Assembly: GCA_026196495.1 (NCBI GenBank)
Contig: JAPHSY010000032.1
Span: 1-64,000, forward strand
Source: Magnetovibrio sp.
GTDB taxonomy: Bacteria > Pseudomonadota > Alphaproteobacteria > Rhodospirillales > Magnetovibrionaceae
Length of the DNA stretch: 64,000 bases
Reading direction: 5' to 3'
The position numbers and the translations under genes are program-made. The notes beneath the pieces are model-generated. The model saw nothing but the letters and a program-made list of their open reading frames with translations. It did not search any database and was not told where the DNA came from. Positions 1 through 64,000 of the stretch are shown in pieces (position 1 is the first letter of the stretch; every line of letters begins with the position of its first letter).

Positions 1-1077
1 AGAGCAGGCAACCCCCACTTCGCCCTGACAGCCCACTTCCGCCCCGGAAATTGAGGCTCTGGTCTTATACAAGACCCCAATCGCTGCAGCTGTGAGCAAG
101 AAATCACGCACACCACCACGGGGGCTGGGTGCATGATGCGGGCAAAAACGTTCATAGTAACGAATGACCGCAGGAATAATCCCAGCAGCACCATTGGTGG
201 GGGCGGTGACCACCTGTCCACCGGATGCATTCTCTTCGTTCACGGCCAGCGCATAAAGGTTCACCCAGTCCATAATGGCCAAGGGATCCGTGAGCGCGCT
301 TTCCGATTTGGCTTTCAGTTCTTCATGAAGTCTATGAGCACGCCTGGGGACCTGCAGTCCCCCAGGCAGAACACCTTCAGCTTTAAGCCCACGATCTATA
401 CAGTTGTCCATGACGTCGTGCACCTGATCCAAGAACGCCAATGTTTCGTGTTCCTCGCGCCAGGCTGTTTCATTGGTCAGCATGATTTCGGCAATACTCA
501 GGTTCTCTTCAACCCCCAGTTCCAACAACTCGTTGGCCGAAGCAAAGGGATAGCGCAAGCGTATGTTGTCACCAATACTGTATGTATCGGCTTGATCGTC
601 ACCTTCTTCGACAACAAAACCACCACCAATAGAGTAGAATTGGCTCGTTTTGAGAATCTGGTTCTCATCTCCATAGGCCTCAATTTTCAAGGCATTGGAA
701 TGTCGTGCTAAGACCTCTTCACCCATAAAATCAATATGTCGAGCCGGTTCAAATTCAATAGATTTGACGCCGCCCAACTCCAACTTCTGAGTCTTACGAA
801 TATCATCGACAATGGCGTTGACTTCATCAGCCTTAATCGTGCGCGGGCGTTTTCCCGACAACCCAAGAAGGATCGCTTTATCCGTATGGTGCCCTTTCCC
901 GGTCAGCGCCAAAGAGCCATAAAGCGTGACACGGACACGATCAACGAGGTCAATCTCCCCGCTGTTTTTTATTGAAGTCACAAATCGATAAGCCGCGCGC
1001 ATCGGACCGACGGTATGAGAACTGGACGGCCCAATTCCAATGGAAAAGAGATCAATGACACTGAGGTTGGTTGTCAT
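1..1077 (-). CDS. sdaA: L-serine dehydratase (L-serine ammonia-lyase), 3' end cut off by window edge
   Basis: Deaminates L-serine to pyruvate and ammonia with an oxygen-labile [4Fe-4S] cluster in the cytoplasm. I translated this frame directly: it starts MTTNLSVIDLF and carries the family signature SIGIGPSSSHTVGPMRAA near residue 12. The 359 codons visible stay open to base 1 and include GAEVGCQGEVG with the cluster cysteine region near residue 350. The family is about 455-460 residues, so roughly the last 100 are outside the window. The ATG at 1077 has a GGGAGA Shine-Dalgarno just upstream. It begins 14 nt after the stop of the histidine kinase gene, so the two are probably co-transcribed. 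Family identification is firm; only the end is missing. Confidence 0.95.
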   Translation of the reverse strand, partial: MTTNLSVIDLFSIGIGPSSSHTVGPMRAAYRFVTSIKNSGEIDLVDRVRVTLYGSLALTGKGHHTDKAILLGLSGKRPRTIKADEVNAIVDDIRKTQKLELGGVKSIEFEPARHIDFMGEEVLARHSNALKIEAYGDENQILKTSQFYSIGGGFVVEEGDDQADTYSIGDNIRLRYPFASANELLELGVEENLSIAEIMLTNETAWREEHETLAFLDQVHDVMDNCIDRGLKAEGVLPGGLQVPRRAHRLHEELKAKSESALTDPLAIMDWVNLYALAVNEENASGGQVVTAPTNGAAGIIPAVIRYYERFCPHHAPSPRGGVRDFLLTAAAIGVLYKTRASISGAEVGCQGEVGVACS

Positions 1078-1091
1078 GACGCATTCTCCCA

Positions 1092-1805
1092 TTAAGTTGC
1101 CGGAAACCGTATACAAGCAACCGTGCCACCAACGGGCGCATTTTGAATTTCCAAGCTCCCCCCCAATAACTTTGTCTTTTGACGAACCAGTTGAACACCT
1201 GCTCCCCAGCCATTGGTCTCAACATAACGCGATGAATGGGTGGTTGTTTCACCATGCATCATGCGCATTAAAATGGACGGAGGGATACCTTTACCTGAAT
1301 CTTGAATAATCAAAATAATACCATCATCATTCACATCAACATCCCCTTTGATGATGACTTTTCCACCTCGCGGGGTAAATTTAAGTGCGTTGGAAATCAG
1401 GTTGGTCATCACTTCATAGAGCAACACCGGATCTGTACTGAGGATTGGAAAATTATCTGCAATCGTTTGCTCAAATTCGATACCCCGTTCCTTTGCTAAA
1501 GCTTCAAAAGTCAGCATCAGTTCATTTGCAAAAACCCGAAAATCAACATTTTCGATGACGACACGTGGCGCACCACGAACAGCTTCATCCAAAACCCGTT
1601 CAGTTATTTGCAAAAGGCGTTTGGTTGAGCTGTGCAAACGTTTGGCATAATCTTCGGATTGCTCTGGTGATACCGCAACGTTTTTAGTGTTTTTCAGAAA
1701 TGTGGTGTAGCCCAACATGGCCGTTAACGGCGTTCGAATTTCATGCGCAAATTCGCGCAAAAGTTCCTGTTCTGTTGCCTTCTGTTTGCAGGGTTCATCG
1801 GTCAT
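1092..1805 (-). CDS. Soluble sensor histidine kinase (HisKA + HATPase_c), 237 aa
   Basis: A minimal cytoplasmic histidine kinase without any sensor or membrane segment. The HisKA dimerisation domain has the phospho-acceptor motif FAHEIRTPLTAMLGY (H21). The C-terminal ATPase domain shows the N box (NLISNALKFTPRGG), G1 box (DSGKGIP) and a G2-like GWGAGVQLVRQ. No response regulator lies beside it. The gene sits 14 nt upstream of sdaA on the same strand, so it may be transcribed with it; a regulatory link to serine use is only inference. The lack of a sensor domain suggests the signal arrives through a partner protein or a missing N-terminal input. Confidence 0.85.
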   Translation of the reverse strand: MTDEPCKQKATEQELLREFAHEIRTPLTAMLGYTTFLKNTKNVAVSPEQSEDYAKRLHSSTKRLLQITERVLDEAVRGAPRVVIENVDFRVFANELMLTFEALAKERGIEFEQTIADNFPILSTDPVLLYEVMTNLISNALKFTPRGGKVIIKGDVDVNDDGIILIIQDSGKGIPPSILMRMMHGETTTHSSRYVETNGWGAGVQLVRQKTKLLGGSLEIQNAPVGGTVACIRFPAT

Positions 1806-1877
1806 AAACAGTACGCTCTCAGGTCAAGAAGGATACGAAATCATAACGCATATCAAATGGCCTGAACACGTCTTGAA

Positions 1878-1906
1878 ATTCCAGCTTAGATCCCCATGAA
1901 GGTCAA
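1878..1906 (-). promoter_or_regulatory. Candidate sigma-70 promoter for the kinase-sdaA operon
   Basis: On the minus strand TTGACC (1906-1901) is followed after 17 bp by TGGAAT (1883-1878), four of six matches to TATAAT. Transcription would start about 66 nt before the kinase ATG at 1805. Sequence match only. Confidence 0.35.
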
Positions 1907-2010
1907 GATTTCGAGGGTTTTTGTTAAGAAACTCAGGGTATGCATGGTGCAGGCGCATATCCCGGTATGGATCGCACAAATATCAAGAATTGGAAGGCCA
2001 CATTTAATGT

Positions 2011-2048
2011 AAAAAAAAGGGCCTGGCGGTAATACCGTCAGGCCCTTT
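2011..2048 (-). terminator. Rho-independent terminator after tRNA-Val
   Basis: Inverted repeat with 13-bp arms at 2018-2030 and 2034-2046 (one G-T pair), loop of 3, followed on the minus strand by a run of seven to eight T. It lies directly downstream of the tRNA-Val gene. Confidence 0.85.
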
Positions 2049-2054
2049 GTAAAC

Positions 2055-2130
2055 TGGTGGGTGGTGAGGGGCTCGAACCCCCGACCCTCTCGGTGTAAAC
2101 GAGATGCTCTCCCAACTGAGCTAACCACCC
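2055..2130 (-). tRNA. tRNA-Val (anticodon TAC), 3' CCA encoded
   Basis: Folds as a full cloverleaf on the minus strand. The 7-bp acceptor stem is GGGTGGT/ACCACCC, the D-arm begins TAGCTCAGTTGGGAGAG, and the anticodon stem-loop CTCGT-TTTACAC-CGAG has TAC at the centre. The T-arm is GGGGGTTCGAGCCCC, and the discriminator A is followed by genomic CCA (2057-2055). It reads the GTA and GTG valine codons. Gene order lon-hupB-tRNA-Val is common in alphaproteobacteria. Confidence 0.97.
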
Positions 2131-2150
2131 AAAGTGTGTTTGCGGGGCGG

Positions 2151-2179
2151 ACATTACTGTGGAGAGGACAGGAACTCAA
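2151..2179 (-). promoter_or_regulatory. Candidate sigma-70 promoter of tRNA-Val
   Basis: Minus-strand TTGAGT (2179-2174), a 17-bp spacer, then TAATGT (2156-2151). The predicted start is about 14 nt before the mature tRNA 5' end at 2130. It sits just past the stop codon of the upstream membrane-protein gene, so the tRNA probably has its own promoter. Confidence 0.45.
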
Positions 2180-2183
2180 CCCC

Positions 2184-2765
2184 CTATTTCACGATTTTAT
2201 CAATGTGTTGGTGTAAAGCCTCCAAAGTTGCGAATTCCTTGCCTCGAAACCAGTAAATCTCTTGATTATGGGGGATCACAAACCCTTTGTAAGGAATACC
2301 TGTTTCCGCCCATTCGGCATATTCTTCAGGGACTCGACGACGATACGTGGCATTAACCCTCTTAGAGGACCAAAAATACCAAACCAGAAGCGCACTCCCG
2401 ATAAAGGGAATCGCTAAATTCTGCCAACTGGTCCATTGCCATCCAGAACGATAGAAAACGTCTATAACGGAGAAGACATAATTACCCGCAATCATCGCAG
2501 TGGCAGCATGTGGCATTTTTGAATTGTATGTACGCACGAGCACTAAAAATGGAAATGTGAGGACGATATATGCCAACGACAGATATATTGAGCCCCCTTC
2601 CCCTTCAGAGAAGAGCGGTGCACCAGAAATGAGCAAGGATGTGATCGACACACATGCCATAACAAAGCCTGCGGTCACAATCACATAAAAAAATAACAGC
2701 CACCCGCGAAGCCCATAAAATGTATAGGCTTGGGCGACGCCATCAGAGACTTTGGTCCACGCCAT
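2184..2765 (-). CDS. DUF2569-like integral membrane protein, 193 aa
   Basis: A cytoplasmic-membrane protein with four predicted hydrophobic segments (about residues 17-45, 60-80, 92-108, 122-140) and a polar C-terminal tail with YRRRVPEEYAEW. The GLRGWLLFF stretch after the amino-terminal leader resembles the GLGGWL entry of DUF2569 proteins; function is unknown. I chose the ATG at 2765 because AGGAG lies 7 nt upstream. A longer reading from 2804 would run through the HU terminator hairpin at 2792-2819. The gene stands between HU and tRNA-Val on the same strand. Confidence 0.75.
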   Translation of the reverse strand: MAWTKVSDGVAQAYTFYGLRGWLLFFYVIVTAGFVMACVSITSLLISGAPLFSEGEGGSIYLSLAYIVLTFPFLVLVRTYNSKMPHAATAMIAGNYVFSVIDVFYRSGWQWTSWQNLAIPFIGSALLVWYFWSSKRVNATYRRRVPEEYAEWAETGIPYKGFVIPHNQEIYWFRGKEFATLEALHQHIDKIVK

Positions 2766-2786
2766 GTTCTTCTCCTGTGACACATA

Positions 2787-2822
2787 CAAAAACGGCCGCT
2801 TCATTGCTGAAGCGGCCGTAAT
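2787..2822 (-). terminator. Strong Rho-independent terminator after HU
   Basis: Perfect 12-bp arms at 2792-2803 and 2808-2819 with a 4-nt loop, followed on the minus strand by five T. It ends the HU transcript 20 nt after its stop codon. Confidence 0.92.
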
Positions 2823-2839
2823 TTGCGAAACACACTGTC

Positions 2840-3112
2840 TTAGTTGACGGCGTCTTTCAATGCTTTACCAGCTTTAAATTTAGGCTGGTTAGAAGCAGGA
2901 ATTTGGATGCTTTCGCCGGTACGCGGGTTGCGACCAGTGGAAGCTGCGCGTTTTGCAACGCTGAACGTGCCAAAGCCAACGAGACGAACTTCGTTGCCGG
3001 ACTTCAGGGAAGTCGTTACGGCTTCGAGAACGCCGTCAACAGCTTTGGTAGCGTCAGCCTTGGACAGCTCGGTGCTGGTAGCAACAGCGGCGATCAGATC
3101 ATTCTTGTTCAA
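2840..3112 (-). CDS. hupB: DNA-binding protein HU, 90 aa (TTG start)
   Basis: Histone-like nucleoid protein that binds and bends DNA as a dimer. The sequence is textbook HU: NKNDLIAAVA at the start, VRLVGFGTFSV in the core, the DNA-binding arm GRNPRTGESIQIPAS, and PKFKAGKALKDAVN at the end. The usual family length is 90, which is obtained only by starting at the TTG at 3112. That codon has GGGGG seven nt upstream and replaces the M of the normal MNKNDL start. Upstream in-frame ATG or GTG codons would add a 32-residue leader unlike any HU. Terminator downstream, candidate promoter at 3196-3224. Confidence 0.95.
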   Translation of the reverse strand: MNKNDLIAAVATSTELSKADATKAVDGVLEAVTTSLKSGNEVRLVGFGTFSVAKRAASTGRNPRTGESIQIPASNQPKFKAGKALKDAVN

Positions 3113-3119
3113 CTTAAGG

Positions 3120-3127
3120 CCCCCTTT
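3120..3127 (-). promoter_or_regulatory. Shine-Dalgarno that sets the HU TTG start
   Basis: AAAGGGGG on the minus strand, ending 7 nt before the TTG codon at 3112. This spacing supports TTG rather than an upstream codon as the HU start. Confidence 0.7.
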
Positions 3128-3195
3128 ATAAATCAAGGATTGTAAAAATTCATGTGCGCACCCCTTGGGCATCGCAGTGATTCGTTGAAGTGGGA

Positions 3196-3224
3196 CTCTA
3201 GTGTCCAAAGCGGAACCTCGTCAA
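3196..3224 (-). promoter_or_regulatory. Candidate HU promoter
   Basis: Minus-strand TTGACG (3224-3219), a 17-bp spacer and CTAGAG (3201-3196). It would give a leader of roughly 75-80 nt before the TTG start. The -35 is good, the -10 weak. Confidence 0.4.
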
Positions 3225-3319
3225 TCAAACAAGTGCAGTTTTCCCCAGTTTTTTGCGGGTTTCAGCACTTTTTCTGTGAATAACAAGTATTCTTCGCCAA
3301 AAGCTGACATTTAGCTGAC

Positions 3320-3357
3320 AAAAAGAACCCCGGCGAAATGCAAAAATCGCCAGGGTG
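3320..3357 (-). terminator. Rho-independent terminator after lon
   Basis: Arms of 10 bp at 3327-3336 and 3347-3356 with one mismatch, followed on the minus strand by TCTTTTT. It lies 40 nt past the lon stop and separates lon from HU. Confidence 0.8.
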
Positions 3358-3396
3358 CCTTATTTTTAGGCGGTCTTGAGCCGCTTTTGAGTAACT

Positions 3397-5811
3397 TTAG
3401 TGTGTGATGAGTTCACCGCTTTCCGAATCGGTTCCATTTGAAGCCACAGCCCCTTCAACCTCTTCCTCATCCCACTCAATTGGCGTCAGCGGTTCGGCCA
3501 ATGCATGTTCCAAAACCTGCTCTACATGTGAAGCCGGGATAATTTTCAGCCCTTTTTTCACATTGTCAGGAATTTCAGCCAGATCTTTTTCATTATCGGC
3601 AGGGATCAACACGGTTTTGATACCCGAACGCAGTGCCGCCAGCAGTTTTTCTTTCAAACCACCAATCGGCAATACACGACCCCGCAGGGTGATCTCACCG
3701 GTCATTGCGACATCTTTGCGCACCGGAATGCCCGTCAGCACAGAAACAATCGAAGTCACCATACCAACACCCGCACTGGGGCCGTCCTTCGGTGTTGCAC
3801 CTTCGGGAACGTGAACGTGAATGTCCTTTTTATGGAACAATGGCGGCTTAATGCCAAATGCAGTGGCCTGAGACTGCACATAAGACTTCGCAGCCTGAAT
3901 GGATTCTGTCATCACGTCACCCAATTTACCGGTGATGGTCATACGGCCTTTACCGTGAACCATCAGCGCTTCGATCTGCAAAATCTCACCGCCCACTTCG
4001 GTCCAGGCCAAGCCCGTTGTGATACCGACCTTGTCTTCTTCTTCCAGCTCACCATAACGGAAGCGTTTAACGCCGGAATATTTCTCCAGATTGCGGGTGG
4101 TGACCTTAATGTGGTCAATATCCTCTTCCATAAGGATTTCTTTGGTCGCTTTGCGCGCCAGCTTGGCAATTTCGCGTTCCAAGTTCCGCACACCGGCTTC
4201 GCGGGTGTAGTAACGGATCAAATCACGCAGCGCACCGTCGGAAATATCCCATTCTTCTTCTTTCAGACCATGGGCTTCCAATTGTTTACTGATCAAGTGA
4301 CGTTTGGCGATTTCGACCTTTTCGTCTTCGGTGTAACCCGACAGACGAATGATTTCCATCCGATCCAGAAGTGGTCCGGGCATATTCATGGTGTTCGCGG
4401 TGGTCACGAACATCACGTCAGACAGGTCATAATCCACTTCCAAATAGTGATCATTGAAGGTGGAGTTTTGTTCCGGATCCAACACTTCCAATAGTGCAGA
4501 TGCCGGATCACCACGCCAATCTGACCCCATCTTGTCGATTTCATCCAACAAGAATAGCGGGTTAGAAACTTTAGCCTTCTTCATACCATGCACGACTTTA
4601 CCCGGCATGGAACCGATATAGGTGCGACGGTGGCCGCGGATTTCGCTTTCGTCACGCACACCACCCAACGACATACGCACAAACTTACGTCCGGTTGAGT
4701 TCGCAATGGACTTACCCAAGGATGTTTTACCCACGCCCGGTGGGCCAACAAGGCACAAGATCGGACCTTTTAGCTTCTTGGTGCGGGCCTGAACGGCCAA
4801 GTATTCCAAAATACGTTCTTTGACCTTTTCCAGACCATAGTGGTCGGCATCCAAGATTTGCTGGGCTTGGTTAAGATCCTTTTTGACTGGTGATTTCTTT
4901 TTCCAAGGAATCCCCAACATCCAATCCAAATAATTGCGCACCACCGTGGCTTCCGCCGACATCGGACTCATGGATTTGAGTTTTTTAAACTCAGCCATGC
5001 ATTTTTCACGCGCTTCTTTGGACAAACGGGTCTTTTTAATCTTTTCTTCCAGCTCGGCGTTTTCATCCTTGCCTTCGTCACCCTCGCCAAGCTCTTTTTG
5101 AATGGCTTTAAGCTGTTCGTTCAGATAGTACTCACGCTGAGTTTTCTCCATCTGACGTTTGACACGTGAACGGATTTTCTTCTCAACCTGAAGAACACCA
5201 ATTTCGCCTTCCATGTAGGAATAGACACGCTCTAAGCGTTCCCCCGTTGTTTTGATTTCTAGCAATTCCTGCTTTTCAGAAATCTTCAGCGCTAAGTGAG
5301 ACGCTACTGTATCAGCAAGCTTGGACGAATCTTCGATTTGATTAATTGAAACAAGTGCTTCTGGCGGTATCTTCTTGTTTAACTTGATGTACTGTTCGAA
5401 TTCCGTAACGACAGAACGCGACAGAGCTTCCAACTCTTTATCGTCGCCATCATCTTCATCAATAAACTCAACTTCGGCTTGGAAGAACTCTTCGTTTTCG
5501 CCGTACTTCATAATCATTGCACGGCGTCCACCTTCAACCAGCACCTTCACCGTGCCATCCGGAAGTTTCAGCAGTTGCAGTACGGTTGAAACCGTACCGA
5601 CTTCGTAGATATCTTCGGGTTGAGGCTCATCTTGAGCGGCATTTTTCTGCGCAACCAGCAAGATTTGCTTATCTTCACGCATCACATCTTCAAGCGCTTT
5701 GACTGACTTTTCACGACCAACAAACAGTGGGACGATCATGTGCGGGAACACGACAATATCGCGCAACGGCAGCACGGGCAGCAATTCGCCTTGAGAAGAA
5801 ATATCACTCAT
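3397..5811 (-). CDS. lon: ATP-dependent protease La (Lon), 804 aa
   Basis: Cytosolic AAA+ serine protease that unfolds and degrades damaged and regulatory proteins. The N-terminal LON substrate domain ([20 protein letters not shown]) covers about residues 8-200, then coiled coil. The AAA+ module has Walker A GPPGVGKT at 356-363 and Walker B LLDEIDK at 421-427. The protease domain has the catalytic dyad S679 (PKDGPSAG) and K722. With the ATG at 5811 these positions equal the E. coli Lon numbering exactly, which is why I prefer it over an upstream TTG at 5871. The C-terminal tail is acidic. A heat-shock-type promoter candidate lies upstream, and a terminator separates it from clpX. Confidence 0.97.
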
Positions 5812-5898
5812 ATCGACACGAAGTCCTTTTAAGAAAATAGTTTGCGTTTCGGCCTGATTGATTTTTGACAAATAACCGAATAGGGGGCGTTAATTCCA

Positions 5899-5928
5899 AA
5901 GATGGACCCCTTTCCCCCCCTCTTCAAG
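5899..5928 (-). promoter_or_regulatory. Candidate heat-shock (sigma-32) promoter of lon
   Basis: On the minus strand CTTGAA (5928-5923) is followed after 15 bp by GTCCATCT (5907-5900), matching the sigma-32 -35 CTTGAA and most of the -10 CCCCATNT. Spacing is one nt longer than in E. coli dnaK P1. lon is a classic heat-shock gene, which supports the reading. The start would be about 80 nt before the ATG. Confidence 0.45.
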
Positions 5929-5992
5929 GCCTAGCAGGTCAAATAAACGCGAATAATGGGGATAAAAGGCCAAAAACAGGTCATTAAGGGGT

Positions 5993-6034
5993 AAAAAAAA
6001 ACAAAACCGCCGAGGATTTAGGTCCTCAGCGGTC
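5993..6034 (-). terminator. Rho-independent terminator after clpX
   Basis: Perfect 11-bp arms at 6006-6016 and 6023-6033 with a 6-nt loop, followed on the minus strand by TTTTG and nine T. Confidence 0.9.
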
Positions 6035-6078
6035 TTATTTATGGCTTTAAGTGCCGATTTTAGTGGTTAAACGGGCAA

Positions 6079-7344
6079 TCAGGCACTCGATTCCACTTCT
6101 TCAGCGCGATCAGCGTAGATAAACAGCGGTTTAGCGCCTTCAGCAACCACTTCACGGTTGATGACAACCTCTTCAACGCCATCAAGGCCCGGCAAATCGA
6201 ACATGGTATCGAGCAAGATGCCTTCCATAATGGACCGCAAACCACGCGCACCGGTTTTACGTTCAACAGCCTTCTTGGCGATGCTCATCAGGGCACCATC
6301 GGTAAAGGTTAATTGAACATCTTCCATTTCAAATAGGCGTTGATACTGTTTAACAAGTGCGTTTTTCGGTTCTGTCAAAATGGTGATCAGGGCATCTTCA
6401 TCCAGATCTTCCAAAGTGGCCAAAACAGGTACACGACCGACAAATTCTGGGATCAAGCCGAATTTCAGCAGATCTTCGGGTTCAAGTTCGCGCAGAACCT
6501 CACCCACACCGCGATCATCTGGGGATTGAACATCGGCACCAAAACCGATGGATGATCCTTTACCACGCGATGAAATGATTTTGTCCAAGCCCGCAAATGC
6601 ACCACCGCAAATGAATAAGATGTTCGTGGTATCCACTTGCAAGAATTCCTGTTGCGGATGCTTGCGGCCACCTTGGGGCGGAACCGACGCCACGGTGCCT
6701 TCCATGATTTTTAGCAATGCTTGTTGCACGCCTTCACCAGAAACATCACGAGTGATAGACGGGTTGTCAGATTTACGGCTGATTTTGTCGACTTCATCGA
6801 TATAAACGATGCCGCGTTGAGCGCGTTCAACGTTGTAATCAGCAGATTGCAACAGCTTGAGAATGATGTTCTCGACGTCTTCACCCACATAACCGGCTTC
6901 GGTCAAAGTGGTAGCATCTGCCATGGTGAACGGAACGTCGAGGATGCGTGCCAGCGTTTGCGCCAACAAGGTTTTACCGCAACCCGTGGGGCCCAGCAGC
7001 AAGATGTTGGATTTTGCCAGTTCGACATCATCATTTTTGGCAGTATGCCCCAGGCGTTTGTAGTGATTATGCACCGCTACAGACAAAACGCGCTTGGCGT
7101 GGGCTTGGCCGATGACATAATCGTCCAAAACCGTGCAGATTTCTTTAGGCGTGGGAACGCCGTCACCAGACTTCACCAGCGAGCTCTTATGCTCTTCGCG
7201 GATGATGTCCATGCACAGCTCTACGCATTCATCACAAATGAATACGGTCGGGCCTGCAATGAGCTTGCGAACCTCGTGCTGGCTTTTGCCGCAAAATGAG
7301 CAGTACAGCGTGTTCTTTGAATCGCCATTACTGGACTTGGTCAT
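6079..7344 (-). CDS. clpX: ClpX, ATP-binding unfoldase subunit of Clp protease, 421 aa
   Basis: AAA+ unfoldase that recognises tagged substrates and threads them into ClpP. The N-terminal zinc-binding domain has C15, C18, C37 and C40 (CSFC ... CDEC). Walker A GPTGCGKT is at 118-125, pore loop GYVGED at 151-156 and Walker B YIDEVDK at 181-187. Sensor-2 RKTGARGLR lies near the end. Length matches the family (about 420). The ATG at 7344 follows GGAG at good spacing; an in-frame start at 7374 would add ten residues unlike ClpX. clpP is upstream on the same strand, but a 403-bp gap suggests a separate promoter. Confidence 0.97.
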
Positions 7345-7747
7345 GTGTTCTCCGTTCGTTAGTTCCCCACCCAATAACGGGTCGATGACGGGGTTTATTA
7401 ACCATATTAGCCACTGGCAGCACCAAGGGACAATCCCCTTGTCATTTATTTTCGCTATAAACCCCAGATAACATAGGGGTTTCAGGCGAGATGGTAATCC
7501 ATACTTTCTTCAAAGATGGGACACCCTGGCACGGTTTACCAGTATAAACAAAGCCTTGGCGATCCCTCTTCATATTGCTCTCGTAATACGTGAGAACAGC
7601 ACAATTCACCAAATGTCCGTTCTGGTTTAAAACTTAAACCTTTGCAATTTTGTTAAAGACAACAGATTTTGCCTTCAGGAATCACAAATAAACATCCCCT
7701 GCCCGCCGCAGTACAATGACGGCAAACAGGGGCTGATCACTTAAAAC
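7345..7747. other. clpP-clpX intergenic region, 403 bp, no gene seen
   Basis: No convincing ORF or RNA gene. It holds three dyads: 7424-7441 (CAAGGG/CCCTTG), 7459-7482 (AAACCCC/GGGGTTT, loop 10) and the long hairpin at 7696-7732. None has a clear T-run. The region must contain the clpX promoter; I could not pick one reliably. A TTTGAA...CCATCT pair near 7500-7525 resembles a heat-shock promoter but the spacing is poor. Confidence 0.6.
7696..7732 (-). terminator. Hairpin after clpP, possible terminator
   Basis: Arms of 13 bp (7696-7708 and 7720-7732) that pair fully if three G-T pairs are allowed, 16 nt downstream of the clpP stop. The T-tract is weak (GTTTATTTG), so termination may be partial. 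Confidence 0.45.
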
Positions 7748-8410
7748 TTAGTCTTTGTCAGCGTCTGCGCCATCTTCATCGGCTTCATCCGGACGTTGAT
7801 CGACGACTTCATCAATCAAACCAAAATCCTTAGCTTCTTGTGGGCTCAAGAACTTGTCACGTTCCATTGAATCTTCAATATCGGAGAGCTTTTGGCCAGT
7901 GTGCTTGACGTAGATATCGTTCAACCGTGAGCGCAAAGACAAGATTTCTTTGGCTTGAATTTCAATATCCGTGGCTTGGCCTTGAGCACCACCAGAAGGT
8001 TGATGGATCATGACACGTGCATTGGGCAGAGCATAACGTTGCCCCGCTTCACCCGCAGCCAGCAACAACGAGCCCATGGAAGCGGCCTGACCGATACACA
8101 CGGTAGACACTTTCGGACGGATGTATTGCATGGTGTCGTAGATTGCCAGACCCGAGGTCACAACACCGCCGGGAGAGTTGATGTAGAACGAAATATCCTT
8201 GGTTGGATTTTCGCTTTCCAAAAACAACAACTGGGCACAAATCAGGCTGGAGACATGGTCTTCAACACCGCCTGTCAGAAAGATGATGCGCTCTTTCAAA
8301 AGACGAGAATAGATATCATAGGCCCGCTCACCACGGTTGGTGGTTTCAACCACCATGGGAACCAGGCTGTTCATATAAAAATCAATAGGATCGCGATCAC
8401 GCATAACCAA
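7748..8410 (-). CDS. clpP: ATP-dependent Clp protease proteolytic subunit, 220 aa
   Basis: Tetradecameric serine peptidase that degrades proteins delivered by ClpX or ClpA. The catalytic triad is visible: S111 (GQAASMGS), H136 (MIHQPSGG) and D185 (MERDKFLS). The FYINSPGG motif is at 75-82. The acidic tail ([13 protein letters not shown]) is longer than in E. coli. The start is ambiguous: TTG at 8410 has AGGA at ideal spacing, while an ATG two codons later (8404) is more usual but 12 nt from that site. Tig lies upstream and clpX downstream, as in many proteobacteria. Confidence 0.97.
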
Positions 8411-8472
8411 GACTAGTCCTTAATTGAGAAACACTGGAACGTGAATACGTTCAAAACCGAGGGCCAGAATCG

Positions 8473-8506
8473 AATGCGCCCCACACACAGAGTATGGGGG
8501 CGCATT
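8473..8506. other. GC-rich hairpin between tig and clpP
   Basis: Perfect 10-bp arms at 8473-8482 and 8497-8506, loop 14, without a T-run on either strand. It could be an RNA processing or pausing element between the tig and clpP messages. Confidence 0.45.
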
Positions 8507-8543
8507 ACGAAAAGAAAAGGGCTTAGTGCCGAAAAAGGGCGAA

Positions 8544-9989
8544 TTAGTCGTCTTTTTTCGCAGCAGCCTTCTTTGCCGGAGCCTTTTTAGCAGCGGCTTT
8601 CTTTGCCGGAGCTTTCTTGGCAGCGGCTTTTTTCTTAGCCGGAGCTTTTTTCGCAGCTTTCTTCTTCGGCTTGGCTTCTTCTTCGTCTTCCGCCATCAGC
8701 TCTTCAGAACTAACGGTTTTGTCGGTGACTTTAGCCAATTCCAGGATGAAATCAGAGACTTTATCTTCAAATACCGGGCCGGAAAGCTGTTGCATGGCTT
8801 CCGGGTTTTCTTGGTAGTACTTGAATACCATTTGCTCCTGCCCCGGATAGTTTTGGGCTTCTTGCAAGATGGCTTGTTGTAAATCGTCTTGGGTGATTTC
8901 GATTTTGTTTTCGCGACCAACTTCAGCGAACAACAGACCCAATTTTACGCGGCGGTTTGCCATTTCTTTGAAGTCAGCTTCGCGTTCTTCTTCGGTGAAG
9001 TCTTCGACTTCTTGACCGCTTTCTTGAGCCTGTTGGAATGCTTTTTCGATGCTTTCAATTTCAGCATCAATCAAACCTTGGGGCAGTTCGAAGCTGTAGT
9101 GGGTATCCAAAGCATCCAGCAAAACGCGCTTCGCTTTTTGCTTAGAAATCTGGGTAAAGCCCTGTTGGTGTTGTTCGCGAATAGCGGTCTTCAGCGCCTC
9201 TAGGTTTTCCATTCCGGCTTTTTTCGCCAGTTCGTCATCAATTTCAGACGGCTTGGATTCTTTCAGTTCGTTGATCTTGACTGTGAACACAGCGTCTTTA
9301 CCGGCAAGGTTTTCCGCGCCGTATTCTTTGGGGAAGGTTACGTTCACATCAAGTTCATCACCCGGATTTTGGCCGATCAGTTGATCTTCGAAACCGGGGA
9401 TGAAGCTGCCCGAACCCAATTCCAGGTCATAGCCTTCGGCTTTACCACCATCAAATGCTTCGCCATCAACTTTGCCTAAGAAGTCGATGTTCACAACATC
9501 GCCTTCTTTGGCTTTACGCTTGCTTTTCACAGGCTCGGACGTTTTGTAGGCATCTGCCATACGTTCCAAGGTTTTGTCGACTTCTGCTTCATCGGGCTCA
9601 ACAACCATGCGCTCAACTTCAATTTTGGAGAAGTCGCCCAAGTTGATTTCCGGCATGACGTCGACAGCCATGGAGAATTCAAGGTCTTTGCCTTCGTCAA
9701 AGCTGACAATTTCGATCTTCGGCTGCATTGCAGGACGCAGTTCGTTGTCTTCCAGCACTTTAGCGGAGCCTTCTTGAACAGCTTTTTCCATAGCTTCGCC
9801 CATGACATTAGGGCCGTACTTTTTGCGCAGCAGGCTGACGGGAACTTTCCCTTTGCGGAAACCCGGCAGTTGCATGGTTTTGGACAGCTCGTTCAAACGG
9901 CTGGAGACCTGTTCTTCGAATTCGTCAGCTGCAACAACGATGGTGTATTCGCGGCGAAGGCCTTCGTTTTTGGTTTCGGTAACCTGCAT
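8544..9989 (-). CDS. tig: Trigger factor with lysine/alanine-rich C-terminal tail, 481 aa
   Basis: Ribosome-bound chaperone and peptidyl-prolyl isomerase that meets nascent chains at the exit tunnel. The ribosome-docking signature GFRKGKVP sits at residues 43-50, exactly as in E. coli, when translation starts at the ATG at 9989. An upstream start at 10085 would add 32 unrelated residues. The FKBP-type domain (GDVVNIDFLGKVDGEAFDGG) is in the middle. The family core ends near residue 433. The last 48 residues are an acidic patch followed by AKKAPAKKAAAKK-type repeats with 19 lysines, resembling histone H1 tails. First gene of the tig-clpP-clpX-lon-HU series. Confidence 0.95.
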   Translation of the reverse strand: MQVTETKNEGLRREYTIVVAADEFEEQVSSRLNELSKTMQLPGFRKGKVPVSLLRKKYGPNVMGEAMEKAVQEGSAKVLEDNELRPAMQPKIEIVSFDEGKDLEFSMAVDVMPEINLGDFSKIEVERMVVEPDEAEVDKTLERMADAYKTSEPVKSKRKAKEGDVVNIDFLGKVDGEAFDGGKAEGYDLELGSGSFIPGFEDQLIGQNPGDELDVNVTFPKEYGAENLAGKDAVFTVKINELKESKPSEIDDELAKKAGMENLEALKTAIREQHQQGFTQISKQKAKRVLLDALDTHYSFELPQGLIDAEIESIEKAFQQAQESGQEVEDFTEEEREADFKEMANRRVKLGLLFAEVGRENKIEITQDDLQQAILQEAQNYPGQEQMVFKYYQENPEAMQQLSGPVFEDKVSDFILELAKVTDKTVSSEELMAEDEEEAKPKKKAAKKAPAKKKAAAKKAPAKKAAAKKAPAKKAAAKKDD

Positions 9990-10150
9990 GATGGAACCTG
10001 TGCACTCTCTAACAATAAACACTGAGGCGCTTGCCCTTATCCTCCGCTCATGTGGAACACGTGGATATGGCGAGCACCTGCTCAATTTCTTAATCGGTAT
10101 TCGGGGAGTGGCTAACCTTGAAAATCAATGACTTCCTAGATATGGAGGTT

Positions 10151-10236
10151 TGGTGCGGGTGAAAGGACTTGAACCTTCACTTCTCAAGGAAACTGGTACC
10201 TAAAACCAGCGCGTCTACCAATTCCGCCACACCCGC
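10151..10236 (-). tRNA. tRNA-Leu (anticodon TAG), 3' CCA encoded
   Basis: Class II tRNA with a long variable arm. The acceptor stem is GCGGGTG/CACCCGC, the D-arm is GGCGGAATTGGTAGACGC, and the anticodon stem-loop CTGGT-TTTAGGT-ACCAG has TAG. The T-arm is AAGGTTCAAGTCCTT. Genomic CCA lies at 10153-10151. It reads CTN leucine codons, mainly CTA and CTG. Confidence 0.96.
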
Positions 10237-10281
10237 AGTGCAACAAACTTCGCCAAACCCGTAACCGGGCGTGGCGCGCAC

Positions 10282-10307
10282 TTTATACAAATTGCCCCCT
10301 CAGTCAA
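10282..10307 (-). promoter_or_regulatory. Weak candidate promoter of tRNA-Leu
   Basis: Minus-strand TTGACT (10307-10302) followed by TATAAA (10287-10282). The 14-bp spacer is short, so the exact elements are uncertain. Confidence 0.3.
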
Positions 10308-10340
10308 CACTTGCGGTCATGATGAGGGGACAATGTCAAT

Positions 10341-11939
10341 TCAGAGATGCACAGAGCCGCTTTCAATCAGCTCTTCCATAAGCTCTCCCAACTGGTAAGG
10401 AAGCTCTTCACAGAGATCTTCCGCAACCAGTCCTGGGCCAAATGTATTCGCCGCTTCTCCATGCAGCCAAACCGCTGCATTTGCAGCAGCAAACGCAGGC
10501 ATTCCTTGGGCCATAAGCCCGGAAATCATGCCCGACAACACGTCACCAGCCCCTGCTGTTGCTAAGCTTGCAGGTGCATTGACACTGATCGTTGTACAAC
10601 CGTCCGGTGACGCGACAACGGTATCTGGCCCTTTTAGCAAAACAATGCACCCCGCCCGCTTAGCAGCATCGCGTGTGACCTCAACCTTGCAGTCCTTGTC
10701 GTGATTCTTCGGTTTCATTAAACGCGCTGCCAAATCTGGGAAGATTCTTGCAAATTCACCGCTGTGTGGTGTCAGCACCACTGTCTCTTGCTGCATATTA
10801 GCCTTACGCGCTGCCTTAATGGCCTGAAACAAGGCTTTGGGGGCTTTTTGGAAACAGGTGATTGCATCCGCATCAATCACGCAGGACTTACCCAACTTAA
10901 TGGCATCAAGTGTCATATCACGTGTGGCTTTGCCAATCCCGGCACCAGGACCGATAACGCAGGCATTTTTACGTGAATCTGAAATCAATTTCCGAAAGGC
11001 CTTGGCATCTTTTATTGGTGCAACCAGTGTTCCAGGCTCGGTCGCTATCGCATAAATGTTAAAGGCTTTCGTCGGTGCTGCAATACAAGCTAACCCCGCT
11101 CCTATACGCCGCGCCGCATAAGACACCATCCGCGCCGCGCCACACATAACGGGACCACCCAACACAGTGACATGTCCACGCGCATATTTGTGGACATCCT
11201 CTTCATGAAAGGGAAAGTACTCACCCCACTGACTGGGTGTGTTGAGGTACTTATGGCCTTTGACTTCATCTACAACATCATCAGAAATGCCAATATCTGC
11301 GATAACAATGTCACCGCAAACACCGCGCCCCGGCATTAAGGCGTGCCCTGGTTTAGGACGACAGAAAGTCACCGTTAAATCTGCATGGAAACAAATACCC
11401 CCTCGTCGGCGCCCCCCCAAAGCACGTCCGGTATCACCGTTAAGACCACTGGGAATGTCAATAGACACTACCAACGGTGCCGCGCCCTGAGCTTGTGATA
11501 CGGTTACCAATTCAGCCAACATTTTCGACGTACCCTGTAATGGCCGGGTCAAGCCAGTACCAAACAAAGCATCAACCACCAGAACACATTCACTGCCATC
11601 CATTCCCGCCAAGGCATCAAGCGCATTTTCAAGGGGATGAACCTTACCACGCCACCGTTTGGCATGGACCGCAGCATCCCCAGTAAGGTCAGCTTTATCC
11701 CCCAGCAGGTACAAATTCACCATCCATCCGGCTTTTTTCAAAACCTGGGCAACAACAAATCCATCTCCGCCATTGTTGCCCGGTCCCGCCAAAACCACCA
11801 CATGGCAGTGCTCATAACGCTCCATAATCGCATCTGCAACGGCACGGCCTGCGGCCTCCATCAAATCAGCACCAACAGCACCGCGTTCGATAGCCAATGC
11901 ATCTGCTGCTTGCATTTCACTTACACTTAAAATTTCCAT
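10341..11939 (-). CDS. nnr: Bifunctional NAD(P)H-hydrate epimerase / ADP-dependent dehydratase, 532 aa
   Basis: Repairs damaged (hydrated) NADH and NADPH. The N-terminal YjeF epimerase domain (about 1-215) begins ILSVSEMQAADALAIERG and includes the LAGPGNNGGDGFVVA loop and a conserved DALFGTGL. The C-terminal ribokinase-like dehydratase domain (about 235-515) has VTVLGGPVMCGAARM, VLTPHSGEFARIFP and the catalytic loop NAPASLATAGAGDVLSG. Length fits the fused form. Its ATG (11939) faces the dadA gene divergently, and tRNA-Leu lies downstream. Confidence 0.95.
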   Translation of the reverse strand: MEILSVSEMQAADALAIERGAVGADLMEAAGRAVADAIMERYEHCHVVVLAGPGNNGGDGFVVAQVLKKAGWMVNLYLLGDKADLTGDAAVHAKRWRGKVHPLENALDALAGMDGSECVLVVDALFGTGLTRPLQGTSKMLAELVTVSQAQGAAPLVVSIDIPSGLNGDTGRALGGRRRGGICFHADLTVTFCRPKPGHALMPGRGVCGDIVIADIGISDDVVDEVKGHKYLNTPSQWGEYFPFHEEDVHKYARGHVTVLGGPVMCGAARMVSYAARRIGAGLACIAAPTKAFNIYAIATEPGTLVAPIKDAKAFRKLISDSRKNACVIGPGAGIGKATRDMTLDAIKLGKSCVIDADAITCFQKAPKALFQAIKAARKANMQQETVVLTPHSGEFARIFPDLAARLMKPKNHDKDCKVEVTRDAAKRAGCIVLLKGPDTVVASPDGCTTISVNAPASLATAGAGDVLSGMISGLMAQGMPAFAAANAAVWLHGEAANTFGPGLVAEDLCEELPYQLGELMEELIESGSVHL

Positions 11940-12240
11940 GATTCAGGCCCCTGCTTTATCCGCTGTGGCCCCAGCATCCCACTGCGCTACGCGCCTTCCA
12001 TCAACACACCACCATAAACCAACATCATGTACAGACATTGGGTCATTACGGTTATTGTTGATGGATCTCCCCCAGAGCCTGTTTAAGGCATTATTCTACT
12101 CTACTTTTGCGCGTTTACGAAGCATAAGGTGGTGTATTAAAAATGCATTGAAATCATGGACATCTTCCATCAAAGCTCCTAAAAATAGAACAGGGGAAGG
12201 TGCCCTCAAACATACACACAAAGAAACAAACGGAATTACT
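11940..12240. other. nnr-dadA divergent intergenic region, 301 bp
   Basis: The plus-strand reading frame of dadA stays open through this region, but the translation is not protein-like and has no match to the DadA family. The stretch must carry both divergent promoters. A small palindrome, ATGGA-N5-TCCAT at 12156-12170, is a possible regulator site (dad genes are often Lrp-controlled), but evidence is thin. Confidence 0.45.
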
Positions 12241-13494
12241 ATGAAAGTCGTTGTCCTTGGCGCGGGTGTGATCGGGATAAGCACGGCCTACGAATTGGCG
12301 TGCGATGGTCATGACGTGATTGTTGTGGACCGATGCGAAGATGTCGCATTGGAAACCAGCAACGCGAATGGTGGCCAGCTTTCATCTGACCACGGCGAAC
12401 CCTTGGCAGCACCGGGTGTTATTCGCAAAGCCATCAAGTGGTTGGGCAAGCACGATGCACCGCTTCTTTACCGTTTGCGCCTGGACCCACAGCTCTGGTC
12501 GTGGACATTGCAGTTCATGTCCAACTGTAAAGATCCGCTATTTTGGGATAATGCCGCCCATATTCTGCGTCTGTCATTGTATTCGCGCCAGCGCATTCGC
12601 GATATCTTAGCGCGTGAGACCATTGCCTTTGATCGTTTAAGCACCGGCATTTTGACCCTGTACCACAATGACAAAGACTTTAACGTTGCTTTGAACAACG
12701 TACAGTCAATGAAAGAATTGGGCTCGGTCCGTGAAATTTTGGACCGCAAAGGCTGTATCGAACACGAACCTGCCTTAGAGTTTTCCTCAGCACCGATCAG
12801 TGGCGGTATTTTCACCCCAAATGACGAAAGTGGAGACTGCTATCTGTTCACGAAGGCCTTGGCAGAATGCTGCCGTCGCCGCGGTGTTCAGTTCCAATTC
12901 AACACGACCGTCACGACCATTGAACGTAAAGATTGGCGGGTTAAATCCGTCCAGACCGACAAAGGCCCTATCGAGGCTGATGTCTACGTCTTGGCCCTGG
13001 GCAGTTACAGTCCACTATTTGTCCAAGAGCTGGGATTGAATTTGCCAATTTATCCGGCCAAAGGATATTCCGTCACTGTTCCGGTCAAAGACGATACCAA
13101 AGCCCCAAAGACATCCATAACCAGCAAAGATTATAAACTGGTGTTTTCACGATTGGGCAATAAGTTACGAGTTGCGGGGATGCTGGAATTCAATGGTTAT
13201 GACACAAACTTGGATGCGAGCCGAGCGCGAGTGGTTCTGGAAAATGCATTGAAGCTATTCCCCCGTGCCGCTGATCGTGATCACGCAGAATTTTGGACCG
13301 GATTGCGCCCACAGACTCCAGACAGTGTCCCTATTTTAGGACGTGCCCGCCAAGAAAACTTGGTTCTCAACACCGGTCACGGCATGCTGGGCTGGACCAT
13401 GGCTATGGGCTCTGCCCGTATCGCAGCAGATTTGGCAGCACACCGTGCACCTGAAATCGACGTTGACGGTTTTGGCTGGGAACGCTTTGCATAA
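12241..13494 (+). CDS. dadA: D-amino acid dehydrogenase small subunit-type FAD oxidoreductase, 417 aa
   Basis: Oxidises D-amino acids to 2-oxo acids, passing electrons to the respiratory chain on the inner side of the membrane. The Rossmann FAD motif VVVLGAGVIGISTAYEL is at 3-19, followed by the DadA-typical ETSNANGGQLSSDHGEPLAAPGV. The C-terminal FAD contact region includes FWTGLRPQTPDSVPILG and NTGHGMLGWTMAMGSAR. Length matches DadA (about 416-430). The ATG at 12241 with GGA eight nt upstream is the start; the open frame before it is not conserved. No alanine racemase is adjacent, so D-alanine as the substrate is assumed from the family. Confidence 0.92.
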   Translation: MKVVVLGAGVIGISTAYELACDGHDVIVVDRCEDVALETSNANGGQLSSDHGEPLAAPGVIRKAIKWLGKHDAPLLYRLRLDPQLWSWTLQFMSNCKDPLFWDNAAHILRLSLYSRQRIRDILARETIAFDRLSTGILTLYHNDKDFNVALNNVQSMKELGSVREILDRKGCIEHEPALEFSSAPISGGIFTPNDESGDCYLFTKALAECCRRRGVQFQFNTTVTTIERKDWRVKSVQTDKGPIEADVYVLALGSYSPLFVQELGLNLPIYPAKGYSVTVPVKDDTKAPKTSITSKDYKLVFSRLGNKLRVAGMLEFNGYDTNLDASRARVVLENALKLFPRAADRDHAEFWTGLRPQTPDSVPILGRARQENLVLNTGHGMLGWTMAMGSARIAADLAAHRAPEIDVDGFGWERFA

Positions 13495-13578
13495 AGCAAT
13501 GGCCCTCAGCCCTTCCAAGGGAGCTGAGATTGACTTACCATGTTCAAAACATAATGAATTTTGAGGGGCACTTTCTTC

Positions 13579-14055
13579 ATGGACTTAATTGAGTTTCTGT
13601 TTCCCGTCGCCAGTACTGTTCACACCTTAGCTGCCGTGATTTGGGTTGGCGGCATGTTCTTCGCACACATGGCATTGCGCCTCGCGTTGATGGAACAAGA
13701 ACCACCCACCCGACTTGGTGTTTGGCGCAGTGTCTTTCCCCGTTTCTTTGCCTGGGTTTGGGTAAGCGTTATTATCTTGCCTGTAACGGGGTATGCCATG
13801 GTGTTTGTCGACTTTGGTGGATTTGAAGCCGCAGGTCATCATGTCACTGTGATGCATTACATCGGTTGGGTGATGATCTTCTTGTATATATTTTTATACT
13901 TCCAGCCCTATGCAAAATTCCGTGCTGAAATGAGCGCCGGAAACTTGCCCGCCGCTGCAGGACACCAAGCGGTTATTCGGCGCATTGTCACCACCAATCT
14001 GATCTTAGGTATGATTGTCATCAGTGCCGGCGTCTCAGGACGGTTTTGGGGCTAA
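13579..14055 (+). CDS. CopD-like four-helix integral membrane protein, 158 aa
   Basis: Inner-membrane protein with four hydrophobic helices. The first carries VHTLAAVIWVGGMFFAHMALR, the arrangement (helix-borne His next to W-x-GG) seen in the CopD / DUF4149-type family. Histidines in the loop (GHHVTVMHYIGW) could bind metal or heme. The start is the ATG at 13579; the frame opens at a TTG six codons earlier. Function in copper uptake is a family-level guess. The next gene starts 20 nt after its stop, so the two are likely co-transcribed. Confidence 0.7.
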   Translation: MDLIEFLFPVASTVHTLAAVIWVGGMFFAHMALRLALMEQEPPTRLGVWRSVFPRFFAWVWVSVIILPVTGYAMVFVDFGGFEAAGHHVTVMHYIGWVMIFLYIFLYFQPYAKFRAEMSAGNLPAAAGHQAVIRRIVTTNLILGMIVISAGVSGRFWG

Positions 14056-14075
14056 GCCCTACAGGAGACATCACA

Positions 14076-15161
14076 GTGTTAAACATACGATCAGTTTTGG
14101 TATCCATGCTGGCTGCGTTCATCTTCATTTCTGCCCCAGGCCCCGGCCATGCCAAAACAAGAGACCGTGTGAAGCGCGACTTTCGTCATGCAGACACCAA
14201 CAAGGATAACCAACTCAGTCGCAAAGAATGGATGCGCCGTGGTAATTTTGACATGCTTGATCAAAACGGCGACGGTTTTCTGAGCCTGAAAGAGGTCCGC
14301 GCAATCTACAAAGGTCATGATGACAAAGACTATGATTGGCCACCCACAAACACAGTGCTCAAATCCCCACGCATTGGCAATATTGATCCAGGTGCCTTAA
14401 CGGACAAAGTTAGTCGTGACACTTTGGATAAAGAAACTCTGTGTGGCATTGGCCGTTCATCACATTGCTCCATTGAACCTCAGCGCAAACGTGGTTTAAT
14501 TGAAACCGGAACGGGACCTCGTTTCCCAGAAGGTACCAAGTGTTCTGGCATGGATGATTACTGGGCTATGAACTATAGCTCCAAACGCAATAGGGACAGT
14601 TACCACGGGGGCATTGATCTGCCAGTACCGTGGGGCAAACCAATGTTGGCGGTTGCATCAGGTTCCGTTGTGGCCCTGTATAAAGCGCATTTGTCGAAAC
14701 GCGGCAATGAAGTTGTGATCCGGCACAGCCCTGAACAAACGGGTTTACCCATTTGGACTTACAGTGCCTATGGGCACTTGGACAAGCTTCCAAATTTTGA
14801 AATTGGTCAACGCATCAATAAAGGGGACATCATTGGTCCCACTGGAAATTCTGGAATCAGTGCTAAGGGCAAAAAAGGTTCGGCTCAATCCACCACCCGG
14901 CGACCAGCTATTCACCTAGCCATGTTTTACAGCAAAAACAGAACCTACGCAGAAGCCAATAATACCATCATTCCCGTAGATGGCCGCTGGCTCGACCCGT
15001 TTGCATTTTACCGTCAAAAAGAACCGTTCATGTCCGATGCCGTTAAGGCCCTCCCCGATGCTGAAAAGGACGTGGATATTCCTATCATGTTTGACGATGG
15101 AACAACAATCCCAGCAGACACAAAAATTATCTGGCCTTATACCTGCACAAAAACCAACTGA
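14076..15161 (+). CDS. Exported EF-hand plus M23-peptidase-like protein, 361 aa (GTG start)
   Basis: A secreted calcium-binding, LytM-like protein. The signal peptide covers about residues 1-26 (hydrophobic core, then PGPGHA before KTRD). Two complete EF-hand loops follow: DTNKDNQLSRKE at 40-51 and DQNGDGFLSLKE at 62-73. The rest resembles an M23 metallopeptidase: YHGGIDLPVPWGKPMLAVASG contains the H-x3-D zinc pair, and YGHL follows. The final HxH motif reads HLA, so the second histidine (a zinc ligand) is missing. That suggests a scaffold or regulator rather than an active endopeptidase. The GTG at 14076 has AGGAG eight nt upstream. Confidence 0.8.
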   Translation: MLNIRSVLVSMLAAFIFISAPGPGHAKTRDRVKRDFRHADTNKDNQLSRKEWMRRGNFDMLDQNGDGFLSLKEVRAIYKGHDDKDYDWPPTNTVLKSPRIGNIDPGALTDKVSRDTLDKETLCGIGRSSHCSIEPQRKRGLIETGTGPRFPEGTKCSGMDDYWAMNYSSKRNRDSYHGGIDLPVPWGKPMLAVASGSVVALYKAHLSKRGNEVVIRHSPEQTGLPIWTYSAYGHLDKLPNFEIGQRINKGDIIGPTGNSGISAKGKKGSAQSTTRRPAIHLAMFYSKNRTYAEANNTIIPVDGRWLDPFAFYRQKEPFMSDAVKALPDAEKDVDIPIMFDDGTTIPADTKIIWPYTCTKTN

Positions 15162-15164
15162 TGG

Positions 15165-16397
15165 TTATTTGCCCTCATGTGTCACAATATTGACCTCACT
15201 ATGAAGAGTTTTGTGCACCGGACATTTATCTGCAATCTCTAGCAACTTAGCCCGCACATCATCATCAAGGTCTCCCTCAATGATGACCTCGCGTTGGATT
15301 ACATCGACCTTTCCATTTTGCGTTTCACACTCTTGGCAATCTTCGCCGTGAACCTTTTCGTGATTGAGGCGTACCGTTACACGTTCCAACGGTATCTTTT
15401 TGTGATCCGCATACATCCGCATCGTCATAGACGTGCAAGCGCCCAAACCAGCAAGCAAAAGATCGTAAGGTGACGGGCCGGAATCCAGACCACCGTAGCT
15501 CTTGGGTTCGTCAGCTTTCAAATAATGACGTCCACCGACCATCACATGCTGCTGAAATTTTCCATTACCTGTCTCCCACACAACGACTTCGCCGGGGCCA
15601 CCTGGGAGATCAAATCCATCATCGACTTTGGGGGCTTCAATATAACTTTCTGCCCAAGCGGCAATCACACTCGAAACATAAACGGCATCATCTGCATTGT
15701 GCATTAAATGATCTGCATCATCTAAGGAAACAAAGCTCTTTGGATGTTTTGCAGCAACAAAGATTTGTTCCGCATTTTCAATGCCAACAATTTCATCTCG
15801 CGGTGCATGAAAAATCAACAATGCCCGGCCCAGACGTGAAATAGCATCCTTCATATTATGCGCGGCTATATCATCAAGAAACTGTTGCTTGATCGTAAAG
15901 GGACGCCCACCAACACTCACTTCTGCGGCACCCTTTTCGTGTATCAAACTGACGGCTTCCGCGAAATTACCCGTAACATGATCTGGATCATAAGGTGCAC
16001 CGATGGTCGCGATAGCTTTACATTCACCAATGTGATGTGCAGCAGCCAACACTGCGGCACCACCTAAGGAATGACCAATCAAAATTTGTGGAGCCTGATG
16101 GTTTTCACGCAACCAATCAGCAGCAGCAACCAAATCATTAATGTTTGAGCTGAAGTTGGTGTTGGCGAACTCACCTTCTGAGCTGCCCAAGCCGGTAAAA
16201 TCAAACCTCAACACTGCAATGCCATGACGCGTCAAACCACCAGCCAAACGACTAACAGCCTTCAAATCCTTAGTGCAGGTAAAACAGTGCGCAAACAAGG
16301 CAAAGGCACGTACTGGCGTATCGGGTATATCCAAACGCGCAGCCAGTTTTTCACCTGCCCCACCGATGAAGGAAATCTTCTCTGTCGTAAAAGCCAA
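15165..16397 (-). CDS. Bifunctional alpha/beta hydrolase-OsmC family protein, 410 aa (TTG start)
   Basis: A fusion known in proteobacteria. Residues 1-250 are an alpha/beta hydrolase with oxyanion-side HCFTCTKD, nucleophile elbow GHSLGG (S110), acid D201 (HAPRDEIV) and H230 (DADHLMH). Residues 265-410 are an OsmC/Ohr-type peroxiredoxin-like domain with the two redox cysteines C321 (GACTSMT) and C392 (DKCPVH). It probably acts on peroxides or thioesters in the cytoplasm; the true substrate is unknown. The start is TTG at 16397, supported by GGAGG 5 nt upstream. It is convergent with the EF-hand gene, 3 nt apart. Confidence 0.93.
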   Translation of the reverse strand: MAFTTEKISFIGGAGEKLAARLDIPDTPVRAFALFAHCFTCTKDLKAVSRLAGGLTRHGIAVLRFDFTGLGSSEGEFANTNFSSNINDLVAAADWLRENHQAPQILIGHSLGGAAVLAAAHHIGECKAIATIGAPYDPDHVTGNFAEAVSLIHEKGAAEVSVGGRPFTIKQQFLDDIAAHNMKDAISRLGRALLIFHAPRDEIVGIENAEQIFVAAKHPKSFVSLDDADHLMHNADDAVYVSSVIAAWAESYIEAPKVDDGFDLPGGPGEVVVWETGNGKFQQHVMVGGRHYLKADEPKSYGGLDSGPSPYDLLLAGLGACTSMTMRMYADHKKIPLERVTVRLNHEKVHGEDCQECETQNGKVDVIQREVIIEGDLDDDVRAKLLEIADKCPVHKTLHSEVNIVTHEGK

Positions 16398-16402
16398 AAC
16401 AT

Positions 16403-16407
16403 CCTCC
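16403..16407 (-). promoter_or_regulatory. Shine-Dalgarno that sets the TTG start of the hydrolase-OsmC gene
   Basis: GGAGG on the minus strand, 5 nt from the TTG codon at 16397. No in-frame ATG at comparable spacing exists. Confidence 0.65.
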
Positions 16408-16520
16408 AGATATCAACATTCAAATATGCCTAGTTGAGTATGGCACGCCCCCAGCCAAAGTCACTTGAATAAGTCGATAAGGCACGCTCTACTCTGTGAA
16501 ACACATTTGAGTGAGATGAC

Positions 16521-17159
16521 ATGACTGAAACCCTATCGTGCGACGACGTCGAAGAAATTGAAACCATCCGAGACCATGATGGGTATTTTAAAGTAGACCG
16601 CTATCATTTACGTCACCGTAAACACGAAGGCGGTTGGACTGATGTCATGAGCCGGGAAATTTTTGAACGCGGTCATGCCGTCGCCGTATTGTTGTTTGAC
16701 CCTATCTTAGACAAACTGGTGTTCATCGAGCAGTTCCGCCCGGGTGCTTACGCCGCGCTCAAGTCCCCATGGTTTGACCCAAACGAAACCACCCCGTGGT
16801 TGTATGAAATTGTTGCTGGCATCATTGATGAAGGTGAAACCCCCGAAGACGTCGCCAAACGCGAATGCTTAGAAGAAGCCAATTGCCCTGTGCACGATCT
16901 ACGCCCAATCATGCACTATTTGGTGAGCCCAGGCGGCAGCACAGAAAGTACTTTCTTGTTCTGCGGCCGTGTGGACGCATCAAACATTGGTGGCGTTCAC
17001 GGATTGGATCACGAAGGCGAAGACATCCGTGTATTTACACTGGACGCAGAAACGACCCTGAACTGGTTGGATCAGGGTCGTTTTAGCAACAGCATGACAT
17101 TAATTGCCGTGCAGTGGTTCAAGATCAATCATCAGAATCTTCGTGAAGATTGGTGCTAG
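16521..17159 (+). CDS. nudF: Nudix hydrolase, ADP-ribose pyrophosphatase type, 212 aa
   Basis: Hydrolyses ADP-ribose and similar nucleoside diphosphate sugars in the cytoplasm. The N-terminal part (YFKVDRYHLRHRKHEGGW ... RGHAVAVLLFDP) and VFIEQFRPGAY are typical of the NudF/TrgB branch. The Nudix box is at about 102-124 (GIIDEGE-x7-RECLEEAN); the usual glycine after EEx is asparagine, a change also tolerated in this branch. The last 35 nt overlap tail to tail with the RTX-repeat gene on the opposite strand. Confidence 0.9.
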   Translation: MTETLSCDDVEEIETIRDHDGYFKVDRYHLRHRKHEGGWTDVMSREIFERGHAVAVLLFDPILDKLVFIEQFRPGAYAALKSPWFDPNETTPWLYEIVAGIIDEGETPEDVAKRECLEEANCPVHDLRPIMHYLVSPGGSTESTFLFCGRVDASNIGGVHGLDHEGEDIRVFTLDAETTLNWLDQGRFSNSMTLIAVQWFKINHQNLREDWC

Positions 17160-18384
17160 ACGATTGGTGTTCGTCATGATCTTTGTTATTCCTTTTTGAC
17201 TTCTGTGCTTCTTGTGCTTGCACATCGTCCGCAGCGGTTTCAGTTGTTGATGCCTCAACGGCCACCGCATCCGGGTCACCGCCGGCATAAGCAATCATTG
17301 TCGATGCATCAAGCATACGCCCATCATTGTATTGCAGAGACGGAACACCAGACGTGGCGTAATCTTTGATGGTGATGGAACCATCCATGTCAGCAAAAGA
17401 CAAAACCAGATCATTATCGCTCAGGCTAAACGAAGTCTTGTCGCTGGTGATACCTTCACCCAGCCTGATCACACTCGCTTCATCGGCACCGCGTATGGTG
17501 TCATGTCCATCTCCTACATAGTATTCAAAATTCGCAACCGCATCGTTGATGAGTTCAAACTCATCATTACCGACACCACCCGTTAGCGAAGATTGAATAT
17601 GTGGATTGTGGCCACCAAACAACGAAGCCACACCACGATCATCGGTGCCATCTAGAAGCACATGATCATCACCCGTACCACCATTGATGTTGAGATGCGT
17701 ACCTGATGCTTCGATGGTGTCATTTCCGGCACCACCCCAAAGCATGGAATTGATGTTCAATGCCCCAGACGAATAAAGCGTGTCATCCCCTGTGCCGCCA
17801 AACATTTGTACAGAACCGCCATGATGGTTTATGACATCATCGCCTTCACCACCATGTGCCCGACCACCCATCAACGAAATGGTGTCATCACCTGCGTCAC
17901 CACGCACATAACTAAGGCCTTGGGCGTTGATGGTATCATTGCCTTCTCCTCCGTACGCACGTGAGGCCACAACTGGCATCAGTACTCCACAAAGCGGAAT
18001 TGCATGATTATGGCAATGACCGCCCATGCCTTCATTCGTAAAATGAGCAGAACCGTAAACATGAACCAGCGGAGCAAAAAGAATTCCCGCCCCTTCAACA
18101 TTGATAACATCATCGCCAGAACCACCTTCGACTTTAATGTTCCAGCCTGAAGCATTTATGCTGTCATCACCGGCCCCACCATGAATATAGGTATGAGAGG
18201 CCTCTGAATTAATCAAATCGTCTCCGTCTCCACCATCTATGTCAGAAATCTGTCCCGTGTAGCGAAATTGGTGCAAACAGTCACGAAATAGGTCTGTCGC
18301 ACATCTATGACCGTCAGATTGTTTGTGTTGGGTATTTTCGTAAGTCCCTGGCGTATTATTTGTATCCACTGCCGAAGTCATCAT
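17125..18384 (-). CDS. RTX-type calcium-binding repeat protein with cysteines, 419 aa
   Basis: Probable secreted or surface beta-roll protein. I count about ten GGxGxDxI/V-type nonapeptide repeats between residues 49 and 285, which bind Ca2+ in the family. A RTX-associated C-terminal segment (NDLVLSFADMDGSITIKDYAT) follows. A roughly 45-residue insert near 110-155 lacks repeats and contains HCHNH plus two cysteines; two more cysteines lie in the N-terminal part, which is unusual for RTX proteins. The tail is rich in D, E, S and H, not the usual hydrophobic type I secretion end. No secretion genes are adjacent. AAGGA precedes the ATG at 18384. Confidence 0.82.
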   Translation of the reverse strand: MMTSAVDTNNTPGTYENTQHKQSDGHRCATDLFRDCLHQFRYTGQISDIDGGDGDDLINSEASHTYIHGGAGDDSINASGWNIKVEGGSGDDVINVEGAGILFAPLVHVYGSAHFTNEGMGGHCHNHAIPLCGVLMPVVASRAYGGEGNDTINAQGLSYVRGDAGDDTISLMGGRAHGGEGDDVINHHGGSVQMFGGTGDDTLYSSGALNINSMLWGGAGNDTIEASGTHLNINGGTGDDHVLLDGTDDRGVASLFGGHNPHIQSSLTGGVGNDEFELINDAVANFEYYVGDGHDTIRGADEASVIRLGEGITSDKTSFSLSDNDLVLSFADMDGSITIKDYATSGVPSLQYNDGRMLDASTMIAYAGGDPDAVAVEASTTETAADDVQAQEAQKSKRNNKDHDEHQSSSTNLHEDSDD

Positions 18385-18699
18385 AAGTTCCTTTCATCAG
18401 AGTTTAGGCAACAGCCTTCCTACCGTCGCCTAATGATTGACTCGACCTAAAATGCAACAACCATGCCTACCCAAAAAACTTATCACATTAACTGTTTTTC
18501 AATGACTTACACATAATCCCGACTCGGAAATCTCTGCAAAAAACGGAACAATATGCCCCTCTCCCGGCAATTCTTACCAGCTTAGGCTGATGGGAAGTGA
18601 TATTGATTCTAAAGACTTGATTGCTCTTAATAGGCGCTCTATCTTTCACACATGAATAAATGACTAAATTCATTACATACACACAAAAGGTTTGTTGTT
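18385..18699. other. Divergent intergenic region RTX-cysK, 315 bp
   Basis: No gene seen. It holds the cysK promoter candidate (18617-18645) and presumably the RTX gene promoter. No riboswitch recognised. Confidence 0.5.
18617..18645 (+). promoter_or_regulatory. Candidate cysK promoter
   Basis: TTGATT (18617-18622), a 17-bp spacer, TATCTT (18640-18645), about 50 nt before the cysK ATG. Good match to sigma-70 elements. Confidence 0.45.
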
Positions 18700-19701
18700 A
18701 TGCACGTCAGCACTGGTTTTCCCGACACCATAGGAAACACCCCACTGATCCGTTTAAACGCCGCATCCGAGGCCACCGGGTGTGATATCTACGGCAAAGC
18801 CGAGTTCATGAACCCAGGTGGCTCCGTCAAAGACCGTGCTGCACTTTTTATCGTGCGTGATGCTGAAGAACGCGGCCTGCTCAAGCCTGGCGGTACGATT
18901 GTCGAGGGCACGGCCGGCAACACAGGCATCGGTCTTGCTTTGGTTGGCAACGCCCTGGGCTATAAGTCAGTCATCATCATCCCCGACACCCAAAGTCAGG
19001 AAAAGAAAGATACTCTGCGTCTGTGCGGTGCTGAATTGATTGAAGTCCCGGCTGTCCCCTACAAAAACCCGGACAACTACGTACATGTATCAGAACGTAA
19101 AGCCCAGGAGCTCAACCAAAACGAACCGGGCAGCGCCATTTGGGCACAACAATTTGACAACATCGCCAATCGTCGTGCCCACATCGAAGGCACCGCCCCA
19201 GAAATCTGGGAGCAAACCGACGGTAAGGTTGACGGCTTCATCTGTGCGGTCGGCACAGGCGGTACATTGGCCGGTGTGGGCATGGGCCTAAAGAACTATA
19301 ACAAAGACATCGTGATTGGCCTGGCTGACCCCATGGGGGCCGCACTGTACAGCTATTACACCACGGGCGAATTCAAATCCGAAGGCACATCCATCACCGA
19401 AGGCATTGGTCAAGGTCGCATCACGGCAAACTTAGAAGGCGCGCCCGTTGACGAAGCTTTCCAAATTCCCGATGAAGAGGCCCTGCCCATCCTCTTTGAT
19501 CTTCTCAAAAACGAAGGCCTCTGTTTGGGCCCATCCAGCGGTGTGAACGTAGCGGGAGCCATGCGTTTGGCAAAAAAAATGGGGCCTGGACATACCATTG
19601 TAACAGTGCTGTGCGACTTTGGTACGCGTTATCAGTCCAAGCTGTTCAATGTCGAGTTCTTAAAATCAAAAGGCCTCCCCTACCCTCACTGGATGGCTTA
19701 G
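18700..19701 (+). CDS. cysK: Cysteine synthase A (O-acetylserine sulfhydrylase), 333 aa
   Basis: PLP enzyme that makes cysteine from O-acetylserine and sulfide. The PLP lysine is K44 in NPGGSVKDRAA. The phosphate-binding and substrate loops GTAGNTGIG and GTGGTLAGVG are present, and FGTRYQSKLF is near the end. The family is about 310-330 residues. Insertions such as VPYKNPDNYVHVSERKAQEL mark the branch common in alphaproteobacteria. sseA follows 90 nt downstream on the same strand, giving a cysteine sulfur pair. Confidence 0.95.
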   Translation: MHVSTGFPDTIGNTPLIRLNAASEATGCDIYGKAEFMNPGGSVKDRAALFIVRDAEERGLLKPGGTIVEGTAGNTGIGLALVGNALGYKSVIIIPDTQSQEKKDTLRLCGAELIEVPAVPYKNPDNYVHVSERKAQELNQNEPGSAIWAQQFDNIANRRAHIEGTAPEIWEQTDGKVDGFICAVGTGGTLAGVGMGLKNYNKDIVIGLADPMGAALYSYYTTGEFKSEGTSITEGIGQGRITANLEGAPVDEAFQIPDEEALPILFDLLKNEGLCLGPSSGVNVAGAMRLAKKMGPGHTIVTVLCDFGTRYQSKLFNVEFLKSKGLPYPHWMA

Positions 19702-19791
19702 CGCTGGGGATGGCTTAAGGGCTGGAAACGAAAATCAGGATTTGCTAATATACAGGTAACAAATACAAAAAATATAAAAAGGCATCCCCTG

Positions 19792-20649
19792 ATGAACTTC
19801 AAAAATCCCGAAGCGCTGGTCACTGGTGAGTGGCTGGAACAACACTTGGATGCGCCGGACGTGCGCGTCATTGACGCCACCTATCATTTGCCCAATTCCG
19901 ATCGTGATGCTTATGAAGAATGGACTTACCGTCATATTCCGGGTGCCGTGCACTTCGACATCGACAAAATCTGCAACAGCGATACCAACTTGCCGCACAT
20001 GCTGCCAAGCCCCGAAAAATTTTCGTCCATGGTCCGCAAACTAGGACTGGGCGATGGCTCCAAACTGGTCATTTATGACAGTAACGGCGGCTACATGGCT
20101 GCGTGTCGTGTGTGGTGGATGTTCCGTCTTTTCGGACACAAAGACATCAGTGTTCTTGATGGCGGCTTGGTACGTTGGGCCAAAGAACGCCGTCCTCTTG
20201 AATTTGACGAACCCACAGTTCAAGACCGCCACTTTACTGCGGTTATGAACAATGGCCTCATCAAAACCAAAGCGCAAATTCTCAAAAACATTGAAGAGCA
20301 AAAATTCCAGCTTATCGATGCACGCAACGAAGGTCGCTATAAGGGCGTCGACCATGAACCCCGCCCAACTGAGCGCATGGGACACATTCCCGGGTCAATT
20401 AATGTGCCATTTACGCACATCACCCCACCATCAAAAGACTTCACCTTTCGCAATTCAGATGACATCTGCGAATTGCTCAATGGTGCCGGAGTGGACATGA
20501 ACAAACCCGCCGCCGTGACATGTGGTTCCGGTGTAACGGCTTGCGTTGTTGCCTTTGCCATGTACTTACTGGGTAAAGAAGACGTCGCGATCTATGATGG
20601 CTCATGGGCCGAATGGGGTGATGATCTAGACGTACCGATCAACACTTAA
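19792..20649 (+). CDS. sseA: 3-mercaptopyruvate sulfurtransferase, 285 aa
   Basis: Moves sulfur from 3-mercaptopyruvate to thiol acceptors. Two rhodanese domains are present: an inactive N-terminal one (about 10-135) and a catalytic C-terminal one (about 160-280). The active-site loop CGSGVTA has C244, the mercaptopyruvate-specific sequence rather than the CRKGVTA of thiosulfate rhodaneses. A terminator follows directly. The last 78 nt recur, decayed, about 2.65 kb away at 23227-23304 (see findings). Co-direction with cysK suggests a shared role in cysteine sulfur metabolism. Confidence 0.95.
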   Translation: MNFKNPEALVTGEWLEQHLDAPDVRVIDATYHLPNSDRDAYEEWTYRHIPGAVHFDIDKICNSDTNLPHMLPSPEKFSSMVRKLGLGDGSKLVIYDSNGGYMAACRVWWMFRLFGHKDISVLDGGLVRWAKERRPLEFDEPTVQDRHFTAVMNNGLIKTKAQILKNIEEQKFQLIDARNEGRYKGVDHEPRPTERMGHIPGSINVPFTHITPPSKDFTFRNSDDICELLNGAGVDMNKPAAVTCGSGVTACVVAFAMYLLGKEDVAIYDGSWAEWGDDLDVPINT

Positions 20650-20658
20650 AACCAATAA

Positions 20659-20691
20659 CAAAAGTCCCAGCCAATTGGTTGGGACTTTTGG
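20659..20691 (+). terminator. Bidirectional terminator between sseA and the Cache-GAF kinase
   Basis: Arms AAAAGTCCCA and TGGGACTTTT (20660-20689) with short internal pairing, a T-run on the plus strand and A-run mirrored on the minus strand. It serves sseA and probably the convergent kinase gene. Confidence 0.85.
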
Positions 20692-20733
20692 TTTGTATAT
20701 AATAGAGAACAGGTAACTGATGTTCCTGGTTAC

Positions 20734-23067
20734 TTAAATCGCCGCAGTTTTCTCTTGCTCACATGGCTCACTGAGGTCTGGCGGAAAGTGCAACGTGATC
20801 GTTGTCCCACGGCCAGGTTCACTCTCAATCTCAAGCTCACCGCCATGCAGTTTTATAATTTGGTGACTTAACGACAGGCCAAGGCCGGTACCCTGGTAAC
20901 GCCGTGACAACGAAGTGCCATGAACTTGACGAAATGGTTTCAAGGCAATTTGAATTTGTTCCTTACTCATTCCAATACCAGTATCAGAGACTATAATACG
21001 ATGCCCTGTTTCATCGCAGTGGTTTCGGATGGTAATAGAACCTTGATCCGTAAACTTAATAGAATTACCAATCGTGTTCATAAACAACTGTCTCATGCGC
21101 AATGCATCGACATTTAGGCGGTGCATGTCATGAGTTTCATTGTTGAGCTCCAGCCCCTTCTCATGGGCCATAACGCCGAGCAATGAGGTAACTTCGTCAA
21201 CGACTTCGCCCATGTCTGTGGGTGCTCGGTCCAGTTCCAGCTTGCCGGCCTCAATCTTGGCCAAATCAAGAATGGAATTCACCGTTTCCAATAACAACCG
21301 ACCACTACCGGTTATCAGGTCGCTATATTCGCGATATGCTTCTGGCATTGGCCCCTTAATTTCGTACCGCATCATTTCCGAGAAGCCTATAATTGAGTTC
21401 AATGGCGTACGTAACTCATGGCTCATATTGGCAAGAAATTCTGATTTTGCCTTGCTGGCGTTTTCCGCAGACTCTTTGGCCTCAGCAAGTTCTATAGTTC
21501 GTTTATGCAATGATTTTTCTGCAGCATCACGTTCTTCAAGTTCCCACCGTGCAATAATGATTTGGCTGAGCGCAGAGACCACTGGCCTAAGCTGTTCAAC
21601 AACCTCATCGTTATAACCACCTGGCCGATTGGCCAAACCAATCCCCCCGACAAGACGCTCGCCCCAATAGACCGGCACCCCGAGAAAAGTATTAAGCGAC
21701 GTATTGCCCGGTGGGAGATCTGTATCATGGGCAGGATCATTTGCGATTACGATTGCACCCGTTGAGATCGCCTCTCCAAACAGGTTATCGAGGTTTTCAA
21801 AAACCAAGCCTTTGGCCTTATTATCCTCACAGGAATTCTGTATTTCCTCATCCCATGAGATATTCAAGAAAGCGTAGCACTTGAGATAACGGCTGCCATC
21901 ATCTTTGACCAAGACATCACCAATAAAACCGCAGGTGCTACCCGTCATATCTAAGATGTCTTTCAGCAATCGATCAAACAAGGTGAACGGATCTGGTTCC
22001 TGGATGAAGCTTTCACGTAAAGAGCCAATCACCGTCAATTCCTTGGTGCGTGCTGCGACGTCATGCTCCAAACTGTTACGCTGATCTATGATGGTCTTCG
22101 CTTGTCCCCATAAAGAATAAGAAAAATACAGCAACATCACCGTTGCCAGCAGACCCGTGACAATGGCAATCATGGCATCAATCAACCAACTATGCGTAAT
22201 GCTGTCCTCATTTTGGGTCATAATCACCGCTAACGGCAGATTGTCCAAACTGCGATAGGTGATGATATGTTGCATATTGTCGATGGAAGAACGTTCGTAA
22301 TAAACGCCGTTGGGCGATGCAGGCAGGACCGTTTTGAAGAACGGGTTATCCGAAAAGACCTTACTAAAAAACAACTCTTTGAATGGAGTGCGCGCAAGGA
22401 ACACACCGTCCCGACGTGCTAAACCAACCGAGGAATCTTCCGGCAAATCGAACGTTTCATAAAGCCCCCCAAACGTTTTTAGTTCAATTGTAGCCAAGAC
22501 AATACCAGAGAATTTTCCATTCACATCCAGGCGCTGACGCGCTACAGGAACAATCCAATCCCCTGTGACGCGACCTTGGATAGGGCGGCCGACGAATAAA
22601 CCCGATTTTCCGAGGTTAGTAGCGGAAACAAATGCCTGGAAATATTCGCGATCAAAAATATTGATAGGTTTGGGGCGTAGATATCCCCCACCCTTTTTGG
22701 GGATCGCACTTTGCACCATGTCACCGGCAGCATTGAACACATTCATAGAATACAATGGCCCATAGCTATCCACATGGCCTGCCATAAGGTGTGTGGCTTC
22801 TTCAGACATAGGTGGCATAGCTTTGAGCGAGATGGAATTATCAATCGCCTCCAAGTGAAGGCCGATGGCCTCAAACGTTGCTTCCGTGTGGGCGACCAAA
22901 CCGAGAACCATATTTTGGGAAATGGCAGAGGCTGTTGCCAATCGGTCCTGGCGAATCTGGTTCACCCCATAAGCAATCAACACCCATATCAAACACAATG
23001 CTATTCCCAATAGTAAGGAAATATTTCGTTGTAGGTTTACGTGATTTGAAAGTGAGGACCTGCTCAT
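20734..23067 (-). CDS. Membrane sensor histidine kinase: Cache + GAF + HisKA + HATPase_c, 777 aa
   Basis: Inner-membrane sensor kinase. Helix 1 (about 15-37) and helix 2 (about 290-316, [21 protein letters not shown]) flank a periplasmic Cache-like domain containing [21 protein letters not shown] cytoplasmic GAF-like domain follows (about 345-510, with [20 protein letters not shown]), then a coiled coil with [17 protein letters not shown]. The HisKA motif is [21 protein letters not shown]. The ATPase domain has DTGIGM and [18 protein letters not shown]. There is no receiver domain and no adjacent regulator, so it is an orphan kinase. It is flanked by sseA and by the sseA 3' remnant. Confidence 0.92.
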
Positions 23068-23199
23068 GTTTGCTCTTCCTCAATGGAATTCATGAACTTC
23101 GGCAATATCCAACAAGACACCCACATACCATAATACCCCAAAATATTAGGGTAAGAGCAATCATTATTTATATTATTCTGCGTCAATATAACTTTAGAT

Positions 23200-23304
23200 T
23201 GCATTGTTTTTTTGAATGCTATTATAGGCAAAGAAGACATCACATTTCATGACGGATCATGGGTCGAATGGGGTGATGATCTGGATGTAGCGATCAACAC
23301 CTAA
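23200..23304 (+). pseudogene. Decayed 3' end of a second sseA copy
   Basis: The plus strand here reads GKEDITFHDGSWVEWGDDL followed by DVAINT and a stop, matching the last 25 residues of SseA (GKEDVAIYDGSWAEWGDDL, DVPINT). At 23227-23304, 64 of 78 nt equal the sseA end at 20572-20649. Weak similarity continues upstream to the codon matching SseA C251, with one codon lost, then stops. There is no start codon or promoter. It overlaps the stop codon of the 61-residue gene on the other strand by 2 nt. Confidence 0.8.
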
Positions 23305-23486
23305 GCTGCATCAAACCGGGCCTTATTATCCGCCATCCACTTCATCATATCTTCCTCGGTCTTTGAGGAATCATTAATAACATCGGCATAAGCTTCCATA
23401 TAATGCGGACGAAGATTATCCATCCATTCTTCAAATGTTTCACCATCTGCGGTGACATCACATAAGTCGCATTTGAGTATTTTCAT
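23301..23486 (-). CDS. Small conserved cytosolic protein, DUF1059-like, 61 aa
   Basis: Starts MKILKCDLCDVTADGETFEEWMD with a CxxC pair (C6, C9), then HYMEAYADV and KARFDAA at the end. The CxxC start followed by a GETFEEW helix recalls DUF1059-type small proteins. Function unknown. GAGG lies 7 nt before the ATG at 23486. A strong terminator separates it from eno upstream, so it needs its own promoter in a gap of only about 30 nt, or read-through from eno. Confidence 0.7.
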   Translation of the reverse strand: MKILKCDLCDVTADGETFEEWMDNLRPHYMEAYADVINDSSKTEEDMMKWMADNKARFDAA

Positions 23487-23512
23487 CTTTGGGCCTCATC
23501 CATATTAGACAA

Positions 23513-23547
23513 CAAAAAAGCCCCGGCAATCGACCGGGGCTTTTTAT
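23513..23547 (-). terminator. Rho-independent terminator after eno
   Basis: Perfect 12-bp arms at 23515-23526 and 23534-23545 (AAAAAGCCCCGG/CCGGGGCTTTTT), loop 7, T-runs in both directions. It lies about 20 nt after the eno stop. Confidence 0.92.
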
Positions 23548-23564
23548 ATGAGAATGGCATGTGT

Positions 23565-25737
<2,173 letters not shown>

Positions 25738-25752
25738 TTTATTTTTCTTTCG

Positions 25753-27393
<1,641 letters not shown>

Positions 27394-27420
27394 TCAATAT
27401 ACCCAACTGTGAGGACGTGT

Positions 27421-27455
27421 AAAACGAAAGAGGCGGCAATGTCTTGCCGCCCCTG
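27421..27455 (-). terminator. Rho-independent terminator after secG
   Basis: Arms of 9 bp at 27430-27438 and 27445-27453 with one G-T pair, loop 6, followed on the minus strand by TTTCGTTTT. It ends the tpiA-secG transcript before pyrG. Confidence 0.75.
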
Positions 27456-27498
27456 TTGATAAGTAGTGCTCAATAGTCTGGAGCCCTTGATACGCGGG

Positions 27499-27852
27499 TT
27501 ATTCAGCCACCGGGGCGGTGGGCGCGGCGGGAACAACTGGTTCAGCTGGAACAGCAGGTGTCGGAGCCGTTTGAGCCGGAGTTTCAACCGAATCGAGGAT
27601 TGACCCCCGTTCCGTGCTTTGCCCCGTCACAACTGCAATGGCTAAGCTCAGCGCCATAAACATGGCTGCCAGGATGCCTGTGGAACGTGTCAGCAGGTTG
27701 GCTTGTTCACGGCCGGTCATAAAACCACCCATGCCGCCGCCACCGCCGCCGCCGCCGATACCCAAAGCACCGCCTTCGCTTTTTTGGATCAGCACAAGGC
27801 CGATCAGTGCAATGGTGACCAATACGTGAATGACAAGCAAAACTGTCAGCAT
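27499..27852 (-). CDS. secG: Preprotein translocase subunit SecG, 117 aa
   Basis: Small inner-membrane partner of SecYE that aids protein export. Two membrane helices flank the conserved IGLVLIQKSEGGALGIGGG loop, here extended to a run of eight glycines and a MGGFMTGREQANLLTRSTGILAA region. The C-terminal tail is rich in A, P, T and V, as in other alphaproteobacterial SecG. The ATG at 27852 is preferred; a TTG five codons upstream is the alternative. tpiA is upstream on the same strand. Confidence 0.93.
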   Translation of the reverse strand: MLTVLLVIHVLVTIALIGLVLIQKSEGGALGIGGGGGGGGMGGFMTGREQANLLTRSTGILAAMFMALSLAIAVVTGQSTERGSILDSVETPAQTAPTPAVPAEPVVPAAPTAPVAE

Positions 27853-27872
27853 GACTTCGATTCCCAATAGAC

Positions 27873-27898
27873 TGAGCCCGGAGCAAACCCCGGGCTCA
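27873..27898 (-). other. Hairpin between tpiA and secG
   Basis: GAGCCCGG-type arms of about 8 bp facing each other across 6-8 nt, without a T-run. It may pause or stabilise the tpiA-secG message. Confidence 0.4.
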
Positions 27899-27958
27899 TA
27901 AAAACGTTAGGCCGTATGTAGTCCCAAAATGCCCATTTGGCTAGGGAAAAATAAACCG

Positions 27959-28717
27959 TTAAGCGCTTTCGGCAACGGTCCAAAAATCATCGACCTTAAG
28001 GCTCGCGCCCCCAATCAAGCCGCCATCCACGTCAGCCAAGGCCAACAGCTCTTTGGCATTCTTGGGGTTCATGGAACCACCGTAAAGGATACGGGTCTTA
28101 TCCGCTTCATCCTGACCGATTTTTTTCGCCAGTTCGCCTCGGATATATGCGTGAACATCTTGAACTTCGTCAGAGGTCGGCGTGCGGCCAGTGCCGATGG
28201 CCCAAACGGGTTCGTATGCGATGACGGTGTTGGCTGCGGTGCTTCCTTCAGGAACGGAGCCAGCGATCTGAGAACCGTTTACATCCAAGGTCTTACCAGC
28301 ATCGCGTTCTGCTTCGGTTTCACCGATGCAAATCACAGCCGTCAGGCCGTTGGCTTGCGCCGCAGCGGCTTTTGCAGCCACGATTTCGTTGGTTTCACCG
28401 TGATCAGTGCGGCGTTCCGAGTGACCAACAATGGCATAACCACAGCCAGCATCCTTGATCATGGCGGCAGCGGTATCACCCGTGTGGGCACCTTTTTCGT
28501 TCATATGGTTGTCTTGGCTGCCCAACTGCATGTCAGAACCTGCGATAGCGTCGGCAACAACTGGGATCAAAATTGCGGGCGGGCAAACCAACATTTCAAA
28601 GTTAGCGGCTCCATTCGCTTTGAGCTTATCAGCCAAGCCGCCAGCCAATGCTTTAGCATCTGCGGTCAGCATGTTCATTTTCCAGTTGCCTGCAATCAAA
28701 GTGCGCCGTGCGCTCAT
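27959..28717 (-). CDS. tpiA: Triose-phosphate isomerase, 252 aa
   Basis: Interconverts dihydroxyacetone phosphate and glyceraldehyde 3-phosphate. Active-site residues are visible: the N and K of AGNWKMN near the start, His in AIVGHSERR, the catalytic Glu in VIAYEPVWAIGTG, and the phosphate-binding ILYGGSMNPKNA and GGLIGGASL. Length is normal. First gene of the minus-strand run toward secG and, after a terminator, pyrG-kdsA-eno. Confidence 0.98.
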   Translation of the reverse strand: MSARRTLIAGNWKMNMLTADAKALAGGLADKLKANGAANFEMLVCPPAILIPVVADAIAGSDMQLGSQDNHMNEKGAHTGDTAAAMIKDAGCGYAIVGHSERRTDHGETNEIVAAKAAAAQANGLTAVICIGETEAERDAGKTLDVNGSQIAGSVPEGSTAANTVIAYEPVWAIGTGRTPTSDEVQDVHAYIRGELAKKIGQDEADKTRILYGGSMNPKNAKELLALADVDGGLIGGASLKVDDFWTVAESA

Positions 28718-28844
28718 CTGTCTTCCCCCGTTATTCGGTTGATTCTATAAATTTCCAAGTTGGCAAGAGTTCTATCACAGAGGCCACAAGGCGCAATACT
28801 CTTTGGGGTGGGTGTTTTAGACTGATGTGGAGTGCCCTCCTGGT

Positions 28845-30935
28845 CTAATCCGAAGGCTCATCCCCATCACGCCCAGGCACGACAACTTCATCATAATTGA
28901 AATCGGGATCATAAAAACTGAAAGCCCCCTTGCCCATGCCTTTGACTTTATACATGGCCTTATCGGAACGTTCGATCAGCTCCACGGGGTGAGAGCCGTG
29001 TTCAGGGTACATTGCAATGCCAACAGAAGCACCCAGGTTAAGATTTACACCTTCATAAACAAAGGGAGCCTCCAAGGCTTCAAATATACCCTTCGCAACA
29101 ACTTCAACACTTTTTCGACCTTCAACTCCCAAAGCCATAATCAAAAACTCATCACCACCAAGTCGGGCAACAGTGTCACTTTCACGCACGCAATCAGTTA
29201 AGCGTTTGGCGATTTCTTGAAGGACAAAATCACCAGCCAAGTGTCCGTATGTATCGTTAACAGGTTTAAAACCATCCAAATCAATGAACATGATGCCCAA
29301 TTCAACTTGGTCGCGTTCGGCTTTGGGGATTGCTGTGGCAATACGGTCTTCCAACAACGCCCGGTTGGGCAGTCCAGTCAAAGCATCATAGTTGGCACGT
29401 TGATAAAGCTGTTCTTCACGTTCTTTTTGCTCAGTCGCATCTTTAAAGACGGCTACAAAATTTTCAATTTCACCTTGCTCATTTCGGATCACCGAAATGT
29501 TTTGATGCTGGACAAAAAGTTCACCATTTTTGCGGCGGTTCCATATTTCCCCCACCCAGTGCCCTTCGTGTTTCAGGTCTTTCCACAAATTATGATAGAA
29601 ATCTTCATCGTGACGGCCCGAGGACAAGAATTTTGGGTCATGACCTATGGCATCGTTCAGATCATATCCCGTAATTTTGCTAAAGGCAGGGTTGGCTGAA
29701 ATGATCCGATTGCCTGCATCCGAAATCAACATGCCCTGAGCCGACGTCTGAAACAAAGCCGTCGCAAGACGTTGTTCTCGCTCGGCTTCTTTACGGGCAT
29801 TGATGTCAGACAGCGTAATCACAACGCTTTCACCTAACTTCACCCCAATGATCCGCACCCAGCCCTGCATCGTTTTTTCATGATAGAGCTGCTCAAGATC
29901 AAATGGGGTACCTGTGTCCAAAGTCTGGATACAGTGCTTCATAACCCCCTGAGAAATCATATGCGGCATTTCCAAGCGGAACAAACGGCCCATCAATTCT
30001 GAACGGTTTCGTCCCAATATTTCTTCCGCACGACGATTAACGTGCGAAAAACTCAAATCCGCAATATGGTTGTTTGTATCGCGCACCCCTTGCAATACCA
30101 AGAAACCGTCCAAAGACGTTGCAAGAATACCGTCTACAAGATCTTTGCCACGCTGTGTTTGCATTTCGTCATATTTTTCAATGGAAATATCAACACCCGT
30201 GCCACGATACCCTTGAAATACATTATCTTTGTCAAATACGGGCAAACCGCTGATACGAAACCATTGCTCGCCACCACCAGCTTCCATGGCAGCGATGTAT
30301 TCAAAGTTATTGATGGGTTTGTGATCCTGAAGCTTCTTACGGTAAGTGCCCAATTTGGCATCAGAGTGCTGTTGCGATGTGTTAATCGCAATATCTTTAC
30401 CGATGGAATCCTCTGCATTGAGCCCGGTAATCGCCGTGAACTCATCAGATAGGTAAGTAAACGTCAGTTCTGGTCCCATTTCCCAAAACCAGTCGGCACC
30501 GGCAGCAGCAAAATCTTGAAAACGCTGCTCATTCAAACGCAATTCAGCTGCCATATGGGCGCGTTCTACAGAATAGCGAATGGCATGGCGCAACAAATTG
30601 CCGTCAAAAGCCCCTTTGATTAAGAAATCTTGGCACCCGCGCTTCAGGGCTTGTTTTGCAGTTGTCGTGTCCCCCGATGCGGTCAGGACAATGATCGCAA
30701 CATCTGGGGACTGTTCTCGGATTGCATCCAACGTTGCCATATCAACGGAATCAGGCAACATCAAATCCAGCAACACAATATCAAATTGGGCCACTTGTAA
30801 GGCGATGAGCGCCTCTGACAAGGTTGTTGCCTCAACGACATCGTAGGAATCACTGCGCCCTTCCCCCATATACCGGCGAATAATTTTTCTATTAATACTG
30901 CTATCTTCGACAAGAAGCGTGCGAATTGTAGGCAT
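28845..30935 (-). CDS. Response regulator diguanylate cyclase: REC + PAS repeats + GGDEF, 696 aa
   Basis: Cytoplasmic enzyme that should make cyclic di-GMP under control of phosphorylation and PAS signals. The receiver domain (1-125) has E10, D11 and phospho-acceptor D57 (VLLDLML). Three PAS-like segments follow: near 135-255 (WFWEMG ... GVDIS), 270-385, and a well-formed one near 395-515 (ISANPAFSKITGYDLNDAIGHDPKFLSSG). The GGDEF domain shows LTGLPNRALLEDR, DLDGFKPVNDTYGHLAGD, an intact GGDEF and the inhibitory I-site RESD five residues before it. No EAL domain. No cognate kinase is adjacent. Confidence 0.95.
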   Translation of the reverse strand: MPTIRTLLVEDSSINRKIIRRYMGEGRSDSYDVVEATTLSEALIALQVAQFDIVLLDLMLPDSVDMATLDAIREQSPDVAIIVLTASGDTTTAKQALKRGCQDFLIKGAFDGNLLRHAIRYSVERAHMAAELRLNEQRFQDFAAAGADWFWEMGPELTFTYLSDEFTAITGLNAEDSIGKDIAINTSQQHSDAKLGTYRKKLQDHKPINNFEYIAAMEAGGGEQWFRISGLPVFDKDNVFQGYRGTGVDISIEKYDEMQTQRGKDLVDGILATSLDGFLVLQGVRDTNNHIADLSFSHVNRRAEEILGRNRSELMGRLFRLEMPHMISQGVMKHCIQTLDTGTPFDLEQLYHEKTMQGWVRIIGVKLGESVVITLSDINARKEAEREQRLATALFQTSAQGMLISDAGNRIISANPAFSKITGYDLNDAIGHDPKFLSSGRHDEDFYHNLWKDLKHEGHWVGEIWNRRKNGELFVQHQNISVIRNEQGEIENFVAVFKDATEQKEREEQLYQRANYDALTGLPNRALLEDRIATAIPKAERDQVELGIMFIDLDGFKPVNDTYGHLAGDFVLQEIAKRLTDCVRESDTVARLGGDEFLIMALGVEGRKSVEVVAKGIFEALEAPFVYEGVNLNLGASVGIAMYPEHGSHPVELIERSDKAMYKVKGMGKGAFSFYDPDFNYDEVVVPGRDGDEPSD

Positions 30936-31041
30936 TGTTTCGGGGGGCCCTAAATGTACAGTCCTTATTTACATACCATTTTATACAGCCTTGGATACAC
31001 TACATAGTTTTGTGTATGGGCCGTTTTCATCTGCGCTTTCC

Positions 31042-32643
31042 TCACTTTTGAGGTCCCTGTATTAATGTCAAAGTCTTCGGCGGTAAGTTTTGAAGTGTAT
31101 AACCACGCCTTAAATCTTTGACCTCACTCAATACAGCACCTTGAGTGGCAATCGTGGCAATGATCGGGGCTTGAACAGCTTGATTTGCATTCCAGCGCGT
31201 AAAACACAGTAAGTAATCAGCCTGATCCAAAGTTTGCACAATAGTGGCGTATTGATCCAAATATGGCTCTGCAGAGGGTTGCGGGCCACACACAAAAACC
31301 GTGTAAGCCCCTTCATCACCTTGACGTAATTTGGTTAAGGCATGAGCAGCATCTTTGTAGCTCACCGCCCAATAATCCAGTTCATAACGCCCCTGCACCC
31401 CATCTGTCCCGCCCGCATACATGTTGTAAACGACATAAGTATAAGGGAAGCTGGTGATGATGCGCGCACCACTGATCGCCACACCAACACTGATCGCCAC
31501 AATAACAAATTTGGATGGCTTGATCCAAGTAAGGCCCAGGGCCACCAACACCCCCATGGGCGGGACAACGAATAAGAAGTGGCGGATACCATCATAATGT
31601 ACAGCCCCAGATAGCACACTATAGAGAGGTGGGAAAAACGCCCCCAACATCAGCACCATTAAACCAAAGCCAAGCTTACGATCTCCTGCTCTGATCGCTT
31701 TTGTCCACGCAATTACGGCCCAAGGCACGCTGATGACAAGTCCCAACAACAGGATTTCGGGCAGTTTAACGCCGAACGATAAGGGCCAGTAAAACCATGG
31801 TATTTGATTGGATGGATAGGTATTACCCGCCAACAGAACATCAATGACAAAATCAAAATTTGACGTCTGAAGCAGACTAAACAGCATCAAATGGAGCGGT
31901 GCCTCCCATGAGCGCGGCCACAGCGCAAACGTCAGTATAAAGGCCGGAATAGCGACCAAAAACAACGTCCGTGCGATAGAAGCCACTTCAGGTATTCGTC
32001 CTGATATGGGGGAACGTGCATGACGCCACAAATAATGTTGAGCCAACAGCACGCCTAAATAGGCCACCACCAACACCCCACCAATACGCACCCCCATGGC
32101 ACATCCGAGGGCAACGCCCAGCCACACTGCTGTGGTCAACTTAACTTCTGGGAATTGCTCAAAGCTCAACACCGCCAAGTACAATGCCCAGATGTAGGCA
32201 GCTGCAAAGGGAATGTCTTTGGCATTGATGAACATATGGCCGACATAACTCGGCGTCGTTACCAACAACACCAAAGCCAAAAAACCAACCGTGGCCCCGC
32301 CCAGATATCGCCCAAAACGCCATACCCCAATTAGTCCAACTAAGCCCGTTAATGACGTCAACAGGTGGCGCGTGTCTTGTGGTGCAAACGGCAGAATTCG
32401 CACGAAAGCCTGGGCTATCGTATCGAACAAGCCGCCATACAGTGGCAAGTTGTTGTACGTCAGTGCGCGTTGGTCATCGAAACCCGAAGAGAAATAGGCC
32501 AAGATCATATCGCCATAAATGCTTTGAAAATGATCATCCCAAGCTTGGCCCGGTGTTTGAAACCCCAGCACAATCCACAATAATGTACCCGCCAATACGC
32601 CAACGGATAATTTATCAAAGGTGTTGAGGGTTCTAAGTGCCAT
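31042..32643 (-). CDS. GT-C fold glycosyltransferase-like membrane protein, 533 aa
   Basis: Polytopic inner-membrane protein with about eleven hydrophobic segments. The first extracytoplasmic loop has the acidic pair WDDHFQSIYGD, as in ArnT/PMT-type (GT39, PMT_2) enzymes that use polyprenyl-linked sugars. A second loop carries YVGHMFINAKDIPFAAAYIWALYLA. The C-terminal soluble part (about 400-533) has no motif I recognise. The donor and acceptor are unknown, and no glycan cluster is next to it. The ATG at 32643 lacks a clear Shine-Dalgarno, so the start is less sure than the body. Confidence 0.75.
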   Translation of the reverse strand: MALRTLNTFDKLSVGVLAGTLLWIVLGFQTPGQAWDDHFQSIYGDMILAYFSSGFDDQRALTYNNLPLYGGLFDTIAQAFVRILPFAPQDTRHLLTSLTGLVGLIGVWRFGRYLGGATVGFLALVLLVTTPSYVGHMFINAKDIPFAAAYIWALYLAVLSFEQFPEVKLTTAVWLGVALGCAMGVRIGGVLVVAYLGVLLAQHYLWRHARSPISGRIPEVASIARTLFLVAIPAFILTFALWPRSWEAPLHLMLFSLLQTSNFDFVIDVLLAGNTYPSNQIPWFYWPLSFGVKLPEILLLGLVISVPWAVIAWTKAIRAGDRKLGFGLMVLMLGAFFPPLYSVLSGAVHYDGIRHFLFVVPPMGVLVALGLTWIKPSKFVIVAISVGVAISGARIITSFPYTYVVYNMYAGGTDGVQGRYELDYWAVSYKDAAHALTKLRQGDEGAYTVFVCGPQPSAEPYLDQYATIVQTLDQADYLLCFTRWNANQAVQAPIIATIATQGAVLSEVKDLRRGYTLQNLPPKTLTLIQGPQK

Positions 32644-32689
32644 GACCGTGACGCTAACGTATTGAAGACATAGACGTCTAGCTTTCCCA

Positions 32690-32728
32690 TAAAAAAACGG
32701 AGCGCGGTGATGAGCGCGCTCCGTTTAC
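32690..32728 (-). terminator. Rho-independent terminator after the 62-aa membrane protein
   Basis: Perfect 12-bp arms at 32695-32706 and 32715-32726 (AAACGGAGCGCG and its complement), loop 8, followed on the minus strand by seven T. Confidence 0.92.
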
Positions 32729-32746
32729 GGTTTGATCTGTTTGCGG

Positions 32747-32935
32747 CTAAGCTTGATTGCCCATCATAGCCTTTGCCACGATAATGGATACAGGAATGGC
32801 CAACGCTGTACCAATCGCAACGGAGCCAATCACGCCCGTTGCATTGTTAAGTCCAAGCGGCAATGTCAATGCCAACAAAACCAAAATTCCTGACAACGTA
32901 ACCATTGCCATTAAGAAAACAACAAATCGTAACAT
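32747..32935 (-). CDS. Small two-helix membrane protein, 62 aa
   Basis: Begins MLRFVVFLMAMVTLSGILVLLAL and ends with a second helix and PVSIIVAKAMMGNQA. This two-helix shape with a final ALPVSxxVAK motif matches a family often mislabelled CTP synthetase in alphaproteobacteria; it has no enzyme domain. The ATG at 32935 has GGAGG 10 nt upstream; a GTG at 32953 is the alternative. It has its own terminator. Function unknown. Confidence 0.72.
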   Translation of the reverse strand: MLRFVVFLMAMVTLSGILVLLALTLPLGLNNATGVIGSVAIGTALAIPVSIIVAKAMMGNQA

Positions 32936-33028
32936 GATCTTTTGACCTCCCACTGGTCGTTATAAGAATCGTCTATATAACAAACAGTAGCAAAACATCC
33001 AATGCGTGCAAACATTTGAACCAAAAAC

Positions 33029-33829
33029 CTAACCAAGCAATCCCTCTAGGGTATTTGACAACGGCTTGATAACATTACGATCAGACCAGTACTGCCCGTG
33101 GCTCAATGGGTTCCAGCTTGTAATCAGTCCCCCGGCATTGATGTCGTGATCATTGGCAATTTCAAAAGTTTTTCCCAATTGGCGAACGGGCCATCCTAAA
33201 GCATCATCGGGATCGTAATAATTGTCCCATTTGAAGTCACCATGAGGCTTAGAAAAGCATTTTCGTGTTGTCATACCACCAACAAAAATCGGAATATTGC
33301 ACCCCGTGGTGATGAGATGCTTAAGGCTTTTCAGCTTCAAAAATTTAAGCTCATCGGGTGCGATACCATCCGTGTTTTTAAAGATGTTCTTTCCTTTTTG
33401 CGCATCCCATAGATAATTAGAAATGACTTGGCAGCCCAAGGATTGCGCAATAATCACAACATGCTTGTCATTTACATTTTTCAAATCTCGATAAGCTCTT
33501 TTCAGCTTCATTTGAATGGCTTTTTGTGCTGCTAGGTATGTTCCCTCACCTCTCTGGGCACTGTGTTCCAATGAACTGGCATCACTGAAACTGTACAGGA
33601 AGAATTTTCTCAAACGTGAGCTATCGATATCGTTGTTTGGTTCACCATTTACGTCCTTCCACAAGGCATCCTGCGGTTTTTGCATGGCTGGGGCGTATTG
33701 AACATTTTGAAACGAAATCTGGCTCCATCTGTCCCCCAATCTCTTTTTTAAACCTTTTTCAAGATCGCCAAAGTAGTTCGGCTTTATTTTCCCCATTCCA
33801 TGCAGGGTGACTAAAGCTACCTTTTTCAT
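33029..33829 (-). CDS. Alpha/beta hydrolase-like protein with AQSLG elbow, 266 aa
   Basis: Starts ALVTLHGMGKIKPNYFGDLEKGL, an oxyanion-hole HGMG of the alpha/beta hydrolase type. The nucleophile elbow after a beta strand (HVVIIAQSLGCQVISNYLW) reads A-Q-S-L-G instead of G-x-S-x-G, serine near residue 129. Acid and base candidates are YYDPDDALGW and NPLSHGQYWSD. No signal peptide. The protein looks like a cytosolic lipase or esterase relative; the substrate is unknown. Upstream and downstream genes are unrelated. The sequence is lysine-rich compared with its neighbours. Confidence 0.7.
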   Translation of the reverse strand: MKKVALVTLHGMGKIKPNYFGDLEKGLKKRLGDRWSQISFQNVQYAPAMQKPQDALWKDVNGEPNNDIDSSRLRKFFLYSFSDASSLEHSAQRGEGTYLAAQKAIQMKLKRAYRDLKNVNDKHVVIIAQSLGCQVISNYLWDAQKGKNIFKNTDGIAPDELKFLKLKSLKHLITTGCNIPIFVGGMTTRKCFSKPHGDFKWDNYYDPDDALGWPVRQLGKTFEIANDHDINAGGLITSWNPLSHGQYWSDRNVIKPLSNTLEGLLG

Positions 33830-34066
33830 GACATACCCCCTTTCCGCTTCTCACAAAATATAACGTTGTCCTCCATATGTAATTTTCAACCATTTATTGC
33901 ATTTTGATGTTATCGAGATGTTGCACAGACATTTCAAACTTTGCCGTATTCCTCACTTGCTCTGAAACCGCCCCCCTTTTATGATGCCGAGCATTCTTAA
34001 GGGGACGAATGATTCCCTTGAGTTTTCTTATGTTTTTGCCCCCTGTTATTAGGATAAATCGCCGTC

Positions 34067-35959
34067 ATGCTCGAATTCATGCGCAAGTCCGCAAACACCA
34101 TCTTCATCAAAGCCTTTTTGGGCCTTTTGGTGCTCAGTTTCGCCGTCTGGGGGATTGGCGATATTTTTAGGGGGCGCGCGGACCAAGTTACAGTGGCAAC
34201 CGTCGGGGAAACCAACATTCCTGTTGATTACTACCGTGCTCAGTATTTACGTGAACTCGAACGCATGTCACAGGTGTTTGGTCAGCAAGTCACCCCTGAA
34301 ATGGCAAAGGCCATGGGCTTGGGCGTGATGATCGCAAGCCGCATTGTCCAAGAAACCCTCGTCAATGAAGGTGCACGCGAGTTGGGCGTCTACATTTCAG
34401 ACACTCAAATATTGGATGCCATACACCGGTCCCCAGAATTCAAGAACGAAGCTGGCCAATTTGATCGCAATGTTTTCAGGTCCAGATTGACCCAAGCTGG
34501 CTTTACTGAAGATCGTTATGTTGGTTTTGTACGTGAGAATATGTCTCGCAACCAATACTTGGCCCCGGTTCAAAGCGGTGCAACACCACCCAAAACTTTG
34601 GTCGATGCACTTTACGTCCATGCCCAAGAGCAACGCACAGCCGATGTTATCCGCATTGATCACGTCAAATTGACCAACGTACCCGCTCCGTCTGAAGAAC
34701 AGCTGAAAACGTACCACACGGAAAATTCAGGCCAATTCATGGCGCCGGAATATCGCAAGTTGACCGCCATCGTGTTGAAAAGTGAAGACCTCACCAATAC
34801 CATTGAGGTTACGGAAGACGACATTCAAAAAGCCTATGACGAACGCGAAGCCGACTACTTAACGCCGGAAAAACGCACACTCCGTCAAGTGTTGGTCAAA
34901 GACGAAGAAAGTGCCAACAAAGCCAAAGCCCTGTTGGATGGTGGAAAGCCGCTGGCCGCTGTTGTTACCGAAGTGGGGGCAAACCCGGCGATGACCAACA
35001 TTGGTGAATTCACCAGTGCCGATGCCGCAAACCTATCTCCCGACATTGCAACTGCGGTATTTGCCCTTAAAAACGGTGGTATTTCAGCACCACTGCAAAG
35101 CCCCTTGGGCTGGCATGTATTTGAAGTGGTCGACATTACTGCGCAAATCGTGAAGCCATTGGCGGATGTACGCGATGACTTGGCACAGGCCGTCAAATTG
35201 GACCGTGCTCTGAACGTGCTGTTCGAACAGTCCAATGAAATTGAGGACAAACTCGGCGGCGGCATGACTTTTGAAGAAGCTGCTACAGCATCAGGCTTAA
35301 AAACCGTTCATGTTCCTGCTGTTGATGCTCAAGGTCTGACCCCAGAAGGTATTCCAGCTAAACTTCCATATCTTAATGAAGTTGTTGCCGAAGGCTTTAA
35401 GCTTGGCGAGGGCCAAGATAGCGCCATGACCGAAGCCGGAGATTCCCAAGCGTTCTTCGTGGTACGTGTAGACGGTGTCACCACCCCAGCCTTGCGTCCC
35501 TTGGACACGGTTAAGAAAGAAGTCACGCAAGCTTGGGACGCCAAAGCCCGCGGTGAGCTGGCTGCTGATCTTGCAAAAACCATTACGGATCGCATGAATA
35601 CAGGTGAAAAAGCGGCTGATATTGCTAAGGCTTTTGGCCTCACCGCTTCAACAACCAAGCCAATGACACGTGAAGGTATTGGTATGGAAGTCAACGCCAT
35701 GCCGGCAACATTATTGGTTAAGCTATTTGAATTGAAACAAGGTGATGCCGCATCGGAAGAAGGTACGGGTGCACATACAGTCGCACGCGTGAACACCATC
35801 ACCACGGCCACCGTTGACCCGCAAAGCACAGATTACAAATCGGTTCGGGACAAAACCGTTGGCGACATTCAGACCGATTTGCTGACCCAGTTGACCCAAG
35901 CTTTGGAAGGCAAGTACAGCGTTTCCATCAACCAACAAGTCATCGACCAAGCTTATTGA
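34067..35959 (+). CDS. ppiD: Periplasmic peptidyl-prolyl isomerase PpiD/SurA type, 630 aa
   Basis: Inner-membrane-anchored periplasmic chaperone that helps fold exported proteins. One N-terminal helix (about 14-33, FIKAFLGLLVLSFAVWGIGD) is followed by the SurA-N-like helical region (IPVDYYRAQYLRELERM). A parvulin-type domain lies near 250-360 (RTLRQVLVKDEESANKAKALL ... LQSPLGWHVFEVVDI). Length is typical. The ATG at 34067 has AGGA 12 nt upstream; an ATG four codons later is possible. Its stop overlaps the region just before trpE, a gene pair conserved in alphaproteobacteria. Confidence 0.93.
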   Translation: MLEFMRKSANTIFIKAFLGLLVLSFAVWGIGDIFRGRADQVTVATVGETNIPVDYYRAQYLRELERMSQVFGQQVTPEMAKAMGLGVMIASRIVQETLVNEGARELGVYISDTQILDAIHRSPEFKNEAGQFDRNVFRSRLTQAGFTEDRYVGFVRENMSRNQYLAPVQSGATPPKTLVDALYVHAQEQRTADVIRIDHVKLTNVPAPSEEQLKTYHTENSGQFMAPEYRKLTAIVLKSEDLTNTIEVTEDDIQKAYDEREADYLTPEKRTLRQVLVKDEESANKAKALLDGGKPLAAVVTEVGANPAMTNIGEFTSADAANLSPDIATAVFALKNGGISAPLQSPLGWHVFEVVDITAQIVKPLADVRDDLAQAVKLDRALNVLFEQSNEIEDKLGGGMTFEEAATASGLKTVHVPAVDAQGLTPEGIPAKLPYLNEVVAEGFKLGEGQDSAMTEAGDSQAFFVVRVDGVTTPALRPLDTVKKEVTQAWDAKARGELAADLAKTITDRMNTGEKAADIAKAFGLTASTTKPMTREGIGMEVNAMPATLLVKLFELKQGDAASEEGTGAHTVARVNTITTATVDPQSTDYKSVRDKTVGDIQTDLLTQLTQALEGKYSVSINQQVIDQAY

Positions 35960-35976
35960 TCCAGGATCACATACAC

Positions 35977-37494
35977 ATGGATTTAACCCCTGATCAATCG
36001 GCCTTTGAACAGACCTACAACAAGGGTCATGCACAAGTTGTATGGACCACGTTGTTGGGTGATTTAGACACCCCGGTTTCGGCCTACATGAAGCTGGTGG
36101 GGGCCGACCAATTGGGCTTTTTGCTGGAATCCGTGGAAGGCGGTGCCAATCGCGGACGCTATTCCTTTGTCGGTTGTCGCCCGGACCTCATCTGGCGCGC
36201 CACAGGTGAGCAGGCCGAGATCAACCGCAATGCCTTAGAAGACGCGAACACCTTTGCCACCTGCCCCGTGGCTGAAGAACACGGCACATTGAAATCCCTG
36301 CGCGCTTTGCTGGCCGAAAGCCGCATTGATATGCCCGAAGATCTCCCCCCCATGGCTGCGGGCCTGATCGGTTATCTGTCCTATGACAGTGTGCGCTTGG
36401 TTGAAAATATCCCCAATAACAACCCAGACGTCTTGAATGTACCGGATGGTTTATTCTTGCGCCCAACCGTGATTACCATTTTTGACAATGCATCCGATAA
36501 CGTCTTTGTGGTGACACCGGTTTATCCCGCAGATGGCGTTAATGCGGAACAAGCATACGATGCTGCACAGGATCGACTGGGTCGCACCATTTCAGATTTT
36601 GAAAGTGCGTTGCCGCCTCAACCCGTTCAGCAAAATACTTTGGACCTACCCGAACCACAGTCCAATATGGAGAAATCCGCCTTCTTCAATATGGTTGACA
36701 AAGCCAAGGAATACATCTTGGCGGGTGATATCTTCCAGGTGGTTTTGAGCCAACGTTTCAAACTTCCGTTTAGCTTGCCGCCGTTTGCATTTTACCGTTC
36801 TTTGCGGCGTATCAACCCTGCTCCGTTCTTATTCTATTTGAACTTTGGCGGTTTTCAGGTTGCGGGGTCCAGCCCCGAAATTTTGGTCCGTTTGCGTGAT
36901 GGCACCGTGACCATCCGCCCCATTGCCGGAACACGTCCACGTGGCGCGACTGTGGCCGAAGATAAAGCCTTAGAAGAAGATTTGCTGGCCGATCCTAAAG
37001 AACGTGCTGAACACTTGATGCTATTGGACCTGGGCCGTAATGATGTTGGCCGTGTTGCCAAAGTCGGTACCATCAACGTCACAGATAGCTACATGATTGA
37101 ACGCTATAGCCACGTTATGCACATCGTTTCCAACGTCGAAGGTAAAATTGCCGATGGGAAAGATGCGATTGATGCCCTTTATGCAGGTTTTCCAGCAGGG
37201 ACAGTGTCCGGTGCCCCTAAGGTCCGGGCCATGGAAATCATCGATGAATTGGAGCCTGAAAAACGTGGAATTTATGCCGGATGTATTGGTTATTTCGGTG
37301 CCGACGGAGAAATGGATACCTGTATTGCACTGCGTACAGCCGTTATCAAAGATGGCTGGCTCTATGCACAAGCTGGCGGCGGTGTGGTGACCGACTCAAC
37401 CCCATTGGGTGAATTTGATGAGAGCTGCAACAAAGCCAAAGCTTTGATCCGTGCTGCACAAGAAGCTGTACGCTACGCTCGGCGCAACAACTAA
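35977..37494 (+). CDS. trpE: Anthranilate synthase component I, 505 aa
   Basis: Makes anthranilate from chorismate, the first step of tryptophan synthesis, with TrpG supplying ammonia. The N-terminal region contains the feedback-site ESVEGGANRGRYSF. The chorismate-binding domain has IFQVVLSQRF, NPAPFLFYL, SSPEILVR, PIAGTRPRG, LLDLGRNDVGRV, FPAGTVSGAPKVRAMEII and the closing GGGVVTDSTP. The ATG at 35977 follows AGGA; a TTG at 35956 overlapping the ppiD stop is less likely. It is followed by a strong terminator, so it is transcriptionally cut off from trpG 6.8 kb away. Confidence 0.97.
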   Translation: MDLTPDQSAFEQTYNKGHAQVVWTTLLGDLDTPVSAYMKLVGADQLGFLLESVEGGANRGRYSFVGCRPDLIWRATGEQAEINRNALEDANTFATCPVAEEHGTLKSLRALLAESRIDMPEDLPPMAAGLIGYLSYDSVRLVENIPNNNPDVLNVPDGLFLRPTVITIFDNASDNVFVVTPVYPADGVNAEQAYDAAQDRLGRTISDFESALPPQPVQQNTLDLPEPQSNMEKSAFFNMVDKAKEYILAGDIFQVVLSQRFKLPFSLPPFAFYRSLRRINPAPFLFYLNFGGFQVAGSSPEILVRLRDGTVTIRPIAGTRPRGATVAEDKALEEDLLADPKERAEHLMLLDLGRNDVGRVAKVGTINVTDSYMIERYSHVMHIVSNVEGKIADGKDAIDALYAGFPAGTVSGAPKVRAMEIIDELEPEKRGIYAGCIGYFGADGEMDTCIALRTAVIKDGWLYAQAGGGVVTDSTPLGEFDESCNKAKALIRAAQEAVRYARRNN

Positions 37495-37511
37495 CTCACT
37501 AATTTAAAAGC

Positions 37512-37550
37512 AAACCGGGGGCATGCATAAGGCATCCCCCCGGTTTTTTT
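37512..37550 (+). terminator. Rho-independent terminator after trpE
   Basis: Arms AACCGGGGG...ATGC and GCAT...CCCCCGGTT around a short loop, followed by seven T (37544-37550). It also partly serves the convergent 47-residue gene. Confidence 0.9.
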
Positions 37551-37565
37551 ATACTTTTTAGCTGA

Positions 37566-37709
37566 TTAGCCGCAAACTGCAGGATTGGGTTCCACAGATG
37601 CGACACATGCGAAGCCACGCGCCAAAGCTCTTAGGAGCAAATACGCAAATACGCCAGTTGTAGCGATGGCAAAAATGCCCAGAGCCCAAATCAATAAAAA
37701 TGCAAACAT
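37566..37709 (-). CDS. Small single-helix membrane protein, 47 aa
   Basis: Read directly from the minus strand: MFAFLLIWALGIFAIATTGVF opens the protein, followed by AYLLLRALARGFACVASVEP and a short end NPAVCG. One hydrophobic helix (2-28), then two cysteines (C34, C46) on the far side. An AAAGGAA Shine-Dalgarno lies 7 nt before the ATG at 37709; an ATG two codons earlier is too close to it. It is convergent with trpE and shares its terminator. No family recognised. Cytochrome-oxidase-like or copper-site accessory subunits have such shapes, but this is only a hint. Confidence 0.55.
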   Translation of the reverse strand: MFAFLLIWALGIFAIATTGVFAYLLLRALARGFACVASVEPNPAVCG

Positions 37710-37857
37710 GTTCATTTCCTTTCGGGGTAACGAATCAAGGTCTTTATATTAGTTAACTATAATATAGTCACCTTAATCAATTATTACACCCCCCGCAAGG
37801 ACATATTAGACATTCCTTATATGCATGGCTTATGAAGGGATTATGAATTGTTATTGG

Positions 37858-37899
37858 CAAAAATTTAGGCCCCACTCCAAATTGGTGCAGGGCCTAAAG
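37858..37899 (-). terminator. Rho-independent terminator after the exported coiled-coil gene
   Basis: Arms of 9 bp at 37864-37872 and 37890-37898 (TTTAGGCCC/GGGCCTAAA) with further pairing in the loop, followed on the minus strand by five T. Confidence 0.8.
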
Positions 37900-37923
37900 T
37901 ATACAGAATATAATGGTATGGGT

Positions 37924-38628
37924 TTATAGACCACCTAAAACAGCGCCAATCGACTTCCCAGTTTGCGCAGCAATCCGCGCCTCAATCATTCGGCACGCAC
38001 CGATGGCAATGGCATAGTTGGTTTCAGCCTCAGTCATGGCACGGAAATGATCCCCAATGGGCACATCGCGGGTTTCATCGTAACGCTGTTGCGCCTCCAA
38101 CATAATCAATCGCTGTTCTTGCCATTTTGATTGCGCCACTTGTAAAGCAGACCATGCCTCGGCTTGCGCTTTGATCAGATCAGCAGACACCCCAACAGGC
38201 ACAGCAGGTTTGGCCATCGGGGCATCCGGGATCATCACTAAATTTTCAGCAAATTCGATTCCTGAAATTTGTTCCAGTTTGAGGCGCAAAGCCATATTGG
38301 CTTCCAATTTTGCTTCCCGCTCGGCCGCAATATCTTTGGCTGTTTTCTCACGCTTCGCAATCTCATCAGCCCCCATTTCTGCGCGCTGAGCCCGTTGAAT
38401 GGCAAACATGGCACCTGTACGGCGTTCGTTCATATGCTGCACGATCGATTCCGATACGTGCAGTTCGTAATAGACTTCTAATGCTGCCAATTTCTTTTCA
38501 TTGGGGGCATCACCCATCAGGGCCAACATCTCAACATCAGTTTGCGGTGTTTGAGCCCATGATGGGGCCGTCCCAAAAGTGAAGGACAACACAACAGCAA
38601 CCCAAGCAAATTTGAAGATTGTGTTCAT
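37924..38628 (-). CDS. Exported coiled-coil protein of unknown function, 234 aa
   Basis: A signal peptide covers about residues 1-26 (hydrophobic core, then SWA before QTPQTD). The mature part is almost all charged helix with KREKTAKDIAAEREAKLEANMALRL, predicted to form coiled coil, and ends with a GACRMIEARIAAQTGKS helix. The ATG at 38628 has GGAGG at 6 nt. It overlaps no motif I know. The preceding gene, an exported thioredoxin-like protein, ends 11 nt upstream of this start, so the two are co-transcribed and may cooperate in the periplasm. Confidence 0.72.
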   Translation of the reverse strand: MNTIFKFAWVAVVLSFTFGTAPSWAQTPQTDVEMLALMGDAPNEKKLAALEVYYELHVSESIVQHMNERRTGAMFAIQRAQRAEMGADEIAKREKTAKDIAAEREAKLEANMALRLKLEQISGIEFAENLVMIPDAPMAKPAVPVGVSADLIKAQAEAWSALQVAQSKWQEQRLIMLEAQQRYDETRDVPIGDHFRAMTEAETNYAIAIGACRMIEARIAAQTGKSIGAVLGGL

Positions 38629-38639
38629 AATCATCCTCC

Positions 38640-39155
38640 TCACTTACCACTACGAACAAATTTAAGGAACGATCCTTCTTTGTAAGCTTCAGAGCTGATA
38701 TAACGCCCAGCAGTCATAAACATAGCTGGATCTTGATACCCGGTAAGCCGCAAGGCTTCAGAGCCATCTTTTCCGAAAAAGACGAACAATGGCGTTGCGC
38801 GGACACGCATTTCACTGCCATATGCCTTTTCCGTTTTGGCTTCCCCCTTGTGGGTTACGACATCCAAATCGCCCTTGATGTTCACCTCAAACAACACAAA
38901 GGTTTCATCAAATTGCGCGGCAACTTTGGGATGGGGGAAAACTCGTTTGTGCATTTTGGCGCAATATGGACAGCCGTTTTGACCAAACATAATAACAACG
39001 TTCTTACCTTCATCGGCGGCGGCCTCAACCTCTTGGGGAACGTTGTAGTCCATTGGTTCAATGATGAAGTCCGCAGCCTCGACCTGGTATGGCAGAACTG
39101 AAACTGCACATACAAACAAAACTGCGGAAACCCTGCGAATAATTGATCTCATCAT
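38640..39155 (-). CDS. Exported thioredoxin-like protein with CPYC site, 171 aa
   Basis: Periplasmic thiol-disulfide protein of the thioredoxin_2/SoxW kind. Signal peptide about 1-28 (VEA before ADF). The redox motif GCPYC has C62 and C65 after VVIMFGQN, and the cis-proline region is VRATPLFVFFGKDG. CPYC is the motif of glutaredoxin-like and SoxW proteins rather than classical thioredoxin (CGPC). The ATG pair at 39155 and 39152 has GAGGGGGA upstream. Together with the neighbouring HMA metallochaperone and CopA it may serve metal or cytochrome thiol handling; this is inference. Confidence 0.82.
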   Translation of the reverse strand: MMRSIIRRVSAVLFVCAVSVLPYQVEAADFIIEPMDYNVPQEVEAAADEGKNVVIMFGQNGCPYCAKMHKRVFPHPKVAAQFDETFVLFEVNIKGDLDVVTHKGEAKTEKAYGSEMRVRATPLFVFFGKDGSEALRLTGYQDPAMFMTAGRYISSEAYKEGSFLKFVRSGK

Positions 39156-39185
39156 GTTCACTTCCCCCTCAGGAATGATTAATCA

Positions 39186-39386
39186 TTAAGCGGCACCAGC
39201 AAATTCAAATCCAGCACCTTCAACAGCTTGTTTCACTGTGGCTTCATCAGCACCATCTACAGAAATGGATTTAGCATCTAAATTGACTTCAACCACAGCC
39301 CCAGGCGCCGCATCTTGAATGGCCTTAGTCACAGAGCTTGCACAACCACCACAGCTCATACCAAGTACAGAATATGTATTACTCAT
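39186..39386 (-). CDS. copZ: Heavy-metal-associated (HMA) metallochaperone, CopZ-like, 66 aa
   Basis: Single ferredoxin-fold metal-binding domain with the GMSCGGC motif (C12, C15), the Cu(I) site of Atx1/CopZ proteins, and VEVNLDAKSISVDG in the second half. It would carry copper in the cytoplasm to the ATPase CopA, whose own HMA domains carry GMTCASC. AAGGGA precedes the ATG. The exported thioredoxin-like gene starts 30 nt downstream on the same strand. The name copZ rests on fold and site; other soft metals are possible. Confidence 0.85.
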   Translation of the reverse strand: MSNTYSVLGMSCGGCASSVTKAIQDAAPGAVVEVNLDAKSISVDGADEATVKQAVEGAGFEFAGAA

Positions 39387-39542
39387 CTAGTCCCTTTAAT
39401 CCCTTTCACGGCATTTCTCCGTCCTGTAGAATACTCTTTAGCAGTTCTAGTATAATCGTTCCAGTTATAGCACAATTTGTATTGCAAATAATCACTCAAG
39501 ACTAGGTAGAAGACCTGTCTCAGCTTGGCCAACAGGTGCTCA

Positions 39543-40250
39543 ATGGCTGACATTGCAGGTGTAACCAGTGCTTACATAAACGCTTCTGTACAAACAGTAC
39601 GAAAGCTTTCAAATACGTCTAGGGCAAGCGGGACTTCCATTAATGCCCTACCGGACTCGTTGCGTTCCACCTCACCATCACATCGTGTCGTTGTGTCACC
39701 GGACAAATCCACCGTAGCCATACAAGCATCTGTTTTCATTGGCAAAAACATAATTGGCATGCTCAAGAGCCTAGCCAGCGTTGTGGAAATTGCTTCAACC
39801 TCACTGACCAAAACAACAGCACGTATTACCATCGCAAATGATACCCGTGTCAGTGTTGGGAATATCTCAGCCGATGTGAAACGCACCTTAGCACGTTTGG
39901 AAGAACTGGTCGAAAATGCAGCCGTCGGGTCAGGTAATCTTATTTCAAGTTCTTCACGCGACCTGACCCTTAAAACAACAAAATACGGGGGTGAGGTTAA
40001 TATCTCCCCTCAAGCTTTGGACTTAAAAGGCCTAAACCTGGAAAACATCAATCTCCACACGGCCGAAGGTATTCAAGACGCCATTGCACGGTTCAATTTT
40101 GCCATCACGATAGCTGAACAACGGGTACGTGGACTTGAGCAATTGGATAGTGCACTCAACGGAACCGGTGCAATCTCCAATGCACTGAGTGCCTTGGGGG
40201 CTACCGGCCAAAGCGAGCTACGCGGTGTTTTGATTAATCAGTATGCTTAA
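39543..40250 (+). CDS. Flagellin-related protein of unknown function, 235 aa
   Basis: Starts MADIAGVTSAYINASVQTVRKL without a signal peptide and is rich in S, T, A, I and V. The last 75 residues (QALDLKGLNLENINLHT, AEGIQDAIARFNFAITIAEQ, RVRGLEQLDSAL) follow the pattern of the C-terminal helix of flagellins, where LDI-ST-AA-AI-IDxAI-V-RA-LGAxQNR is typical. It lacks the conserved N-terminal flagellin helix, so it is not a normal filament protein. AGGTG lies just before the ATG. It stands alone in its direction between the HMA cluster and a convergent gene. Confidence 0.55.
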   Translation: MADIAGVTSAYINASVQTVRKLSNTSRASGTSINALPDSLRSTSPSHRVVVSPDKSTVAIQASVFIGKNIIGMLKSLASVVEIASTSLTKTTARITIANDTRVSVGNISADVKRTLARLEELVENAAVGSGNLISSSSRDLTLKTTKYGGEVNISPQALDLKGLNLENINLHTAEGIQDAIARFNFAITIAEQRVRGLEQLDSALNGTGAISNALSALGATGQSELRGVLINQYA

Positions 40251-40253
40251 AAC

Positions 40254-41546
40254 TTAGCCTTTAAGCTTCAAGTTATTGAGGTATAAGCGCTTCTTCATCA
40301 AAGTTGAAATCGGCACAATGGAAAACCCACGACTGCGGGCGTCTTCAATCCAGGTTTTCAGCACCTTAATAGTAGCATCACGGGGATGCCCAATTGCAAT
40401 AGCATGGCCATATTTTTGGGCAATGCGTTCGGTTTCATAAAGTTGGGCTAAGACCTTTTCGGGAATGTTTTCATTATCCAAAAAGACGTTGCGTTCCAAA
40501 ACCGGCAACCCCACTTCACGCGCAATTCTGCGTCCCACAGTTCGGCTGGATGTACGGCTGTCTAAGAAAAACAGTCCCTTTTTCTTAATTTCTTCCATCA
40601 CCACACGCATACCGCGCTCATCTTCAGTAAAACGGCTACCCATGTGATTGTTCACCGCGACAAAGCCTTCAAAACGGTTCATGCCCCAATTTGCCAAAGA
40701 ACGGATTTCTGCAGTCGGCATGGCCGTCAGCAATACATTCGCACCCGCATCAATGGTTGAACTGGAAGGCTCCATGGACATATGCAACATCAACTCATGC
40801 CCTTTTGACCGTGCCGCACGGGTTTGTTCAGGCAAGTCATCAGCATAGGTCATAAACGACAAGGTTAAAGGTGCTGTAACCTCTTCCCACATAGCCTTAG
40901 ATCGTCTGCGGTCCACACCCATATCGTCAATGACGATAGAAATTTGCGGCTTGCCCTTAGGCGGTGCATAGGCAATCGCATTTTTCAGCCACAACGGCTT
41001 TCCCCCTTGCCAAGCAACCTCATAGTTCTCAACCTCAACAACAGGTTTAGGAGCAATTTCTGGCTCTGGGGCAACCTCAGTTGCAGGTTCAGGTGCAGCA
41101 GGTTCCGGTGGGGTGTAGACTTCTTCTAAAACCTTTTCCTCGTAGGCTGTTTTGACAGTTTTTTCTGCATCATCTTCCGACAAAATCACGCCACGCAGGC
41201 TATGTGTTTGTTGGATCACGACGTTTTTTGTTGGACGTTGGTGAGCTGTTTCAACCCCTCCCCCAAACAAAGACTGCGCGCCCCAATACCCCGCACCAAC
41301 CGCAACAGCCAAAACCACGACACCTGCAAGAGCCGGGAGGACATGTAAATCCAGATCAAGTTTAGGAACGTGAAATTGTTTATCCAGGGCCGCACGCACA
41401 TATTTACGCAATCCAGCAGGCAACCAACCCAAACTGCCACCCAAACGCCCGTGTGTCCTGCGCGCCTGGTGTTTGGCGGCAAGACGTTTGGCCTGGGCAT
41501 GCGCAGACTTCGCTTGCGGTTTACCTTTGTGGGTTTTGCGGGCCAC
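40254..41546 (-). CDS. Divergent polysaccharide deacetylase family protein, 430 aa (GTG start)
   Basis: Inner-membrane-anchored periplasmic protein of the YibQ type (PF04748). A basic N-terminus (KTHKGKPQAKSAHAQAKR) precedes one helix (about 68-92) and a P/E/V-rich linker (about 140-175). The deacetylase-like domain includes ISIVIDDMGVDRRRSK, HELMLHMSMEP, NNHMGSRFTEDERGM, FLDSRTSSRT and AIAIGHPRDATIKVL. It keeps the metal-site Asp and His residues of the family. The start is GTG at 41546. Substrate unknown. It is convergent with the flagellin-like gene, 3 nt apart. Confidence 0.88.
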   Translation of the reverse strand: MARKTHKGKPQAKSAHAQAKRLAAKHQARRTHGRLGGSLGWLPAGLRKYVRAALDKQFHVPKLDLDLHVLPALAGVVVLAVAVGAGYWGAQSLFGGGVETAHQRPTKNVVIQQTHSLRGVILSEDDAEKTVKTAYEEKVLEEVYTPPEPAAPEPATEVAPEPEIAPKPVVEVENYEVAWQGGKPLWLKNAIAYAPPKGKPQISIVIDDMGVDRRRSKAMWEEVTAPLTLSFMTYADDLPEQTRAARSKGHELMLHMSMEPSSSTIDAGANVLLTAMPTAEIRSLANWGMNRFEGFVAVNNHMGSRFTEDERGMRVVMEEIKKKGLFFLDSRTSSRTVGRRIAREVGLPVLERNVFLDNENIPEKVLAQLYETERIAQKYGHAIAIGHPRDATIKVLKTWIEDARSRGFSIVPISTLMKKRLYLNNLKLKG

Positions 41547-41653
41547 TCGACATATCCGTGTTCAAAGAATCAGTCGGCTAGGTTCCTACGCAAGGGCTTT
41601 ACAGTCAATGAACGCTACGGCGTTATCCACAGCAATCTTGCTAGAAATCAGGT

Positions 41654-44056
41654 TTACTCGCCCAACTTCCAACGTTTTAGCAACAATGAGTTGGTCACAA
41701 CTGAGACAGAACTCATTGCCATGGCAGCCCCCGCAATTGCCGGGCTCAAAAAACCACTGGCTGCCAATGGTAGCGCAATGATGTTGTAAATGAATGCCCA
41801 GAATAGGTTTTGGCGAATTTTGCGCAATGTGGCTTGCGATACTTTCAATGCACCTGCCACCAATTCAGGCGCACCCCGCATCAACGTGATGGTTGCCGTG
41901 TGCATAGCGACATCGCTGCCCGTGCCCATAGCGATCCCAATATCAGCCTGCGCAAGTGCTGGTGCATCATTGACGCCATCACCAACCATGGCGACCTTAT
42001 GTCCGACAGATTGCAAACGTTTGACCTCATCAGCCTTACCGTCAGGAAGAACCTCAGCCATCACATTATAGACACCAAGTTTTTCCGCCATTACCTCAGC
42101 AGAACGACGATTGTCACCCGTCAACATCCAAGTGTTCAAACCCATGGCTTCCAGTTCTGCAACCGCAGCTTGAGCCGTAGGTTTTGGTTTGTCTCCAACA
42201 GCAATAGAGCCCAGCATACCTTTGCCAACCTCAACCACCCAAACAACCGTATTGCCTCGCCGTTCCAAACCTTGGGACGCATCCTCCAAGGCCACATCGT
42301 TAAGGCCAACTTCAGCCATGAGTGCGCGGTTGCCGATATAAATATGGCGCCCTTCAACAACACCTTCGACACCTTTGCCAGGATGCGATTTGAAAGCCTC
42401 AACCGGAGACAGCTTGGTTTCAACGCTTCTTAACACAGCCTGTGCGATGGGGTGTTCGCTACCATGTTGTACACTGGCGACCAAGTTTAAGAAGGCTGCT
42501 TCATCACCACCCATCGGATGAACCGATTTCACCTTCAATTGGCCCTCGGTCAAAGTCCCGGTTTTATCAAACACCACGGCACTGATGCCCTGGGCTTGTT
42601 CCATCGCGGCAGCATCCTTGATCAAGATGCCATGCTTTGCCGCAACCCCTGTGCCAACCATAATGGCCGTCGGAGTTGCCAATCCCAAAGCGCATGGGCA
42701 CGCAATCACCAACACCGTTACGGCATTGATCATACCCACTTCCCAGCCAGCACCAACCAGCACCCATCCCCCCCATGTTGCCAGTGCAATTAGGATCACG
42801 ACTGGCACAAAAATAGCAGCAATATTATCTACTAGCTTTTGAACTGGGGCCTTAGAAGATTGAGCGTTTTGAACGCTTTGTATGATTTCGGCCAATGTTG
42901 AGGCTTCACCGACACGCGTAGCTCTCACACGCACCATTCCATCACCATTAATAGCCCCGCCGATGACGTCATCACCGACAGCTTTGGCAACGGGAAGACT
43001 TTCACCCGTAATTAGGCTTTCGTTCATATCGGTTTCGCCTTGGATGACTTCACCATCCACTGGAACACGTTCACCGGGACGAATGACAACGACATCACCG
43101 GTTTTTACGGCGCTCGCGGGGATTTCGACTTCTTCGCCATCCTCAGAAATCACCCGAGCGGTATCGGGACGGAGCTTCATCAAGGCACGAATGGCCCCCG
43201 TCGTTCCACGTTTGGCCCTGCTTTCCAAGAAACGACCAAATAAGATCAAAGTTATAACCGTTGCCGCACCTTCAAAATACAAATGGCCTTCCAAACCCTG
43301 AATTACCCGCGTGGCACTGAGTCCCCAGGCAGCTGTTGTGCCCAAAACCACCAACAAGTCCATATTGCCGCTTCCGGCCCGCACAGCTTTAAACGCCGGA
43401 ACATAAAACCGCAGCCCAGCCCCAAATTGCACGGCAGTGGCAAGAATCAGTTGTGACATTCGGCTTAGGGTCCAGTCAAAACCCATCATGCCCGCGATCA
43501 TGTCAGCCCAAAGCGGTATGGTCAGTGCGGCAGCAAAGGCTAAATTCACAAAGTCCTTTTGCAGACGTTGTTGATCCTTTTTGGCATCTTCTGCCCCAAA
43601 GGCCTCCACATCTTCAATAATGGTGGCTTCGAAGCCAGCTTTTTGAATTGCACGCACCACAGATGCCGGACGGGCATGGGTCAGGACTACACGTGCTGTC
43701 TCATCCGCCAGATTGACGCTGGCATCCGACACACCGGGCAAAATATCCAGTTGCTTTTCAATACGTGCGGAACAAGACGCACAGGTCATCCCTTCTATGG
43801 ACAACTCAACAATGCGTTCAGGAACGATAAATCCTGTTTTTTCAATAGATTCTTTAATGTCACGGGCACGAATTTGTCCTGGATCAAAATGAACGTCTGC
43901 TGTTTCCAACGTCAAATTGACAGAAGCGTCCAGAACGCCTTCCAATTTCTTAAGTTGGCGCTCAATACGGGACGAACATGACGCACAGGTCATGCCTTCT
44001 ACAGGCAGAGATATATGTTTTGTTTCAAGAGCAGTGTGCAAGGCTTCATCAGGCAT
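41654..44056 (-). CDS. copA: Copper-exporting P1B-type ATPase, 800 aa
   Basis: Inner-membrane Cu(I) pump that moves copper out of the cytoplasm. Two N-terminal HMA domains have C24/C27 and C92/C95 (GMTCASC). Eight predicted helices, actuator TGES at 350-353, ion-site CPC at 453-455, phosphorylation D497 in DKTGTLTEG, and GDGVNDAPALAQADIG near 700. The CPC and closing NxxxxMSS pattern mark the Cu+ group. AGGT is 8 nt before the ATG at 44056. The upstream promoter has a 19-bp spacer, consistent with a MerR-type activator such as CueR; no cueR gene is within the window. Confidence 0.96.
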   Translation of the reverse strand: MPDEALHTALETKHISLPVEGMTCASCSSRIERQLKKLEGVLDASVNLTLETADVHFDPGQIRARDIKESIEKTGFIVPERIVELSIEGMTCASCSARIEKQLDILPGVSDASVNLADETARVVLTHARPASVVRAIQKAGFEATIIEDVEAFGAEDAKKDQQRLQKDFVNLAFAAALTIPLWADMIAGMMGFDWTLSRMSQLILATAVQFGAGLRFYVPAFKAVRAGSGNMDLLVVLGTTAAWGLSATRVIQGLEGHLYFEGAATVITLILFGRFLESRAKRGTTGAIRALMKLRPDTARVISEDGEEVEIPASAVKTGDVVVIRPGERVPVDGEVIQGETDMNESLITGESLPVAKAVGDDVIGGAINGDGMVRVRATRVGEASTLAEIIQSVQNAQSSKAPVQKLVDNIAAIFVPVVILIALATWGGWVLVGAGWEVGMINAVTVLVIACPCALGLATPTAIMVGTGVAAKHGILIKDAAAMEQAQGISAVVFDKTGTLTEGQLKVKSVHPMGGDEAAFLNLVASVQHGSEHPIAQAVLRSVETKLSPVEAFKSHPGKGVEGVVEGRHIYIGNRALMAEVGLNDVALEDASQGLERRGNTVVWVVEVGKGMLGSIAVGDKPKPTAQAAVAELEAMGLNTWMLTGDNRRSAEVMAEKLGVYNVMAEVLPDGKADEVKRLQSVGHKVAMVGDGVNDAPALAQADIGIAMGTGSDVAMHTATITLMRGAPELVAGALKVSQATLRKIRQNLFWAFIYNIIALPLAASGFLSPAIAGAAMAMSSVSVVTNSLLLKRWKLGE

Positions 44057-44103
44057 CAGAGTGACCTAGCTTTATGAGTGATTTTTATATTTTAGGTTAT
44101 CAT

Positions 44104-44134
44104 AATATACATCATCTCTATGTACGAGGGTCAA
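44104..44134 (-). promoter_or_regulatory. Candidate MerR/CueR-type promoter of copA (19-bp spacer)
   Basis: Minus-strand TTGACC (44134-44129), exactly 19 bp, then TATATT (44109-44104). A 19-bp spacer is the mark of MerR-family promoters. The spacer holds an imperfect dyad (CTC-N7-GAG core). The start would be near 44096, 40 nt before copA. Confidence 0.5.
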
Positions 44135-44199
44135 GAAATTCGCACTTTAATTCTTTTCCCAAAAACAAGTGAATTTCATTGATAGCTGCACTTGACGGT

Positions 44200-44277
44200 A
44201 TGGGGACCCAGCGGGCATTCTCTGCACTCTGGATTTTCTGGTGGCACAGGCTCTTCTTGTGCCCTTTAAGGCTTTGA
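44200..44277 (+). CDS. Possible Trp-codon leader peptide before trpG, 25 aa
   Basis: A 25-codon ORF starting at ATG 44200 encodes the run LWIFWW (W11, W14, W15), three Trp codons within five, and its TGA ends one nt before the trpG ATG (44279). An RNA hairpin (arms 44243-44248 and 44259-44264) begins on the last Trp codon. An alternative pairing (44213-44217 with 44260-44264) excludes it. The trpG Shine-Dalgarno AAGG (44268-44271) lies just after the hairpin. The ORF has only a weak ribosome site, and no poly-T terminator follows. A promoter-like TTGACG at 44192 would conflict. Tentative. Confidence 0.35.
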   Translation: MGTQRAFSALWIFWWHRLFLCPLRL

Positions 44278-44278
44278 A

Positions 44279-44863
44279 ATGTTTCTGTTAATCGATAATT
44301 ACGACAGCTTTACCTACAACTTGCTCCACTTCCTTGGTGAATTGGGTGCTGAAGTTGAGGTTCAGCGCAACGACGCCATCACCGCCGATCAGGCCGTAAA
44401 CGGCGGTTATGACGGCATTGTTTTGTCACCAGGACCGTGTGATCCGAACCAAGCCGGGATTTGCTTGGATGTGGTCGCAAAGGCCCCCGACACCCTGCCT
44501 ATCTTTGGCGTGTGTTTGGGCCACCAAACCATCGGCCAGCACTTTGGCGGCAAAGTGGTGCGTTCGCCCAAACCGATGCATGGCAAAATCTCAGAAATCA
44601 CCCACACCGACAAAGGTGTGTTCCAAGGCCTGCCCTCCCCACTGACCTGCACGCGCTATCATTCACTGATGGTGGATAAAGATGGCCTGCCCGATTGCTT
44701 GGAAATTACCGCAGAAAGTGCGGACGGCGTTATTCAAGGTCTGATGCACAAAACCCGCCCCATTTATGGCGTGCAGTTCCACCCCGAAAGCATCGCGTCG
44801 GAACACGGCCACGACATTCTCAAAAACTTTATTGATATCTCTAAGACCCGGAAGGCTGCGTAA
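44279..44863 (+). CDS. trpG: Anthranilate synthase component II (glutamine amidotransferase), 194 aa
   Basis: Releases ammonia from glutamine for TrpE. Class I amidotransferase with oxyanion loop LSPGPCDP, nucleophile C79 in FGVCLGHQTIGQ and the His-Glu pair in VQFHPESI near 168-172. Length is typical. It is the first gene of trpG-trpD-trpC-moaC-moeA-GNAT, with gaps of 3, -1, 3 and 25 nt between genes, clearly one operon. Its trpE partner is 6.8 kb away behind a terminator. Confidence 0.97.
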   Translation: MFLLIDNYDSFTYNLLHFLGELGAEVEVQRNDAITADQAVNGGYDGIVLSPGPCDPNQAGICLDVVAKAPDTLPIFGVCLGHQTIGQHFGGKVVRSPKPMHGKISEITHTDKGVFQGLPSPLTCTRYHSLMVDKDGLPDCLEITAESADGVIQGLMHKTRPIYGVQFHPESIASEHGHDILKNFIDISKTRKAA

Positions 44864-44866
44864 CCC

Positions 44867-45928
44867 ATGAACGACACGCCCACAGCCCTGAAACCGATCC
44901 TCAACATCGTCGCAGATGGCAATGCACTTACCGCTGCACAAGCTGAAGAAGCATTCAACATCATCATGTCCGGCGATGCCACCACTGCCCAAATCGCTGG
45001 CTTTTTGATGGCTTTGCGGGTCCGCGGCGAAACGGTTGATGAAATCACCGCTGCTGTCAAAACTATGCGTGCCAAGATGACCACGGTGGATGCCCCCCAC
45101 AATGCCATCGACATTGTCGGCACAGGCGGCGATGGTTCCGGGACATACAACATTTCAACGGGTGCTGCGTTATTGACTGCTGCCTGCGGGGTTCCCATTG
45201 CCAAGCACGGCAACCGTGCCCTGTCTTCCAAATCCGGCACTGCCGATGTGCTGAGCTCCCTGGGCGTAAACCTGGAATGTGACATGGACTTGGTGAAGCA
45301 ATCCATCTGGGAAGCCAATATCGGCTTCTTGCTGGCCCCGCGTCACCATGCCGCAATGCGCTTTGTGATGCCGGCACGCATCGAAATGGGTGTGCGTACG
45401 ATCTTTAACTTGCTGGGCCCCCTTTCCAACCCCGCAGGCGTCAAACGCCAACTCACAGGTGCCTTTAGCCGGGATTGGATTGCACCGATGGCGCAAACCC
45501 TGGGCAACCTAGGCACCGAAATGGCGTGGGTCGTTCATGGTAGTGACGGCTTGGATGAAATCACCACCACAGGCCCAACCTACGTCGCACAAATCAAAGA
45601 TGGCCAACTGACAGAATTTGAAATCAACCCCGAAGATGCAGGCCTACCCATTGCCAAGCCAGAAGATTTAAAAGGTGGCACACCGGAAGAAAATGCCGAA
45701 GCCATGCGTGCTATGCTTCAGGGTGAAGCTGGAGCATTCCGCGATTGCGTTATTCTCAACACCGCTGCCGCATTGTTGGTCGCAGGCAAAGCCGAAGACC
45801 TCAAAGACGGTGCCGCGCAAGCCGCAGCCGCTTTGGATGCTGGCAAAGCCGTGAACACTTTGGAAGACTTGATCAACATCACCAACAACACTGGTGATCA
45901 AGCCATGACCGACGAAGTGGGCGGCTAA
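44867..45928 (+). CDS. trpD: Anthranilate phosphoribosyltransferase, 353 aa
   Basis: Attaches phosphoribosyl pyrophosphate to anthranilate, second step of tryptophan synthesis. Conserved segments: IVGTGGDGSGTYNIST (PRPP loop), KHGNRALSSKSGTADVL, RHHAAMRFVMPAR and FNLLGPLSNPA. Length is usual. It begins 3 nt after trpG and its stop overlaps the trpC start by 1 nt, indicating translational coupling. Confidence 0.97.
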   Translation: MNDTPTALKPILNIVADGNALTAAQAEEAFNIIMSGDATTAQIAGFLMALRVRGETVDEITAAVKTMRAKMTTVDAPHNAIDIVGTGGDGSGTYNISTGAALLTAACGVPIAKHGNRALSSKSGTADVLSSLGVNLECDMDLVKQSIWEANIGFLLAPRHHAAMRFVMPARIEMGVRTIFNLLGPLSNPAGVKRQLTGAFSRDWIAPMAQTLGNLGTEMAWVVHGSDGLDEITTTGPTYVAQIKDGQLTEFEINPEDAGLPIAKPEDLKGGTPEENAEAMRAMLQGEAGAFRDCVILNTAAALLVAGKAEDLKDGAAQAAAALDAGKAVNTLEDLINITNNTGDQAMTDEVGG

Positions 45929-46725
45929 TGGCTGATATTCTTGACAAAATTAACGCATACAAACGCGAGCACATCAAAGGCCGCAAGGATGTACGCTCTA
46001 TCGCTGATCTGGAAAACCGAGCACATCAGGCGGAATCTCCACGTGGCTTTATCTCTGCCCTTCAAAAATCCGTTGCAGAAGGCCGCTATGGCCTGATTGC
46101 AGAAGTCAAAAAAGCATCGCCATCCAAAGGATTGATCCGGGCTGATTTCAATCCTGCCCAATTGGCCAAAGCCTATCAACGTGCAGGTGCCAGCTGTATT
46201 TCAGTTCTTACGGATGAAAAGTATTTCCAAGGCTCAGATTCTTATTTGGTCGAAGTCAAAGGCGCCACCAAAATTCCGGTGCTGCGCAAAGACTTCATGC
46301 TCGACCCATATCAAGTGATCGAAGCCCGAGCTTACGGTGCCGATTGTATTTTGCTGATTATGGCATCCCTCAGCGATGACTTGGCCGCAGAACTGGAAGC
46401 CGTCGCAAATGAGTTTGCGATGGATGTCTTGGTCGAAGTTCACAATGCCGAAGAACTAGAGCGTTCTCTCAAGCTCAATACCAAGCTAATCGGCGTTAAC
46501 AATCGCAACCTCAAAACCATGGTCACCGACCTTGCCACCACCGAAGAATTGGCTGCTATGATTCCCAGTGATCGGATGTTGGTTTCTGAGAGCGGGCTCA
46601 ATACACCTGAGGATCTGAAACGAATGTCCAAAGTCGGGGCAAACTGCTTCCTCATCGGGGAAAGCCTGATGCGTCAAGACGACGTTGAGGCCGCCACCCG
46701 CGCTATTTTGACAAAGGAAGACTAG
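45928..46725 (+). CDS. trpC: Indole-3-glycerol phosphate synthase, 265 aa
   Basis: Cyclises carboxyphenylaminodeoxyribulose phosphate to indole-3-glycerol phosphate. TIM-barrel motifs: LIAEVKKASPSKGLI (catalytic Lys), SVLTDEKYFQGS, VLRKDFMLDPYQ (catalytic Lys), LVEVHNAEEL, GVNNRNLKTM and SESGLNTPEDL. Not fused to trpF. Overlaps trpD by one nt. Confidence 0.97.
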   Translation: MADILDKINAYKREHIKGRKDVRSIADLENRAHQAESPRGFISALQKSVAEGRYGLIAEVKKASPSKGLIRADFNPAQLAKAYQRAGASCISVLTDEKYFQGSDSYLVEVKGATKIPVLRKDFMLDPYQVIEARAYGADCILLIMASLSDDLAAELEAVANEFAMDVLVEVHNAEELERSLKLNTKLIGVNNRNLKTMVTDLATTEELAAMIPSDRMLVSESGLNTPEDLKRMSKVGANCFLIGESLMRQDDVEAATRAILTKED

Positions 46726-46728
46726 TCC

Positions 46729-47205
46729 ATGGCTGACTTCACCCATATGGATGCTGAGGGCAACGCCCGCATGGTCGACGTTGGCGAAAAAAGCCACACA
46801 GAACGCACCGCCACCGCCCGTGGTACTGTGCTCATGGCCGCTGAGACCTTAGCCAAAATTGAAGAACGCGGCTTTAAGAAAGGTGACGTTCTTTCGGTGG
46901 CACAACTGGCTGGCATCATGGGGGCCAAGCGCACTCCGGACCTGATCCCGCTGTGTCATCCGTTGATGCTGACCAGTGTAAAAGTCAACCTGATCCCCGA
47001 TGCATCCCGCAACGCCGTGGACATAGAAGCCACATGTAAACTATCCGGTCAAACCGGTGTGGAAATGGAAGCCCTAACTGCCGTTTCCGTAGCTGCACTC
47101 ACAGTCTACGACATGTGCAAAGCCGTGGACAAAGCCATGCACATCACCGACATCCGCTTGGTCCACAAGGCGGGCGGTAAATCTGGCGAATTTAAAGCTG
47201 ATTAA
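46729..47205 (+). CDS. moaC: Cyclic pyranopterin monophosphate synthase, 158 aa
   Basis: Second enzyme of molybdenum cofactor synthesis; it converts 3',8-cyclo-GTP to cPMP. Family signatures are [36 protein letters not shown] and [23 protein letters not shown], which hold the active-site Lys and Asp. Three nt after trpC in the same operon, a trpC-moaC order found in many alphaproteobacteria. Confidence 0.97.
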
Positions 47206-47230
47206 TTTTAGGCGAACTAAGGCAACAAAC

Positions 47231-48445
47231 ATGATTTCTGTTGATGAAGCACTTTCAACCATCCTCGACACCCTTGAAGAAACCTGTGCCGAACAAGTTC
47301 CGCTTTCTGAGAGCCTTGGACGTGTCTTAGCCGAAGACATCATTGCGCGCCTAACCCAACCGTGGGCCGATGTATCATCCATGGACGCCTATGCCGTGCG
47401 CCAAGAAGACGTCACCACTGTTCCCGTTGATCTCAAGGTTATTGGCGAAAGCCCCGCAGGTGGCTGTTTCGATGGCACCGTCGGTAAGGGCGAAGCCGTG
47501 CGTATCTTCACAGGTGCCCCGGTCCCCAAAGACACCGACACCATCATCATTCAAGAGAACGTAGAGCGCGATGGCAATACCGTTCGTGTGCTGGAAACGG
47601 CCCCTGCTGGACAGTTCATCCGCCCCGCAGGCCTGGATTTCAAGGCCGGCGAAGTGTTGTTGAGTGCGGGACGCGTAATGACGGCCCGTGATTTGGGACT
47701 AACCGCGGCTGCGAACGTTCCCTGGGTCATGGTCAAACGCAAACCGCGCATTGCCATCATCGCCACGGGCAACGAAGTGGTGATGCCGGGTGACAACTTA
47801 GGCGACAACCAAATCATCAGCTCCAATTCCGTGATGTTGGCAGCCACAGTGCGTGCCTTGGGGGGGGAACCCGTTGATTTGGGGATTGCCCGTGATGATG
47901 AAGGCTCCCTCACCCGCCTGATCCAATCGGCATCAGAAGCCGACATGCTGATCACCATTGGTGGTGCCAGCGTCGGTGACTATGACTTGGTGGGCAAAGT
48001 ACTGACCCAAGAAGGCATGGACTTGAAGTTCTCAAAGGTTGCTATGCGTCCCGGTAAACCCGTGATTTTCGGCTCCCTCAATGGCACCCCGGTTATGGGC
48101 ATGCCCGGAAATCCGGTCAGTGTCGGCGCCAGCTCAATCGTATTTTTGACCCCAGCCATCAGGGCCATGTTGGGCTTGAAGGTCAAAGACCAACCCACGG
48201 AAACCGCACGCCTGGCCATTGATGTGAACGAAAACGATCAACGCCAAGAATACACCCGTGCAACCCTGTCCATTGATGAGAATGGCGAACGCATCGTCAC
48301 ACCGTTTCCCAAGCAAGACAGTGCTATGTTGGCAAAATTTGCCCAAGCCGATTGCGTTATCATTCGCCCTCCCCATGACCCGGCAGCCAAGGCAGGTGAT
48401 TTGGTCAACATCATCGTGCTGCGCACTGGCCGCGTATCGCTTTAA
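47231..48445 (+). CDS. moeA: Molybdopterin molybdenumtransferase, 404 aa
   Basis: Inserts molybdate (or tungstate) into adenylated molybdopterin. Typical segments: SSMDAYAVRQ, GEAVRIFTGAPVPKDTDTIIIQE, IATGNEVVMPG, ISSNS, TIGGASVGDYDLV, MRPGKPVIFG and GMPGNPVSVGAS. Length matches MoeA. Needed by Mo/W enzymes such as the AOR-family protein at 59.4-61.1 kb. The stop TAA overlaps the ATG of the GNAT gene by one base. Confidence 0.97.
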   Translation: MISVDEALSTILDTLEETCAEQVPLSESLGRVLAEDIIARLTQPWADVSSMDAYAVRQEDVTTVPVDLKVIGESPAGGCFDGTVGKGEAVRIFTGAPVPKDTDTIIIQENVERDGNTVRVLETAPAGQFIRPAGLDFKAGEVLLSAGRVMTARDLGLTAAANVPWVMVKRKPRIAIIATGNEVVMPGDNLGDNQIISSNSVMLAATVRALGGEPVDLGIARDDEGSLTRLIQSASEADMLITIGGASVGDYDLVGKVLTQEGMDLKFSKVAMRPGKPVIFGSLNGTPVMGMPGNPVSVGASSIVFLTPAIRAMLGLKVKDQPTETARLAIDVNENDQRQEYTRATLSIDENGERIVTPFPKQDSAMLAKFAQADCVIIRPPHDPAAKAGDLVNIIVLRTGRVSL

Positions 48446-48954
48446 TGCAAATTCGTGAAGAACAAGAAGGCGACCAGCAAGGTATCCGTGACGTCAATGA
48501 TGCGGCCTTTGGTGGCATAGCTGAATCGCAACTGATTGATCGACTGCGTGAAGATGGTCTTTTCATCACCTCATTGGTCGCAGATGAGTATGGCGAAATC
48601 GTTGCTCACATCACATTTTCTGAGCTTGAAATACGTTCTAACGATGGTAATAGCACCATTCGCGGTGCGGCTCTTGCGCCTATGGCCGTCGCCCCAACAC
48701 ACCAGAGAATGGGCATAGGTTCCGAACTTATCCGCCAAGGGCTTGAAAAATGTACGGAAAAAAATATCGAAGCCGTCGTGGTATTGGGACACGAAAATTA
48801 CTATCCCCGCTTTGGCTTTAGCGCTGAAAAAGCAAAATGTCTAAAAAGTCCATTTTCAGGGCCATTTTTTATGGTTTTGGACTTAAAACAGGGCATTTTT
48901 GATGATTTTTCAGGAATCGCCATATACCCAGATGCATTCCAGATTGCTGATTGA
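48445..48954 (+). CDS. GNAT family N-acetyltransferase (YhbS-like), 169 aa
   Basis: Acetyl-CoA-dependent acetyltransferase. The acetyl-CoA loop is MAVAPTHQRMGIGSELIRQGLE (R/Q-x-x-G-x-G/A), followed by VVLGHENYYPRFGFS, the YhbS-type signature. Substrate unknown. Start overlaps the moeA stop by one base, so it ends the trpGDC-moaC-moeA operon. Confidence 0.85.
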   Translation: MQIREEQEGDQQGIRDVNDAAFGGIAESQLIDRLREDGLFITSLVADEYGEIVAHITFSELEIRSNDGNSTIRGAALAPMAVAPTHQRMGIGSELIRQGLEKCTEKNIEAVVVLGHENYYPRFGFSAEKAKCLKSPFSGPFFMVLDLKQGIFDDFSGIAIYPDAFQIAD

Positions 48955-48962
48955 AATAAGAA

Positions 48963-49388
48963 TTAATCTTTAAGCTTAAATTTTGGATGAGGCCGAAATG
49001 GCGAGTCGTTGAGAAACCTGATCTCACGTTCCGACAAGTACCGTCCTTTGAACATTACGGTTTTGACCATGATGACACGATCACTCTTGGTCCGCATTTC
49101 GAGGCTCAATGGATAAGTGCAGGTTATAAATCCCACTGCCGTTTCGCCAGGTTCATCGTTGGATGGGTATTCAAAACGCAACTGAACGCCTCGGATATCC
49201 TGGGCATCCCATTGTTTGGCATCAATCACCACCAAATCACTGAATTTATCAGTAGCCCGTCCGGCAATGGTGGCACAGTTTTTGGCTTCCAATGAAGGGC
49301 TAGATGCAGATGTATTGTTGTCACACGCTATCAAGAACAAGGTGGTGACAACGCAAAGCATTCCCCAAATGGTTTGTTTTTGCACCAT
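48963..49388 (-). CDS. Predicted lipoprotein of unknown function, 141 aa
   Basis: Lipoprotein signal with lipobox LIAC (C22) after a hydrophobic stretch, then DNNTSASS, so the mature protein is likely outer-membrane targeted (D at +2 may instead retain it at the inner membrane). The rest contains two more cysteines and GETAVGFITCTYPLSL but no domain I recognise. Convergent with the GNAT gene, 8 nt apart. Confidence 0.7.
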   Translation of the reverse strand: MVQKQTIWGMLCVVTTLFLIACDNNTSASSPSLEAKNCATIAGRATDKFSDLVVIDAKQWDAQDIRGVQLRFEYPSNDEPGETAVGFITCTYPLSLEMRTKSDRVIMVKTVMFKGRYLSEREIRFLNDSPFRPHPKFKLKD

Positions 49389-49470
49389 TTCTCATTATGC
49401 ACCTAGTCTTGGCGCATAAGCAACTCAAGCAGCATCACTAATCCTGCTGTTAGGCCTTGACGCAGCAAGA

Positions 49471-49485
49471 GAACCAAAGTAGAAC
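49471..49485 (+). promoter_or_regulatory. SOS box (LexA operator) before lexA
   Basis: GAAC-CAAAGTA-GAAC, an exact match to the alphaproteobacterial direct-repeat operator GAAC-N7-GAAC. It is 70 nt before the lexA ATG, so LexA should repress its own gene. Confidence 0.85.
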
Positions 49486-49554
49486 ATAAGGTATGTTTTT
49501 GTTTTGTTCCTTGCTGTTTTTTTTGAGCTAAGGGACTGCAGATGGGGATGAACG

Positions 49555-50268
49555 ATGCTGACCAAAAAACAACACCAACTGTTGATGCTCATTGATGAAC
49601 GGCTTCGTGAAACGGGCATTACCCCCTCTTTTGACGAAATGAAGGATGCCTTGGGCCTCAAGTCCAAATCCGGCATCCATCGTCTTATCAGCGGTCTGGA
49701 AGAACGTGGTTTTATCCGCCGCCTCCCCCACAAAGCACGAGCATTGGAAATCCTCAAGATGCCGGAAAATGTGGATCGAGTAGCCACATCAACAGATACG
49801 TCAGTCGATGAAGCTTCCGCAAACGTGGTCCGGGGACAATTTGGCGCAAAACCAACCGCAGCACATTCTGGAAACGGCAATGGCCTAGCCGAAGTCCCCA
49901 TGCTGGGTCGCATTGCCGCAGGTACGCACCTTCATGGTATCGAACAACCCGCAGAGTATCTCAACATTCCGCCAGATATGCTTGGGGGATCAGGTAAGCA
50001 CTTCTGCTTGGAAGTTGACGGAGAATCCATGATTGACGCCGGTATCCAAGACGGTGACACCGTTGTCATCGAAGAAACCAACACCGCACGCAATGGCTCC
50101 ATCGTGGTGGCCTTGGTGGATGGCGAAGAAACGACGCTGAAATACATTCACAAGAAAGGGGACAAAGTCGCCCTGAAACCCGCCAACAAGGACCATGAAA
50201 CCCGTATATTCGGCCCCGACCGCGTCACGGTCCAGGGGCGTTTGGTGGGATTGATCCGCAAATATTAA
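49555..50268 (+). CDS. lexA: LexA repressor, SOS regulator, 237 aa
   Basis: Represses DNA-damage genes until RecA filaments trigger self-cleavage. The winged-helix domain (1-70) has KKQHQLLMLIDERL and GIHRLISGLEERGFIRRL. The cleavage site is A122-G123 in GRIAAGTH. The catalytic dyad is S158 (DGESMI) and K196 (ETTLKYIHKKG). A long flexible linker (70-110) is typical of alphaproteobacterial LexA. Autoregulated through the SOS box at 49471-49485. Confidence 0.97.
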   Translation: MLTKKQHQLLMLIDERLRETGITPSFDEMKDALGLKSKSGIHRLISGLEERGFIRRLPHKARALEILKMPENVDRVATSTDTSVDEASANVVRGQFGAKPTAAHSGNGNGLAEVPMLGRIAAGTHLHGIEQPAEYLNIPPDMLGGSGKHFCLEVDGESMIDAGIQDGDTVVIEETNTARNGSIVVALVDGEETTLKYIHKKGDKVALKPANKDHETRIFGPDRVTVQGRLVGLIRKY

Positions 50269-50279
50269 AAAAGTCAGGG

Positions 50280-51083
50280 TTAAGCTGGTAGCGCTGTTCC
50301 ATCCGTGTCGAGCGCATGCCCTTCGCGCGCCAAGACTTTATCAACCACAGCAAACAGTTCATCGGGTGAGAACGGCTTTTTCAACCCAGCATCAGCACCA
50401 ACAATCTCTGCCGCACTCAAGCCCTGTTCGCCCTGTTTGTCATCTTTCCAACCACCTGATACAGCCACTATGCGGATATTGGGCCAGTTTTTTCGGATTT
50501 TTTGGATCACTGACAAACCACCCTCACCAGGCATAAAAATATCAGTTACCAAAAGATCAACGCCAACAATTTCACGACTCGCCAAGGCCTGTTCAGCCGT
50601 TTCAGCTTCGAAAACTTCATGACGACCATCTTCGAACATTCGGCGCATAACCTTGCGTTGAACGGTACTGTCTTCGACGATCAGCACACGCGTTTTGCTT
50701 TCCCCACCCCTACGCGCCAACAAGTACTCAATTTTTTCCGTCAAAACATCAATACTGAAGGGCTTTTGCAGTATGGCATCGGCACCGATGTTACGAGCTT
50801 TCAGAAGAGTTTTGTCACGCCCTCCCTCACCCGCACCGGCTGACATTGCAATAACCGGCACATCAGGCCAGTTGCGCTTGATACGTCGGATACCTTCATA
50901 TCCGTCCATGCCCGGCATGATGATGTCTGTAATGATCAAGTCCACCAACTGGCCACCATGTTTCAACGCATCTTCCATGCGCGTGGCTTGCAGTGTCTGG
51001 TACTTCTTATCCGTAAGACCACGAGATAGAAATTCACAGACAGTTGGACTGTCATCCACAATTAAGATTCGTGTAAAATTCAA
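50280..51083 (-). CDS. Double receiver-domain response regulator (REC-REC), 267 aa
   Basis: Two CheY-like receiver domains without an output domain. REC1 has VDDSP, phospho-acceptor D53 (ITDIIMPGMDG) and K107. REC2 has VEDST, D181 (VTDIFMPGEGG) and LKKPFS. This design suits a phosphorelay hub or a sink. The start is uncertain: I use TTG at 51083, preceded by GGGGGG at 6-7 nt, because REC1 begins there. Further in-frame ATG (51176) and TTG (51197) codons add up to 38 unstructured residues. No kinase is adjacent. The C-terminus is unremarkable. Confidence 0.88.
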   Translation of the reverse strand: MNFTRILIVDDSPTVCEFLSRGLTDKKYQTLQATRMEDALKHGGQLVDLIITDIIMPGMDGYEGIRRIKRNWPDVPVIAMSAGAGEGGRDKTLLKARNIGADAILQKPFSIDVLTEKIEYLLARRGGESKTRVLIVEDSTVQRKVMRRMFEDGRHEVFEAETAEQALASREIVGVDLLVTDIFMPGEGGLSVIQKIRKNWPNIRIVAVSGGWKDDKQGEQGLSAAEIVGADAGLKKPFSPDELFAVVDKVLAREGHALDTDGTALPA

Positions 51084-51253
51084 CGGAGGCCCCCCCGTAC
51101 CCAGTATTACAGTTGATGGCCCAGGTTTTCCTGTTAACCGCCAACATCCCCATATTGACGCATCCCCATGCGTCATATCCGAATTGATATTAATCAATTC
51201 AGACGACCATCACAATTCATTTATCGTATTTTTCTAATATATTTAGAGTAGCT

Positions 51254-53308
51254 CTAATCTGCGCCCTGAACAACCCAGGGACGCTGCCCACGCTGTCCGT
51301 TAACTGTTTCAATTCTAAGCACCGTCTCATCTTTGGACAACCAAACACCATGGGTCCCCCAATAGGACAGTTCATCTTTTGAAATCATATAGTTAGAATA
51401 TCTACAACTCTCAATGGGTTGCTCCACCACAACCACTTGAGCCATGGCGCAGTCTTCCATTTGTGCATCCTCCGTGGCGCTAAAGGCCACCGTATGTTTG
51501 CCAAGTCGATAAATGCACCCAAGTCCATCACAACTCAATTGTTGCGAATTTTGGGCCATATCTGACCAGCGTTTCCCATCATCGTCTTGCCCTGCACGCC
51601 GTTGCCAAATAGCACGTTCAAATTTTGCCGATGATAGGGTCGAAAATGCATACCCCCCGTCACCATCAGCAACCGCCGCCATCTTGCCATTTGAGTGGAT
51701 GAGTACATCTGGCGAATCGCTTATCATCAATGCTACACCGCCAGCCATAACCATGGGCAATCCTAGAGCCCTGAACCATCCCTGCCACAGAGCCAACCAC
51801 AAACCGCCCAAAACCACACACGCCAGCCCCCATACTGGAAAAGCCGGAACCAATGTGATGGATCCTGGCCAACTGGCAACTTCGTGTGCGGTCAGTAATA
51901 CCGCCTCGATTCCCCAGCCCATGGGCACCAGAGCCAAATCTTCCAACCCCAAAGGCATCAATACATAAGCCACAATGGCCCAGGGCATGATCCACAACGC
52001 GGTTATCGGCACAGCAATGATGTTTGCAGCCAAACCAAAGTCAGCCACCCGGTTAAAGTGAAAGGCCGCAAACACGCCTGTGGCCGCGCCGGCAACGGCG
52101 GTGGATACAACAACCCCCAACACATATCGCCCTACACGCCCCCAAAACGTCCGGGCAGGTTTGGCAAACATACCACTATGTTTCAGGCCTTCATAAACCG
52201 CAACCAATGCCACAACCGCAGAAAAAGACATCTGAAAGCTGGCACCCAACAAACTTTCGGGTGAAAGCAGCAAGATTAAAAGGGCTGCCCACATTACCAA
52301 ACGCATGGATACCGCTTTGCGATCAAACAACACCGCCAACAATACCAAAGCCACCATCATGAAGGCGCGTTGTGTTGGCACCGTAGCGCCGGCCAACATG
52401 GCGTAACCAAAAGCAGCCACGATACTTGCAACAGCGGCCCACTTCTTAATCGGATAGCGTAATGCAACAGACGGAACCAAAGCACAGCCAGCACGCACGG
52501 CAAAAAATATCAATCCGGCAATTAATCCCACATGCAGCCCAGATATAGCCAGCAAATGCGCCAATCCACTGGCGCGCATATCATCCATAACGCTGTCGCC
52601 AATGGTCCCGCGCTGACCAGTCATCAAGGCCGCTGCAACATGGCCAACTTCACCACCAAGTTGGCTCTGTATCACCATCGCCATATGCAACCGCAAACGC
52701 TGAAATGCAAATCGCAAGCTATCAATACCGTTTTCTGGGGCACGGCCTATGACAGATGGCGGGCCATAAGAAAAGCCAACGCCTCCGATGGCTTGAAAAT
52801 AGCTTTGGCGTTGGAAGTCGAAGGCCCCAGGCATGGCAGGGGCTGGTGGTGGGCGCAAATTTGCACGCATTTCCAACCAATCACCGGGCTGGAACTGGGG
52901 TTGCTCCCTCCCAGTCAACTTCACCCGCACAAATTTTGGTGTAAAATCGGGACCAAGACGCGAAATGGTCAAGTTGCCCAGAGTCACCCGTAATCCAGTG
53001 TGCAGGACTTCTAGACGCTCCACCTGCCCCGATAGACGCACAGGGCCCGTTTCTGCACTTAAAGTCGGTGCAGCCACCCACCAAGTCCGAAAAGTCGCCA
53101 CTGAAAGCCCTAAAGCCACCACAAACAGGGCTAAAAACAGCATTGAGAGCCCATTTTTCGCCCTCAAGCCATAGGAGAGCCCGGCAAAAACTAGTGTCGC
53201 AGAAACACCAATATACAAGGGCGGTTCAAAATGCAGACTAAAATACAGTCCGATTCCCAGGCCCAACAACACAGGCAGCCACAGAATCCAACGGCTGCGC
53301 TGAATCAT
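51254..53308 (-). CDS. comEC: ComEC/Rec2-type membrane DNA-uptake channel, 684 aa
   Basis: Polytopic inner-membrane protein of natural transformation; the family transports single-stranded DNA. A DUF4131-like N-terminal part with an OB-like fold (about 60-200) precedes the competence core with SGLAHLLAISGLHVGLIAGLIFF, YPIKKWAAVASIV and AGATVPTQRAFMMVALVLLA. The last 170 residues lack an HxHxDH metallo-beta-lactamase motif. The ATG at 53308 is chosen; a TTG at 53353 is possible. It is divergent from gltX, an arrangement seen in many alphaproteobacteria. No pilus genes are adjacent. Confidence 0.93.
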   Translation of the reverse strand: MIQRSRWILWLPVLLGLGIGLYFSLHFEPPLYIGVSATLVFAGLSYGLRAKNGLSMLFLALFVVALGLSVATFRTWWVAAPTLSAETGPVRLSGQVERLEVLHTGLRVTLGNLTISRLGPDFTPKFVRVKLTGREQPQFQPGDWLEMRANLRPPPAPAMPGAFDFQRQSYFQAIGGVGFSYGPPSVIGRAPENGIDSLRFAFQRLRLHMAMVIQSQLGGEVGHVAAALMTGQRGTIGDSVMDDMRASGLAHLLAISGLHVGLIAGLIFFAVRAGCALVPSVALRYPIKKWAAVASIVAAFGYAMLAGATVPTQRAFMMVALVLLAVLFDRKAVSMRLVMWAALLILLLSPESLLGASFQMSFSAVVALVAVYEGLKHSGMFAKPARTFWGRVGRYVLGVVVSTAVAGAATGVFAAFHFNRVADFGLAANIIAVPITALWIMPWAIVAYVLMPLGLEDLALVPMGWGIEAVLLTAHEVASWPGSITLVPAFPVWGLACVVLGGLWLALWQGWFRALGLPMVMAGGVALMISDSPDVLIHSNGKMAAVADGDGGYAFSTLSSAKFERAIWQRRAGQDDDGKRWSDMAQNSQQLSCDGLGCIYRLGKHTVAFSATEDAQMEDCAMAQVVVVEQPIESCRYSNYMISKDELSYWGTHGVWLSKDETVLRIETVNGQRGQRPWVVQGAD

Positions 53309-53524
53309 GAATGACTGTGATAATCGGGATATTCCCCCTATATCGCGCTGCAAAATCAGGATTTTTCTGTCCTTTTTGGCCTATTTAACGTAGAAAAGCG
53401 CCAACAAACGCAAAAACACCACTCAAATGCTGCAATTGCGAAAACAATGTGCTACACCCTACCCCAATGGTTAGGTATAGCATTCAGATTACACGAATTT
53501 AGACCTGAGAGTACAACGGCAAAC

Positions 53525-54928
53525 ATGACCGTCATTACACGTTTCGCACCTTCTCCTACTGGTTTTTTACACATCGGCGGTGCCCGCACCGCGTTGTTCA
53601 ACTATTTGTATGCCAAACACACCGGCGGCAAGTTCTTGCTGCGCATTGAAGACACTGACCGTGAACGCTCCACCCAAGAAGCTGTAGACGCCATTCAATC
53701 TGGCATGAAATGGCTTGGATTGGATTGGGACGATGACCTAGTTTCCCAGTTCAACAACGCCCCACGTCACACCGAAGTGGCCCATGAGCTGCTCGCCAAA
53801 GGCAAAGCTTACAAGTGTACCTGCACCCCTGAAGAGCTCGCTGCCATGCGCGAACAAGCCAAAGCAGAAGGCCGCCCTATGCGTTATGACGGGCGTTGTC
53901 GTGATAAAGACCACGATCCGGCTGATGGCACCTATGTTGTGCGCATCAAGGCCGAACATGAAGGGAAAACCATTATCAACGACCTAATTCAGGGCGAAGT
54001 GAAGGTTTCCAACACCGAAATTGACGATTTCGTCATTCTGCGCGCCGATGGCACACCAACGTACATGCTGGCTGTCGTTGTTGATGATCACGATATGGGC
54101 ATTACCCATGTTGTGCGTGGTGATGACCACCTGACCAATGCTTTTCGCCAGATGCAAATCTATGATGCTATGGGTTGGGACCGCCCTATTTTTGCACATA
54201 TGCCTTTGCTGCACGGCTCTGATGGCAAGAAGTTGTCCAAACGCCACGGTGCATTAGGTGTTGAAGCATACCGTGATATGGGCTTGTTGCCCGAAGCGGT
54301 GAACAACTACTTACTCCGCCTCGGCTGGGGCCATGGTGACGATGAAATTATCTCGCGCGAACAAGCCATCGAATGGTTTGATGTGGTGGATGTGGGCAAA
54401 GGCGCCGCACGGTTTGATGCGGACAAACTGGCTCACCTCAACGCCCACTACATGCGCGAAGCCGACGACCAAAGATTGGTCGACCTGATTTGGCCAATTG
54501 TTGAACAACAGTTGGGCAATAGTGCATCCAAAGACGGAAAAGATCGCATATTACGCGGCATGCCCGGCCTAAAGGATCGCGCAAAAAACACACTAGAACT
54601 TGCTGATAATGCAGTATTTTATGCCAAGTCCCGCCCGTTGGAGATGAATGAAAAAGCATCCAAACTGGTATCAGGAAATGGTGCAGAAATTCTGCAACAA
54701 ACTATCACTAAGTTCACTGAAGAAGAGAATTGGCAGTCCGACGCCCTCCAAGATCTCACCAAAGCTTATGCCGAACAGGCAGAGCTCAAGCTTGGCAAAG
54801 TTGCCCAGCCGCTCCGTGCGGCTCTGACCGGGTCCAACATTTCTCCAAGCATATTTGAGGTCATGGAAGTGTTAGGGAAAGAGGAAAGCCTGGGGCGTCT
54901 CCAAGACGCTCTAACTGGGGCTGAATAA
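53525..54928 (+). CDS. gltX: Glutamyl-tRNA synthetase, 467 aa
   Basis: Class I aminoacyl-tRNA synthetase. The ATP-binding HIGH-type motif is [17 protein letters not shown] and the KMSKS-type motif is [11 protein letters not shown]. Other signatures are [11 protein letters not shown] and [20 protein letters not shown]. The length matches bacterial GluRS when starting at the ATG at 53525; the frame is open upstream to 53447 but those residues are not conserved. gltA follows 82 nt downstream. Confidence 0.97.
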
Positions 54929-55010
54929 GTATTGCAAGAGGCGCACAAGCGCCCAATCTGTCAGAGGAACCCCCGTCCCGCCCCGGACGGCAAATAAATC
55001 GTGAGGAACC

Positions 55011-56321
55011 ATGAGTAACAAAGATAACGCACGCACTTTTACACTGACCAATAACGAAACCGGTGAAAGCTGGGAACTGCCTGTTCTCGAAGGCAGCGTT
55101 GGTCCACGTGTGATCGATGTCCGTCGTATTTACGCAGATACAGGCCACTTCACTTACGATCCGGGCTTTACCTCCACAGGTAGTTGCCAATCGGACATCA
55201 CCTACATTGATGGTGACAAAGGTGAATTGATGTATCGCGGCTACCCGATCGAACAATTGGCGGTTCATTCCGACTACACGGAAACCTGCTATTTGCTGAT
55301 CTATGGTGAACTGCCAACTGCAGAAGAAAAAACCAAGTTCGAACAACGCATCACCTACCACACGATGCTGCACGAACAAATCCATAGCTTCTACGACGGT
55401 TTCCGTCGTGACAGTCACCCGATGGCTATTATGGTGGGTGTGGTTGGTGCTCTGGCTGCTTTCTACCACGACAGCACAGACATTACCGATCCAAAGCACC
55501 GTTTTGTGGCTTCCACCCGCATGATCGCAAAAATGCCGACGATTGCTGCCAACGCATTCCGCTATTCCCAAGGAATGCCGTTCGTCTATCCGCGCAACGA
55601 TTTAACTTATGCTGAGAACTTCTTGTACATGATGTTCTCCAACCCATGCGAAGAGTACAAGGTTAACCCAGTTCTGGCCCGCGCTATGGATCGCATCTTG
55701 ATTTTGCACGCTGACCACGAACAAAACGCTTCGACCTCCACTGTTCGTTTGGCAGGTTCATCCGGTGCCAACCCGTTTGCATGTATCTCTTCTGGTATTT
55801 CTTGCCTGTGGGGGCCGGCACATGGTGGCGCAAACGAAGCCGTGCTGAACATGTTAGAAGAAATTGGTTCTATTGATCACATTGATGAATACATCGCCAA
55901 AGCAAAAGACAAAGAAGATCCGTTCCGCCTGATGGGTTTCGGCCACCGCGTCTATAAGAACTTCGACCCGCGCGCAACGATTATGCGCGAAACGGCACAC
56001 GAAGTTCTGAAAGAATTGGGCCTGGAAGACGAGCCACTTTTGAAGCTGGCTATGAAACTGGAAAAAATCGCACTGGAAGACGAATACTTCGTTTCCAAAA
56101 AACTGTATCCGAACGTCGATTTCTATTCCGGCATCATCTACCGTGCCATGGGTATCCCGACCGACATGTTCACGGTGTTGTTTGCCGTCGCCCGGACCGT
56201 TGGCTGGGTTGCCCAGTGGAACGAAATGATCGAAGACCCATCTCAAAAAATTGGTCGCCCACGTCAGTTGTTCACCGGTTCTGCCACACGTGATTACGTA
56301 CAAATCAAGGATCGTGGGTAA
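55011..56321 (+). CDS. gltA: Citrate synthase (type II, hexameric), 436 aa
   Basis: Condenses oxaloacetate and acetyl-CoA, entry step of the TCA cycle. Residues seen: [26 protein letters not shown] (catalytic His), [14 protein letters not shown] (catalytic His), [24 protein letters not shown] (catalytic Asp) and [10 protein letters not shown] at the end. Length is that of Gram-negative type II enzymes. GAGGAA precedes the ATG. A terminator follows. Confidence 0.98.
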
Positions 56322-56346
56322 GCCTCTCCCCTTTGATTTCAAACAA

Positions 56347-56379
56347 GAAACGGCGGCTCAAACGAGCCGCCGTTTTTTA
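56347..56379 (+). terminator. Rho-independent terminator after gltA
   Basis: Perfect 12-bp arms at 56348-56359 and 56364-56375 (AAACGGCGGCTC/GAGCCGCCGTTT), loop 4, followed by a T-run. Confidence 0.93.
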
Positions 56380-56486
56380 TTTCTAATTTTAATTTATCTG
56401 TAGGCTTCATAGATTGCGACTTATCGAAAATTAAGGCACTCTAATATATGCGCCAGTCGTTCAGGTCATCTCGTCGGAACGCCATA

Positions 56487-57500
56487 ATGTCATTTGTTTC
56501 TGAAATTCATACTTCCCTTAGCCGCTCCCTACTAAAGCCGATTCTAATTGGAATACTGGCTTTAACGGTTGCCGCATGTGGTAAGGACGATACCAAGACC
56601 AAGAATATCGGCTTCTTGTTGGGCGTTGATGTTTTCAAAAACGTCTTTGAAGGCTTCAAAAACGGAATGACCGAACAAGGCCATTTTGATGGGAAAAACG
56701 TTGTTTATCATTTGAGTGCGGCCAAAGGTGACCGTGCACAGATGAAGTCGATGTGTGAAGACTTCGTCGCAAAAAAGGTAGACCTGATCGTAACGACCAC
56801 AAATGGGGCGGCACTGGCCTGTAAGGCAGCCATCAAAGGTCATAATATCCCAATGGTGTTTACAGTTGTTTTGTCCCCTGTCCGTTCCGGTGTTGTTGAT
56901 AATTTACAAGCCCCATCAAACAACATCACAGGTGTTCGCAATCCACTTGATGAATTCATTGGTAAACGACTGGAATTTTTTAAAACTATGGCTCCAGGCG
57001 CTCGTCGTATCTGGTTGCCTGTCAACACAAATTATCCAACTACGAAGCATTTCCTTACGGCTTTACGCGATGGCGCAAAGCAAATGGACCTCGAATTGAT
57101 GGAACAAGAGATCAAAAGTACTTCTGAAATTATTGATTATTTGGGCAGTCTTGATACCGCGCCATTTGATGCAATCTTCATCCCACCAAATCCAGCTCCT
57201 CAATCCAAAGAAGGGTATGAAGCCATAACAAATTTTGCAGACATGCATCAACTTCCCATTATTGGAAACACTCTACGACAAGTAGAGCAAGGAGCATTAT
57301 TCAGCTATCACGTTGACAAAAAACAAGTGGGGCATCAAGCCGCATATTTGGTTAATCAAGTACTGAGTTCGAAGGACACCATCCCCTTTCCTGTCATCAA
57401 CGGCGAACCAGATCTTGTCTTGAATTTGTCCAAAATCAGAGCATTAGGGCTAAAAACGGACAACGCATTGATTTCGTTCGCAAGGACCATCATTGAATGA
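56487..57500 (+). CDS. ABC-type substrate-binding lipoprotein (PF04392-like), 337 aa
   Basis: Periplasmic binding protein of the ABC_sub_bind family (two-lobe fold as in TrpX/LsrB relatives). It is a lipoprotein with lipobox TVAAC (C31 with the ATG at 56487). Family segments: KNIGFLLGVDVFKNVFEGF, VDLIVTTTNGAALACKAA, IPMVFTVVLSPVRSGVV, NNITGVRNPL and DAIFIPPNPAP. No permease or ATPase gene is nearby. It overlaps the next histidine kinase gene by 4 nt, so it most likely presents a ligand to that kinase. An ATG at 56448 would give a 13-residue longer leader. Confidence 0.88.
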   Translation: MSFVSEIHTSLSRSLLKPILIGILALTVAACGKDDTKTKNIGFLLGVDVFKNVFEGFKNGMTEQGHFDGKNVVYHLSAAKGDRAQMKSMCEDFVAKKVDLIVTTTNGAALACKAAIKGHNIPMVFTVVLSPVRSGVVDNLQAPSNNITGVRNPLDEFIGKRLEFFKTMAPGARRIWLPVNTNYPTTKHFLTALRDGAKQMDLELMEQEIKSTSEIIDYLGSLDTAPFDAIFIPPNPAPQSKEGYEAITNFADMHQLPIIGNTLRQVEQGALFSYHVDKKQVGHQAAYLVNQVLSSKDTIPFPVINGEPDLVLNLSKIRALGLKTDNALISFARTIIE

Positions 57501-59341
57501 CCTCCCATGTTCCGGAACCAACGACGGATCAGCCAGCAAAATCCTTTGGTGGTATGTCATTGCGCAAAGCATTGGCATTGACACTTGTAGGCCTGACGGT
57601 AACCGCCATTGTTCTCGTTGGGTCAGTTTCAACATGGAAGATTTGGGTTAGCGAACGCCAAGCTATTGAGACCGACCTTTCATATCGAGCGGAACAAGCT
57701 GCCTCTCAGGTACGAAAGTTCCTATCCTCACTTCAAGATTCTTTGGAAACAACGGCTCTATTGGCAGGAATTGTGACACGATCAGATGCAAATAACCGTG
57801 TACTCCTTGCACGCCTAATGTCACGCCATTCTGGTGTGCGGACTTTATCCATTATCGACACTGATGGTAGTGAGATTGTTAAATCATCCCGGATGGATAT
57901 CGTCTCCAAACTTACGCAGTTGAAATGGCGTAACCACCCTCTCCTATCACAAATCAAAAACCGCCAGCCTTATATTGGGAAGTTAACCATATCCGCAGTG
58001 TCGCATGAGCCTCTGATCACATTTGCAGTACCGGTTTTATCAAACCTCAACAAAGTTGAGGGAGCATTGGTTGCGGAGTTTAACTTGCGTTTTATGTGGG
58101 AGGCTTTGACAGTCCTTGATCTAAAAGAAGGGCAAGATGCATATGTCATCAATGAAGCCGGACGCGTATTGGGGCACTCCGTTTTGCATCAAGTGTTACG
58201 CGAAATACATCTACCAAAAGATGTTGTCCAAAAACATTTTGAATCTGCAAAAACAGGGAACCTCAGCCACATATTTGGCATTAATGGGAATGAGGTTCTC
58301 AGTGTTGCAAAACAAATGAATTCCATCAACTGGCTGGTGGTTGTCAACGTGCCGACGGATATTGCCTACACCCCCTTGTATCAAGCAATTTGGTTTTCTG
58401 TTGTCGTTATATTCTTGGTGGGAACCTTGGCGGCTGTGGTGGCTGTGTTCTTTGCCAACAAACTGACCCGTCCGCTAACCGATTTGATTTTCCAATCTGC
58501 CGAGATTGCACGAGGTCGTTTCAACCAAGGTACATTAAACCAAGGGGCAAGTGAAATCCGCCATTTGTCCCAAGCCCTGAATGATATGTCATTGCAGTTG
58601 AAAGATGCATTTGACAAACTCGAAACCGCCAAGACCGATGCCGAAAAAGCCAGCCAAGCAAAATCTGAGTTTCTTGCCACCGTTAGTCACGAACTACGCA
58701 CCCCCCTAACCTCTATCAAGGGGGTCACAGGGCTCTTATGTGGTGGCGCATTAGGAGATATGCCCGCAAAAGCACTTGATATGGTGAAATTGGCGAACAA
58801 AAGCACTGATAGACTTACAATTTTGGTCAATGACATTCTGGACGCAGAAAAAATCTTATCTGACCGTATGAGCTTTAATTTCCAAGAATTAGATATCAAT
58901 GTCTTGGTCAACAACGCCCTTAAAGAAAATGCAGGCTACGCCATTCATCACGGTGTGACCTTCGCAGGACCAGAAGAAAAACTGGACATTAAGGTGTACG
59001 GAGATTGGGGACGCTTAACTCAAGTTCTGTCCAACTTAATATCCAATGCCGCCAAGTTTGCTTGTGATGATGATGTGATACACATAGCCATTGAGCGCCA
59101 AGACAGTGAGGTCCGGATTTCAGTGACAGACCATGGCCCTGGCGTTCCGGAAGACTACATTGACAAGCTGTTCGAATGGTTTTCACAGGCTGACAGTAGC
59201 GATGTCCGTCGCAACACCGGCAGTGGACTTGGTTTGTTTATCTCTAAATCCATCATCAACCGTCATAACGGGCAAATCGGACTTAGCCAAGGCGCAGGGG
59301 AACATACAACTTTCTACTTCACGTTACCGATCTTGGAATAA
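57497..59341 (+). CDS. Membrane sensor histidine kinase: Cache + HAMP + HisKA + HATPase_c, 614 aa
   Basis: Helix 1 (about 26-48) and helix 2 (about 295-320) enclose a periplasmic Cache-like domain with PYIGKLTISAVSHEPLITFAVPV and VEGALVAEFNL. HAMP follows helix 2 (NKLTRPLTDLIFQSAEIARGRF). The HisKA motif is [25 protein letters not shown]; the ATPase domain has NLISNAAKFA, DHGPGVPEDYIDKLF and GSGLGLFISKSIINRH. The start ATGA overlaps the binding-protein stop by 4 nt, indicating translational coupling and a joint sensing function. No response regulator is adjacent. Confidence 0.93.
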   Translation: MTSHVPEPTTDQPAKSFGGMSLRKALALTLVGLTVTAIVLVGSVSTWKIWVSERQAIETDLSYRAEQAASQVRKFLSSLQDSLETTALLAGIVTRSDANNRVLLARLMSRHSGVRTLSIIDTDGSEIVKSSRMDIVSKLTQLKWRNHPLLSQIKNRQPYIGKLTISAVSHEPLITFAVPVLSNLNKVEGALVAEFNLRFMWEALTVLDLKEGQDAYVINEAGRVLGHSVLHQVLREIHLPKDVVQKHFESAKTGNLSHIFGINGNEVLSVAKQMNSINWLVVVNVPTDIAYTPLYQAIWFSVVVIFLVGTLAAVVAVFFANKLTRPLTDLIFQSAEIARGRFNQGTLNQGASEIRHLSQALNDMSLQLKDAFDKLETAKTDAEKASQAKSEFLATVSHELRTPLTSIKGVTGLLCGGALGDMPAKALDMVKLANKSTDRLTILVNDILDAEKILSDRMSFNFQELDINVLVNNALKENAGYAIHHGVTFAGPEEKLDIKVYGDWGRLTQVLSNLISNAAKFACDDDVIHIAIERQDSEVRISVTDHGPGVPEDYIDKLFEWFSQADSSDVRRNTGSGLGLFISKSIINRHNGQIGLSQGAGEHTTFYFTLPILE

Positions 59342-59352
59342 CACAAAGAATA

Positions 59353-59391
59353 ACACAAAAAAACGGCGGCCCCATGGACCGCCATTTTTGA
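59353..59391. terminator. Bidirectional terminator between the kinase and the AOR gene
   Basis: Hairpin GGCGG...CCGCC (59365-59383) with an internal 2-bp extension, a T-run of five on the plus side and seven on the minus side. It serves both convergent genes. Confidence 0.75.
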
Positions 59392-61110
59392 TTATGACTT
59401 TTCGTCTAACAGAGCATCAATCGCCGGTGTAACGACATCGGCTCTGAGACGTGATGTCTTATTGGTTGGCGGTAACGGCTCTTCAATAAAGAAGTCAGGA
59501 AGCTCATTGTCACCTTCATCAAAGCCTGCGTCAGCGTTGAATTGGCGTTCCAGCAATAAGGTCTCATGACCGATCCACGCATAAAAACCAACATCTAAGT
59601 CCGTGCCTAGGGCATCGTTTAGCGCGTTGACCATTAGTTCTTGGTTAGAGTTGCTCACAGCACGACCAAATAGGCACAGGCCAAGACTATCGTTGGTGGC
59701 ACACAAAACCTGGAGATTATAGCTTTCTTGCACCAACTCTTCGACGGTGTGTTCAGTGCTGGGAAACGTAGGGGCATTGCCAACAGTATGATCTGCACCT
59801 TGGGTGGTGGTCATCATTGACACTGCTGTGACTTCCGTAACCCGCGGGTCATAAGCGCTCAACGCTTGCTTTTTAATGACTGGTAGGCGTTTCATGCCGC
59901 GTTGTTTACCAACACGTGCAACACCCTGGGCCAAGTCTCGACCACGTGCATTACCCGCAGCCCAGTCATCCATAACTTGCTTCATGAAACCAACATCACC
60001 GAATTCAGCGTCGCCGGCTTCCATCAATACCGCAATGAGAGCACCAGCTTCGATGGTATCAATCCCCAAATCATTGCAATCATAATTCAAGTGCGCAACA
60101 TCATCAGGATCCGTCAGGCCACAGTTGGTGCCCAACAAGCCAATGGTTTCATACTCCATCGGAGAAACCACTTCTTCACCATTTTTATCCATGTAGACAT
60201 TGGAACATTTGATTTGGCAGCCTGGCATACACGCGTGGGCGAGTTCACCTCCACGTGCTTCGTTACGTTCAGCGATCGCCTCACCGCCCATGGGGAAGGG
60301 CGGGTCCATATCGATGGTCGCACTGCCAATGGAGAAATTGTTAACGGGCAACGCACCAATATGATTGGTAACATCAGCGGCCAAAGCTGTCCCCAGACGA
60401 CGTAGGCCCTCGGCCTTGGGATCAGCGGCAATCATATCACCGTAGGTTTTGACAGAACCCATCAGTTTTTTGCGCTCATGGAAGGTCGGCATCTTGTGCT
60501 TATCAACCACAATCGCTTTGACCTTTTTGGAGCCCATCACCGCGCCGACACCACCACGTGCCGCCAAACGTGACGGACGGTTATCAGTGTCAGAGAACGC
60601 AATACCAGCAATCAGGCCTTGGTATTCACCTACCGGGCCACACAGCGCGACGGAGGTCTTGTCACCATACTTCTCATGAAGCATAGCGGCGGCTTCCATA
60701 TTGCCTTTGCCCATGTAAGGCGAAGCATCCTCAAAGGTGATATCATCATCTTTGGGGATGTAGATCACCACCCAATCATCAGATGCACCGTTGAGTGTTA
60801 TTCCGGATATTTCCAGCTGACCCATGGCAAATGCAAATGTACCGCCAGCATTGGCTTCTTTAACGCCACCCGTAAGCGGGCTTTTACAGCCCACACTCAA
60901 ACGGTTAGCATTGGAAAAATTCGTACCCGCGAAAGGTCCTGCTGAAAAAATCAGTGGATTTTCGGGTGCCAAAGGGTCCACCGTCGCGGCACCACTATCC
61001 AACAGCGTCTTTGCAATCAGATATCGACCGGCTCGTGCCAGAACTTCACCTTCTTGCTCTTCTTTACGGATAGTGTGAGTGTTCAGATCAATATGTAAGT
61101 AGTTGCGCAT
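59392..61110 (-). CDS. Aldehyde ferredoxin oxidoreductase-family tungsten/molybdenum enzyme, 572 aa
   Basis: Oxidises aldehydes (or a related substrate) to acids with a bis-pterin tungsten or molybdenum cofactor and one [4Fe-4S] cluster. Cluster cysteines are seen as C294, C298 and C302 (HACMPGCQIKCSN) and C479 (DSLGLCLFG). Pterin-binding motifs are LSVGCKSPLTGGVKEANAGG, SRLAARGGVGAVMGSKKVKA and DLGIDTIEAGA. Length is near the family norm (about 600). The ATG at 61110 is chosen; a GTG at 61125 is possible. No ferredoxin or flavoprotein partner and no anaerobic cluster is next to it, so the redox partner is unknown. Moco genes moaC and moeA are in this window. Confidence 0.9.
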   Translation of the reverse strand: MRNYLHIDLNTHTIRKEEQEGEVLARAGRYLIAKTLLDSGAATVDPLAPENPLIFSAGPFAGTNFSNANRLSVGCKSPLTGGVKEANAGGTFAFAMGQLEISGITLNGASDDWVVIYIPKDDDITFEDASPYMGKGNMEAAAMLHEKYGDKTSVALCGPVGEYQGLIAGIAFSDTDNRPSRLAARGGVGAVMGSKKVKAIVVDKHKMPTFHERKKLMGSVKTYGDMIAADPKAEGLRRLGTALAADVTNHIGALPVNNFSIGSATIDMDPPFPMGGEAIAERNEARGGELAHACMPGCQIKCSNVYMDKNGEEVVSPMEYETIGLLGTNCGLTDPDDVAHLNYDCNDLGIDTIEAGALIAVLMEAGDAEFGDVGFMKQVMDDWAAGNARGRDLAQGVARVGKQRGMKRLPVIKKQALSAYDPRVTEVTAVSMMTTTQGADHTVGNAPTFPSTEHTVEELVQESYNLQVLCATNDSLGLCLFGRAVSNSNQELMVNALNDALGTDLDVGFYAWIGHETLLLERQFNADAGFDEGDNELPDFFIEEPLPPTNKTSRLRADVVTPAIDALLDEKS

Positions 61111-61210
61111 TTTCTTATTTTGCACCGCAATATTTTCTGGGGTTGCTTGCTTATACCTGATTTTTTTGAAAAGGGAAAAGGTTTATTTTACATATTTTTG
61201 TGATTGATAT

Positions 61211-61247
61211 AATAATTTAACAATTATTAATTGTTCATTATTTTTTA
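61211..61247. repeat. AT-rich nested inverted repeat before the cyclase gene
   Basis: Left arm AATAAT-TT-AACAAT (61211-61224), 5-nt centre, right arm ATTGTT-C-ATTATT (61230-61242), then a T-run. It lies in the divergent region between the AOR and diguanylate cyclase genes (61126-61329), which is strongly AT-rich. Candidate regulator site or cruciform. Confidence 0.5.
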
Positions 61248-61329
61248 GGGGTTTATCTTAAGTTTATAGGGTTATATTGAATAATTTGATTACATATCAT
61301 TTTATGAAGCTCTTAAGTTTGCTTTAGAA

Positions 61330-62478
61330 ATGGCGATCAATCTAGCTGCATTATATGAGATTATACCTATGCGTAAATCCGTCTCCCTCACAACCTATGT
61401 AAAGGTAGTTAGTCTCTGTTTTGTCGTTGAATTCATCACAATGTATTTACTTCAAAACTTGCATCAAATGTCCCCGCTTCTTGCTGCGCTCATTGATGCC
61501 ATTGTCATTGCTTTAACGCTCGTCGTAGCGATCGCAATTTGGGTCGCCCCAGATTTGGCCAAATCTCAACAAGTTGCCAAAGATCAAGCCGAGCTGATGA
61601 AGACGTTAATTAATTCGATCCCAGCCCCAATTTTTTATAAAAATGAAAATGGTATCTACACAGGCTGCAACTCACATTTTGAAAAATACCTTGGACGAGA
61701 TGCTCGCGATATTATCGGTCATACTGTGTACGAAGTGGCCCCTAAAGAATTGGCTGAGATTTATCACAATGCTGACATGGAACTCATCCAAAAGGGCGAA
61801 AGCCAAATTTACGAAACAAAAGTCAATCATGCTGACGGATCAGAACACGACGTCATGTTTCACAAAGCGGCCTATCACAAATCCAATGGTGACATAGGCG
61901 GAATTATTGGCGTCATCCTTGATATTAGCGAGCGAAAGGATATGGAGCGACGCTTAAAGTCCCTAGCAACAATTGATGATTTAACTCAAATCCCAAATCG
62001 ACGTGAACTTGACCATAGGGTTCAACAGGCACTTATGCGAAATCAGCGCGCTGGTGAAAAGCTTGCTTTACTTTTCATCGATATGGATGGGTTTAAGGAA
62101 GTAAATGATCAATTTGGCCATGAGGCTGGGGACATCGTCCTGAAGGAAGTCGCAAGCCGCCTCACCAATCTCATCCGAAAATCGGATGTAGCTGGTCGCA
62201 TGGGGGGAGATGAGTTTGCAGTTTTGCTAGACAGCAAAGTAACACAAGACAGTGTTTCAACTGTTGCAAAAAAGCTTCTTAAAGGGCTTTCAGAACCATA
62301 TCACGTTAACGATAGTGCTCACGCAAAATTAACTGCCAGCATCGGTATCGCATTCTCACCAGATGATGGAAGCAGCCTACGACAACTGTTGGCTCAAGCT
62401 GATGAAGCTATGTACGCGGCTAAAAACCTTGGGAAAAATACATATTCACTTGCCCGTGATCTTTCATCAAATGACTAA
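61330..62478 (+). CDS. Membrane diguanylate cyclase: two helices + PAS + GGDEF, 382 aa
   Basis: Makes cyclic di-GMP. Two helices (about 22-45 and 50-72), then a PAS domain (about 85-205, PIFYKNENGIYTGCNSHFEKYLG ... VILDISERKD). The GGDEF domain has TIDDLTQIPNRRELDHRV, DMDGFKEVNDQFGHEAGD, an intact GGDEF and I-site RKSD five residues before it. No EAL domain. Divergent from the AOR gene; the next gene, 121 nt downstream on the same strand, encodes a degenerate GGDEF protein. Confidence 0.93.
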   Translation: MAINLAALYEIIPMRKSVSLTTYVKVVSLCFVVEFITMYLLQNLHQMSPLLAALIDAIVIALTLVVAIAIWVAPDLAKSQQVAKDQAELMKTLINSIPAPIFYKNENGIYTGCNSHFEKYLGRDARDIIGHTVYEVAPKELAEIYHNADMELIQKGESQIYETKVNHADGSEHDVMFHKAAYHKSNGDIGGIIGVILDISERKDMERRLKSLATIDDLTQIPNRRELDHRVQQALMRNQRAGEKLALLFIDMDGFKEVNDQFGHEAGDIVLKEVASRLTNLIRKSDVAGRMGGDEFAVLLDSKVTQDSVSTVAKKLLKGLSEPYHVNDSAHAKLTASIGIAFSPDDGSSLRQLLAQADEAMYAAKNLGKNTYSLARDLSSND

Positions 62479-62599
62479 TTCATCATCAAGATATTACGGT
62501 TAAAAGCGTTCACAATTGCGTGCAATATCTCGCAACAGTGATAATGTGGAACTACATAATGATGAATATAATGGTATTTCATTGTTGGGTTCGTAAACC

Positions 62600-63382
62600 A
62601 TGCTACTTCCAGAGTGGATCAAATCGTTAATCATCCCGTCAGAACGCCCGATCAAAGAGATTGATCAGGAAGTCGAAGAGGCGGTGAAGGAGATCCGCTC
62701 AACTTCATTTGAGACGGTAAAGGGCGAGAGCATTTTACGCCAAAGCCCACCTGATTCAGGCGATACGTTTTTCATTATGGATTTAGCCCCCATATACAAC
62801 GTTATTGGCGATCGTCATGGACGTTTGGCAGATAGTGTTGCTGAAAGTTGTTACCGGGTCTTCAATTCAATGTGCCCCGCTGAAAAAGACCGAGGGGTCT
62901 TTGAAGGTGATTTTTTTATGATGTTGTTTGAAGACCCAGACCTAGAAGCAGGCTACCTACGTGCCGCAAAAATCATCAATGAGATCGGCGAGTTCATCCT
63001 CAGTGACCGTTTTAAAGCCATAAACATCCCGGACATGCTCACAGCCATCAAAGTTAACGACATCACCAATCGTGACGGCACAATTAACGCCACACGATTG
63101 GAAGAAAAGAGTTTAAACGGCGGCATGCCCATACAATTGCACGAACCACCGGATAATGCCCCTGAATGGCACAAAATGCTGTTCGAACACCATCCTAAGG
63201 AATTGAAATTTGTAGAATTGGACCACGAACACAAAGAAGAGAATCTGAATTGGAGCTACATCACTGCAGGCGGTAATGTACAAAATTTCCCTCGCGCCAT
63301 GCGGGACCGCCGACAAATTAAAATGGCTATTACAGGTCATGACCGCCGCAAGAGCTTCGATCGACGTGGACGCGGTTTCTAG
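62600..63382 (+). CDS. Degenerate GGDEF-like protein, 260 aa
   Basis: No signal peptide or membrane helix. Residues 57-150 keep the layout of a GGDEF domain: DLAPIYNVIGDRHGRLAD at 61-78 mirrors DxDxFKxINDxxGHxxGD, and FEGDFFMMLF at 101-110 mirrors GGDEFxxLL. Metal and GTP-binding residues are changed (EGDFF for GGDEF), so it should not make cyclic di-GMP. Helices with AAKIINEIGEF follow, as in the family. The C-terminal tail is histidine- and charge-rich and ends DRRKSFDRRGRGF. It may bind c-di-GMP or pair with the cyclase next door. The family assignment is mine, by eye. Confidence 0.6.
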   Translation: MLLPEWIKSLIIPSERPIKEIDQEVEEAVKEIRSTSFETVKGESILRQSPPDSGDTFFIMDLAPIYNVIGDRHGRLADSVAESCYRVFNSMCPAEKDRGVFEGDFFMMLFEDPDLEAGYLRAAKIINEIGEFILSDRFKAINIPDMLTAIKVNDITNRDGTINATRLEEKSLNGGMPIQLHEPPDNAPEWHKMLFEHHPKELKFVELDHEHKEENLNWSYITAGGNVQNFPRAMRDRRQIKMAITGHDRRKSFDRRGRGF

Positions 63383-63388
63383 GTATTT

Positions 63389-63931
63389 TTACGCCAACTC
63401 TTCTTTAAACATTGTGACGATTTCTTCAGCAATCTCCGGGCGTTTTTTGCCTTCAATATCAATCACCACATCGGCAGCCTTTTCGTAAAATGGCAAGCGG
63501 CGGTTCATCAACTCTTCAGTTGAAGTGCGGCTATCCAAGGTAGGGCGGTCTGCTTTCTTTTCGACCTTATCGACTAAGCGTTTGATATCGCCCTTCAACC
63601 AAACCACGGTCCCGTTTTTTTTCAAAGCATTGACCTTGCGTTTTGAATAAAACTCTTTGCCCTGACCGTCCAAATCAACAATGACACCACCACCACAATC
63701 GACGATAACGCCATCCATATTGGCGATCTTTTTCACCGTGTCGTGTTCCATATTACGGAATGCATGCCAATCACCTTTGTTGTCAGCAATGATGTCATCG
63801 ATGGACTTACCTTTGTTTTCATAGACAATCATATCATCTGTCGAAAACACTGGGCGTTTGGTCAGAACGGCTAGACGTCGGGATACATTGGATTTACCTG
63901 CACCACGCATGCCAATAATAACAATGTTCAT
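63389..63931 (-). CDS. aroK: Shikimate kinase-like protein, 180 aa
   Basis: P-loop kinase of the shikimate kinase fold. Walker A is GMRGAGKSNVS at 7-17, the shikimate-site DCGGGVIVD lies near 80, a lid-type arginine is in ADRPTLDS, and RLPFYEKAADVVIDI is the conserved end. DDMIVYENKGKSIDDII replaces the usual DxxIE region. It is a plausible AroK, but a second copy elsewhere would make it a paralog. The stop of gloA is 8 nt upstream, so gloA-aroK form a pair. Confidence 0.85.
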   Translation of the reverse strand: MNIVIIGMRGAGKSNVSRRLAVLTKRPVFSTDDMIVYENKGKSIDDIIADNKGDWHAFRNMEHDTVKKIANMDGVIVDCGGGVIVDLDGQGKEFYSKRKVNALKKNGTVVWLKGDIKRLVDKVEKKADRPTLDSRTSTEELMNRRLPFYEKAADVVIDIEGKKRPEIAEEIVTMFKEELA

Positions 63932-63939
63932 GAAATAAA

Positions 63940-64000
63940 TTACTTTCGTTCAATCAATTCAATTTTGTAGCCGTCAGGGTCTTCAATAAAGGCGATAACG
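63940..64000 (-). CDS. gloA: Lactoylglutathione lyase (glyoxalase I), C-terminal end only
   Basis: The last 19 codons before a TAA at 63942-63940 read VIAFIEDPDGYKIELIERK, the conserved end of glyoxalase I with its metal-binding Glu in YKIELI. The rest lies beyond the window. Removes methylglycoxal-glutathione hemithioacetal to S-lactoylglutathione. Confidence 0.85.
   Translation of the reverse strand, partial: VIAFIEDPDGYKIELIERK

Follow-up and report, generated by a model that had tools for sequence, protein, structure and literature searches.

In LytM, zinc is held by His210, Asp214 and His293. The water molecule is activated by His260 and His291, and alanine at either of these two positions is reported to give an inactive protein (PMC4594094). 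The first histidine of the HxH motif is, according to a review, not a zinc ligand (PMC9662197). LytM H291A is described elsewhere as having no activity (PMC11534333, PMC3046168); it is said still to bind peptidoglycan, but less than the wild type, and in the catalytic fragment of LytM peptidoglycan binding is abolished by H210A, D214A or metal chelators (PMC3413552). Pgp3 H247A has been solved alone, with zinc and two waters nearby, and also with a pentapeptide and with a cross-linked tetra-tri peptide (PMC6978369), and EnpA H109A has been called inactive (PMC8269130). The characterised degenerate LytM domains that we found in print work as protein-protein switches and are without zinc ligands or metal.

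The window analysed here is a stretch of 64,000 nucleotides from Magnetovibrio sp. (assembly GCA_026196495.1, contig JAPHSY010000032.1, positions 1 to 64,000), and it contains a real open reading frame for a protein that joins EF-hands to an M23 domain (Table 1). This EF-hand/M23 protein is probably periplasmic. On balance, and by a modest margin of confidence, we favour the hypothesis that it is a zinc-loaded, non-cutting binder of peptidoglycan peptides, from an M23 subfamily in which the water-activating histidine was lost one time.

Table 1. Coordinates, within the window, of the EF-hand/M23 gene, its sequence features and the gene upstream.
Feature	Position	Strand	Details and basis
CopD-like membrane protein gene	13561..14055	+	PF05425, E 5.5e-9; ends 20 bases upstream of the EF-hand/M23 gene
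EF-hand/M23 protein gene	14076..15161	+	GTG start, 361 aa; AGGAG 5' of start; Pfam
Putative signal peptide, residues 1-26, cut after ...GHA	14076..14153	+	By inspection; pLDDT 57-63 at residues 1-30
EF-hand loop 1, residues 40-51, DTNKDNQLSRKE	14193..14228	+	Asn at loop position 6, where Gly is usual
EF-hand loop 2, residues 62-73, DQNGDGFLSLKE	14259..14294	+	Canonical
M23/LytM fold, ~residues 156-314	14541..15017	+	Pfam (176-263) and structure comparison
HxxxD as H177-GGI-D181, putative zinc ligands H177 and D181	14604..14618	+	Alignment; 46/46 Ala/Gly and 26/26 His members
H234 (in YGHL), counterpart of LytM catalytic His260	14775..14777	+	72/72 members
N258	14847..14849	+	Asn in 46/46 Ala/Gly members
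R276	14901..14903	+	Arg in 46/46 Ala/Gly members, 0/26 HxH members
A278, where HxH has its first His (LytM His291, water-activating)	14907..14909	+	Alignments
H280, second His of HxH, putative third zinc ligand (LytM His293), kept	14913..14915	+	Alignments
C-terminal tail, family-specific, conserved, ends WPYTC + 4 residues	15018..15158	+	Alignment

An initial annotation had described an M23-like domain that keeps H-x3-D and YGHL, and this is confirmed, with H177-GGI-D181 and H234 in place and a Peptidase_M23 match (PF01551, residues 176-263) of 46.3 bits against a cut-off of 28.7. EF-hand_1 (34.7 bits against 25.4) and EF-hand_5 (35.9 against 25.9) each match two stretches above their Pfam cut-offs, matches to EF-hand_7, SPARC and EF-hand_8 all fall under theirs, and NCBIfam gives no match above cut-off. 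An AlphaFold2 model built from a 53-sequence alignment (mean pLDDT 92.1, pTM 0.89; averages of 94, 97 and 89 over residues 171-180, 231-240 and 271-280) predicts a LytM-like M23 fold, with an rmsd of 2.3 across 122 residues to LytM 2b13_A. Its best matches in the PDB are DipM (7qrl_C, Z 11.3), LytM (2b13_A, Z 10.6) and EnvC (4bh5_A, Z 10.4) and, as these mix active enzymes with degenerate regulators, the fold cannot tell an enzyme from a regulator.

It had been suggested that the domain perhaps regulates amidases; if it were an activator of the EnvC, NlpD or DipM kind, its groove would bind an amidase and not peptidoglycan. Degenerate LytM domains are indeed known as amidase activators (PMC8416486), DipM comes first among the fold matches, level with active enzymes, and the source genome has an Amidase_3 domain, split between the ends of two contigs and probably from one gene. 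However, the known activators are described as having none of the zinc-ligand residues (PMC8416486), all three of which are kept here, and the EF-hand/M23 protein has neither LysM (Pfam at E<=0.1 returns EF-hand-type and M23 models only) nor a helix long enough for an EnvC-type coiled coil, the longest in the model outside the signal peptide being of 9 residues. The source genome also appears to possess separate genes of these kinds: it has seven M23 matches above cut-off and, by our reading of the sequences, the other six are MepM-like, NlpD/DipM-like and degenerate, LmdC-like, EnvC-like and two with full motifs (L025 and L028). The suggestion therefore gained no support, and we consider an amidase activator improbable. 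Within the same genome, the EnvC-like gene adjoins an open reading frame whose sequence resembles that of a CtpA-type protease. L028 (G000, contig 25) stands apart as an M23 protein that has a full motif and a long C-terminal region.

The nature of the active site depends on which histidine of HxH is missing, as the identity of the lost residue decides whether a metal ligand goes with it, and such a loss therefore needs to be read in an alignment. The motif of the EF-hand/M23 protein runs R275-R276-P277-A278-I279-H280-L281-A282, and the initial annotation took this as HLH changed to HLA, with loss of a zinc-ligand histidine. Aligned at this motif, near relatives have RRPAIHLAMFYS or RRDALHFAILYS, and HxH relatives have, for example, YPHLHMTVYAS, G-Y-P-H-L-H-M or G-F-S-H-L-H-L. 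Both in an alignment with 19 homologues and in a wider set, H280 falls on the second histidine of HxH, a column that is His in 72/72 family members, and the lost residue is the first histidine, now Ala278. The same register is found when a 71-member profile is aligned with the solved chains of Campylobacter jejuni Pgp3 (pHLHFG in the wild type, pALHFG in H247A and rpalHla in the profile). We therefore reject the loss of a zinc ligand, the motif having been read two residues out of register. A metal-free scaffold of the kind first proposed would draw on the string HLA that follows the histidine when it is read without an alignment, but with 26 HxH relatives and Pgp3 all placing the kept histidine at the ligand position it is hardly tenable. 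As judged by alignment, the zinc ligands H177, D181 and H280 and the catalytic H234 appear to be present, with only the counterpart of His291 replaced. The description of a catalytically dead M23 scaffold is thus plausible, but for a different cause, namely loss of the water-activating histidine next to a complete zinc triad. In the model, DSSP assigns a strand at 278-286 that holds both A278 and H280, so the two side chains should face the same side.

Seventy-two family members, the EF-hand/M23 protein included, could be read across the motifs, and at position 278 they have Ala in 45, Gly in 1 and His in 26. The loss of the first histidine is shared by a clade of 46 of the 72, the EF-hand/M23 protein among them, with invariant ligand columns, and so goes beyond chance; a look for the same replacement in homologues was the check proposed in the initial annotation. 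Six rows were dropped as short or having broken frames (L074, L078, L087, L099, L101 and L106), while L075 was retained in the counts despite a stop that cuts its tail. Three of these six depart at ligands (L101 with Glu181 and Arg280, L106 with Gln and Asn at 177 and 181, and L099 with Asn177), each being truncated or frame-broken. L101, L087, L078 and L099 are broken or split family copies in draft genomes and may reflect misassembly or gene decay. A second alignment, A2, has 71 members (L082 is absent from A2 only), all 71 of which match Peptidase_M23 at E<=0.001. The motif RHSPEDTGLPxWxY, at A2 residues 216-229, is common to most Ala and His members and serves as a mark of the subfamily.

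A maximum-likelihood tree computed without the motif columns places a single Ala/His change on a branch with support 99/94, and one change is recovered in 99% of bootstrap trees; a quicker tree gives this branch a support of 94. When two very divergent HxH members were added, support for the split was 83/63 and one change was found in 80% of bootstrap trees. In the quick tree, L013 and L090, which read R-D-P-H-L-H and R-E-P-H-L-H, are the HxH rows that lie closest to the Ala clade. L047, from the same genome as L013 (G019), is likewise HxH-type; in all three PHLH follows R-D or R-E, and in that tree they are sister to the Ala clade. L013/L047 and L090 may be intermediates between the two states, although the placement of L013 and L090 beside the Ala clade is lost in the tree with long branches. 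Ala-type and HxH-type members occur together in five genomes (G019, G034, G036, G042 and G054); the source genome of the EF-hand/M23 protein has one family match.

Within the 46 Ala/Gly members, H177, D181, H234, H280, Y232, N258 and R276 are invariant. The codons at six of these places have themselves changed, with at least 11 silent changes at 177, 14 at 181, 12 at 234, 13 at 280, 11 at 232 and 20 at 276 in the Ala clade, against no residue change at any of the six positions across the 46 sequences. The zinc-site residues are therefore under purifying selection in the Ala clade. The 26 HxH members vary at two of the seven positions, having Tyr (15), Phe (5), His (4), Glu (1) or Asp (1) at 276 and Lys (12), Arg (4), Asn (3) or others (7) at 258. 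It had also been considered that a histidine might be supplied from another loop. At the level of sequence, the Ala clade has just one further invariant histidine, H217. As 22/26 HxH members share it, H217 is no new replacement for the one lost, and a compensating new histidine is accordingly rejected.

These associations were followed in a later sample, in which 289 class-level and 199 order-level genomes were searched (the source genome being in both) and the family was found (E<=1e-20) in 10 of the former and 53 of the latter. The 54 loci read comprise 22 repeats of known sequences and 32 new ones, some of which are near relatives of each other or of known sequences. Eighteen of the 32 are Ala-type, 17 by automatic alignment and one by eye (L170, which was automatically misaligned but reads GNSG and PRRPAIHF and is therefore Ala-type), and 14 are HxH-type. 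H177, D181, H234, H280, N258 and R276 are present in all 18, and Arg is found at 276 in 0/14 of the new HxH-type sequences. Co-conservation suggests that C357 and C156 may form a disulphide; one of the 17 automatically aligned sequences, L154, has no Cys at 156. As a control we took a further 40 M23 domains from the order, out of 44 lower-ranked search places with four omitted (two EF-hand-only matches, one tail-only and one at a contig end). HxxxD with HxH is found in 35/40; the other 5/40, NlpD/DipM-like, have QxH and an Asn in place of the ligand Asp. In none of the 40 does HxxxD occur together with a substitution of the first histidine, AxH included. The 35 include L107 and L108, distant HxH members of the same subfamily, of which L108 has Asn at 234, and L109 and L116 were scored as HxH (HLHWGM) from the printed sequence and not from the profile alignment. 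Strongly degenerate EnvC-like domains are under-sampled in this control, because the domains were found through their similarity to the EF-hand/M23 protein.

With the zinc ligands kept and the water-activating histidine lost, the Ala-type protein probably binds cell-wall peptides but does not cleave them. A natural clade stands in a mutant-like state with its zinc-site residues under selection, and binding without cutting would be the simplest reading. We propose that an unnamed M23 subfamily would have lost its water-activating histidine once while retaining the full zinc site, and that a zinc-loaded groove would most likely grip peptidoglycan stem peptides or cross-links and hardly hydrolyse them, as a natural counterpart of engineered M23 'substrate-trap' mutants. 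Zinc occupancy, peptide binding and the loss of catalysis are what we infer, with the engineered mutants as the analogy. Arg276 and Asn258 would probably reshape the emptied portion of the groove so that it binds ligand. The change to alanine is not neutral for binding, given the reduced peptidoglycan binding reported for LytM H291A.

Against this, H234 and the zinc triad are strictly conserved, as would also be seen in an active enzyme, and the newly invariant R276 and N258 could support an altered catalysis. The protein might thus be a still-active, rewired zinc hydrolase, in which H234 alone activates water and Arg276 stabilises the transition state, perhaps aided by Arg171 or Asn258 and possibly acting on a different substrate. 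The invariance of the zinc ligands, H234, Y232, Arg276 and Asn258 in 46/46 members fits such an enzyme. In EnpA an Arg is proposed to take the oxyanion role of LytM Tyr204 (PMC9662197), and Arg171, present in 42/46 Ala/Gly and 24/26 HxH members, is a candidate counterpart. However, alanine at the first histidine is reported to kill activity in LytM, lysostaphin, LasA, Ale-1 and EnpA, and we regard a rewired hydrolase, the main rival reading, as less likely than the binder. A broader and still tentative proposal, which spans binding and catalysis, is that, in a site that arose once and is maintained by selection, the His291 counterpart was traded for the invariant Arg/Asn pair around an intact zinc, giving either a calcium-tunable zinc receptor of peptidoglycan peptides or a hydrolase with a new mode of water activation, in a family whose HxH paralogues co-occur with it in some genomes.

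For the preferred non-cutting binder, the EF-hand pair would be an added stabilising or sensing module, found in some members, the EF-hand/M23 protein among them. The description of two perfect EF-hand loops holds for the second and fails for the first at loop position 6 (Table 1). EF-hand matches are found in 19/71 A2 members by Pfam, and a search of whole open frames for the EF loop pattern finds it in 18 Ala/Gly-type members and one HxH-type member (L013), a count that excludes false matches inside the M23 domain (L017 and L093) and the dropped row L087. The loops are absent in 27/45 Ala/Gly-type members of A2, which makes calcium unlikely as a core function across the sequences compared. 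The protein had been called calcium-responsive; its own loops are good, but most Ala/Gly-type members are without them, and for the EF-hand/M23 protein itself a role for calcium is something that we infer from those loops.

The co-directional CopD-like gene noted earlier is borne out by its PF05425 match (Table 1), and it is probably co-transcribed with the EF-hand/M23 gene. All four genus genomes with the EF-hand/M23 gene show this adjacency (4/4); beyond the genus a CopD-like match (E 9.6e-10) was found only at L064, where it is non-adjacent, several of the loci being short. A CopD partnership as a general link is rejected, adjacency being restricted to the genus among the loci examined, and no cluster of neighbouring open reading frames spans more than 8 loci. 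In two of the six genus genomes (G001, 67% complete, and G002, 100%) the family was not found at E<=1e-20. Magnetovibrio blakemorei MV-1, of the same genus, carries an orthologue, L050 (NZ_MCGG01000017.1), with which the same-genus orthologue in G004 agrees across the last 150 residues compared. Downstream, 15165-16397 (-) is a single open reading frame with an alpha/beta hydrolase and an OsmC domain (Pfam), and 17125-18384 (-) encodes an RTX calcium-binding nonapeptide repeat protein, a relative of which occupies the corresponding position in M. blakemorei MV-1.

Our literature search returned, among the matches listed, no conserved clade with first-histidine loss, no Arg/Asn association and no EF-hand fusion. 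The loss of the first histidine with the ligands kept is not unheard of, as the Helicobacter pylori orthologue of C. jejuni Pgp6 is described in print as GxH, a natural loss in which HxxxD and the second histidine are kept (PMC12454360). By that published description, the orthologue is from one species and is called degenerate, whereas the clade described here comprises 46 sequences, almost all of them Ala-type, in which Arg276 and Asn258 are invariant. Engineered Pgp3 H247A, LytM H291A and EnpA H109A are altered at the same residue position as A278 and are reported as inactive, but they are laboratory mutants of active enzymes outside the EF-hand/M23 subfamily. Clostridioides difficile SpoIIQ likewise has a LytM domain, and its zinc binding is reported to affect the interaction with its partner, although it differs in being a sporulation protein with intact motifs (PMC4982068). 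The degenerate LytM domains of EnvC, NlpD/DipM, Csd2 and PrgK are likewise M23 folds whose active site is incomplete; these, however, are described as being without zinc-ligand residues or metal, whereas the EF-hand/M23 subfamily keeps all three ligands. In the Ala clade one water-activating histidine has been given up while the zinc site is held by selection, so that evolution may have separated 'bind' from 'cut', and the clade would offer a natural test of the role of zinc in an M23 fold without catalysis.
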